Of a DNA stretch of 41,961 nt, positions 1-41,961 are shown one piece after another (the stretch's first letter is position 1; each line of letters opens with the position of its first letter). Made by a program: the position numbers and the translations under genes. The stretch covers positions 1 to 41,961 of the forward strand of contig CAJBBZ010000145.1 of assembly GCA_903951445.1 (NCBI GenBank), written 5' to 3'. The notes beneath the pieces were generated by a model. The model had not been told where the DNA came from. It worked only from the letters and a program-made list of their open reading frames with translations, and did no database searches. This DNA comes from an uncultured beta proteobacterium. Lineage in GTDB: Bacteria; Pseudomonadota; Gammaproteobacteria; Burkholderiales; Burkholderiaceae_C.

Positions 1-2
1 GC

Positions 3-125
3 CGGGCTGAGTATCTAGAAATCTCTGAATCTTTGAGCATGGTGTCCACGATGGTTTGCGTGCACACGATCTTGCAAGACAACCGGCATCAATTCAATAT
101 GGGTTTGCTGGGCGCTTACACTTGA
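3..125 (+). CDS. possible C-terminal end of a gene entering from the left
   Basis: A frame stays open from the window edge to a TGA at 123-125 and encodes about 40 residues, ending in ...NMGLLGAYT. It has a protein-like composition but I recognise no family. It converges on, and overlaps by 10 bp, the end of the minus-strand cassette gene that stops at 116. If real, it marks the outer border of the damaged integron, where the second cassette has lost its own attC. A stretch this short can stay open by chance, so confidence is low. Confidence 0.25.
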   Translation, partial: RAEYLEISESLSMVSTMVCVHTILQDNRHQFNMGLLGAYT

Positions 126-727
126 AATGCTTGCGAGAAGAAGTACTCAAACATTGCGACTGCAAATGGCACCAAACCGTTGTAGATAACCCTGCTTGGA
201 TCTAACCTCTTAGTGAACTCAAGGAAATCATCGGTTTTCCCTCCAGTGGGCTGAGGATGGTTTATGGATGGCTCTGGAAGGGCATATTTGACAGCTGACA
301 ATTCCTGCTTTACGTGTTGATAGATACAGGATATGCCTCTGCTTACCGGGGTGCTTTTGTCGTCCCATAAAGGCGCGTACTTGTTCGTGCCGTAATCGCC
401 TTTTATTGTTCCTCCGAATTGCTTTCTGGCACCCCTAAGGACTTCATTTAGCATCGCCACGTCATACCAACTTGCGATGTATAAATTGCGCACGTGTAAC
501 GCCCATTCGTTTTTTGTAATGTTTTTTTCTTCTGCGGATACTGGATAAATGTCAGCGGATACACCATCAATTGACTTGAAATCTTGACGATCAAACCATG
601 AGTAATTCAAAGTTCCTTTTGGCCAGTCCCAAAAATGGCCGCATTTCGTAAAACCAAGGCTTTCCAAGTAGTCGCTCAATTCCCCTCGAGAGGCCTTCTT
701 GGGGTAAAGGGTAACGTCTCTTCCCAT
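116..727 (-). CDS. integron cassette protein of unknown function (203 aa)
   Basis: The protein has 203 residues and I recognise no characterised family. The N-terminus (GRDVTLYPKK, then FWDWPKGTLNYSWFD) has the aromatic-rich style of small hypothetical proteins found in integron cassettes; that is a recollection, not a search result. The C-terminus ends abruptly in VPFAVAMFEYFFSQAFQV, which looks like the first helix of a further helical domain, so the protein may be truncated. The ATG lies 28 bp after the attC-like site at 755-883, the spacing expected of a cassette gene. It has the same orientation as the first cassette (878-1606). No recognisable attC follows the stop, which suggests the left end of the array was deleted. 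No Shine-Dalgarno sequence is obvious. Confidence 0.6.
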   Translation of the reverse strand: MGRDVTLYPKKASRGELSDYLESLGFTKCGHFWDWPKGTLNYSWFDRQDFKSIDGVSADIYPVSAEEKNITKNEWALHVRNLYIASWYDVAMLNEVLRGARKQFGGTIKGDYGTNKYAPLWDDKSTPVSRGISCIYQHVKQELSAVKYALPEPSINHPQPTGGKTDDFLEFTKRLDPSRVIYNGLVPFAVAMFEYFFSQAFQV

Positions 728-754
728 AGCTATTCAGTACCAGAGGGCATTGCC

Positions 755-883
755 ATATAACGTTCGAGCTAAGCTGGCGACGACGGCAAGACGCCAAGCC
801 CGGGCTGGCGAAAATGTACCGCGTACCGCCGGACCGGGCTTGGTGGCCTGCCGTTGGCGCTCCGCTTGAGCGAGGGGTTAGGC
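755..883 (-). other. attC-like integron recombination site
   Basis: This is a 129-bp imperfect palindrome with attC architecture. Read on the minus strand it begins with the core GCCTAAC (883-877), which contains the TAA stop of the upstream cassette gene. A GCTCAAGC box follows, and the far end has the matching GAGCTAAGC box and the core GTTATAT (761-755). The inner arms pair over long stretches such as ACGGCA..CCAAGCCCGG on both sides. The right-hand core fits RYYYAAC exactly; the left-hand core departs from GTTRRRY by one base. Length and symmetry are within the known range of attC sites. A gene stop inside the first core is typical of cassettes. Confidence 0.8.
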
Positions 884-1606
884 GTCACCGCGCAGCCGCT
901 CCATAAGCCGTCTTGTCTCCTTGACGATTGTTTCGTGTGGGCCTGTTCGGTCGTCGGTCTTTTCGTACATGGTCTTTACGGAGTACCTGAGTGGCTTCAG
1001 AACAGGCTTCCGCCCGTTAATGTACTGCTGCGATAGCGCCTCATGCAGCGCGAGAAGGAAGGTGACGGTCTTCCACATTTTCTTCACCTTTCCGCGGCCA
1101 TAGAGCTCCTGTACTTCAGCTTGTTCGTGCCTCTCACGGTGAGCGAGATACTTGTGCCGGACGGGTTTTACCGCTCGGTCATAGAACTCTCGATGGCGCA
1201 GTACGTGGGCGCGTAATCTGGCGATATCTCCTGAGTTTGGGTAGTGCGCTCGATCGAGGTATTCATCAAGCCAGTCCGGACGAGCTAGAGATCCTTCGGA
1301 CTTCCGTTTCTCAAGTGCCTCGCTCGAGAAGAGTTGCAGGTCCTGTTCAAACGAGTTGAGTAGAGCGTCAATGTTGTACTTTGAATTGGTGTCAAAGATT
1401 CGACCGAGTGTCACGTAAGCAGCAGTCTGTGTCGCCGCCATGTGTACTTGCCAGAACCTCGGTGTGTCGTTCAGGCGACTGAGCAGCTTCTCCGACTTCG
1501 ACGCGGCGTGCTGCACTGCCATCTCGGCATAGAGGTACTGCGCGGCGATGGCCGTCTCGTGGCTAAAGCTCTCGAGTTGAATGAGGAACTGGCGATTGCG
1601 GGTCAT
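878..1606 (-). CDS. integron cassette gene: HEPN/AbiU2-like protein (242 aa)
   Basis: A mostly helical, soluble protein of 242 residues. Around residues 64-85 it has a segment reading TLGRIFDTNSKYNIDALL, and residues 150-156 read RHKYLAH, an R-x5-H arrangement that fits the R-x4-6-H motif of HEPN-fold ribonucleases. Both features resemble the AbiU2-type HEPN family, members of which occur in phage-exclusion and toxin settings. The family call is mine from motifs and is moderate. The ATG at 1606 is chosen because it lies 9 bp after the GTTAGGC core (1621-1615); a longer frame back to 1708 would read through the recombination site. The stop at 880-878 sits inside the attC core. This is the first cassette after attI. 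A candidate Pc-type promoter lies at 1829-1857. Confidence 0.7.
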   Translation of the reverse strand: MTRNRQFLIQLESFSHETAIAAQYLYAEMAVQHAASKSEKLLSRLNDTPRFWQVHMAATQTAAYVTLGRIFDTNSKYNIDALLNSFEQDLQLFSSEALEKRKSEGSLARPDWLDEYLDRAHYPNSGDIARLRAHVLRHREFYDRAVKPVRHKYLAHRERHEQAEVQELYGRGKVKKMWKTVTFLLALHEALSQQYINGRKPVLKPLRYSVKTMYEKTDDRTGPHETIVKETRRLMERLRGDA

Positions 1607-1614
1607 TTTGTGGC

Positions 1615-1673
1615 GCCTAACGTGATGTAGACGGCAAAACCCGGTGGATACATCCGGGCACAGTCGATACATC
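1615..1673 (-). other. attI-like site of a degenerate integron
   Basis: On the minus strand the core GTTAGGC lies at 1621-1615. Upstream are two direct repeats, GATGTATCGACTG (1673-1661) and GATGTATCCACCG (1654-1642). They match at 11 of 13 positions and are offset by 19 bp. Class 1 attI carries a similar pair of direct repeats (DR1/DR2, GATGTTA-type) beside the same core, which bind the integrase. The site lies between the divergent integrase remnant and the first cassette, exactly where attI belongs. No second symmetrical core is visible, which argues against an attC here. Confidence 0.65.
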
Positions 1674-1726
1674 TTTTGGATGAAATGTCTGCAAGCCGCT
1701 TGTGCCACGGCTTACAGGTTCAACTG

Positions 1727-1742
1727 CTGTAGTTTTATGCAG
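1727..1742 (+). promoter_or_regulatory. LexA-like box upstream of the integrase remnant
   Basis: CTGT-N8-GCAG matches the SOS box CTGT-N8-ACAG with one change. It ends 13 bp before the integrase ATG at 1756. Many integron integrase promoters carry a LexA site in this position. Any repression would now act on the in-frame integrase-trhO reading frame. Confidence 0.4.
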
Positions 1743-1755
1743 AGATAAATTTGCC

Positions 1756-1848
1756 ATGAAACCCGGTGTCCCTTCCTTGCACTCCACCCGCTTGCTCGAT
1801 CAAGTGCGCGAGCGGATTCGGCACCTGCACTATAGCCTCAACATCGTT
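1756..1848 (+). pseudogene. intI: integron integrase remnant (N-terminal ~30 codons)
   Basis: From ATG 1756 the reading gives RLLDQVRERIRHLHYSL, which is the characteristic first helix of integron tyrosine recombinases (IntI). After HYSL the resemblance ends. The whole core-binding remainder and the catalytic domain (R-H-R-Y) are missing, so no recombinase can be made. The fragment is divergent to the cassettes, with the attI-like site and a LexA-like box between them, as in intact integrons. The frame stays open into trhO, so initiation at 1756 would give a 331-residue chimera. The exact deletion junction is not visible; I place it near 1845-1850. Confidence 0.7.
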
Positions 1849-1857
1849 AAATGTTAC
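1829..1857 (-). promoter_or_regulatory. candidate Pc-type promoter for the cassettes
   Basis: On the minus strand GTAACA (1857-1852) and TATAGT (1834-1829) are separated by 17 bp. They match the sigma-70 hexamers at four and five of six positions. The site overlaps the 3' part of the integrase remnant and points at the cassettes, as the Pc promoter does in mobile integrons. It rests on consensus matching only. Confidence 0.35.
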
Positions 1858-1998
1858 TTTTTTGGCATCAATTATTTTTACATTCGTCAGCCCATGGGTA
1901 GCTTCAATTCACCATCTGGCCACGTCGGCTTTCGGCAAATAGCCGAAAATGCAGGCCAAGTCACCCTATCGACACACCTGCACACTGGCCCTATCCCG

Positions 1999-2751
1999 AT
2001 GCCCAGCATCCTCAATATCTCTGCCTACTTGTTCACGCCGCTGCCCGATGCGGCGGCGCTGCGGGACATATTGCATGGCCGCGCGCTGGGCTTGCAGCTC
2101 AAGGGCACGGTATTGCTGGCCCAGGAGGGCATCAATATGTTTTTGGCCGGGCAGGCCGAGCAGGTGCGCAGCTTTGTGGCGCAGCTGCAAAGCGACGAAC
2201 GCTTTGCGCCGCTGGCGCCCAAAGAGAGTTGGTCCGAAGAGCAGCCTTTCAAGAAGATGCTGGTGAAGGTGAAAAATGAAATCATCCGCATGAACCACCC
2301 GGCCATTCAACCAGCTGCGGGCCGCGCGCCTGCGGTTAGTGCGGCTACGGTGCGGCGCTGGCTGGAGGCTGGCGTGGACGATGCAGGCCGCCCGGTGGTC
2401 ACGCTGGACACGCGCAATGCCTTTGAAGTGGACGAAGGCACTTTCAGCGGCGCGCTGGATTGGCGCATCCACAAGTTCACCGAATTCCCCGAGGCCTTTC
2501 GGGCGCACAAAGAAGCGCTGCAAGACAAAACCGTGGTGAGTTTTTGCACCGGTGGCATTCGCTGCGAAAAAGCCGCCATCTTGATGCGCGAGGAAGGGCT
2601 GGAGCATGTCTATCAGCTCGAAGGCGGCATCCTCAAATATTTTGAGGAAACCGATGGCAAACACTACAGCGGCGGCTGCTTTGTGTTTGACGAGCGGCGC
2701 GTAGTGGGGCCGGATTTGCAGCCTATGCCTTTGAAGGGTGACGGGTTCTAG
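1999..2751 (+). CDS. trhO: tRNA uridine(34) hydroxylase (TrhO/YceA, rhodanese domain)
   Basis: TrhO performs oxygen-dependent hydroxylation of U34, the first step to (c)mo5U in tRNA anticodons. The N-terminal UPF0176 domain covers about residues 1-100 (ISAYLFTPL..., LLAQEGIN). A rhodanese domain follows, with the active-site loop CTGGIRCEKA around residue 180. The ATG at 1999 is chosen because homology begins at SILNISAYLF; it has no clear Shine-Dalgarno sequence. The same frame is open back to 1702 and contains the integrase remnant's ATG (1756), so a longer chimeric product is possible. The protein ends soon after FVFDERR and lacks the Cys-rich tail of the 350-residue E. coli enzyme. Short forms may be normal here, or the 3' end may be lost. 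Confidence 0.85.
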   Translation: MPSILNISAYLFTPLPDAAALRDILHGRALGLQLKGTVLLAQEGINMFLAGQAEQVRSFVAQLQSDERFAPLAPKESWSEEQPFKKMLVKVKNEIIRMNHPAIQPAAGRAPAVSAATVRRWLEAGVDDAGRPVVTLDTRNAFEVDEGTFSGALDWRIHKFTEFPEAFRAHKEALQDKTVVSFCTGGIRCEKAAILMREEGLEHVYQLEGGILKYFEETDGKHYSGGCFVFDERRVVGPDLQPMPLKGDGF

Positions 2752-2798
2752 GTCTCTTCGCAGCGACCTGGTGGTTTAGGCACAAGCCACCCCTCTCT

Positions 2799-3077
2799 TC
2801 AATCCTTTTTGTCCGCCGGCGGCAAGCGCGTTTGATGGGGCTCGATATCGCGACTAGGCACGTCGATGATGTCGTCACCCGCCGCTGGCCGCGCTGCCCA
2901 GGGCGGGTTTTGCTGCCATTTTTTGTAGTTGTCCATTACCACAACCATTTGAGGTTTGCGCCCGGTAAACAGCCAGCGCAGTAGCGAGAAGGCAAACATC
3001 AGCGCCGCCATGCACAGCAAGGCCAGCATAAAGCCCAGGCCGAGCAGCAGCAAAAAAACACGAAGCAACCAGCGCAT
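2799..3077 (-). CDS. small single-pass membrane protein, function unknown (92 aa)
   Basis: The first ~38 residues are strongly hydrophobic (WLLRVFLLLLGLGFMLALLCMAALMFAFSLL, shown here only by its composition as one or two helices). They are followed by a basic stop-transfer RWLFTGRK. The C-terminal half is polar and proline-rich and probably cytoplasmic. No family is recognised. It lies 26 bp downstream of the LplT-like transporter gene on the same strand and is probably co-transcribed with it. Confidence 0.6.
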   Translation of the reverse strand: MRWLLRVFLLLLGLGFMLALLCMAALMFAFSLLRWLFTGRKPQMVVVMDNYKKWQQNPPWAARPAAGDDIIDVPSRDIEPHQTRLPPADKKD

Positions 3078-3103
3078 ATCTACCTATCCGTTTAATTGAA
3101 GGC

Positions 3104-4435
3104 CTAGGAGGCCCGGCCCAGCATGGTGCGCAAGTCGCGTACATACGCAGTCACCTTGACACATACATAGGTCGCCACCAGGGCATTTACAAGGCCGGTG
3201 AGCAAAAACACATCGGGCACCGTCAGGCCCGCGCCCAACAAGGCCCCGGCCAGCAGGGCGCTGACCACCATGAATAGCGCATTGAGAATATTGTTGGCAG
3301 CAATGATGCGCGCCCGGTGCGTGACCTGGCTGCGCTGCTGGATGAGCGTATACATAGGCACGCTAAACAGGCCGGTAAACAGGCTCATAAAAAACAAATC
3401 GGCCATGACGCGCCAGTGCGCGCTTTGGGCAATGAAAGCGCTGGCGCCCATCAAAGCCGAGGGTGCCAAAGTATGGGACGCGAAATACAAATCCACGGCA
3501 AACACACTCATACCCGCCGCGCCCAATGGCACCAGGCCCAGCCCCAGGCCAGCGCCTTTGCGGCTGAGGCTTTCGCACAGCAGCGCACCGATGCCCACAC
3601 CCACCGAAAAAACAATCAAGAGCAAGGACGCCACTTGCTCATCGCCATGCAGCACGGTTTTGGCAAATGAAGGGAACTGGCTCAAAAACACCGCGCCGAA
3701 AAACCACATCCAACTGATACCCAGCATGGAGCGAAACACCACCGGGTCCACCGCCGCCAGCCGCAGGTTGGCAGCCGTCTCGGTAAACGGGTTCCAGTTC
3801 ATAGACTGGCCTTGCAGGCGCGCGGGCGTGGGCGGAATAAAGCCCGCCGCGATACGCCCCAGGACCGCGAACAGCAAACAAGCCGCAGCCGCTGCGGTCT
3901 GTCCAATATCGGGAATGGCCACCAACAGTCCGCCGACCATATTGCCCAGCAAAATGGCCACAAAAGTGCCCATCTCCACCATGCCATTGCCGCCCACCAG
4001 TTCGCGCTCTTGCAGCACCTCGGGCAAATACGCAAACTTGGCCGGGCCAAACAAGGTGGAATGGCAACCCATCAAGAAAGTACAGGCCAGCAAAACCCCG
4101 GCCTGCTGCGCCATAAAGCCGTAAGCGGCCAGCAGCATGATGGCGATTTCCAGGTTTTTGACCAGGCGCATCAGGCGCGCTTTGTCCCAGCGGTCGGCAA
4201 TCTGTCCGCTGGTCGCGGAAAACAGCACGTAGGGCAAGATAAACAAAGCGCCTATGACCAAACCGGCCAGCGCTGGCGGTAGCCATGCCACCTGCAGTTG
4301 GTAAGTGACCATGACGGTGAAAGCAAATTTAAATACATTGTCATTGCCCGCGCCGCTGAACTGCGTCCAGAAGAACGGGGCAAAGCGGCGCTGCCTCAGC
4401 AGCGCAAATTGATTGGTCTTGGCCTGGGTGTCCAT
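3104..4435 (-). CDS. MFS transporter, LplT-like (lysophospholipid carrier type)
   Basis: A 443-residue polytopic membrane protein with about 12 hydrophobic segments. The N-terminus (RRFAPFFWTQFSGAGNDNVFKF), the SGQIADRWDKARLM loop between helices 2 and 3, and GPAKFAYLPE around residue 115 resemble LplT. LplT moves 2-acyl-glycerophosphoethanolamine across the inner membrane and is often fused to an acyltransferase. No acyltransferase domain is present here, so the substrate is uncertain. The ATG at 4435 is preferred over the upstream one at 4486 because GGGAGG lies 6 bp before it. It is probably co-transcribed with the small membrane gene downstream. Confidence 0.75.
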   Translation of the reverse strand: MDTQAKTNQFALLRQRRFAPFFWTQFSGAGNDNVFKFAFTVMVTYQLQVAWLPPALAGLVIGALFILPYVLFSATSGQIADRWDKARLMRLVKNLEIAIMLLAAYGFMAQQAGVLLACTFLMGCHSTLFGPAKFAYLPEVLQERELVGGNGMVEMGTFVAILLGNMVGGLLVAIPDIGQTAAAAACLLFAVLGRIAAGFIPPTPARLQGQSMNWNPFTETAANLRLAAVDPVVFRSMLGISWMWFFGAVFLSQFPSFAKTVLHGDEQVASLLLIVFSVGVGIGALLCESLSRKGAGLGLGLVPLGAAGMSVFAVDLYFASHTLAPSALMGASAFIAQSAHWRVMADLFFMSLFTGLFSVPMYTLIQQRSQVTHRARIIAANNILNALFMVVSALLAGALLGAGLTVPDVFLLTGLVNALVATYVCVKVTAYVRDLRTMLGRAS

Positions 4436-4522
4436 TGCAGCCTCCCGCAGCATGTCAAAGTAGCCGCATCTATGCGTGGGCTGCATTCTGGCCTATTGCG
4501 CAGCGGCCCCACAAAGCGCTTG

Positions 4523-5602
4523 CTACTTGGTGGGCTTATGCGCCTCTAACGCGGCTTTGTGCGCCTCTAGGGCTGCCTCATGCGCTTCGTGCTCGGCGCG
4601 GTGCGCCATCAGCACGTCACGGTTTTTAATGGCATAGGCATCACCTTTTTTCGCTGCACGGGCGTAGTAGCTCAGGGCACGGGACTCGTCTTCCTCCACG
4701 CCCTGGCCATGCTCGTACATAAAGCCCAGGTTGGACAAAGCGCCCGCGTGGTCTTTTTCGGCGGCAAGCCGGTACCAGTCCATGGCCTGGTGGTAGTCTT
4801 GTTTCACGCCACGGCCATTGCTGTACATAAAACCCATCTTGGTCTGCGCATCGGCATTGCCTTTGGCTGCAGCCAGTTCGAACCAGCGCAGCGCCTCGTG
4901 CACATCTTCTTTCACACCCTGCCCGTGTTCGTAGAGCAAGCCCACATGCAGTTGCGCCGTGGTGTAACCGGCGTCGGCGGCGCTGCGAAACCAATGCATG
5001 GCTTGCGCAAAATCTTGTTTGATGTCCACGCCCCGCTCATAAATCTGGCCCAGCCGGGTTTGGGCCTCCAAATCGCCATGGGCTGCGGCCTGCTTGTACC
5101 AATCTGCTGCTTTGGCATAGTCGCGCTCCACGCCGCGGTGGTTTTCATACATCAGGCCGATGGCAACTTGGGCCTCGGCCAAGCCATGGGCTGCGGCCAT
5201 TTTGTAGCACTGCATCGCGGCCTGAAAGTCCTGCTTGGCGCCCTTGCCTTCTTCGCAGAGCATGCCCAAGCGCCACTGCGCCTCCCCATTGCCGTGCGTG
5301 GCCGCTTGCTTGTACCAGTTGAGGGCCTGCACAAAATCTTCGGATGCGCCCTGGGCGTTTTCAAACATGAGCCCCAGATTGAGTTGCGCGCCGGTATGCC
5401 CCTGGGCGGCGGCTAGTTTGTAGAGCTTCATTGCCTCAGGGTAGTTTTTGGGCACACCCCGGGCAAAGTGCATGAGCACCGCCAGCTCGTATTGCCCCTG
5501 GGCAGCGCCCCTAGCCGCCTCGTCCCGCGCGCGCACCACTTCGGCTTCAATAGCCACAGCAATTTGCTCTTGCTGGCGCAGCAGCTCTTCCATTTTGCTC
5601 AT
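4523..5602 (-). CDS. Sel1-repeat (TPR-like) protein
   Basis: A 359-residue protein built almost wholly of Sel1-type repeats of ~36 residues (pattern A..LG..YE.G.GV..D...A..WY..AA..G). About eight copies lie between residues ~40 and 330. Such alpha-solenoids act as protein-binding scaffolds. The protein has no signal peptide, so it is probably cytoplasmic. A coiled N-terminus (MEELLRQQEQIAVAIEAE) precedes the repeats and a low-complexity HEAHEAALEAHKAALEAH tail follows. The ATG at 5602 is chosen because GAAGGA lies 6 bp upstream; an ATG at 5608 would sit directly on that ribosome site. The DNA-level repetition here reflects the protein repeats. A TTGACA hexamer on the minus strand at 5753-5748 could be its -35, but no good -10 follows. 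Confidence 0.85.
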   Translation of the reverse strand: MSKMEELLRQQEQIAVAIEAEVVRARDEAARGAAQGQYELAVLMHFARGVPKNYPEAMKLYKLAAAQGHTGAQLNLGLMFENAQGASEDFVQALNWYKQAATHGNGEAQWRLGMLCEEGKGAKQDFQAAMQCYKMAAAHGLAEAQVAIGLMYENHRGVERDYAKAADWYKQAAAHGDLEAQTRLGQIYERGVDIKQDFAQAMHWFRSAADAGYTTAQLHVGLLYEHGQGVKEDVHEALRWFELAAAKGNADAQTKMGFMYSNGRGVKQDYHQAMDWYRLAAEKDHAGALSNLGFMYEHGQGVEEDESRALSYYARAAKKGDAYAIKNRDVLMAHRAEHEAHEAALEAHKAALEAHKPTK

Positions 5603-5793
5603 GCACATTCCTTCTTTGAAGTCTTGTCAGGCCGGGCAGCGGCTGCACTTTGATTTATCCGCGCCTTGGCCGGGCCAGCGCGCAAGGCCTGCGCCAGCCA
5701 AAACGCCGGATGCCCACCGAGCGCATAGTTCTCGCTTTAGGCGCGAGTGTCAAGTAGCAGGACTTAGCGGCAGCCAGGATGCGCCAGGAAGTC

Positions 5794-7581
5794 CTATCGC
5801 TCCCCCGTCTGCAATCGCCACAGCGCCGCATAGGCGCCGCCTTGCGCCAGCAGTTCATCATGGGTGCCACTTTCCACAATGCGCCCAGCGTCCATCAAAT
5901 GGATGCAATGGGCTTGGCGCACGGTGGACAGGCGGTGCGCGATGACGATGGTGGTGCGGCCCTGGCTGACCACTTCTAGCGAGCGTTGGATGGCGGCCTC
6001 GGTTTCGTTGTCCACCGCGCTGGTGGCTTCGTCCAGCACCAAAATCGGCGGGTCTTTCAAGATCGCGCGGGCCAAAGCCAGGCGCTGGCGCTGCCCGCCC
6101 GAGAGTTTTTGCCCGCGTTCGCCCAGGCGGGTGGCAAAACCCAGTGGCAGTTTGTCAATAAATTCTGTGGCCTCGGCGGCGCGGGCTGCGGCGGCGATCG
6201 CCTCGTCACTGACGGCAGCGCGGTCTCGCTCGCCGTAGGCAATGTTGTCGGCCACGCTGGCGTCGCTTAGAAATGCGTCTTGCGCCACATAGCCGATGGC
6301 GCGGCGCAGGTCTTGCAAATTCAGCGCATCAATTGGTTCACCATCGAGCAAGATGCGCCCTTGCTGCGGCGTATAAAAGCGCAGCAGCAGCTTGACCAGG
6401 GTGGATTTGCCCGAGCCGGTGGAGCCCACAAAGGCCACCGTCTGGCCCGCCGGTATGGTCAGGCTAATGCCGTGCAGCGTGGGCGCCTCGCCTGCTGTCG
6501 CGTACGAAAACTCCAGGTTTTCAAAGCGGATTTCGCCGGTAACAGACGCTTTGGCAAAGTGCTTGCCTTCATAAGCGATGCTGATCGGCGTGTCCAGCAA
6601 ACCCATGGCGCGTTCGATGGCAGCCATGGAGCGCTGGTACATATCGGCCACTTCGGCCAGGCCAGTGAGCGGCCAGAGCAGGCGCTGCGTCAAAAACACC
6701 AACACCGAGAACGCACCCACAGCCAATTGGCCATGCAATGTCAACCAGCCGCCGTACAAAAGCGTGGCGGTAAAGCCCACCAGAATGGCCATGCGGATGA
6801 CCGGCGTAATGGCGGCGCTGATACGGATGGCAGCGGCATTAGTCTGGCGGTAGCGGTTGCTCGCCTCTTCGATGTGACTGGCCTCAAAGCCCTCGGTGGC
6901 AAAGGCTTTGATGGTGGCCAGGCCCAGCAAATTGTTATTGAGCCGCGCGCCCACATCGCCCGCTGCCTCGCGCACTTTGGTGTAACGCGGCGCCAGCCGG
7001 TTTTGAAACCAGAAGGCGCCCAGCAAAATCAAAGGTACGGGCAACAAGGCCATCAACGCGATTTCTTTTTGCAAAGCAAAAAATACGGCGCTGACCATGA
7101 GCGAGGAGAAAAACACCTGAATGATTTGATTGGCGCCACCATTCAAAAAGCGCTCCATCTGATTGATATCGTCGTTCAGGATGGCCATCAAATTACCCGT
7201 GCGCTGGTTCTCAAAATACGCCATATCCAGGCGCTGCACATGGCGGTAGGTGTCCAAGCGCATATCGTGTTGCAAGTTTTGCGCGAGCTGGCGCCACTTC
7301 ACTTCGTACAAATATTGAAACAAAGACTCGCCACCCCACACCACCACGTTAAAAAATGCCAGCGCCAGCAATTGCTCCCAGGTGTTGGTGATGCCGACCG
7401 CGCCCAGCACATGCCGCGCCAGAAAACTCTCTTCCCCCTTCACCACCACATCCACCGCCGCGCCGATCAAGACCTCGGGCAGGATGTCAAAAAACTTGTT
7501 CAACACCGAATACAGCGCCGCCAATTTGAAATCGCGCCGATAGGCGCTGGCATAGCGCAGGAGTTTGCTTAAAGGGTGCAT
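5794..7581 (-). CDS. ABC exporter, fused permease and ATPase (MsbA/MDR type)
   Basis: A 595-residue half-transporter. About residues 1-315 form the six-helix ABC type-1 exporter domain. The rest is the ATPase, with Walker A GSTGSGKST, signature LSGGQRQRLALARA, Walker B ILVLDEATSAVD and the H-loop IVIAHRLS all intact. It would act as a homodimer exporting lipids, peptides or drugs. The substrate cannot be told from sequence, and there is no peptidase or accessory gene beside it. The upstream neighbour on the same strand is separated from it by a strong hairpin with a T-rich tail (7587-7629), so it probably has its own promoter. No clear Shine-Dalgarno precedes the ATG at 7581. Confidence 0.85.
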   Translation of the reverse strand: MHPLSKLLRYASAYRRDFKLAALYSVLNKFFDILPEVLIGAAVDVVVKGEESFLARHVLGAVGITNTWEQLLALAFFNVVVWGGESLFQYLYEVKWRQLAQNLQHDMRLDTYRHVQRLDMAYFENQRTGNLMAILNDDINQMERFLNGGANQIIQVFFSSLMVSAVFFALQKEIALMALLPVPLILLGAFWFQNRLAPRYTKVREAAGDVGARLNNNLLGLATIKAFATEGFEASHIEEASNRYRQTNAAAIRISAAITPVIRMAILVGFTATLLYGGWLTLHGQLAVGAFSVLVFLTQRLLWPLTGLAEVADMYQRSMAAIERAMGLLDTPISIAYEGKHFAKASVTGEIRFENLEFSYATAGEAPTLHGISLTIPAGQTVAFVGSTGSGKSTLVKLLLRFYTPQQGRILLDGEPIDALNLQDLRRAIGYVAQDAFLSDASVADNIAYGERDRAAVSDEAIAAAARAAEATEFIDKLPLGFATRLGERGQKLSGGQRQRLALARAILKDPPILVLDEATSAVDNETEAAIQRSLEVVSQGRTTIVIAHRLSTVRQAHCIHLMDAGRIVESGTHDELLAQGGAYAALWRLQTGER

Positions 7582-7586
7582 CAGGA

Positions 7587-7629
7587 AATAAGAAACGGCG
7601 TGGGTGAGCAGGGATTGTCACCCACGCCG
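7587..7629 (-). terminator. rho-independent terminator after the flavodoxin-family gene
   Basis: A perfect 12-bp inverted repeat, CGGCGTGGGTGA and TCACCCACGCCG (7596-7607 and 7618-7629), has a 10-nt loop. On the minus strand it is followed by TTTCTTATTT. It separates the flavodoxin-family gene from the ABC exporter gene. Confidence 0.75.
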
Positions 7630-7671
7630 CTGGCGGCGGGCGCTGAACCCGCATTGCCCTTTAAAGCCCGT

Positions 7672-8205
7672 TTAAGCCCGCAGTTTCGCCGCCACCTGCG
7701 CCACCCGCGCGCCGTAAGCTAATGCCGTGTCCAAATCGCCCTGGTGCATGGCATCGGCCGGTGTGGTGTTGCCAGCGTGGGCCATCATGCCGATGCTTGA
7801 ACCGAGGCGGTTGATGGTTTCGTTGCCCATGATGTTGAGGCCAGCCCATACCATGCCGTGCTGCATCGCCAGCGTTAGCATGCTTTGCAAGGTGGAGAGC
7901 TTGTCGCCGCTGGGGTAGCCCGAGCAGGTAAAGCCGCCGGCCACCTTGTCTTTCCAGGCGCCGCTGAACCAGCGCTTGGACGAGGCATCGGCAAATTTTT
8001 TGAACTGCCAGGACACCGAGCCCATGTAGGTGGGCGAACCCATGATGATGGCGTCTGCTGCGTCGAGTGCGGCCCACTCGGCTTCGCTGATATTGCCTTC
8101 GGCGCTGATGGCAATGAGTTGAGCGTCTGCGCCCTCCGCCACTTGCTGGGCCAGGCGTTGGGTGTGGCCGTAGCCGGAGTGGTAAATCACTACTGTCGAT
8201 GTCAT
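7672..8205 (-). CDS. flavodoxin-family NAD(P)H-dependent oxidoreductase (WrbA-like)
   Basis: A 177-residue flavodoxin-fold protein. The N-terminal beta-strand and phosphate loop read VVIYHSGYGHTQRLA (FMN phosphate binding). SPTYMGSVSWQFKKF around residue 75 matches the second flavin loop of WrbA and related quinone reductases. It probably reduces quinones with two electrons using FMN. The ATG at 8205 is chosen; an upstream TTG at 8220 is also in frame, and neither has a strong ribosome site. It ends 42 bp before a strong terminator hairpin. Confidence 0.8.
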   Translation of the reverse strand: MTSTVVIYHSGYGHTQRLAQQVAEGADAQLIAISAEGNISEAEWAALDAADAIIMGSPTYMGSVSWQFKKFADASSKRWFSGAWKDKVAGGFTCSGYPSGDKLSTLQSMLTLAMQHGMVWAGLNIMGNETINRLGSSIGMMAHAGNTTPADAMHQGDLDTALAYGARVAQVAAKLRA

Positions 8206-8295
8206 AGAAAAAGGTCCCAAAAAATAAAAATGCCAGGGTCAAAAAACAAGAACTGTTCGCACATACGCCTGGCGCGCTGCGCTAACAAAAATCAG

Positions 8296-8310
8296 GGAGC
8301 GTTAAGCTCC
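8296..8310 (-). terminator. weak hairpin after the pirin gene
   Basis: GGAGC and GCTCC surround a 5-nt loop. On the minus strand TGATTTTTG follows shortly after. It lies 17 bp beyond the pirin stop. A 5-bp stem is marginal for a terminator. Confidence 0.3.
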
Positions 8311-8327
8311 GCTCGCACACATCTCAC

Positions 8328-9029
8328 TCAAGCCGACAGATCAAACACCAGCACTTCAGCAGCTTGGGCCTGGCCTAAAACCAAACGGTTTTCGCCCTGC
8401 AGGAGCAGCGCATCACCCTGCCCCAGGGCCTGACCGTTCGCGGATAAAGCGCCGCGCAACACTTGCACATAGGCTTTGCGCGCCGGGTCTAATTCCAACG
8501 AAGCGCTTTGGACGCCGTCCAAGCACCCGGCATACATGCGCGCATCGGCATGGATTTGCACTGCGCCTTGCGCACCGCCGGGCGCGGCTACCAAGCGCAA
8601 TACGCCGTCTTTTTCGGCAGAAGAAAATGTTTTTTGCTCGTACGAAGGCGCTATGCCGCGCACATCGGGCTCGATCCAAATTTGCAGAAAATGGGTGGTG
8701 GCGTTGGGCGCATGGTTGAACTCGCTGTGCTGCACGCCGGTGCCCGCGCTCATGCGCTGCACATCGCCTGGCGGTATGCCTTTGACATTGCCCATATTGT
8801 CTTTGTGCGCCAAATTGCCCGACAGCACGTAGCTGATGATTTCCATGTCCCGGTGGCCGTGCGTCCCAAACCCAGTGCCCGGCGCGATGCGGTCTTCATT
8901 GACCACCCGCAAATTGCCCCAGCCCATGAAAGCCGGGTCGTAATAACCCGCAAAGGAAAAACTATGAAAGGATTTGAGCCAGCCATGGTCGGCGTAGCCG
9001 CGGTCACTGGATTTACGTAGAAACATCAT
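8328..9029 (-). CDS. pirin family protein (YhhW-like)
   Basis: A bicupin of 233 residues, the usual size of YhhW-type pirins. The N-terminal cupin contains the metal-binding pattern GTHGHRDMEIISYVLSG (about residues 56-72) and a second histidine in GVQHSEFNH. Related proteins bind iron or nickel; some show quercetin 2,3-dioxygenase activity and others act in redox sensing. The substrate here is unknown. The gene is divergent from a LysR-type regulator with 87 bp between the two starts, which suggests, without proving, that the regulator controls it. Confidence 0.85.
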   Translation of the reverse strand: MMFLRKSSDRGYADHGWLKSFHSFSFAGYYDPAFMGWGNLRVVNEDRIAPGTGFGTHGHRDMEIISYVLSGNLAHKDNMGNVKGIPPGDVQRMSAGTGVQHSEFNHAPNATTHFLQIWIEPDVRGIAPSYEQKTFSSAEKDGVLRLVAAPGGAQGAVQIHADARMYAGCLDGVQSASLELDPARKAYVQVLRGALSANGQALGQGDALLLQGENRLVLGQAQAAEVLVFDLSA

Positions 9030-9116
9030 GGACGAATGTTAGGTTAATGAAAAGGGTTATGGGGCCAAGTAAATTGATGGCATCATGCAAATATTTCGAA
9101 CTTAAAGGCATCCCAC

Positions 9117-10046
9117 ATGCAATCGGCACGCGATTATCTGACGCCGGACACCCTGGCTATGCTGCAAACCATCTCCGAGCAAGGCAGCTTTGCCGCTGCG
9201 GCGCGGGCTTTGAATTTGGTGCCCAGCACGCTCAGCTACCGCGTACGCCAGATCGAAGAGGCGCTGGACGTGCTTTTGTACGACCGCAATTCGCGCCAGG
9301 CCAAGCTGACTCCAGCGGGTGCCGAGTTGCTGCGCGAAGGCGCACGCTTGCTGGAGGACATCGACGCGGTGGCCAACCGCGTCAAACGCGTTGCTACGGG
9401 CTGGGAGTCACAACTCACGATTGCGCTGGACACCGTCATCGTGCGTGATACGGTGATGGACTTGTGCGAACACTTCTTCAGCCTGTCGCCGCCCACCCGC
9501 TTGCGCCTGCGCGACGAAGCTTTGTCCGGCACTATGGGCTGCCTCATCGCGGGCCAGGCCGATCTGGCTATCGGCGTGGGGCCCGATGTGCAGGGGCAAA
9601 CCGGCATTCACATCAAAGCCTTGGGCACGGTGCCCTTTGTATTTGCGGTTGCGCCAGGCCATCCCCTGGCTGCTGCGCCAGAGCCCCTCAGCAATGCGCT
9701 GATGCAGCGGCACCGCGCGGTAGCCGTTGCTGATTCGGTGCAGCGGGGCAGCGGCATGAGTTTTGGTCTTTTCCAAGGCCAAGATGTGTTTACCGTGGGC
9801 AGCATGCGCGCCAAGCTCGATGCCCAGTTGCGCGGCCTGGGCAGTGGCAACCTGCCCCTGCCCATGGCTGCACCGCACATTGCCAGCGGGCGACTGGTCG
9901 CCAAACGCACCGAGCAGCCGGTGCGCCAGGCGCATATCCACTACGCCTGGCGTGGAACCAAAGCGGCGCCGCCGGGGCGCGCCTTGCAATGGTGGCTAGG
10001 CCAATTGGAGAGCGAAGCCACGCGCAAGGCTTTGCTGGCGTCTTGA
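9117..10046 (+). CDS. LysR family transcriptional regulator
   Basis: A 309-residue LTTR. The winged helix-turn-helix lies at about residues 10-70 (TISEQGSFAAAARALNLVPSTLSYRVRQIEE, described by its ends), and the linker helix follows. The remainder has the two-lobed effector-binding fold. It is transcribed away from the pirin gene across an 87-bp shared region (9030-9116). LTTRs often regulate the divergent gene and themselves. The effector is unknown. The ATG at 9117 is the only start that keeps the normal N-terminus. Confidence 0.85.
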   Translation: MQSARDYLTPDTLAMLQTISEQGSFAAAARALNLVPSTLSYRVRQIEEALDVLLYDRNSRQAKLTPAGAELLREGARLLEDIDAVANRVKRVATGWESQLTIALDTVIVRDTVMDLCEHFFSLSPPTRLRLRDEALSGTMGCLIAGQADLAIGVGPDVQGQTGIHIKALGTVPFVFAVAPGHPLAAAPEPLSNALMQRHRAVAVADSVQRGSGMSFGLFQGQDVFTVGSMRAKLDAQLRGLGSGNLPLPMAAPHIASGRLVAKRTEQPVRQAHIHYAWRGTKAAPPGRALQWWLGQLESEATRKALLAS

Positions 10047-10117
10047 TACGGCAGCGGGTGTACAGTAGGCCGCATGCCGCAAGCGGCGACACATAAAAAC
10101 GCCAAGGAGAACCACGC

Positions 10118-11167
10118 ATGCAAAGGCCCAAAAATATTGCCATCGTCGGCGCCGGACTGGCCGCGATTAGCTGCGCCCGCACACTGGTACAAGCCGGGCA
10201 CCGCGTCACCTTGTTTGAGAAAAGCAAAGGCGTAGGCGGACGCATGTCGACGCGGCGCAGCCCTTTTGGCACTTTTGACCATGGCTCCCAGTACTTCACT
10301 GTGCGCGACCCGCGCTTTGCCCAGGCTTTGGAAACCGCCCCCGGCGTGTGCCGCCCCTGGAGCGTGACCATGGTGCAGGTGCTAGACCAGCATGGCCGCG
10401 TCGCAGCCGCCGGTTTGCCCGCACGCGAGCCGCATTGGGTGCCGGGGCCGGGCATGCGCGATCTGGCTGTCGCCTGGGCCGCACCGATTTCTGAGCATAT
10501 CCACCTGGAAACCTGCGTTATGGCGATCGAAACAGACGCGCTGCACAAAGGCCAATGGCAATTGCGCACCCGTGGCAGCGACGACAGCAGCGGTGTACAC
10601 GGCGGCTTTGACCATGTGCTGCTGGCCATCCCGCATCCGCAGGCCGCGGCCCTGCTGCGCACCCTGCCGCCAAAAACCAGCGGCAGCGCAGCCGTGTTGC
10701 AAGCGCTGGATGCCGTGAGCGTGCAACCCTGCTGGACGCTGATGCTGGCCTTTCCGCAAGCGGTGCAGCCGGGCTTGACCACGCTGGGCCCGCAATGGAA
10801 CGCTGCGCGCAGCACCCACCACCGCATCGCCTGGCTGGCGCGCGAATCGAGCAAGCCGGGGCGCGGCATTGTGGAGCGCTGGACGGTGCAGGCCAGCGCG
10901 GATTGGTCGCAAGAACATATCCACGACGATGTAGCGCGCGCGCAAGGCAAATTGCTCAAAGCCTTTGCCGAAGTCACTGGCATCCGCGCCCAACCGGCCT
11001 ATGTGGAAGCGCACCGCTGGCTGTACGCTAAAACCGACAAGCCCTTGGGCCGCAGCCATGTGTGGGATGCCAAATCCGGCATCGGCTTGTGCGGCGACTG
11101 GTGCCTGGGCCACCGGGTGGAGAACGCATTCGTATCGGGCTTGGAACTGGCGCTTGCAGTCGGCTGA
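10118..11167 (+). CDS. FAD/NAD(P)-dependent oxidoreductase, renalase-like
   Basis: A 349-residue flavoprotein. The Rossmann motif [17 protein letters not shown] at the N-terminus binds the FAD adenosine moiety. [16 protein letters not shown] at about residues 32-47 is the second FAD motif seen in the amine-oxidase/renalase group. A C-terminal [19 protein letters not shown] completes the flavin site. The physiological substrate is unknown. AAGGAG lies 8 bp upstream of the ATG at 10118, a strong ribosome site. Its last 14 bases overlap the preferred start of gluQ, so the two are probably translated together. Confidence 0.8.
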
Positions 11168-12065
11168 TAATTTTTCGTACTACCGGGGCCGCTTTGCGCC
11201 CTCGCCCACCGGCCCCTTGCATGCGGGCTCGCTGGTGGCTGCGCTGGCCAGTTGGCTAGACGCCCGCGCACACGGCGGCCAGTGGCTGGTGCGCATCGAA
11301 GATGTCGATAGCCCACGCACCGTGCCCGGCGCCGACCGCGTGATACTTTCGCAACTCGCCGCCTGCGGCCTGGATGCCGACGCGCCACCCGTGTGGCAAA
11401 GCACCCGCACCGCGCTGTACCGCGCAGCCCTGGACAAGCTTGTGGCGGGCGCTTTGGCCTACCCCTGCGGCTGTTCGCGCAAGGACATTGAAAACGCCAT
11501 AGCCGCCGACGTGCCCCGCCCGCGCCACGCGGAACTGCGCTACCCCGGTACCTGCCGCACCGGCCTGCACGGCAAAGCGGCGCGGGCCTGGCGCTTGCGC
11601 ACCGAGGGCGCCGCTATCCACTGGCAAGACCGCGCCGCCGGGCCACAAGCGCAAGATGTGCAAGACGCGGTGGGCGACTTCGTGCTGCTGCGCGCCGACG
11701 GCTGCTTTGCATATCAGTTAGCCGTGGTGGTGGATGACGCCGACCAAGGTATCAGCCATGTGGTGCGCGGCGCCGACCTATTGGACAACACCGCACGGCA
11801 AATCTGGCTGCAACAAAGCCTGCAACTGCCCACGCCGCAGTACCTGCATACCGCGCTGGTACTGGGTGCGAATGGTGAAAAATTGTCCAAGCAAAACGGC
11901 GCGCAAGCCATCGACACCACAGAGCCGCTACGCGCTTTGAACCAGGCTGCAGCCACCCTCGGGTTGCCTGCGCAATCGGGCAGCGTGGAGCACGCGCTGA
12001 GCGCCTGGACTGCGGCTTGGGCATCTACTGGGGTGCGGCCCGAACGCCAAACCCGCGCCACCTAA
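11154..12065 (+). CDS. gluQ: glutamyl-Q tRNA(Asp) synthetase
   Basis: GluQRS transfers activated glutamate to queuosine at position 34 of tRNA-Asp. It resembles the catalytic half of GluRS without the anticodon-binding domain, and the length (~303 aa) fits. The HIGH-like signature is [10 protein letters not shown], the KMSKS-like one is EKLSKQN, and the Zn-binding set is YPCGC...YPGTC. The conserved start [11 protein letters not shown] begins near 11178, and no ATG is available just before it. I place the start at the TTG 11154, overlapping the upstream gene by 14 bp. A long frame back to 10965 would lie entirely within that gene and is rejected. trmB follows. Confidence 0.88.
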
Positions 12066-12122
12066 AATTGCGCGCTTTAGGCCAGCCACCGGCCTCCTAT
12101 GCGCCTAGCGCATCCCCCACCC

Positions 12123-12869
12123 ATGCAAAACAATAATTCCCCCGAGCCTGACACACCACCGGTGTTTATGCGCACCGTCAAAAGCTACGTCTTGCGCGCA
12201 GGCCGGGTCACGCACGGCCAAGCCAAAGCGGTGGAGACACTGGGGCCGCAGTTCTTGCTGCCGTACCGCCCGTCACTCATCACCTGGCCCGAAGCGTTTG
12301 GCAAAAGCCAGGCGCCGGGCAGCACGCGGCCCGTGGTGCTGGAAATCGGCTTTGGCATGGGCGAAGCCACGGCCCAGATTGCGGCCACCTCGGCCGGCAC
12401 AGACTTTTTATGTTGCGAAGTGCACCAGGCGGGCGTGGGCGCCTTGCTCAAGCGCATAGGCGAAGCGGGCTTAGGCAATATACGCATTTGCGCGCACGAC
12501 GCGGTAGAAGTGATAGACCAGATGCTGCCCCTGGCCAGTCTGGACGGAATCCATATTTTTTTCCCGGACCCGTGGCACAAAACCAAACACAACAAACGCC
12601 GCTTGATACAAGCGCCCTTAGTCGAAAAATTAGCGCAACGCCTCAAGCCCGGCGGCTATTTGCACTGCGCCACCGACTGGCAGCCCTATGCCGAACAAAT
12701 TTTGGAGGTACTGGAAGCCCAGCCCCTGCTGCAAAACCAGGCGCGCAGCGCGCAGCCTGATTTGCAAGGCTACGCGCCCAAACCAGACTACCGGCCTTTG
12801 ACCAAGTTTGAAAACCGGGGGCTCAAGCTAGGCCACGGCGTGTGGGATGTGGTCTGCCTGCGCCGCTAA
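12123..12869 (+). CDS. trmB: tRNA (guanine-N7-)-methyltransferase
   Basis: TrmB methylates G46 in the tRNA variable loop using SAM. The SAM-binding motif is [11 protein letters not shown], and the diagnostic [15 protein letters not shown] is intact, including the PDPW-K substrate motif. Length is 248 residues from ATG 12123, or 256 from ATG 12099; neither has a clear ribosome site and the extra residues are not conserved-looking. It lies between gluQ and an RluA-type synthase, 3 bp before the latter, forming a tRNA/rRNA modification group. Confidence 0.92.
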
Positions 12870-12872
12870 GCC

Positions 12873-13790
12873 ATGCGACTAGCCAGCGCGCTGCGCGACT
12901 TGCCCACGCGCGATGGCGTAGGCGCCAGCCGGGTTGTTATTGCGCCAGGGCGCTGGGCGTGCGTGATGGACTTTTTGCTCGCCCGTTTTCCGCATATCAG
13001 CGCAGCGGATTGGCAGCAACGCTTGGCCCAAGGTCTGGTGCTGGGCGAGGCGGGGCAGCCATTGCAAGCCGACACCCCTGCCATGAACGGCGGATGGCTG
13101 TATTACTACCGCGCAGTCGAAAGCGAAACGGCGATTCCTTTTGAACACCAGGTGCTGTACCGCGATGCGCATTTGCTGGTGGTAGACAAGCCGCATTTTT
13201 TGCCCGTCATCCCCTCGGGCAAGTATTTGCAGCACACCTTGTTGCTACGCTTAAAACAAAGCTTAGAGCTGCCCGACCTGGTGCCCATCCACCGCATAGA
13301 CCGCGACACTGCGGGCTTGGTGCTGTTTTCGCTGCAAGCAGCCAGTCGCGATGCCTATAGCGCCATGTTCAGAGAACGGCGGGTGGAAAAAAGCTACGAG
13401 GCGGTCGCCGGCTTTAACCCGAAGCTAGCAATGCCGGTGCGGCGCGAAAGCCGTATTCGGATGGGCGCGCACTTTATGCAGCAGGCCGAAGTGCCGGGGC
13501 CGGTCAATGCCATTACCGATATCGATGTGCTGGAAGTCTGCGGCCCCTGGGCGCGCTACCGATTGCGGCCTTTAAGCGGACAGCGCCACCAGTTGCGTGT
13601 GCACATGATGGCGCTGGGCCTGCCCATCCTGAACGATGGCATTTATCCGCAACTCACGCCGGAGGGCAGCAGCGACCAGGGCAAGCCCTTGCAATTGCTC
13701 GCCAAAAGCCTGGCATTTAAAGACCCGGTCAGCGAGCGGCCTATGGTGTTTGAAAGCCAATTGCGCCTGCTGCCCCTGCCGTCGGTTTAG
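12873..13790 (+). CDS. RluA-family pseudouridine synthase
   Basis: A 305-residue protein that isomerises uridine to pseudouridine in rRNA or tRNA. The catalytic motif HRIDRDTAG, with the essential Asp, lies near residue 140. LRPLSGQRHQLRVHM near 230 is the second conserved motif. An N-terminal S4-like segment (FLLARFPHISAADWQQRLAQG) precedes the catalytic domain, as in RluA/RluC/RluD. The target position is not predictable. The start is 3 bp after the trmB stop, so translation is probably coupled. The stop overlaps the convergent transglutaminase stop in a shared TTAG. Confidence 0.88.
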   Translation: MRLASALRDLPTRDGVGASRVVIAPGRWACVMDFLLARFPHISAADWQQRLAQGLVLGEAGQPLQADTPAMNGGWLYYYRAVESETAIPFEHQVLYRDAHLLVVDKPHFLPVIPSGKYLQHTLLLRLKQSLELPDLVPIHRIDRDTAGLVLFSLQAASRDAYSAMFRERRVEKSYEAVAGFNPKLAMPVRRESRIRMGAHFMQQAEVPGPVNAITDIDVLEVCGPWARYRLRPLSGQRHQLRVHMMALGLPILNDGIYPQLTPEGSSDQGKPLQLLAKSLAFKDPVSERPMVFESQLRLLPLPSV

Positions 13791-14923
13791 GCTGCGATTT
13801 CTTTGGCGCTAATGCGATATCGGAAATCATCAGGCGCATACGCGTCCAGGCGCTGGCCGCCGGTCTCGGCATGCGGGTACATCAAAAAGCCCAGGCGCGG
13901 GCCTTTGGCGTTGGGCAGCACAACATCGTGCGCGGTGTTGTAGGCCATCCAATTGCCTTCCCAGCCGCCAAACAAGACGCGGTTAACCGGTGCCACCACC
14001 GGGTTGCGCGGGTCTTTGATCCAATCGGCGGTTTCCTGGCGCATCACCTTGGCCACGTCCGCCGGGTCCATGGCCACCCAGCCATAGCCTTGCAAATAGA
14101 CCTCGGCGCGGCAGTGTTGCGCGCCTTGCAACTTGGCGGATATGCCGCCCAGCTCTTTGTAGCCAAAGGCGCTGGGCGCGACGCGCAAACCATACACATC
14201 GCGCGCAGGTAGGCCCACCGATCGGCACAAGCCCACAAACAAGGCATTCAGGTCAGCGCATTTGCCACCCAGGTTGCCGGTTTCCAGCATGGTTTGGATG
14301 TCGCCTTCGCCGCAGCCGCGCACCTTGGGCTCGCGGTAGGTATTGCTCACTATCCAGTCGAATATTTTTTGCGCTTTTTCCACGTCACTGCGCGCACCTT
14401 TGGTGGCCTCGCTGGCGGTGCTCAGCACAATGCCATCGACCGGAATCAGCGCGGTCGCGCGCGTCCATTGCGCCAATGAAGCGGCAGATTCAGCCGGAGC
14501 CGATTTTTGCTTCCAGTCTTGCAAGCGGTTTTGGGTTTGGATGCGGCTGGTCACTTCCACAAATGGCTGCGCCTGTGCGGCATCAAACTCGGCGTACACC
14601 ATGCGCGCGCCTTCGCTGCCATCGGCCAGCATGCGGGCGCTGCCGTTGCTGCTCATGGCCGATTCCAACGATTTTTGCCAGGGCGTGTTCACACTGGGCA
14701 CCGGCACCCAGACGCGCGTCTGGCCGCGCGGGGCGGCAATTTCGACGCGGGTGGTCACTTCAAAAGTACGCCATGCGCCGGGCTGCGGGGCAAACTGGCG
14801 CTCTGGGGTTTGGTCGCTTTGCGCCAAGCTGTACACGGGAAGGCTGCTAACTGCGCAGGAAGCGGCAGCGCGAAGAAATTGGCGACGCGCAGGCTGCGAC
14901 GCGCCAGTGAAAACGGTGGTCAT
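13787..14923 (-). CDS. exported transglutaminase-like protein (Tat signal)
   Basis: A 378-residue protein. The N-terminus carries a Tat-type signal, ARRQFLRAAA followed by a hydrophobic stretch, so export is probably in folded form. The transglutaminase-like core has the Cys-His-Asp triad: GGKCADLNALFVGLCRS, HCRAEVYLQGYGW and MDPAD. These domains in bacteria act as peptidases or amidases; the substrate is unknown. The ATG at 14923 is chosen because the signal peptide starts there; the frame runs back to 15124 without similarity. It is divergent from the dinG-type helicase. Confidence 0.8.
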   Translation of the reverse strand: MTTVFTGASQPARRQFLRAAASCAVSSLPVYSLAQSDQTPERQFAPQPGAWRTFEVTTRVEIAAPRGQTRVWVPVPSVNTPWQKSLESAMSSNGSARMLADGSEGARMVYAEFDAAQAQPFVEVTSRIQTQNRLQDWKQKSAPAESAASLAQWTRATALIPVDGIVLSTASEATKGARSDVEKAQKIFDWIVSNTYREPKVRGCGEGDIQTMLETGNLGGKCADLNALFVGLCRSVGLPARDVYGLRVAPSAFGYKELGGISAKLQGAQHCRAEVYLQGYGWVAMDPADVAKVMRQETADWIKDPRNPVVAPVNRVLFGGWEGNWMAYNTAHDVVLPNAKGPRLGFLMYPHAETGGQRLDAYAPDDFRYRISAKEIAA

Positions 14924-15166
14924 ACAAGGAACTCCGGATAGTGATAAAAAGCGCCTACGGCGTAGCAATAAATACCCCGAATAGCGCGAAAACCACCAGC
15001 CCGTTTGCAATTGCTTGCAAGTGGTCGGCAGCGGTCGGATTATCGCTGCTGCAACAGGTATATTGCGGGCCTGCCATTGAGGTGTGCCATGCGGGTGTGC
15101 CCCCTCTGTTCGCGCGCACCGCACTGCACCGCCCTTGCCTTACCGACCCCACCGAGAAACATCTAC

Positions 15167-17311
15167 TTGTCCTCTGAAACCCAGCCCCCATTGGCCGCCC
15201 CTGGCAGCGCGCAAATCTGGGCCGAACAAGCCTTTGGCGCATTTAGCCACGTGCTGCAAGCCACGCCAGGCTTTCGCCAGCGCCAAGGCCAGATTGCTAT
15301 GGCGCAATGCGTAGCCGACACCTTGAGCCGCGCCGACCTGGGCGATTGCGATGAGCCGCAGCGCGCGATCGCCGTTATCCAGGCCGGCACCGGCGTCGGC
15401 AAATCTGCCGCCTATGCCAGCACCGCGATTGCGATGGCTTTGCAGCGCAAAACCCGCGTGCTGATTTCCACCGCCACGGTAGCGCTGCAAGAGCAACTCA
15501 TGCAAAAAGACTTGCCAGCCCTGGCCGCCAGCATGGAGCAACCCTTTGCGTTTGCGCTGGCAAAAGGGCGCGGGCGCTATGTGTGCAAGCTCAAGCTGGA
15601 GCGCCTGGTGGGCAGCGGCGGCGCGGAGGATGATTTTTTTGAAGACGATTTTCCAGCGGTGGCGCTGGGCACGGCCTCGCAGGAAGCCTTGGAAGAGCGG
15701 CGCTTTCGGCTGTATGAACATATGGCCGCCACGCTAGCGACAGGGCGCTGGGACGGCGACCGCGACAGCCTGAACGAAGCGCCCGAGCCGCAGGACTGGG
15801 CCACCGTGGCCGCCGAACGGCATAGCTGCACCGTGCGGCATTGCCCACGCTTTCGGGATTGCAGCTACTACCAGGCGCGCAACCGCCTGGCAGAAGCGCA
15901 AGTGATTGTTGCCAACCACGACCTGGTGCTAGCCTCGCTGGGCATGAAAACCTTGCCCGAGCTGAACAACTGTCTGCTGGTGTTTGACGAGGCGCACCAT
16001 TTGCCAGCAGTCGCTTTAGACCAGTTCAGCAGCGCCATGGAGCTGGCCAGCCTGCGCTGGCTGGACCGCTTGCCCAAGGTCTTGCAAGAAGTCACCAATG
16101 CGCTACAACTGGATTTGGACGCGGACGTAGCCATCGTCAGCAGCCAACTCAAGGCCACCTTGCAGCAACTGGCGCGCATGGTGCTGGAACTGGTACACGC
16201 CAGCACCCGGGGGCAGGACGGCACACTGCGCTTTGCCCATGGCGTGCTGCCAGAGGCCCTGGGCGAGCCTCTAGCACTGGCGCTGGCGCAGGCCACCGGT
16301 TTGGCGCAGGCGCTGGACGCGCTGGGCGCGCAAATTAAAAAAATCGCCAAAGACGACCCGATGCAGGCGCTGCAATGCAGCCAGCAGTACGCCAAGCTGG
16401 GGCCACTGGCGCCGCGCCTGGGCGCACTTACATCGACCGCCAGCCTCTTGCTGGAGCATGGCGAGCAGCCGCTGGCCAAATGGCTGCAATGCAAAAGCGA
16501 AGGCGGCTTTTTGCTGATCAGCGCCCATGCCTGCCCCATGGTGCCGGGCGACTTGCTGCGCCAGTTTGTGTGGAGCCAGGCCCGCGCGGCGATTCTTACC
16601 TCGGCCTCGCTTACCAGCTGCGGCAGCTTTGACTATTTTTTGCAGGAATGCGGGCTCTCGGGCAACCCGGATGTGCAGGCCCTGGAAGTCTCCAGCCCTT
16701 TCGACTACGCCACACAAGGCACACTCACCGTGGTGCACACCATGGCGGATGCGAAAAACGTGCAGGCCTATACCGGCGAAGTGGTGGAATACCTGATGCA
16801 AGACTTGGCAAAAGTGGAACATGGCGCTTTGGTCTTATTCACCTCGCGGGCGCAAATGCGCGCGGCGACTGAAGCTATTCCTGCACGGCTGTTGGAAAGC
16901 GTGTTGGTGCAAGGCAGCACCTCACGCACCCGCTTGTTGGCCGCGCATATGGCGCGGGTGGAGGCGGGCTTACCGTCCATTATTTTTGGCTTGCAATCCT
17001 TTGGCGAGGGCCTGGATTTGCCAGGCATTCTGTGCGAAACCGTGTTCATCACCAAGCTGCCGTTTGCGCCGCCGTCCGAACCGGTGGACGAGGCGCGCGC
17101 CGAATGGCTGCGCCGCATGGGGCGCGACCCGTTTAATGAACTCGTCATCCCTGCCACCGGCATCAAGCTACTGCAATGGACAGGCCGAGCCATACGCACC
17201 GAGGAAGACCGCGCGCAAGTGATTTGCTACGACAAGCGCCTAAGCGAGCAAGCCTATGGCCGGCGCATGTTGCAAGGCCTGCCGCCCTACCGCTTTTTGC
17301 AGCGCAAATAG
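15167..17311 (+). CDS. dinG: DinG-type ATP-dependent DNA helicase
   Basis: An XPD/DinG superfamily 2 helicase. Motif I is AGTGVGKSAAYA and motif II is VFDEAHHLPA. Four cysteines (VCKLKLE, then CTVRHCPRFRDC) fit the [4Fe-4S] site of DinG. The C-terminal motif ending LLQWTGRAIRT matches helicase motif VI. It unwinds 5'-overhang DNA, D-loops and R-loops. I place the start at TTG 15167 (714 aa, the usual family length), because no ATG occurs closer than 15089 and the residues before LSSETQ are not family-like. An ATG at 15089 is the alternative. The gene ends at a strong shared terminator. Confidence 0.85.
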   Translation: MSSETQPPLAAPGSAQIWAEQAFGAFSHVLQATPGFRQRQGQIAMAQCVADTLSRADLGDCDEPQRAIAVIQAGTGVGKSAAYASTAIAMALQRKTRVLISTATVALQEQLMQKDLPALAASMEQPFAFALAKGRGRYVCKLKLERLVGSGGAEDDFFEDDFPAVALGTASQEALEERRFRLYEHMAATLATGRWDGDRDSLNEAPEPQDWATVAAERHSCTVRHCPRFRDCSYYQARNRLAEAQVIVANHDLVLASLGMKTLPELNNCLLVFDEAHHLPAVALDQFSSAMELASLRWLDRLPKVLQEVTNALQLDLDADVAIVSSQLKATLQQLARMVLELVHASTRGQDGTLRFAHGVLPEALGEPLALALAQATGLAQALDALGAQIKKIAKDDPMQALQCSQQYAKLGPLAPRLGALTSTASLLLEHGEQPLAKWLQCKSEGGFLLISAHACPMVPGDLLRQFVWSQARAAILTSASLTSCGSFDYFLQECGLSGNPDVQALEVSSPFDYATQGTLTVVHTMADAKNVQAYTGEVVEYLMQDLAKVEHGALVLFTSRAQMRAATEAIPARLLESVLVQGSTSRTRLLAAHMARVEAGLPSIIFGLQSFGEGLDLPGILCETVFITKLPFAPPSEPVDEARAEWLRRMGRDPFNELVIPATGIKLLQWTGRAIRTEEDRAQVICYDKRLSEQAYGRRMLQGLPPYRFLQRK

Positions 17312-17328
17312 GGAATTGGTAGGCGTAA

Positions 17329-17354
17329 AAAAACCGGCCCGAAGGCCGGTTTTT
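17329..17354. terminator. bidirectional terminator between dinG and the livK-like gene
   Basis: A perfect 11-bp stem AAAAACCGGCC / GGCCGGTTTTT closes a CGAA tetraloop. With A and T runs on both sides it works as an intrinsic terminator in either direction. It serves the convergent dinG (+) and livK-like (-) genes. Confidence 0.9.
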
Positions 17355-17371
17355 GTTGTCGCAGTCCGTGA

Positions 17372-18511
17372 TTAACGGATGACCGAAATGGTGTCTAGCT
17401 TGCCGCCGCGAACCGTCTTCAAAGTCAACGCGCCATTCAAGATGTCACCTTTAGCGTCAAACGAAATTGCGCCAGTAACACCCTCGAAGCCTTTAGTCGC
17501 CGCCAGCGCGGGGAGGTACTTCTCAGGATCGGAAGAACCAGCTTTCACCATCGCGGCAACCATCAGCTTCACGCTGTCATACACGTAGGGGGCATAGACT
17601 TGGACATCAGCATTGAACTTAGCCTTGAACTTCTTATCGAAATCGTTCTTGGCAGTTTCGAACTTGCTACCTTTTTCAACGCCACCTGCTTCAGCACAAT
17701 ACACTTGGTTATCCGCAATTGCATCGCCCGCAAGTTTGACCAATTCGGTAGAGCAGATGCCGTCGCCACCCATGAACTTGGCATTGATGCCAAGCGACTT
17801 CATTTGCCGCATCATCGGGCCAGCGACAGAGTCCATACCGCCGAAGAAAATCAAATCAGGCTTCTTGCCCTTGATGTTGGTCAAGATCGCATTGAAATCG
17901 GTTGCGACATTGGTCGTGTACTCGTTTGCAACGACATTTCCACCAGCTGCTTTAGCCGCTTTTACAAACTCTTCCGCAACGCCTTGACCATAAGCCGTGC
18001 GGTCGTCAATCACGGCGATGGATTTGGCTTTCAGGGTGGAAATTGCGTATTTACCAAGGGTGCCACCCAGTTGAGTGTCATCAGCCACCACGCGGAAGGT
18101 GGTTTTGAAACCTTGGCGGGTGTACTTGGGGTTGGTAGCAGAAGGAGAGATTTGGGGGATGCCCGCATCGCTGTAGATTTTGGAAGCGGGGATGGAGGTA
18201 CCAGAGTTCAGGTGACCAATCACGCCAGCCACTTTGGCATCGGCTAGCTTCTGGGCTACGGCAGTACCTTGCTTGGGGTCCATGCCATCATCTTCAGTCA
18301 TCAATTTGATGGTGACTTTTTTGCCGCCGATGGTGACGCCCGCTGCGTTGAGTTCTTCCACGGCCATGATGGCGCCGTTTTCATTGTCTTTGCCCAAATG
18401 TGCGATCGGGCCAGTAATAGGGCCAACGTGGGCGATGGTCACAACGCTTTGTGCCATTGCCAATCCGGTGGACAGTGCCAGTACGGCGGCTGCGAGGGTT
18501 TTTAGTTTCAT
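17372..18511 (-). CDS. ABC transporter substrate-binding protein, branched-chain amino acid type (LivK-like)
   Basis: A 379-residue periplasmic type I binding protein. The signal peptide (MKLKTLAAAVLALSTGLAMAQ, ending at AMA-Q) is clear. The mature start VVTIAHVGPITGPIAHLGKDNENGA is typical of Leu/Ile/Val or amide binding proteins. No permease or ATPase gene is adjacent, so it is an orphan receptor, common in Comamonadaceae. The ATG at 18511 has GGAG upstream and starts the signal peptide; earlier in-frame codons to 18559 are not needed. The ligand cannot be assigned. Confidence 0.88.
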   Translation of the reverse strand: MKLKTLAAAVLALSTGLAMAQSVVTIAHVGPITGPIAHLGKDNENGAIMAVEELNAAGVTIGGKKVTIKLMTEDDGMDPKQGTAVAQKLADAKVAGVIGHLNSGTSIPASKIYSDAGIPQISPSATNPKYTRQGFKTTFRVVADDTQLGGTLGKYAISTLKAKSIAVIDDRTAYGQGVAEEFVKAAKAAGGNVVANEYTTNVATDFNAILTNIKGKKPDLIFFGGMDSVAGPMMRQMKSLGINAKFMGGDGICSTELVKLAGDAIADNQVYCAEAGGVEKGSKFETAKNDFDKKFKAKFNADVQVYAPYVYDSVKLMVAAMVKAGSSDPEKYLPALAATKGFEGVTGAISFDAKGDILNGALTLKTVRGGKLDTISVIR

Positions 18512-18629
18512 GACAGTCAAACTCCATTCAATAAATAAAAAAAATTTGCCTAAAGCCAAAAGGCTGGACAGCGGCTCAAATTCTACTGCTTCGCCGCCCC
18601 AAGGGCAGCCTATATTTCAATTACATGAC

Positions 18630-18658
18630 GCCGCGCCTGGTGAGTTCAAGGGCGCGGC
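18630..18658. other. GC-rich inverted repeat
   Basis: GCCGCGCC and GGCGCGGC form a perfect 8-bp stem with a 13-nt loop. It lies between the livK-like start and the end of the PuuD-like gene. There is no T-run, so a terminator role for the PuuD-like gene is only possible. Confidence 0.3.
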
Positions 18659-18682
18659 CAGACTAGCTCTGCGGGTAACTAC

Positions 18683-19225
18683 TTACAGCCCGCCGTGCGA
18701 TTGGGCCGACATCATGAACAGCATGGGGATGGAAAGCATCGTATTGGTGCGTGACACCAGCATGGCCAGACGGGCAGCAGCGGCCTTTTCAGCCGGCTCC
18801 ACTTGCACAATGCCCAGGGCTTTCTTCTGGTTAGGCCAGATGATGAACCAGACGTTAAAGGCCATGATCAGGGCCAGCCACATGCCGATACCAATGGCGG
18901 CAAAGCCAATTTGAAGGCGCAGCGCCGCATGCAAATAGCCTTGCAGGCTGGCGACGATCAGGCCGGTGACCACCGTAGCCAAGGCCGCCCAACGGAACCA
19001 AAACAGTGCGGTCGGTGCAATCACCTTGCTGATAGCAGGCTTTTGCTCATCGGGGATCTTGGGCATGCTGGGGATTTGGACAAAGTTGAAATACCACAAG
19101 AGGCCAATCCACATGACGCCGCACGTAACGTGCAACCAGCGGAAGAAAAAACTCCACCATACGGGGGTCAGTTGGATGGAACTGCCTGACACAGCGCCTA
19201 CGATCAGGACGATCGCGATGAGCAA
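18683..19225 (-). CDS. PuuD-like membrane protein, possibly N-terminally disrupted
   Basis: An integral membrane protein resembling the N-terminal urate-hydroxylase domain of PuuD, with several helices and the conserved segments PVWWSFFFRWLHV and MWIGLLWYFNFVQIP. It lacks the cytochrome c domain; single-domain versions are frequent in this group, and their activity is not established. The natural start seems to be ATG 19276, which has GGAG 8 bp upstream. That frame meets a TAA at 19249-19247 after nine codons and then continues in frame as TLLAGLVLLIAIVL, the expected first helix. Translation would need a TTG (19225) or CTG start, or the gene is a fresh pseudogene. Convergence with no other gene; livK-like gene is downstream. 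Confidence 0.7.
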   Translation of the reverse strand: MLIAIVLIVGAVSGSSIQLTPVWWSFFFRWLHVTCGVMWIGLLWYFNFVQIPSMPKIPDEQKPAISKVIAPTALFWFRWAALATVVTGLIVASLQGYLHAALRLQIGFAAIGIGMWLALIMAFNVWFIIWPNQKKALGIVQVEPAEKAAAARLAMLVSRTNTMLSIPMLFMMSAQSHGGL

Positions 19226-19499
19226 GACCAGACCGGCCAGCAGTGTTTAGTGCAGGGATTGCAATATTTGGCTCATGAGCAAAACTCCAAAAAAATGATT
19301 CAGCGAAGAGTCGGATATTAACCGCTGCATTGATCTGGCGCAAAAACGCGTCCCTTTGCAGTTCGGGGCCGCCAGGCACCGAGCAGCGCCGCAGGACAGG
19401 CGCTCACTACAATCTTTGAACTGCGATTGTTGGAGCGATGTGCCATGGAGCCGAGTGAACCGCCAGCCATGGGGGACTTTTCACACCTTTGTCCTGGTG

Positions 19500-20033
19500 A
19501 TGTGGGGCGCCATGCTTGAAGCACTTTTTCTGCTGTACTTTTTAGTGCTGCTGGCGACCCTGGTGTTTAAAGGTCGCATCGTGACGGGGCCTTGGCTGTT
19601 TCTGCTTCGGGCTTTTTTCCCTAATTGGAAGTTTTTTCACGCTACGGGCAATGTGCCGCACCTATATGCGCGCTGGGCGCTGCCCAACACCGCGCCCGTA
19701 GATGCACTGCAATGGTCGCAATGGATACCTATCTTCCCGCGCCGCCCGCGCCGCCTGCTGCATGTATTTCACAACGCCGATACCAATCTGGCACTGGTGC
19801 AGCAAAACCTAGTAGAGCATTTGGCCGCAGACCTCAACCATATGGCCCCGGACGCAGACGCACGCGCACTGGTCAGCTACCAATTAGTGTCGCGCCTAGT
19901 CTGCCAAAGCCTGCAAGCCCAGCACCCGGAATGCACGCACGGGCAGTTTGAAGTGCGCATGGTGCTGGACGGAACCACGGGCTTGTTACAAGAGGACACC
20001 ATGATGCGATCGCCGGTGCTGCCATGCCGGTAA
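19500..20033 (+). CDS. single-helix membrane protein of unknown function (177 aa)
   Basis: After the start a hydrophobic helix (MLEALFLLYFLVLLATLVF) anchors the protein. RAFFPNWKFFHATGNVPHLYARW follows in spirit as an aromatic, basic juxtamembrane region, and the rest is soluble. No family is recognised. Starts at ATG 19500 and ATG 19512 are both possible; the longer frame back to 19356 adds residues with no protein-like character. It overlaps the HTTM-like gene by 10 bp, so the two are almost certainly translated together and may work together. Confidence 0.6.
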   Translation: MWGAMLEALFLLYFLVLLATLVFKGRIVTGPWLFLLRAFFPNWKFFHATGNVPHLYARWALPNTAPVDALQWSQWIPIFPRRPRRLLHVFHNADTNLALVQQNLVEHLAADLNHMAPDADARALVSYQLVSRLVCQSLQAQHPECTHGQFEVRMVLDGTTGLLQEDTMMRSPVLPCR

Positions 20034-20818
20034 GCGGCGCGGCCCGCGCGCTAGAGGTCTTGCTGGCCTTGAGCATGCTGCTGCAAACCCTGGAATATCT
20101 GCGCATACGCCAGGCCCTGACGGTACAGGGGCTATGGGCGTGGCCGGTGCAGCGCGCCGACATTCCCCCAGGCCCAGTGCAAAAGTTGCTGGATGTACTG
20201 TTTAGCGACAGCGCGATGTATGGGCATTTGCTGCTGCGCCTGCCGGTCTTGCTGGTGCTGGCTTGGCAGGGCAGCAGCCTGGCGCTGGCGGTGTTTTTGT
20301 TTGCCAGCCATGTGTTGATGCTGATCCGCTGGCGCGGTGCGTTTAACGGCGGCAGCGATTTCATGACGCTGGTGGCGCTGACCGGCTTGCTCTTGGCAGC
20401 GCTGGTCGAGCTGGGCGGCGATGCACATTTGGCCTGGCGCGCAGGCCTGTGGTACATCTGTTTGCAATCGATTACCTCGTACTTTTTGTCCGGCTGGGTC
20501 AAGCTCATGCAGCCCGAATGGCGCAGCGGCCAGGCGATGACGATTTTTCTGAACGCCGCTATTTACGGTCCTCTGCCGCCAAACAGCGTGTTGCGCAAGC
20601 CCTGGCTGGCACGCCTGGGCGCATGGGCTTTTATAGGCTGGGAGTGCGCTGCGCCGCTGGCGCTGCTGCATCCGCTGGTGGCTTTAGTTTTTTGCGCTAT
20701 TGCGCTGTTGTTTCATTTCCTGGTTTTCTGGTTTTTCGGCCTGAATCGCTTTTTTTGGGCCTGGATGGTTACATTTCCGGCCATACTTGCGTGTTCGGCG
20801 CAGCGGGTTTTTTGGTAG
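20024..20818 (+). CDS. HTTM-like polytopic membrane protein (264 aa)
   Basis: A 264-residue protein with about six hydrophobic segments. It resembles HTTM (horizontally transferred transmembrane) proteins, distant relatives of vitamin K-dependent gamma-carboxylase. Supporting features are the early LEYLRIRQAL, SHVLMLIRWRGAFNGGSDFMT in the middle, the SGWVKLMQPEWRSGQA segment and a late FHFLVFWFFGLNRFFWAW. Function in bacteria is unknown. It overlaps the preceding one-helix protein gene and is followed after 183 bp by a small SGNH-like gene on the same strand. Confidence 0.6.
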   Translation: MPVSGAARALEVLLALSMLLQTLEYLRIRQALTVQGLWAWPVQRADIPPGPVQKLLDVLFSDSAMYGHLLLRLPVLLVLAWQGSSLALAVFLFASHVLMLIRWRGAFNGGSDFMTLVALTGLLLAALVELGGDAHLAWRAGLWYICLQSITSYFLSGWVKLMQPEWRSGQAMTIFLNAAIYGPLPPNSVLRKPWLARLGAWAFIGWECAAPLALLHPLVALVFCAIALLFHFLVFWFFGLNRFFWAWMVTFPAILACSAQRVFW

Positions 20819-20859
20819 CCGGAGCGATCGTTATTCGCCAGCAAGGCCCCAAAAGTCGC

Positions 20860-20946
20860 GTAATCGCGAGGAGCGCAGCGACGTGGCGATCCAAAATGGT
20901 TTGATTGAATAAAAAAGCTGGATCGCTTCGCTGCGCTCGCAATGAC
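20860..20946. repeat. palindromic dispersed repeat (REP/MITE-like)
   Basis: The left arm (from GTAATCGCGAGGAGCGCAGC at 20860) and the right arm (reverse complement GTCATTGCGAGCGCAGCGAA, ending 20946) pair around an AT-rich centre. GTCATTGCGAG...GATCCA is the style of a dispersed palindromic repeat seen in many proteobacterial genomes. It fills most of the 183-bp gap between the HTTM-like and SGNH-like genes. Only one copy is in the window, so the repeat status is by resemblance. Confidence 0.6.
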
Positions 20947-21001
20947 GGCACGAGGGTTTTGCAGCGTGCCTCTCCATTAGCGCCATGTATAAGGAAAAAA
21001 T

Positions 21002-21427
21002 ATGTTGGAATGTTTGATCGTTGGAGATGGCATCGCCGCCAACCTGGCCGAGATGCGGCCTGAATGCAAAACCTATAGCAAAGAAGGCCTGAGCTCGCAA
21101 AAATGGAATAAGGAGTTCATGAAGAAGACGCCGCTGATCGCCAAGCGCGTCATCATCAGCCTGGGTTCGTATGACCATTTTTATGTGTTTACCGAAACCG
21201 AATTGCGTGTGCTGCGCAAGCTGACCGAAGCGGACAAGGTGTATTGGGTATTGCCTGCCGGTAACGACCCAAAGTTTCAGGTGGACATCGGCAAAACACA
21301 AAAAATTATCCGGCGCATCGCAGAAGAAAACGAAGATATCGTGCTACCCATCACCCGCACCGAAGATGACGGAATAACCCCCAACGACACAGGCTACAAA
21401 ATGCTAGCCGATCGCATTAAGAAATAA
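21002..21427 (+). CDS. small SGNH-hydrolase-like protein with replaced catalytic residues
   Basis: A 141-residue cytoplasmic-looking protein. Its block order resembles SGNH/GDSL hydrolases: LIVGDGIAANL at the N-terminus (block I, normally GDS), IISLGSYDHF at 51-60 (block III region, normally G-x-N-D), and DDGITPNDTGY at 122-132 (block V, normally D-x-x-H-P). The nucleophile Ser is Gly10 and the catalytic His is Thr126, so it should not be an active esterase if the alignment is right. AAGGAAAAAAT precedes the ATG at 21002. The 3' end overlaps the convergent sulfatase gene by 11 bp. Confidence 0.6.
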   Translation: MLECLIVGDGIAANLAEMRPECKTYSKEGLSSQKWNKEFMKKTPLIAKRVIISLGSYDHFYVFTETELRVLRKLTEADKVYWVLPAGNDPKFQVDIGKTQKIIRRIAEENEDIVLPITRTEDDGITPNDTGYKMLADRIKK

Positions 21428-23207
21428 GCTTTCGTCGCCTGCGCCAGACCACTAGCGCCCACGCCGCGCCAGCCAGCGCCAGCCACCAAGGCCAGGCAGC
21501 GCGCAGCTTGGGCAGCAGATAGTGGTGCACTGCATAATTAAATCCGGCTTTTTGTAAATCAAAGCCCTCGGGTACCGGTAACACGCCGTAGTCTTGCGCG
21601 TACTTGTCGTACGCGGCAAGCATGGAGGCAAACATTTCAGGTTGGGCGGCCTGCAGGTCTTGGGTCTCGCCGGGGTCCTGGCGCAGGTTGAACAAGCGCC
21701 ATTGCCCATCCCCCAACGGCGGGATATTTTTCACCAGTTTGTAGTCGCCCAAAAACAGCGCTGCGCTGCCTGCTAATTCGTAGCCCAGTGGCTCGTCAGG
21801 GCGGTAGGCGTAATCGGCTTTACCCTGCAGCAAAGGCAAAAGGCTACGCCCGCTCAATGCCTGCACCGTGCGGCCCGCGTACTGCCCCTGGTGCGGCTCG
21901 ATACCGGCAGCGTCGAGCAAGGTGGGCACGATGTCGTTCACATGTGTCAGCGCGGAAACCACCGCCCCAGAGGCCACGCCGGGCAATCCCGAGACGATGA
22001 GGGGCACGCGCAAGCCGCCCTCGCTGGCAAAGTATTTATAGCCGTGCAATGGCCCCACCGTGGCGCTAGCCCAGCTTGGGCCGTTGGCCGAGAACGTGCC
22101 CTTGCCGCCCAACGGCTCCACGTCTACCTGGTAGTTCATGCGTACCCAGACGTTGGCGCTGGGGATGTTGAAGGGGTCCGCCGGGTCAGAACCGTTGTCA
22201 GACAAAAACACGAACACGGTGTTGTCGTACTGGCCGCTGGATTTAAGGTGCTGCACTAGGCGGCCCACCTCGGCATCCATGGCCTCGGCCATGCCGGCGT
22301 AGACCTCCATACGGCGCGCTTGCTGGCGCTGCTTGTCGGGCGTTAAGCTGTCCCAGGCCACGGTGCTGGCCAGCGTGGCCATGGGCATACCCGCCGGCAA
22401 CATTCCTGTGCGTATCGCGCCGTCGCGGCGTGACTGGCGCAGAACCGTCCAACCCTGGTCGTAGCGGCCACGGTATTTGGCAACAAACTCTGCCGGGGCC
22501 TGAATGGGAATATGGTTGGCCTGAAAACCGATATAGGCCATAAATGGCTTGCCATCAGCGGCCTGTTCGCGGATGTAGCCAATCGTCTTATCGACAAAAA
22601 AGCGTGAGGAATAAAAGTCCTTGGGCAATTGTGCCGGCCGGTCTTGCTCAAACCAATAGGTTTTGTCGTAGAGCATCATGTAGGGCCGGTTTTCCCAGTT
22701 GTCGGTGCCGCTGTCAGCTTGGATGAACGAGCGCTCAAAACCACGACGGCCCGGCAGGTTGTCGGGTGCCTTGCCGACATGCCATTTACCCGCGATATAG
22801 GTGTGGTACCCGGAATCACGCAGCATGGTGGCAAGCGTCACCGTATCGGGTGCCAGCACGCCGGCATAGCCCGGCTTGCCCTCTTGCTCGGGCGGCGTGG
22901 TCTCGGGCATATTGCCCACGCCGTTGCGGTGGTGGTCCACGCCGGTCAGCAGCATGGCGCGGGTGGGCGAACAGGTAGCGGCCACATGGAAGTTGGAAAA
23001 GCGGCTGCCCCTGGCGGCCAAGGCATCCAGATGCGGCGTGGCGATTTCGCCGCCAAATGCGCCTACATCGCTAAAGCCCCAATCGTCTGCGACAAGGATG
23101 ACGATGTTGGGGCGGCTCTTTGCTGCAGCCCAGGCGCAGGGCAACCAGCAGGCGGCCATCCCGAGGAATAACGCAAGCGTAGGCCATCGGATATTTGCTA
23201 GCTGCAT
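21417..23207 (-). CDS. arylsulfatase, membrane-anchored periplasmic
   Basis: A 596-residue type I sulfatase of the alkaline-phosphatase superfamily. A signal peptide spans about residues 1-28. Metal ligands DD are at 41-42 in ILVADDWGF. The active-site motif is CSPTR at 79-83, in which Cys79 is converted to formylglycine by a sulfatase-maturating enzyme not encoded here. A C-terminal hydrophobic helix followed by RRRRK anchors the protein. It would release sulfate from aryl or other sulfate esters. ATG 23207 is preferred to 23255 because AAGG lies just upstream and the signal peptide begins there. Confidence 0.88.
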   Translation of the reverse strand: MQLANIRWPTLALFLGMAACWLPCAWAAAKSRPNIVILVADDWGFSDVGAFGGEIATPHLDALAARGSRFSNFHVAATCSPTRAMLLTGVDHHRNGVGNMPETTPPEQEGKPGYAGVLAPDTVTLATMLRDSGYHTYIAGKWHVGKAPDNLPGRRGFERSFIQADSGTDNWENRPYMMLYDKTYWFEQDRPAQLPKDFYSSRFFVDKTIGYIREQAADGKPFMAYIGFQANHIPIQAPAEFVAKYRGRYDQGWTVLRQSRRDGAIRTGMLPAGMPMATLASTVAWDSLTPDKQRQQARRMEVYAGMAEAMDAEVGRLVQHLKSSGQYDNTVFVFLSDNGSDPADPFNIPSANVWVRMNYQVDVEPLGGKGTFSANGPSWASATVGPLHGYKYFASEGGLRVPLIVSGLPGVASGAVVSALTHVNDIVPTLLDAAGIEPHQGQYAGRTVQALSGRSLLPLLQGKADYAYRPDEPLGYELAGSAALFLGDYKLVKNIPPLGDGQWRLFNLRQDPGETQDLQAAQPEMFASMLAAYDKYAQDYGVLPVPEGFDLQKAGFNYAVHHYLLPKLRAAWPWWLALAGAAWALVVWRRRRKLIS

Positions 23208-23281
23208 CTGAAGCCTTGGTCTGGGTAAGTTGATCAACAGCGCATTGTCGGCCATGCAAATGGGCCAGATGGATCACCAAT

Positions 23282-23349
23282 AAAAAGCCGAGCTCTTGTG
23301 GAGCGGGGCTAAGTTGATGATTTATATGGGGTAGCGGATGGGGCTCGAA
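23282..23349. repeat. left att-like repeat: partial tRNA-His 3' end plus terminator
   Basis: It matches 24478-24545 at 62 of 68 positions, with 26 consecutive identical bases in the centre (starting at GGCTAAGTTGATG). Read on the minus strand it is the last ~23 nt of tRNA-His (from TTCGAGCCCC), a short spacer, and a hairpin with a T-run. Two substitutions break the acceptor stem, and the 5' part of the tRNA is absent. Confidence 0.75.
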
Positions 23350-23421
23350 GCTAAGTCAAGATGGCACACAGAGGCTTGCAGGGGCATGTAAGTGCTTGAT
23401 TTCATTAGGTTTTTCGTTTAA

Positions 23422-23637
23422 CCCTTCTCCTCCATTCCCCTCATTTATGCCCAGATTTTGCCTGGGCATAACTTTCAATCCCTTCAAACGGCATCAAACC
23501 GTTGGCCACGGTTTGTGCGCCTACTTGAGCTACTGCGTTTGCACCATGAGCGCATTGAGGCATGGATTCTGAAGCAAGCCGGAATCAGATTCGATACGAA
23601 GGGCGACCCCAGTGCCCGACGCTTGGCGGCGTCTTAA
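23422..23637 (+). pseudogene. orphan reading-frame remnant
   Basis: This frame is open for 71 codons up to a TAA at 23635-23637 but has no ATG. The translated part (ASNRWPRFVRLLELLRLHH, then AWILKQAGIRFDTKGDPSAR) is charged and helical like real protein. I recognise no family. A hairpin TTATGCCCAG-N7-CTGGGCATAA (23445-23471) lies within it. It may be the 3' end of a gene lost when the tRNA-His element shrank. Confidence 0.3.
23445..23471. other. 10-bp perfect inverted repeat
   Basis: TTATGCCCAG and CTGGGCATAA surround a 7-nt loop (ATTTTGC). It lies inside the tRNA-His element, upstream of the toxin-antitoxin pair. No T-run follows, so a recombination or protein-binding role is as likely as termination. 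Confidence 0.45.
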
Positions 23638-23658
23638 ATATCGCATAATAGCTATAAT

Positions 23659-23982
23659 TTGAGCAATTGGACGGTCACCTTACACCCCTCAGCAGAGCCT
23701 GAATTGCTGGCGTTATCGGCAGAAATGCGCGCTCGATTCCTGCACATTGCCGAGATGATGGAAGATTTTGGACCGCAGCGAGTAGGCCTTCCACACATTC
23801 GACAATTGGAAAGCAAGCTATGGGAAATGCGGATTCAAGGCCGCGATGGGATTGCCCGTGCTGTTTATTCTGCTATTCAAGACCGCCGCTTGTTGGTGCT
23901 GCATGTCTTCGTGAAAAAGACTCAGACCACACCGCGAAGCGCCATTGCAACTGCACTCAAGCGATTGGATAAACGAATATGA
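23659..23982 (+). CDS. HigB/RelE-superfamily toxin (Gp49-like)
   Basis: A 107-residue protein of the phage-derived Gp49/HigB type, predicted to be a ribosome-dependent mRNA endonuclease. Support comes from the compact fold pattern: WTVTLHPSAEPEL at the start, HIRQLESKLWEMRIQGRDGIARAVY in the middle (Arg-rich strand of the active face), and LHVFVKKTQTTP near the end. Start is TTG 23659; homology begins at WTV and no ATG is available. TATAAT abuts the TTG, which is too close to be this gene's -10 unless the true start differs. It overlaps the antitoxin by 4 bp. Confidence 0.8.
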   Translation: MSNWTVTLHPSAEPELLALSAEMRARFLHIAEMMEDFGPQRVGLPHIRQLESKLWEMRIQGRDGIARAVYSAIQDRRLLVLHVFVKKTQTTPRSAIATALKRLDKRI

Positions 23983-24257
23983 AAACACTCAAAACGCTCA
24001 AGGCCGAACTACTGGCAGACCCTGCGACACACGCCGAATATGTCAGTGTTGCCAGCGAATTCGAGATGGCCCGTGAACTGATTGCCGCCCGAAGTCGAGC
24101 TGGCTTGACGCAAGGTGAGGTTGCCGAACGCATGGGAACCACTCAGAGCGTGGTTGCGCGCTTGGAGTCTGGCAGGCGTGCACCTTCAATGCGAACGGTT
24201 CAGCGGTATGCACAGGCCGTTGGCGCGCGTGCCGTTGTGCATCTAGAGGTTGCTTAA
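23979..24257 (+). CDS. HigA-like XRE-family antitoxin
   Basis: A 92-residue protein with a helix-turn-helix of the XRE/Cro type at about residues 40-90: SRAGLTQGEVAERMGTTQSVVARLESG is the classical pattern, described here by its ends. It should neutralise the upstream toxin and repress the operon. Its start overlaps the toxin stop in ATGA, so translation is coupled. Toxin-first order is typical of higBA. Confidence 0.85.
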   Translation: MKTLKTLKAELLADPATHAEYVSVASEFEMARELIAARSRAGLTQGEVAERMGTTQSVVARLESGRRAPSMRTVQRYAQAVGARAVVHLEVA

Positions 24258-24477
24258 AAGGAAATTCCAAAATGTTCAGGGGGACTAACCTCCCCCACCA
24301 ATATCCAGTCCCTGCTGGACTGCTGGCACTCCAAAACAGGGTTACACCAACGGGTTACCGACGATGACGCAGTTGTTTAATGCCAAGCTCATCGGTAGAG
24401 AATTTTCTACCCATTTTTTTCATGTGGGCGACCTACTGGAACGGGCCAACTCGAAGCGCTTACATGGAGCACATACA

Positions 24478-24506
24478 AAAAAGCCCCGCTCTTGTGAAGC
24501 GAGGCT
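24478..24506 (-). terminator. intrinsic terminator of tRNA-His
   Basis: On the minus strand AGCCTCGCT and AGCGGGGCT form a stem, with one G-U pair, around a 7-nt loop. TTTTTT follows. It lies 17 nt past the tRNA 3' end. Confidence 0.75.
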
Positions 24507-24545
24507 AAGTTGATGATTTATATGGGGTGGCTGATGGGGCTCGAA
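24478..24545. repeat. right att-like repeat: tRNA-His 3' end plus terminator
   Basis: This is the intact partner of 23282-23349. It covers the last ~23 nt of the functional tRNA-His and the downstream hairpin. The six mismatches between copies suggest the integration is not recent. Confidence 0.75.
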
Positions 24546-24599
24546 CCCACGACAACAGGAATCACAATCCTGGACTCTACCAACTGAGCTACAGCCACC
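24523..24599 (-). tRNA. tRNA-His (anticodon GTG)
   Basis: A full cloverleaf with encoded CCA. The 5' end has the extra G(-1) opposite C73 that is diagnostic of tRNA-His. The acceptor stem GTGGCTG/CAGCCAC is perfect, the anticodon stem is CAGGA/TCCTG with loop TTGTGAT, and the T-loop is TTCGAGC. The 3' end is the apparent integration site of the element to the left. It follows ppiD on the same strand by 52 bp. Confidence 0.97.
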
Positions 24600-24651
24600 G
24601 TAGTCCGCAATTATAAACTGGCCTCGCCTCGGCAAGACCGCGCTGCCACCA

Positions 24652-26589
24652 TTACTCGGCAGCGGCAACAGCCGCGGTGGCGCCCGCTTGGGGCTTGGCT
24701 ACTTTGATTTGCACCTTGAAGCGCTTTTTCAAGCCTTCGTAATACGCGTCCCATTCCGCACCGGCTAACCAGCGTGCCATTTGGCCGCGCTCTTGGTCGG
24801 CCACCTCTGCTTGCGGCGCGTTGCGGGGCAAGACCTTGTTCACGCGGGCTACGGCGTAGCCTTGGGCGCCAAGGTCCACACCTAGCCAAACCGGCAGGGC
24901 GGAAGTGTCCGCGCGCATGACGGCATCCATCAGCGCCGGACTCATGCCTGGAAAAGGCTGGTCGCGGCCCAGTACGGTCGCTGCGCCGAGCTTGCCTTCA
25001 TCGGCTTGTTTTTTCCAATCCGCCAGCTTGGCTTGGCCTTCTTTTTTGGCCATTTCCTGGGCGCGTGATTGCACCAGGCGCGCTTTCACTTCCGCCTTGA
25101 CTTCGTCTAGCGGGCGGGTGCGCGCCGGGTAGTGCTTGCTGATGCGTGCCGCAACCATCTGGCTGGGGCCGGTTTCTATGGCTTCTGTATTGTGTTTTTT
25201 CTCGATCGCGTCGGCGCTAAACAAAGCGGCCAGCAGTTTGGCATTCGCGAGCGGGCCGGCGGCGCCATTGGCCGGGTTTTTCGGCACAGCATTGGCACTT
25301 TGGATGCTCAGCTTCAGGCGATCGGCCGCGGCTTGCAAACTGTCGGCTTGTTCATAGACGGCGTTGGTAAACACCTCAGCCTGCTCAGCAAACTTCTTCT
25401 GCGCCTGTTGGGTTTTCAATTCGGTTTCCAGCTTTTCGCGCATGCTGTCAAAGCTGGGGGCCGCTGGCGTTTTGATGTCGGTCAAGCGGATGATGTGGTA
25501 GCCAAAATCGCTTTCCACCAAGCCGCTGATTTCGCCTTTTTTCAGCGCAAACGCGCTTTCCTCAAAGGGCTTGACCATGGCGCCACGGGCAAAGAAATCC
25601 AGGTCACCGCCTTTGGCTGCGGAACCGGGGTCTTGCGAAAACTTGGTAGCCAGTTGGGCAAAGCTGTCGGGCTTGGCTTTGACTTTGTCCAGCACATCTT
25701 GCGCCAGCGCCTTGGCTTTTTCACGTTCGGCGGCGGGCATGTCTTTGGACGCGCTGATCAGGATATGGCTGGCGCGGCGCTCTTCTTTGGACTGCAGGCG
25801 CGCCGTGTTTTGTTCGTAATAGGTACGCACATCCGCTTCGGGCACGCTGATCGACTTTTTCACCGCTTCCAGGTCGAACACCAAGTACTGCACATCGGCC
25901 GTCTCGGGCGCTTGGAACAGCGCGCTATTGGCCTTGTAATAGGCTTCGATGTCTGCGTCGCTGGTTTGCACTTTCGCCGCGAAATCTGAGGTGCTAAAAC
26001 GCACCAGCTGCACATCGCGCCGCTCAAAAAACGCATTCAAAGCCATATCCGCCACGGCCTTGGGGGCGAACGCGGTACTGTTTAACCCCGACTCCACTTG
26101 CCGCAGCGACAAGTCCTGGCGGATACGCGCTTCCAGACCGGCGGTGGTCAAGCCCTGGCTGGCGGCAATTTGTTCGTAGCGCTCTTTGTCGAAGCTGCCA
26201 TCGGGCTTTTTTAGTGAGGCGATGGCGGGGATCTGCTGCAACTCGCGCGCCAGACGCGCATCGGTGATGGGCAGCAAGGAGGCGCCCACCGCTTCGTTCA
26301 TTACGCGCTCGCGCACCAGACGCTCCAGCGTGACGTAGCGCGCTTCGGGGGAATCCATCATCTTGGCATCCAACTCGGGGCGAGACGCGCGCAGGCGATC
26401 GACCTCGTTCTTGTGGGCGGCGTCCCATTCGGATTGGGTGATGGTGTAGCTGGCAACTTTGGCCACAGCGCCACCAGAGCCGTTGCTGCGCTGGTATCCG
26501 TCCACACCCACCAGCACGAAAGCGGGAATGATCAACAAGAACATGACAAACATCATGATCTTGGTGTGCTTGCGGACGAATTCAAACAT
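24652..26589 (-). CDS. ppiD: PpiD-like periplasmic chaperone / peptidyl-prolyl isomerase (SurA_N + parvulin)
   Basis: A 645-residue inner-membrane-anchored chaperone near the Sec translocon. A short cytoplasmic start (MFEFVRKHTK) precedes a single helix at about residues 11-30. A SurA-N-like region follows (to ~230), then one parvulin-type PPIC domain at about 265-370 (SHILISASKDMP ... GYHIIRLTDI). The C-terminus is Ala-rich. Length is close to E. coli PpiD (623 aa). GGAG lies 8 bp before ATG 26589. tRNA-Val lies just upstream on the same strand, separated by a terminator hairpin. Confidence 0.9.
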   Translation of the reverse strand: MFEFVRKHTKIMMFVMFLLIIPAFVLVGVDGYQRSNGSGGAVAKVASYTITQSEWDAAHKNEVDRLRASRPELDAKMMDSPEARYVTLERLVRERVMNEAVGASLLPITDARLARELQQIPAIASLKKPDGSFDKERYEQIAASQGLTTAGLEARIRQDLSLRQVESGLNSTAFAPKAVADMALNAFFERRDVQLVRFSTSDFAAKVQTSDADIEAYYKANSALFQAPETADVQYLVFDLEAVKKSISVPEADVRTYYEQNTARLQSKEERRASHILISASKDMPAAEREKAKALAQDVLDKVKAKPDSFAQLATKFSQDPGSAAKGGDLDFFARGAMVKPFEESAFALKKGEISGLVESDFGYHIIRLTDIKTPAAPSFDSMREKLETELKTQQAQKKFAEQAEVFTNAVYEQADSLQAAADRLKLSIQSANAVPKNPANGAAGPLANAKLLAALFSADAIEKKHNTEAIETGPSQMVAARISKHYPARTRPLDEVKAEVKARLVQSRAQEMAKKEGQAKLADWKKQADEGKLGAATVLGRDQPFPGMSPALMDAVMRADTSALPVWLGVDLGAQGYAVARVNKVLPRNAPQAEVADQERGQMARWLAGAEWDAYYEGLKKRFKVQIKVAKPQAGATAAVAAAE

Positions 26590-26614
26590 GCGCTATCTCC
26601 AGGGACTCACAAAA

Positions 26615-26643
26615 AAGGCGAACCTGCGGTTCGCCTTGTGCCG
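26615..26643 (-). terminator. intrinsic terminator of tRNA-Val
   Basis: AAGGCGAACC and GGTTCGCCTT (26615-26624 and 26628-26637) form a perfect 10-bp stem with a 3-nt loop. On the minus strand TTTTTT follows directly. It lies 13 bp after the tRNA 3' end and before ppiD. Confidence 0.85.
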
Positions 26644-26650
26644 GTTAGGG

Positions 26651-26726
26651 TGGTGGGTGATGACGGGCTCGAACCGCCGACCTACGCCGTGTAAAGGCGC
26701 CGCTCTACCAACTGAGCTAATCACCC
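26651..26726 (-). tRNA. tRNA-Val (anticodon TAC)
   Basis: A complete cloverleaf with encoded CCA. The acceptor stem is GGGTGAT/ATCACCC, the D-loop region is TAGCTCAGTTGGTAGAGC, the anticodon loop is TTTACAC and the T-loop is TTCGAGC. It is followed by its own terminator and then ppiD. Confidence 0.97.
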
Positions 26727-26794
26727 CACCTGAACTACTAATCTGTCGCCAGCGGGCTGCACACTTTGCTGCTAAACCAAGCCTACTGACTGCG

Positions 26795-26813
26795 GCGGCG
26801 ATTTTATCGCCGC
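26795..26813. other. perfect 8-bp hairpin between pgsA and tRNA-Val
   Basis: GCGGCGAT and ATCGCCGC enclose a 3-nt loop. It lies 96 bp beyond the pgsA stop. No T-run follows on either strand, so it could be a weak or factor-dependent pgsA terminator. Confidence 0.35.
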
Positions 26814-26908
26814 GTCCCGGCCAGGCCTGCCTTTGAGTATGTCCGGCCAGCCCGCGCGGGCGAGTCGGCGATTCTATGCGCAAACGCCCAGGCGCTAACC
26901 CAAGGCGC

Positions 26909-27484
26909 CTAGTGGCTGCGGGCCCGTATTTCGGGAAGTGCTTTTTGCAGGTAATAGACCATGGACCAGACGGTCAGCACCGCAGCCACCCAGATCAGCC
27001 AGGTGCCGCACCAATGGGTATCGAGCACGCCGAACAACATGCCGTCAAACAGCAAAAAAGGGATGGCGACCATTTGCACCACCGTCTTGAGCTTGCCAAT
27101 CACATGCACCGCCACGCTTTTCGTGGCGCCAATGCGCGCCATCCACTCGCGCAAAGCCGAAATCGCAATCTCGCGGCCAATGATGATCAGCGCAACAAAC
27201 ACATCGGCCCGCTGCAAATGCACAAGCACCAGCACGCAGGCGCAGACCAGGAATTTATCAGCCACCGGGTCTAAAAAGGCGCCAAAGGAAGAGGTCTGGT
27301 TCAGTTTGCGCGCCAAATATCCGTCCAGCCAGTCAGTCATTGCAAACAGCACAAACATGACCGTGGCGATCAGGTTTTTCTCAGGTGCCGTGGCAAAAGT
27401 CTCGGGCGTGTAGAACACCCCTACGATGAGCGGAATCGCAAAAATACGCGTCCAGGTCAGTATCGTGGGGATGGTCAGAAACAT
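26909..27484 (-). CDS. pgsA: CDP-diacylglycerol--glycerol-3-phosphate 3-phosphatidyltransferase
   Basis: PgsA makes phosphatidylglycerophosphate from CDP-DAG and glycerol-3-phosphate, the first committed step to phosphatidylglycerol and cardiolipin. The CDP-alcohol phosphotransferase motif D-G-x2-A-R-x8-G-x3-D-x3-D is intact at about residues 74-96 (DGYLARK ... GAFLDPVAD). The 191 residues and several hydrophobic helices fit the family. It lies 41 bp downstream of uvrC on the same strand, a common arrangement. Confidence 0.93.
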   Translation of the reverse strand: MFLTIPTILTWTRIFAIPLIVGVFYTPETFATAPEKNLIATVMFVLFAMTDWLDGYLARKLNQTSSFGAFLDPVADKFLVCACVLVLVHLQRADVFVALIIIGREIAISALREWMARIGATKSVAVHVIGKLKTVVQMVAIPFLLFDGMLFGVLDTHWCGTWLIWVAAVLTVWSMVYYLQKALPEIRARSH

Positions 27485-27525
27485 GCGCGCGATTGTGGCA
27501 CGGGGAATATGACAGGCCGGGCCGC

Positions 27526-29508
27526 TCAGTGCAGGGCGCGGTAAATTTCTTCCGCCAGCTCGGGCGAGATGCCGTCCACCGAGGCCAAATCTTTGGCACT
27601 GGCCTGGGCCACGCCACGCACCCCGCCAAAGCGCTGCAACAGCTTGGCCCGGCGCTTGGGGCCCACGCCGGGGATTTCTTCTAGCTTGCCACCATCAACC
27701 CGCACCCGCGCTCGCTGGGCGCGCATGCCGGTAATGGCAAAGCGGTGCGCCTCGTCGCGGATTTGGGCTACCAGCATCAGCGCCGCCGAGTCCGCGCCCA
27801 AATACGCCTTGTCGCGCCCGTCGGCAAACACCAGTTCTTCCAGCCCCACTTTGCGCCCCTCGCCTTTTTCCACGCCTACGATCAGGGCTAGCTCCAGGCC
27901 TAGTTCGACAAACACCTCGCGCGCCATAGACACTTGGCCCTTGCCGCCATCGACCAGCACCAGGTCGGGCATACGTTCATGAGCTGAAGGCAGGCGCCCC
28001 TCGTGCTTGGCCTGGGCCATCGCCTCGGCCACTTTGCCGTAGCGCCGCGTCAGCACCTGGCGCATGGCGGCATAGTCGTCGCCGGGGGTAATGTCCTCGA
28101 TGCGGTAGCGCCGATACTGGGCGTTTTGCATGGCGTGCTGCTGAAACACTACGCAGGAGGCTTGGGTGGCCTCGCCTGCGGTATGCGAGATATCAAAACA
28201 TTCGATGCGCAGCGCCGCCAGGTCTTCCATGGCCAGGTCCAGCGCCTCGGCCAGGGCGCGGGTGCGGGCTTGCTGCGAACCTTCCTCGGCCAGCAAACGC
28301 GCCAACTGCAAAGCGGCATTGGTTTGCGCCATGTCCAGCCAGGCGCGCCGCTGCTCGCGCGGCTGGTGTACGGCGCTGACCTTAAAGCCATGCTGCTCAG
28401 ACAAGGCGGTCAGCAAACCTTTGTCCACCGGCTCGCTCACCACCAGCACCGCCGGCATGGGCACGCCCAGGTAGTGCTGCGCCAAAAACGCCTCCAGCAC
28501 CTGCGACTCGGGGCTTTGCGGCGTGTCCGAAGCGCCCTCGTCGTCCAGCAGCACGGCCGACGCTTCCACATGCACCGGGAAGAAGGGCCTGTCGCCCAGG
28601 TGCCGCCCGCCGCGCACCATAGCCAGGTTGACACAAGCCTTGCCGCCCTGCACTTTCACGGCCAGGATGTCCACATCGCGGTCGGACACGTTGTCCACCG
28701 ATTGCTGGTGCAAGACGTTGGAAAGCGCCGCCACCTGGTTGCGCAATTCTGCGGCCTGCTCAAACTCCAAGCGTTCGGCATGCGCCATCATGCGCGCCTC
28801 TAGGGACTTCAGCACCTCTTGCGCATCGCCTTGCAAAAAGCGCTGGGCGTTGCCCACGTCCTGCGCATAGTCTGTCGCGCTGACATGGCCCACACAGGGC
28901 CCGGAGCAGCGCTTGATTTGGTAGAGCAAACAGGGACGCGTGCGGTTGCTGAAGACCGAGTCTTCGCAAGTGCGCAGGCGAAACACTTTTTGCATTAGCA
29001 AAATCGCCTCTTTGACCGCCCAGGCGCTGGGGTAAGGGCCAAAGTAGTGGTGTTTTTTCTCCACCCCGCCCCGGTAATAGGCCACGCGCGAAAACTGCTG
29101 CGGGTCTGTGCCCGGCTTGCCGCTTTTGCGCGCGCCCGTGTCTGGCGCGGCCTCGGGGTTAGCGGCGGTCATCTTCAAATACGGGTAGCTCTTGTCGTCC
29201 CGAAACAAAATGTTGTATTTGGGGTTAAGCGTCTTGATGAGGTTGTTTTCCAGCAGCAGCGCCTCGGCTTCGGAGCGCACCACGGTGGTCTCCATGCGCA
29301 CAATCTTGCTCACCATATGCCCGATGCGCGTGCCGCCATGGTTTTTCTGAAAGTAGCTGGCTACCCGCTTTTTCAGGCTGATGGCTTTGCCCACATACAG
29401 CACTTGGTCCTGCGCATCAAAGTAGCGGTAAACGCCGGGCAGCGTGGGCAAAGCCGCAACCTCGCGCAGCAGCGCTTCGCTATGGATGGGGGTGTCGGGC
29501 GTGCTCAT
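27526..29508 (-). CDS. uvrC: excinuclease ABC subunit C
   Basis: UvrC makes both incisions around bulky DNA lesions in nucleotide excision repair. The N-terminal GIY-YIG nuclease ([20 protein letters not shown]) is at about residues 15-40. A Cys-rich [12 protein letters not shown] follows, then the UVR domain contacting UvrB ([17 protein letters not shown], ~245). The RNase H-like domain includes [10 protein letters not shown] and [12 protein letters not shown]-terminal tandem HhH includes [19 protein letters not shown]. Length is 660 residues, somewhat above the E. coli protein. It is divergent from earP. Confidence 0.95.
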
Positions 29509-29600
29509 GTGGGTATTGTCAGAGCATTTAGCGCGCCCGGCGTCCCGCGCCTGGCGAGCCCGCCTTCCTGCCTGCTGAAGGCAACAGGGACAATGGCGCT

Positions 29601-30974
29601 ATGACGACCCACCACCCCCCAAGCACTGCCAACGCTAACGATGCCGTGCCATCGCTTGCGCCGCAAGTGCGGGGCAGCGCCGAGCCCTTGCTCTGTGACA
29701 TTTTTTGCCAAGTCATCGACAACTATGGCGATATCGGCGTGTGCTGGCGCCTGGCCGCCGATCTGGCCCAGCGCGGGCACAGCGTGCGCTTATGGCTGGA
29801 CGATAAGCGGGCTTTGGAATGGATGGCGCCAGGGGCGGCGCAGGGCGACTGGCCGGGCATTAGCGTGCATGACTGGCCAGTGACCAACCCAGCAGACTCA
29901 AGTCCGGCGCTGCCGCTGGCCGACGTTTGGATTGAAGCCTTTGGCTGCAATATTCCATCGGTCTGGCTGCAAAGCCAGGTGCAAGCAGCCAACACCCTGG
30001 CGCAGCGCCCCGCTTGGATCAATTTGGAGTACCTCAGCGCCGAGCCATTTGCGCTGCGCAGCCATGGCCTGCCCTCGCCGGTATTGCAGGGGCCGGCCAG
30101 GGGGTGGGCCAAGTATTTTTTCTATCCTGGTTTCAGCCCGGCAAGCGGCGGTTTGTTGCGCGGAGCCATTGCACAAGCCGGCACCGCCTCCTGGGCAGAA
30201 CCGGCGCTGGCCGCGTTTGCACCTGCTGCATCCGGGGAACGTACCGTACTGTTATTTGCTTACGCCAACGCGCCGATTGCGGCCTTACTTCAAGCCCTGC
30301 ACCGTAGCGCGCAAGCTGTGCAATTACTGGTCACAGCCGGGCAAAGCGCTGACGCGGTGCGATTTGCGCTGGCTGCACTGCCCAGCACGGTCGGTGCCTC
30401 TGAAGTCGCGAGCCCGGGTAGGGTAAACCGCAGCACCTTTATCTCTGGCGATATTCCAAGGGCTGCAACCCAATCCACCACCGCCGCCCTGGAGGAATGC
30501 CACTGGGGCCCGCTGCGCCTGCGCTTTCTGCCCTTTCTGCCGCAAAGCACTTTCGACCAATTGCTGGGCCTGTGCGACCTTAATCTGGTGCGCGGCGAGG
30601 ACTCGCTGGCCCAGGCGGTGCAGGCCGGTAAACCTTGTGTTTGGCAGATTTACCCGCAGGACGACGGCGCCCACGGCCCCAAACTGCTGGCTTATTTGGA
30701 GGCTCTAGCCGCCGATGCGCCCTTGCGCGCCTGGCATAGCTTCTGGAACGGCACGCCTGCGGATAATCAAGCTGCACCCGAATTGACCTGGCCCTGGGAG
30801 CCCGATTCCACCTGGCCGCAAAACGCCCATGCCCTTGCCACCCGGCTAGCGCAAAACAAGGATTTATCCAGCCAATTGATCGAATGGGCCTTGCAGCGCG
30901 GCACCAAAACGCCCACCGGACAGGCCCTAAACCCGCGCCCACCTGAGGTCTGTGGCGCGCCCAGGCCAGCATGA
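29601..30974 (+). CDS. earP: EF-P arginine rhamnosyltransferase EarP
   Basis: EarP transfers rhamnose from dTDP-L-rhamnose to Arg32 of elongation factor P. The signature CDIFCQVIDNYGDIGVCWRLA starts near residue 32 (with the catalytic Asp in DNYGD), and the C-terminal RGEDSLAQA is the nucleotide-sugar site. At 457 residues it is longer than usual, because of ~30 extra N-terminal and ~25 extra C-terminal residues. It lies directly upstream of efp, whose target Arg32 is present. A dTDP-rhamnose supply from elsewhere is required. Confidence 0.92.
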   Translation: MTTHHPPSTANANDAVPSLAPQVRGSAEPLLCDIFCQVIDNYGDIGVCWRLAADLAQRGHSVRLWLDDKRALEWMAPGAAQGDWPGISVHDWPVTNPADSSPALPLADVWIEAFGCNIPSVWLQSQVQAANTLAQRPAWINLEYLSAEPFALRSHGLPSPVLQGPARGWAKYFFYPGFSPASGGLLRGAIAQAGTASWAEPALAAFAPAASGERTVLLFAYANAPIAALLQALHRSAQAVQLLVTAGQSADAVRFALAALPSTVGASEVASPGRVNRSTFISGDIPRAATQSTTAALEECHWGPLRLRFLPFLPQSTFDQLLGLCDLNLVRGEDSLAQAVQAGKPCVWQIYPQDDGAHGPKLLAYLEALAADAPLRAWHSFWNGTPADNQAAPELTWPWEPDSTWPQNAHALATRLAQNKDLSSQLIEWALQRGTKTPTGQALNPRPPEVCGAPRPA

Positions 30975-31112
30975 CGCACAGGCCGAGCAAGGGATTCGCG
31001 ATAAAATAGCAGGCTTTGCTGGTGAATTATGCGTTTTGGCGCTGCACCACGCCCCGCCGCATTTCGCGGTCTAAGGCTGCCTCTAGCGGCCCCCCAATCT
31101 GACGGATTGTTT

Positions 31113-31667
31113 ATGAAAATTGCCCAGGAAATTCGTGCCGGTAATGTGATCATGCACGGCAAAGACCCAATGGTCGTTCTGAAAACCGAATACAGCCGTG
31201 GCGGCCGCAACTCGGCCACCGTACGCATGAAGCTCAAAAGCCTGATCGCCAATTTCGGCACCGAAGTGGTGTTCAAGGCCGACGACAAAATGGACCAGGT
31301 CATCTTGGACAAAAAAGAGTGCACCTACTCTTACTTCGCCGACCCCATGTATGTCTGCATGGACGCTGACTACAACCAGTACGAAGTCGAAGCCGAAAAC
31401 ATGGGCGATTCGCTCAGCTACCTGGAAGACGGCATGGAAGTGGAAGTCGTGTTCTACGACGGCAAAGCCATCTCGGTGGAGTTGCCCACCAGCGTGGTGC
31501 GTGAAATCACCTGGACCGAGCCCGCCGTCAAAGGCGACACCTCGGGCAAGGTTTTAAAGCCCGCCAAAATTGCCACTGGCTTTGAAATCGGTGTGCCCAT
31601 TTTTGTGGCCCAGGGCGACAAAGTCGAAATCGACACCCGCACCGGCGAATACCGCAAGCGCGTCTAA
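31113..31667 (+). CDS. efp: translation elongation factor P
   Basis: EF-P relieves ribosome stalling at polyproline. It has 184 residues in three OB/KOW domains. The tip loop reads [10 protein letters not shown], with Arg at position 32, the residue modified by EarP (Lys-type EF-Ps instead use EpmA). The ATG at 31113 is chosen because homology starts with [11 protein letters not shown]; the frame open from 31029 adds residues unlike the family. A gap of 138 bp after earP leaves room for its own promoter. An intrinsic terminator follows. Confidence 0.96.
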
Positions 31668-31694
31668 GCCCATATCGCTGTCGGAAGACGATGT

Positions 31695-31717
31695 AAGCCC
31701 CTTCGGGGGCTTTTTTT
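31695..31717 (+). terminator. intrinsic terminator of efp
   Basis: AAGCCCC and GGGGCTT close a TTCG tetraloop and are followed by TTTTT. It overlaps the stop codon end of the convergent MFS gene by 2 bp. Confidence 0.9.
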
Positions 31718-32957
31718 ACGCCCTCAAACGCCAGGCGCTGCGTGCACCCAGGGCCACCAGGGTGCCCACGGTCCAAAATACCACGCTCACACCGACCACC
31801 GCACCAGCGCTGCCAAAGAGCAAAGGCATGACCACGCTGGAAAAATTAATCGTCGTCAGGCGCAAGCCAATGGCCTGCCCGTGCTGGGCATGCGGCGTGA
31901 TCTGGTGCAGCGTGCTCATGATCATGGGTTGCACCGCGCCTAGCGCGATACCCAGAATGACCGAGCACACACCCATACCCCAGGCTGAGTGCATAAAGGG
32001 ATAAACCAGGAAAACACTGGCCGTCAGCACCATCGACGCGGTCAGCGCATGCCACTCTTTGACCTGGGCGGCGGCAATGGGAATCAACAATCGCACCCCC
32101 ACGGTGGCCACGGCGAATCCTCCCAAAATCGTTCCTATTACCGACGCACTGAGCGCACGTTCGTGGCCCAGCACTGGCACCACAAAAGTATGCACATCCC
32201 AGCACGAGGACAAGAGCCAGTTCACCATCAGTAAGCGGCGCATGGGCGGCGATTGGAGCAAATACCAGGCGGAAGCTTGTGGGCCGGTGGATGGTGTCAC
32301 CGGCGCTAGCTCGGGTACGCCCCGGATGCACCAGGCGCTAAGCAAAGGCATGCACAACGCAAACAAAAATGCCGCCCTAAAGCCCGGGTGCGACAAACCT
32401 TCAGGCATGGCCAGCGCGCCGTAGTCGATGAGTACACCCGCGGCCACCGCGCCAAAAAAATTCGATATCGCCGGCCCGATAGCCAGCCAGCTGAACACGC
32501 GGCGCAGCTCCACGCTATCGCGCGCAGCCCGGCCCACATGGCGCTGCAAAGCGACCGACGCAATGCCGCTGGCCGCGCCCATGCAAAGGGCGCTGACACA
32601 CATCACTTCAAACACCGGCAATAGCAGCGACAGGGCCGCACCCACCAAGGCCGACAGCACCGCTAGGCGCACGGGCCGCTGCAAACCATGGCGGTCGGCA
32701 TAACGCCCGGCGGGTAAGGACAAAAACACCTGGCTGAGCGAAAACAGCGACAGTAACAAACCGACGTGCCAGGCGCTATGCCCCATTCGAAGCGCCAACA
32801 AGGGCGTGGCCATACGCATAGCCACCATGCTGGAATGCAGAAAAACATGACCAGCAATTAGGCGGGGTAGCCAGCCGCCGCGCATGGTGGCCTGCGTGTT
32901 CCCCGCTTCGTTCGATAACGCAGCGCCCGTGCGGGCGTGCGGCGCGGGTTCGCTCAC
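31716..32957 (-). CDS. MFS transporter
   Basis: A 413-residue major facilitator with about 12 hydrophobic segments. The motif-A-like loop LPAGRYADRHGLQRPVR lies between helices 2 and 3. The C-terminal half contains ILGIALGAVQPMIMSTLHQITP. No substrate family is recognised; the pattern fits drug or metabolite exporters. The start overlaps the rmuC stop by 4 bp on the same strand, so the two are co-transcribed although functionally unlike. Confidence 0.8.
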   Translation of the reverse strand: MSEPAPHARTGAALSNEAGNTQATMRGGWLPRLIAGHVFLHSSMVAMRMATPLLALRMGHSAWHVGLLLSLFSLSQVFLSLPAGRYADRHGLQRPVRLAVLSALVGAALSLLLPVFEVMCVSALCMGAASGIASVALQRHVGRAARDSVELRRVFSWLAIGPAISNFFGAVAAGVLIDYGALAMPEGLSHPGFRAAFLFALCMPLLSAWCIRGVPELAPVTPSTGPQASAWYLLQSPPMRRLLMVNWLLSSCWDVHTFVVPVLGHERALSASVIGTILGGFAVATVGVRLLIPIAAAQVKEWHALTASMVLTASVFLVYPFMHSAWGMGVCSVILGIALGAVQPMIMSTLHQITPHAQHGQAIGLRLTTINFSSVVMPLLFGSAGAVVGVSVVFWTVGTLVALGARSAWRLRA

Positions 32958-34384
32958 GTCTGTGAATGTCCGTCGTCGCTGTCAAAGTCCTTATCCAGCG
33001 GTATCAGGCCGGTGGCCTGCGCTTCCGGCAAGCCCTCCACTTTTTTCAGCGCCCGGCCCATGGCACGGCTGCGCACCTCGGCGTTGTCCAGGGTCTTGAG
33101 CACGGTTTCGGTTTGCGACTTGACCTTGGCCAGCACATCGCCAAACTTGCCAAACTCGGTCTTGACCGCCCCCAGCACTTGCCAGACCTCGCTAGAGCGC
33201 TTTTCCAGGGCCAGCGTGCGAAACCCCATTTGCAAAGAGCTGAGCATGGACAGCAAAGTGGTCGGCCCGGCCAGCGTGATACGGTGATCGCGCTGCAAAG
33301 ACTCCATCAAACCCGGACGGCGCAGCACCTCGGCATACAAGCCTTCGGTGGGCAAAAACAAAATCGCAAAGTCAGTGGTGTAAGGCGGCTCGATGTACTT
33401 GTCGGCGATGGACTTGGCTTCCAGCCGGATGCGCAGTTCCAGCGCTTTAGCCGCCGCTTCGGCGTCGGCGAAATGCGCCCGGCCTTGCGCGTCCAGCAAA
33501 CGCTCGTAATCCTCGTTCGGAAATTTGGCGTCAATCGGCAGCCACAGCGGCGTGCCGTCCTCGGCCTTGCCCGGCAGCTTGATGGCAAAGTCCACCACGT
33601 TTTTACTGCCCGGCCGGGTGGCTACCTGGGTGGCGTACTGGTCCGGCACAAACACTTGCTCCAGCAATGCGGCCAATTGGGCCTCGCCAAAAATGCCGCG
33701 CGTCTTGACGTTGCTGAGCAAGTGCTTCAGGTCGCCCACGCCCTGGGCCAGGGTTTGCATTTCGCCCAGCCCTTTGTGCACTTGCTCCAGCCGGTCGGCC
33801 ACTTGCTTGAAGCTCTCGCCCAAGCGCGCCTGCAAAGTGGTTTGTAGCTTCTCATCTACCGTGGCGCGCATTTCGTCCAGCTTGGCGGCATTGGTGGTTT
33901 GCAATTGCATGAGCTGCGCTCCCAGCGTGGTACGCACTTCGGCCAGGGTACGGGCGCTGGTTTCGCCCAGCTCAGCGATGCGCCGCGCATTGGATTCGCT
34001 TAGGGCGCCCAGCTGCGTGCTCAAGGTGTCAGACAGGTTTTTTTGTAAAACTGCCAGTTGCTGGCCAAAGGCGTCAATCTGGGTGTTTTGCGTACGGGTG
34101 GCTTCGGCGCTTTGTTGGGTGAGGGTTTGCTGAAAAGTCGCCATGCTTTGAAAGGCCTCCTGGCGGCTGTCGCGGGCGGACTCGGCCAAGTCCCCGCGCA
34201 GTTCGCGCTCTAAGCGGTCTAGGCGCTCAGCCTGGGCTTGCAGCGCGGCTAAGACCGACTGCGTGGCCTGCGCCATTTGCTCCGTTTGCGCGGCACCGGG
34301 CGCGCGGCGCAGCAAAAGCACCAACAGCAATACGGTGTGCAGGCCCAATACAAGCGCCGCCAGCCAGATCCATCCTTCAGTCAC
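32954..34384 (-). CDS. rmuC: DNA recombination protein RmuC
   Basis: A 476-residue membrane-anchored protein. One N-terminal helix (WLAALVLGLHTVLLLVLLL) precedes a long coiled coil with Gln/Ala/Leu heptads (~30-210). The RmuC nuclease-like domain lies in the C-terminal half and includes GIFGEAQLAALLEQVF, WLPIDAKFPNEDYERLL and YTTDFAILFLPTEGLYAEVL. RmuC limits DNA inversion at short repeats and is suggested to be an endonuclease. Overlap of ATGA with the following MFS gene shows translational coupling. Confidence 0.9.
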   Translation of the reverse strand: MTEGWIWLAALVLGLHTVLLLVLLLRRAPGAAQTEQMAQATQSVLAALQAQAERLDRLERELRGDLAESARDSRQEAFQSMATFQQTLTQQSAEATRTQNTQIDAFGQQLAVLQKNLSDTLSTQLGALSESNARRIAELGETSARTLAEVRTTLGAQLMQLQTTNAAKLDEMRATVDEKLQTTLQARLGESFKQVADRLEQVHKGLGEMQTLAQGVGDLKHLLSNVKTRGIFGEAQLAALLEQVFVPDQYATQVATRPGSKNVVDFAIKLPGKAEDGTPLWLPIDAKFPNEDYERLLDAQGRAHFADAEAAAKALELRIRLEAKSIADKYIEPPYTTDFAILFLPTEGLYAEVLRRPGLMESLQRDHRITLAGPTTLLSMLSSLQMGFRTLALEKRSSEVWQVLGAVKTEFGKFGDVLAKVKSQTETVLKTLDNAEVRSRAMGRALKKVEGLPEAQATGLIPLDKDFDSDDGHSQT

Positions 34385-34469
34385 AGCAAATTCTTTCTAA
34401 AAGCCCATTGTCCTAGAAACCATGCGCCGACCCCCGGGTGGCGAGTCCGCACGGTCTAAGGCAGGCGGC

Positions 34470-35423
34470 TTAGGCCACGGATAACTGCTGCTCCAGATCG
34501 TGCAGCACCTGGTAGCAAGGCAGCACCTGGGCCACGCTGGCATTGGGCTCGCGGCCTTCGCGGATGGCGGCAAAAAATTCGCGGTCTTGTAATTCGATGC
34601 CGTTCATAGACACGGCCACGTGGGACACATCCAGCTTTTCTTCCTTGCCGTTGAACAAATCGTCGTAGCGGGCGATGTAGGTGGCCGTGTCCCCGATATA
34701 GCGGAAATAGGTACCCAGCGGCCCGTCGTTGTTGAAGCTGAGCGACAGCGTGCACATCGCGCCATTGGCCGCTTGCAGCTGAATACTCATGTCCATAGCG
34801 ATGCCGAGCGTCGGGTGAATCGGCCCTTGCATGGCGTTGGCCTTCACCACCGGGCTACCGGCCTGGTAAGCGAATAAATCCACGGTGTGCGCCGCGTGGT
34901 GCCACAGCAAATGGTCTGTCCAGCTGCGCGGTTGACCCAGCGCGTTCATGTTGGTGCGGCGAAAGAAATAGGTTTGCACATCCATCTGGTAGATGTTGAA
35001 CTTTCCCGCCTGAATTTGCTGGTGCACATACTGGTGGCTGGGGTTGAAGCGGCGCGTGTGTCCGCACATGGCAACCAAACCGGTTTGCTTTTGCAGTTCC
35101 ACCACTTGAGCGCCGTCACGGTACACATCGCACAACGGAATTTCCACTTGCACATGCTTGCCCGCGTTCAAACAGGCGATAGATTGCGAAGCATGCATTT
35201 GCGTGGGCGTGCACAAAATGACGGCGTCTACTTCTTTGATAGCAAGGCTGTCGTTCAAGTCGGTGGTGACATGGGAGACGCCGTATTTGTCGGCCACCTC
35301 TTGCGTCTTAGCGAGATCACGGCCAATCAGCGACACCACTTCCACGCCGTCGATCAACTTGATGCCGTCCAAATGCTTAATGCCGAATGCGCCGGCACCG
35401 GTCAGGGCTACTTTGATGGTCAT
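34470..35423 (-). CDS. ligC: 4-carboxy-2-hydroxymuconate-6-semialdehyde dehydrogenase
   Basis: LigC/PmdC oxidises the ring-cleavage product CHMS (as its hemiacetal) to 2-pyrone-4,6-dicarboxylate with NAD(P). It is a Gfo/Idh/MocA-type enzyme of 317 residues with the Rossmann motif ALTGAGAFGIKHLDG at the start and VQVEIPLCD (family EKP-type position) near residue 95. The ATG at 35423 has AAGGA 7 bp upstream; the frame open to 35591 is not family-like. It is the last gene of the cluster, 35 bp after ligB. That gap holds part of a strong inverted repeat. Confidence 0.9.
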   Translation of the reverse strand: MTIKVALTGAGAFGIKHLDGIKLIDGVEVVSLIGRDLAKTQEVADKYGVSHVTTDLNDSLAIKEVDAVILCTPTQMHASQSIACLNAGKHVQVEIPLCDVYRDGAQVVELQKQTGLVAMCGHTRRFNPSHQYVHQQIQAGKFNIYQMDVQTYFFRRTNMNALGQPRSWTDHLLWHHAAHTVDLFAYQAGSPVVKANAMQGPIHPTLGIAMDMSIQLQAANGAMCTLSLSFNNDGPLGTYFRYIGDTATYIARYDDLFNGKEEKLDVSHVAVSMNGIELQDREFFAAIREGREPNASVAQVLPCYQVLHDLEQQLSVA

Positions 35424-35451
35424 GGGAATCCTTTTGTTGGTCTGATGTTTG

Positions 35452-36774
<1,323 letters not shown>

Positions 36775-36792
36775 GTGGTTCTTTCTTATCTG

Positions 36793-37716
36793 TCAAGACC
36801 AATACAAACGTGTCGGGTTGTCCACCAGCAACTTACGCTGCAATTCCTGCGTGACAGCAATTTGCGCAATGAAGTCCACCAGCAAACCGTCGTCCGGCAT
36901 GTGGTCTTTCAAATTCGGATGCGGCCAGTCGGTGCCCCATAACACTCGGTCAGGAAAACTCTCCACCACATGGCGCGCAAACGGCACCACGTCGCGGTAA
37001 GGCGCGGCTTCGCCGTGTAAGGCTTTCGGACCGGTCAGGCTCAAGCGTTCAGGGCAAGAGACTTTGCTCCACACATTGCTGTGCTCGCGCATGAACTGCA
37101 TGAACAAACTGAACTCGGGTCCGTTCAAGGGCTTGGACACATCGGGCCTGCCCATGTGGTCCACCACCACCGTGGTCGGCAATGTAGTGAAGAAATCCCA
37201 CAACTCGGGCAAGTCCACGGCTTCGAAATAAATCACCACATGCCAGCCCCAGGCTTTGATGCGCGAAGCAATCTCCAACAATTCATCTTTGGGTGTGAAG
37301 TCGACCAAGCGTTTGACGAAATTGAACCGCACGCCGCGCACACCGGCGTCGTGCATGCTTTGAATCTCTGCATCGCTGATGCTGCGCTTGACCGTGGCAA
37401 CGCCTCTTGCTTTGCCGTCAGCTCGCTCCAAAGCATCGAGTAAAGCCCGGTTGTCCGCGCCGTGGCAAGTGGCTTGCACGATGACGTTTTTGTCAAAACC
37501 TAAGTGGTCGCGCAAAGCGAACAATTGCGCCGCAGACGCATCGCACGGCGTGTACTTGCGCTCGGGCGCATAAGGGAAAGTATCCCCCGGGCCAAACACA
37601 TGGCAATGCGCGTCCACTGCACCAGCAGGTAACACAAAGCGCGGTTTGGTCGGGCCGTCGTACCAATCCAGCCAACCGCTGGTTTTGGTGAAATCGCCAG
37701 TGCTAGGTTTGCTCAT
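36793..37716 (-). CDS. ligI: 2-pyrone-4,6-dicarboxylate lactonase
   Basis: LigI/PmdD hydrolyses 2-pyrone-4,6-dicarboxylate to 4-carboxy-2-hydroxymuconate (oxalomesaconate). It is an amidohydrolase-fold protein of 307 residues with the metal-free H-x-H variant DAHCHVFGPG near residue 30. It also has VVVDHMGRPDV and the C-terminal VLWGTDWPHPN (Asp/His catalytic loop). The start is ATG 37716, overlapping the preceding gene by 4 bp; the upstream in-frame start at 37776 lies inside that gene. Confidence 0.93.
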   Translation of the reverse strand: MSKPSTGDFTKTSGWLDWYDGPTKPRFVLPAGAVDAHCHVFGPGDTFPYAPERKYTPCDASAAQLFALRDHLGFDKNVIVQATCHGADNRALLDALERADGKARGVATVKRSISDAEIQSMHDAGVRGVRFNFVKRLVDFTPKDELLEIASRIKAWGWHVVIYFEAVDLPELWDFFTTLPTTVVVDHMGRPDVSKPLNGPEFSLFMQFMREHSNVWSKVSCPERLSLTGPKALHGEAAPYRDVVPFARHVVESFPDRVLWGTDWPHPNLKDHMPDDGLLVDFIAQIAVTQELQRKLLVDNPTRLYWS

Positions 37717-38705
37717 AGGGTTTGCTTTTTGTTGTTGGAATGCAAGCGCAATAAACGGTCGGCTTCTGTGCGCCAATCTGCGCTGCGTGCAAAAGATGTT
37801 TCACCGCGCTTGCCGAACACACCTTCATCGACTAAATCTGCGGTATGCGATTGTCTTTCTGCTGCGGCCATTGCCAGCCAAGGTGTGAGTCCAGCCTCTT
37901 GCACCGTGAGCGCGACTTCGCGCATTTCTTCGCTGCGGCGTCGGCCGTGTTCGATCACGCGCTGGAAAAAATACGCGGCCTGTTTTTCCCAATCGATGCC
38001 GGGAAAGGTTTCATACAAAGACGCGATCACCGCGTCCTCCACGCCGTAATGACGCGCCGTGGTGAGGCTTTCAATCACCATGGCTTCCATGCCCTTGACC
38101 ATGATGCTGCGCGACATCTTGGTGGCAGACGCCACGCCGATTTGTTCGCTGGCGAGCTTGGCCTTGAAGCCAAGTTGATTCAACGCAGTCAATAAAGCAG
38201 ACGCATGGGAACCACCCAGCAACATAGGCACTTGTATGCGGTGCGGCGGCAAACTGGTCATCACCGCCGCTTCGACATAACGCGCACCTGCGCCGTCAAT
38301 CAAAGCAGCCGCTGCCAGCTTGGTACCGGGGGAAGCAGAGTTCACATCCAGAAAAAACGCTTGCGGTAACAGGTGCGGCGCACAAGCCTTTGCGGCGGCC
38401 AGGGTCTGGCTGGCGGTAACCGCGCAAATCACTAAATCGCTGTCGGCGCAGACTTGGGCAGGCGTATCCTGCAAAGCCACACCGATACCGAGTGCATGCT
38501 GTTTCATAGCATGGGTGGCAGACGGTGCACTATGCGCGCCTTCAGCCTGCCCACCGGCCAACGAGCCAAGCTTGCTGTCATAGGCGCTGACCTGCAGCCC
38601 TTGGGCCCGCAGGTCTTCAGCCAAGATGCGCCCAACTTCGCCGTAGCCGATCAGACCCACGCGCCATTGCTGCGATTGGTCTGGGACTGCAGGTAATGCC
38701 GTCAT
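37713..38705 (-). CDS. 6PGDH-like NAD(P)-binding oxidoreductase with DUF1932-type C-terminus
   Basis: A 330-residue protein. The N-terminal Rossmann domain starts with VGLIGYGEVGRILAEDL (GxGxxG) and continues with LVICAVTASQTL and FLDVNSASPGTK, as in beta-hydroxyacid dehydrogenases. The C-terminal helical domain (TKMSRSIMVKGMEAMVIESL) resembles the DUF1932 group of 6-phosphogluconate dehydrogenase-like proteins; the Lys in TKMSRS is in the usual catalytic-lysine position. It lies inside the protocatechuate operon between the aldolase and lactonase genes and overlaps the latter by 4 bp. No step of the established 4,5-cleavage route needs it, so its role is unknown. Confidence 0.75.
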   Translation of the reverse strand: MTALPAVPDQSQQWRVGLIGYGEVGRILAEDLRAQGLQVSAYDSKLGSLAGGQAEGAHSAPSATHAMKQHALGIGVALQDTPAQVCADSDLVICAVTASQTLAAAKACAPHLLPQAFFLDVNSASPGTKLAAAALIDGAGARYVEAAVMTSLPPHRIQVPMLLGGSHASALLTALNQLGFKAKLASEQIGVASATKMSRSIMVKGMEAMVIESLTTARHYGVEDAVIASLYETFPGIDWEKQAAYFFQRVIEHGRRRSEEMREVALTVQEAGLTPWLAMAAAERQSHTADLVDEGVFGKRGETSFARSADWRTEADRLLRLHSNNKKQTL

Positions 38706-38730
38706 AGTGCGGGTCTTAATGCTTGGCTAA

Positions 38731-39417
38731 TCAATCGATGTATTTCAAGCCGGCTTTTTCCAAGCCTTCGCGCATCTTGTACATGTCCAAGCCCAAAACA
38801 CCTGCCGCCAGTTTGGCGCGCTTTTCACCTTCCAGCGCCTCGCGCGCTGCCGCCGCATCGGCCACTTGTTGGGCAATAGACGCTGGCACCACCACCACAC
38901 CATCGTCGTCCGCGACGATGACATCGCCTGCGTTCACTGCTGCACCCGCGCAGACCACTGGCACGTTGACCGAACCGACCGTGGCCTTGATAGTGCCTTT
39001 GGCGCTGATGGCGCGGCTCCAGACCGGGAAGCCCATGTGCGTGAGTTCATCCACATCGCGCACACCGGCGTCGATGATGAGCCCCCGCGCACCGCGCGCC
39101 ATGAAAGATGTCGCCAACAAGTCGCCGAAATAGCCATCGGTGCATGGCGCGGTGATGGCAGCCACCACGATATCGCCCGGCTGGATTTGCTCGGCCACTA
39201 CATGCATCATCCAGTTATCGCCGGGATGCAGCAAGACCGTGATTGCCGGGCCGCTGACGCGCGCACCCGCATAAATCGGTCGCATGATGGTGTGCATCAA
39301 GCCCAGGCGGCCCATGGCCTCGTGAACAGTCGCCACACCAAATTGAGCAAGCTTTTCCACCGCCGCTTTATCCGCGCGCACGATGTTGCGCTTGACGGTT
39401 CCTAAGGGGTAGTGCAT
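38731..39417 (-). CDS. ligK: 4-carboxy-4-hydroxy-2-oxoadipate aldolase / oxaloacetate decarboxylase
   Basis: LigK/PmdF/GalC cleaves CHA to pyruvate and oxaloacetate, the last step of the pathway, and often decarboxylates oxaloacetate too. The 228-residue RraA-fold protein has the substrate/metal motif [17 protein letters not shown] (~100-116), including the R-D pair, and [20 protein letters not shown] before it. It lies 1 bp after the hydratase gene and 25 bp before the 6PGDH-like gene. Confidence 0.93.
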
Positions 39418-39418
39418 G

Positions 39419-40447
39419 TCAAAGGCCTTTCTTTTTCAAACGTGCGTCCAGGCGCGAAAACACGCGGCGCGAATTGGCTTCAAATATTGCATGCCTATCG
39501 CCATCCGACAGCAGCTTGCTGTTGGCGATGTAGCGCTTGGTGTCGTCGTAGTAGTGACCGGTTTGCGGGTCTATGCCGCGCACCGCGCCAATCATCTCGG
39601 ACGCGAACAACACGTTTTTCACCGGTATGACGGTGTTGAGCAAATCGATACCCGGCTGGTGGTAAACACAGGTATCGAAATAAATATTGTTCAGCAAATG
39701 TTCTTCGAGCAAGGGTTTTTTCAGCTCTTGCGCCAGGCCCCGAAAACGGCCCCAGTGGTAAGGCACGGCACCGCCGCCGTGGGGTATCAAAAACTTCAGC
39801 GTCGGAAAGTCATTGAACAAATCGCTAGTCAGGCATTGCATGAAAGCCGTGGTGTCGGCGTTCAGGTAATGCGCACCCGTGGTGTGAAAACAGGCATTGC
39901 AACTGGTGGACACATGGATCATGGCCGGTAAGTCGTACTCAACCATTTTTTCGTAAATCGGGTACCAGTGCTTGTCGCTCAAAGGCGGGCTGGTCCAGTG
40001 GCCGCCGGAAGGATCGGGGTTTAAGTTGATGCCGACCGCGCCGTATGCTTTGACGCATCTCTCTAACTCGGGAATACACGTCGCCGGGTCCACACCAGGC
40101 GACTGCGGCAACATGGCCACCGGCACGAAGTGTTCCGGAAACAAAGTGGACACGCGAAAGCAAAGCTCATTGCAAATCGCCGCCCAGGTGGAAGACACCG
40201 CAAAGTCGCCGATGTGATGCGCCATGAACGACGCGCGCGGCGAAAACAAGGTGATGTCACTGCCGCGTTCTTTCATTAAGCGCAGTTGATTGCTTTCTAT
40301 GCTGTGGCGCAATTCGTCGTCGCTGATCTTCAAGTCGGACACATGCGGCATGATCGCCGGGTCTTTGATGCCTGCGATCTGGCGGTTGCGCCAGTCTTCC
40401 AGCGCCTTGGGCGCGGTGGTGTAGTGGCCGTGGCAGTCGATGATCAT
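39419..40447 (-). CDS. ligJ: 4-oxalomesaconate hydratase
   Basis: LigJ/PmdE hydrates 4-oxalomesaconate to CHA. The 342-residue protein is of the amidohydrolase type, with the metal-binding [12 protein letters not shown] at the start, [13 protein letters not shown] in the middle and [16 protein letters not shown] late in the protein. It lies between pobA (29 bp upstream) and the aldolase (1 bp downstream). Confidence 0.92.
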
Positions 40448-40476
40448 GGCAGTGGACTTTCAAAAAGTGGCGCGAC

Positions 40477-41961
<1,485 letters not shown>

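Follow-up and report, generated by a model that had tools for sequence, protein, structure and literature searches.

Layout of the tRNA-His locus

The window analysed here is a stretch of 41,961 nucleotides from a metagenome bin (G000; 294 contigs, 3.7% contamination), the closest named relatives of which are freshwater Comamonadaceae bins filed as Comamonadaceae, Comamonas sp. or Rhodoferax sp. Between a sulfatase gene and a gene for a PpiD-type peptidylprolyl isomerase, it holds an intact tRNA-His gene, a partial copy of the 3' end of this gene and, enclosed by the two, a short insert with a toxin-antitoxin pair. The features are listed below, with their evidence in brackets.

21417..23255 (-): sulfatase gene, native flank (Pfam; synteny, as it adjoins tRNA-His directly in the related genome G107)
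23282..23326 (-): terminator, far copy, followed by the upstream region of the native sulfatase (repeat)
23327..23349 (-): tRNA-His 3' end, far copy, nucleotides 54-76, 21/23 identical (repeat alignment)
23350..23514 (.): arm adjoining the far tRNA end, with inverted repeats at 23445-23471 and 23495-23515 (common to G019, G027, G121 and G097)
23515..23637 (+): C-terminal stub of a tyrosine integrase, last 40 codons and stop (tblastn 52-58%; protein search; reading frame)
23659..23982 (+): toxin of the Gp49/DUF891 family (PF05973), 107 aa, TTG start (Pfam 6e-25; start aligned with the ATG of relatives)
23979..24257 (+): antitoxin of the HTH_3 family, 92 aa, overlapping the toxin by 4 bases (Pfam 2e-12)
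24394..24411 (+): terminator-like hairpin 3' of the antitoxin (consensus scan only)
24478..24522 (-): tRNA terminator, tRNA-side copy (repeat; terminator-like scan, 24506-24482)
24523..24598 (-): tRNA-His, GTG anticodon, intact, the insertion target (ARAGORN; Rfam tRNA 62.7 bits)
24652..26589 (-): PpiD-type peptidylprolyl isomerase, tRNA-side flank (Pfam and NCBIfam)

The direct repeats at 23282-23349 and 24478-24545 are identical at 62 of 68 bases, and at 21 of 23 within the tRNA part (blastn E 1.9e-20 in a search inside the window). ARAGORN finds a single intact tRNA-His in the window, at 24523-24598 (-), together with one tRNA-Val, and the far copy comprises tRNA-His nucleotides 54-76 only, which is too little for a second tRNA gene. 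An earlier note on this DNA, which had described two 68-bp repeats, each with the tRNA-His 3' end and its terminator, and an intact tRNA at one end with a partial copy at the other, was therefore right on all of these points, the far copy consisting of 23 tRNA bases and the 45-base terminator. When the terminator with the tRNA end was searched against the 294 contigs of its own genome, no third copy was found at E <= 0.001, and the sole other match was a 74% match to the tRNA body. The G+C content is 52% in the insert vs 59% in the window, and a scan for sigma-70 promoters gave no promoter-like site within 23250-24620. An Rfam match to CRISPR-DR33 at 23612-23648 was dropped, with 22.1 bits against a cut-off of 39. 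In genomes of the genus, the 45-bp terminator sequence (window 24475-24520) recurs behind tRNA-Thr and, more weakly, behind tRNA-Lys and tRNA-Phe.

The empty site and the locus in relatives

In G107 (L100, the same locus as L186), the tRNA-His gene and one terminator directly adjoin the sulfatase, and the genes beyond it are also those of the window. Since this genome has an empty site with a single tRNA end, the extra 1,196 bp of the window, one repeat period in length, are an insertion. An empty locus still carrying both tRNA fragments, or a tandem tRNA array, had been named in advance as patterns that would speak against an insertion; G107, which lacks the insert, has one tRNA end, and no array was seen at this locus in the relatives. 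G010 was also considered as an empty site and rejected, because it is a secondary deletion in which the final ~50 codons of the sulfatase remain beside the tRNA terminator.

The insertion is shared by G019, at 93% identity over 23000-23928. The order of sulfatase, terminator, arm, stub and toxin is the same in both, with 91-93% identity over 18966-23928 save for a gap at 20818-20979. The contig of G019 begins inside the toxin, leaving the antitoxin and the tRNA side outside it, and the tRNA-side junction (24257-24477) is present in the window only. A further genome, G126, holds two tRNA-His loci (L179/L095 on contig C2 and L180 on C23), possibly a duplicate or contamination.

An integrase tail and a toxin-antitoxin pair

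Read from the far end, the insert consists of the tRNA-His 3' end with its terminator, the arm, the integrase tail, a 21-bp spacer from the integrase stop to the toxin start and a Gp49/HTH pair that reads towards the tRNA. The earlier note had described this cargo as having no integrase, which overlooked the C-terminal stub at 23515-23637. The stub is the only site-specific recombinase sequence in the insert, 40 codons long, and matches, stop codon included, a clade of tyrosine integrases of ~460 aa (tblastn E 2e-4 to 1e-3 for the window, 3e-10 to 1e-9 for the copy in G019). In a genome-wide protein search, 23485-23628 showed 52% identity over integrase residues 410-455 (E 8e-9).

The toxin and the HTH antitoxin are adjacent and both open, which fits a type II toxin-antitoxin system of the Gp49/HTH type. 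Their previous description as higBA-like holds at the superfamily level only, as the toxin has no match to the Pfam HigB model PF05015 at E <= 0.001 and PF05973 alone was reported. In three loci from other genera (L336, L342 and L359), a toxin of the window's family comes after an intact integrase, and ATG stands at the position of the TTG of the window. The window pair reads open and may still work; the toxin copy of G019 is broken, having lost its start codon and gained an internal stop, so that any retention in G019 has ended. The same toxin-antitoxin family also lies directly behind PpiD in two Ramlibacter bins (L165, 2876-3537, and L174, 12258-12919), and tRNA-His follows after about 0.6-2.6 kb, on the opposite strand. 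At neither locus, where the pair is not at a tRNA end, did we find an integrase stub, and both were left out of the analysis.

Complete islands and the targets of the integrase clade

Among 85 tRNA-His loci (0 to 10 kb of downstream sequence per locus), a second tRNA-His end was present in three, namely the window, L155 and L171. L155, from Comamonas badia DSM 17552, is a complete island of 8.36 kb, and L171, from the Burkholderiales bin UW2SPNA026, is one of 7.25 kb; in each, the second tRNA-His core is identical at 49/49 bases and an integrase of the clade (about 50% identical) lies just inside the far end. A toxin 76.7% and an antitoxin 73.9% identical to those of the window begin 21 bp behind the stop of the intact integrase in L171. 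No toxin-antitoxin pair is present directly behind the integrase of L155.

Clade integrases of 462-463 aa also lie just inside a 50-base tRNA-His 3' end in G110, G114 and G122. A domain scan of the G122 and G114 proteins found Arm-DNA-bind_3 and Phage_integrase domains in both. In these two genomes the integrase is followed by a toxin-antitoxin pair, a small gene (in G122 only, with a weak, sub-cut-off HTH_17 match) and a primase/helicase.

The targets of 24 integrases were examined by comparing the 500 bp upstream, or whatever a contig end left of them, with the tRNAs of the fetched loci. A tRNA 3' end of 45-52 bases was present at 19/24, of which 7 were tRNA-His and the rest Thr, Met, Lys and Phe; a further 3/24 had 32-38 bases of tRNA-Met, one had a weak 19-base match and one had none. 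The window repeat, with 23 tRNA bases and 45 terminator bases, is shorter in the tRNA than the 45-52 bases of these 19 sites, so the description of its ends as exactly those left by integrase-mediated insertion goes too far. Moreover, the ends of L171 diverge right behind the tRNA, as expected when an island brings its own tRNA-side sequence, whereas the window has almost the same terminator on both sides. As this terminator is common to other tRNAs of the genus, our guess is that an island from a related host may have brought the copy of the window.

The slot behind the integrase

The genus set comprised 103 genomes, 72 of them with any integrase match, and 36 C-terminus places, 35 with >= 600 bp downstream; G019 was dropped, its downstream sequence being too short. 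Pairs were called by reading by hand, not blind, the translated ORFs starting <=600 bp downstream, supported by Pfam tallies. At 24/35 sites (20 full, 4 partial), or 23/34 without the window, the clade integrase is directly followed by a complete or partial type II toxin-antitoxin pair, with Pfam toxin matches to HigB (10), Gp49 (3), BrnT (3), HicA (1), TumE (1) and PIN (1). The control consisted of 39 other tyrosine integrases found in the same search of the genus, 35 of them usable (3 had short downstream sequence and 1 was open at a contig end). A pair, HicAB, followed 1/35 of these (Fisher p 4.6e-9), and AlpA accounted for 10 of 70 control ORFs.

The count was replicated in 398 genomes of the family, 76 of which had a match at E <= 1e-40. 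From the places listed, the 56 higher-scoring loci were taken and 53 were usable (L346 and L350 have no C-terminal match, and L365 is short downstream). In these other genera, 33/53 integrases were followed by a pair or part of one (30 with a toxin gene, 3 with the antitoxin alone; p 4.0e-9 vs the same control), the Pfam toxin matches being Gp49 15, HigB 5, HicA 2, BrnT 2, RelE 2 and PIN 1, where one protein may match two models. Counting Pfam toxins only, the figures are 19/35 (p 1.8e-6) and 27/53 (p 9.8e-7). At least six toxin families occupy the slot, and 11/35 sites in the genus and 20/53 in other genera have no pair. The contrast marks this integrase clade as special, not the cause, the control being a different subfamily.

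Exchange of the content of the slot can be read from G114 and G122, whose integrases share 97.2% DNA identity over 1,607 bp. The match breaks off about 30 bp short of the integrase stop codon, and the two sequences become homologous again 3.6 kb further on; directly behind the integrase lies BrnTA in G114 and HigBA in G122. At another place, L056 (G022:C8, 6285-8539), a broken integrase end, HigBA, an integrase stub, a Gp49/HTH pair with a broken toxin and a HigA-like ORF stand in a row.

The arm and the origin of the insert

The block of terminator, tRNA end and arm also occurs in G019, in G027:C22 (beside HigBA), twice in G121:C19 and in G097:C94, and the arm recurs weakly in G028. Without a tRNA-His fragment, the arm alone lies beside a MazEF pair (Pfam) in L177 (G097:C23, 6488-7404), and it also recurs beside cargo other than toxin-antitoxin pairs. 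Because the arm profile was built from six arms, matches to those six are by construction; beyond them it matched G028, the first fragment of G121, the second of G097:C94 and G097:C78. In L175 (G121:C19, 6546-13926), an apparent sulfur-metabolism cargo, the gene names coming from reading only, is enclosed by two fragments of the tRNA-His end that lie 7.3 kb apart, and the inverted repeat at 23445-23471 keeps pairing in G121 with different bases, as judged by eye.

In G110, G114 and G122, the sequence from the core to the integrase is unlike the arm. It may therefore be that arm and stub derive from two islands fused by deletion, which would make the element a composite.

Taking the locus as a whole, the 1,196-bp insert is very probably the remnant of a tRNA-His island with an integrase tail and a toxin-antitoxin pair, and a degraded island is the best reading of it. 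Intact islands of the clade have the integrase just inside the far tRNA end and then directly a type II pair, once (L171) of the same family. We propose that the integrase would have recombined an island into the tRNA-His 3' end, restoring the tRNA, and that later deletions would have taken away the greater part of the integrase, along with the genes that separated the pair from the tRNA. The pair itself would have survived these deletions, loss of the antitoxin being harmful as long as the toxin persists. With no integrase, and with the far core changed at 2/23 bases, the remnant could not move by itself. Points against this explanation are the short tRNA repeat, the arm unlike that of G110, G114 and G122, the lack of a pair in L155 and at 11/35 and 20/53 clade sites, the non-significant difference between truncated and intact integrases in keeping a pair (see below), and the broken toxin of G019.

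Another reading, which we consider unlikely, takes the insert for a non-autonomous unit, in which the terminator, the tRNA-His 3' end and the 165-bp arm form the end of an integrase-less element moved in trans, with the pair as cargo. The recurrence of the block, and of the arm alone in G097:C23, is in keeping with such a unit, and no integrase was detected beside the recurring arms in stretches L049, L059, L175, L176, L177 and L178; these stretches, however, are limited by their contigs, and the integrase set used to scan them was small. A dedicated 1.2-kb unit would have no need of the integrase stub that follows the arm in the window. Furthermore, a search of the 103 genus genomes with the first 211 bp found no second copy of the 1.2-kb unit elsewhere; only the match in G019, the contig of which begins in the toxin, carried the stub and the toxin of the window.

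Much less probable is a decayed tandem duplication of tRNA-His, in which the far fragment would be what is left of a second gene and the pair would have slipped in between. The repeat does include the terminator, like a duplicated tRNA gene, but relatives have one tRNA-His at this locus, the empty site of G107 has one terminator, and the fragment runs into an arm known from elsewhere and into an integrase stub. It is just as improbable that the structure is an assembly artefact, since the separate assembly of G019 agrees with it over 18966-23928 save 20818-20979, even if repeats invite misassembly in a bin of 294 contigs with 3.7% contamination.

Selection and decay

Between the window and G019, divergence amounts to 9.5% of sites in the sulfatase, 4.6% in the arm, 15.7% in the integrase stub and 2.6% in the toxin, the last being lower than in arm plus stub (p=0.001) and in the sulfatase (p=4e-5). 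These values suit a toxin that was under selection until recently, or else local recombination.

When all sites were pooled, a pair was kept behind 14/17 truncated vs 40/68 intact integrases (p=0.09), and in the genus alone behind 9/10 vs 12/22 (p=0.11), neither difference being significant. Among the matches listed, stubs with the C-terminus only occur at 8 places, at least 2 of which are one event, vs none with an interior N-terminus only (p=0.008 if independent). This excess is a weak sign, as the C-terminus is the better conserved end and the places depend in part on one another. We rate it as about an even chance that the deletion was halted by the toxin-antitoxin pair itself. The first of the two options in the earlier note, a small remnant of an island stabilised by its toxin-antitoxin module, thus stands for the remnant, given the empty site of G107, the stub and L171; the stabilisation is something that we infer, with p=0.09 in the pooled test.

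A wider proposal is offered tentatively, with rather less than an even chance of being right as we judge it: the slot behind one tRNA-targeting integrase clade may act across the Comamonadaceae as an exchange site for pairs, and decay may halt at a pair that is costly to lose, leaving recurrent and stackable fossils of integrase tail and pair (as in G022:C8) that would seed orphan pairs. Orphan toxin-antitoxin pairs are common in chromosomes, and where they come from is usually a matter of guesswork; here the origin is readable from the integrase tail and the tRNA end. Should the slot prove general, such fossils could be traced by their integrase tails, and pairs as the end point of island decay would become countable.

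Comparison with known systems

Islands in tRNA genes, their remnants and the pairs that keep them are already known. The tycheposons of Prochlorococcus are tRNA-targeted integrative elements, many of which have lost their recombinases. They differ from the window element in hosts and enzymes.

P4-like phage satellites have a hotspot for accessory genes, located between psu and int (Rousset, 2022; PMC9122126). As in the clade studied here, this is a rotating accessory slot beside the integrase that can hold toxin-antitoxin-like systems (PMC9122126), and G114 and G122 likewise carry an integrase and a primase/helicase, the likeness being one of these genes alone. Unlike that hotspot, the slot described here begins right after the 3' end of int, and most of its content is type II pairs. 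CGI48 of Shewanella is a composite island at tRNA-Trp stabilised by HipAB, and its authors further mention composite islands that owe their stability to truncated att sites or integrases (PMC8978831). CGI48 resembles the window element in being integrated at a tRNA and kept by a toxin-antitoxin pair, a retention that is inferred in our case, and differs in being 48 kb long and excisable, whereas the latter is a 1.2-kb remnant (PMC8978831). MosAT of SXT is a toxin-antitoxin pair reported to promote the maintenance of an integrative element, and SXT is a large conjugative element and not a remnant, unlike the insert of the window (PMC2654960). A word-match search of the literature, mostly at the level of titles and abstracts, found no paper on this integrase/toxin-antitoxin slot. 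What seems to be new in comparison with these systems is a slot directly 3' of the integrases of this clade, in which type II pairs predominate, together with the recurrent fossils in which an integrase tail is joined to a pair.
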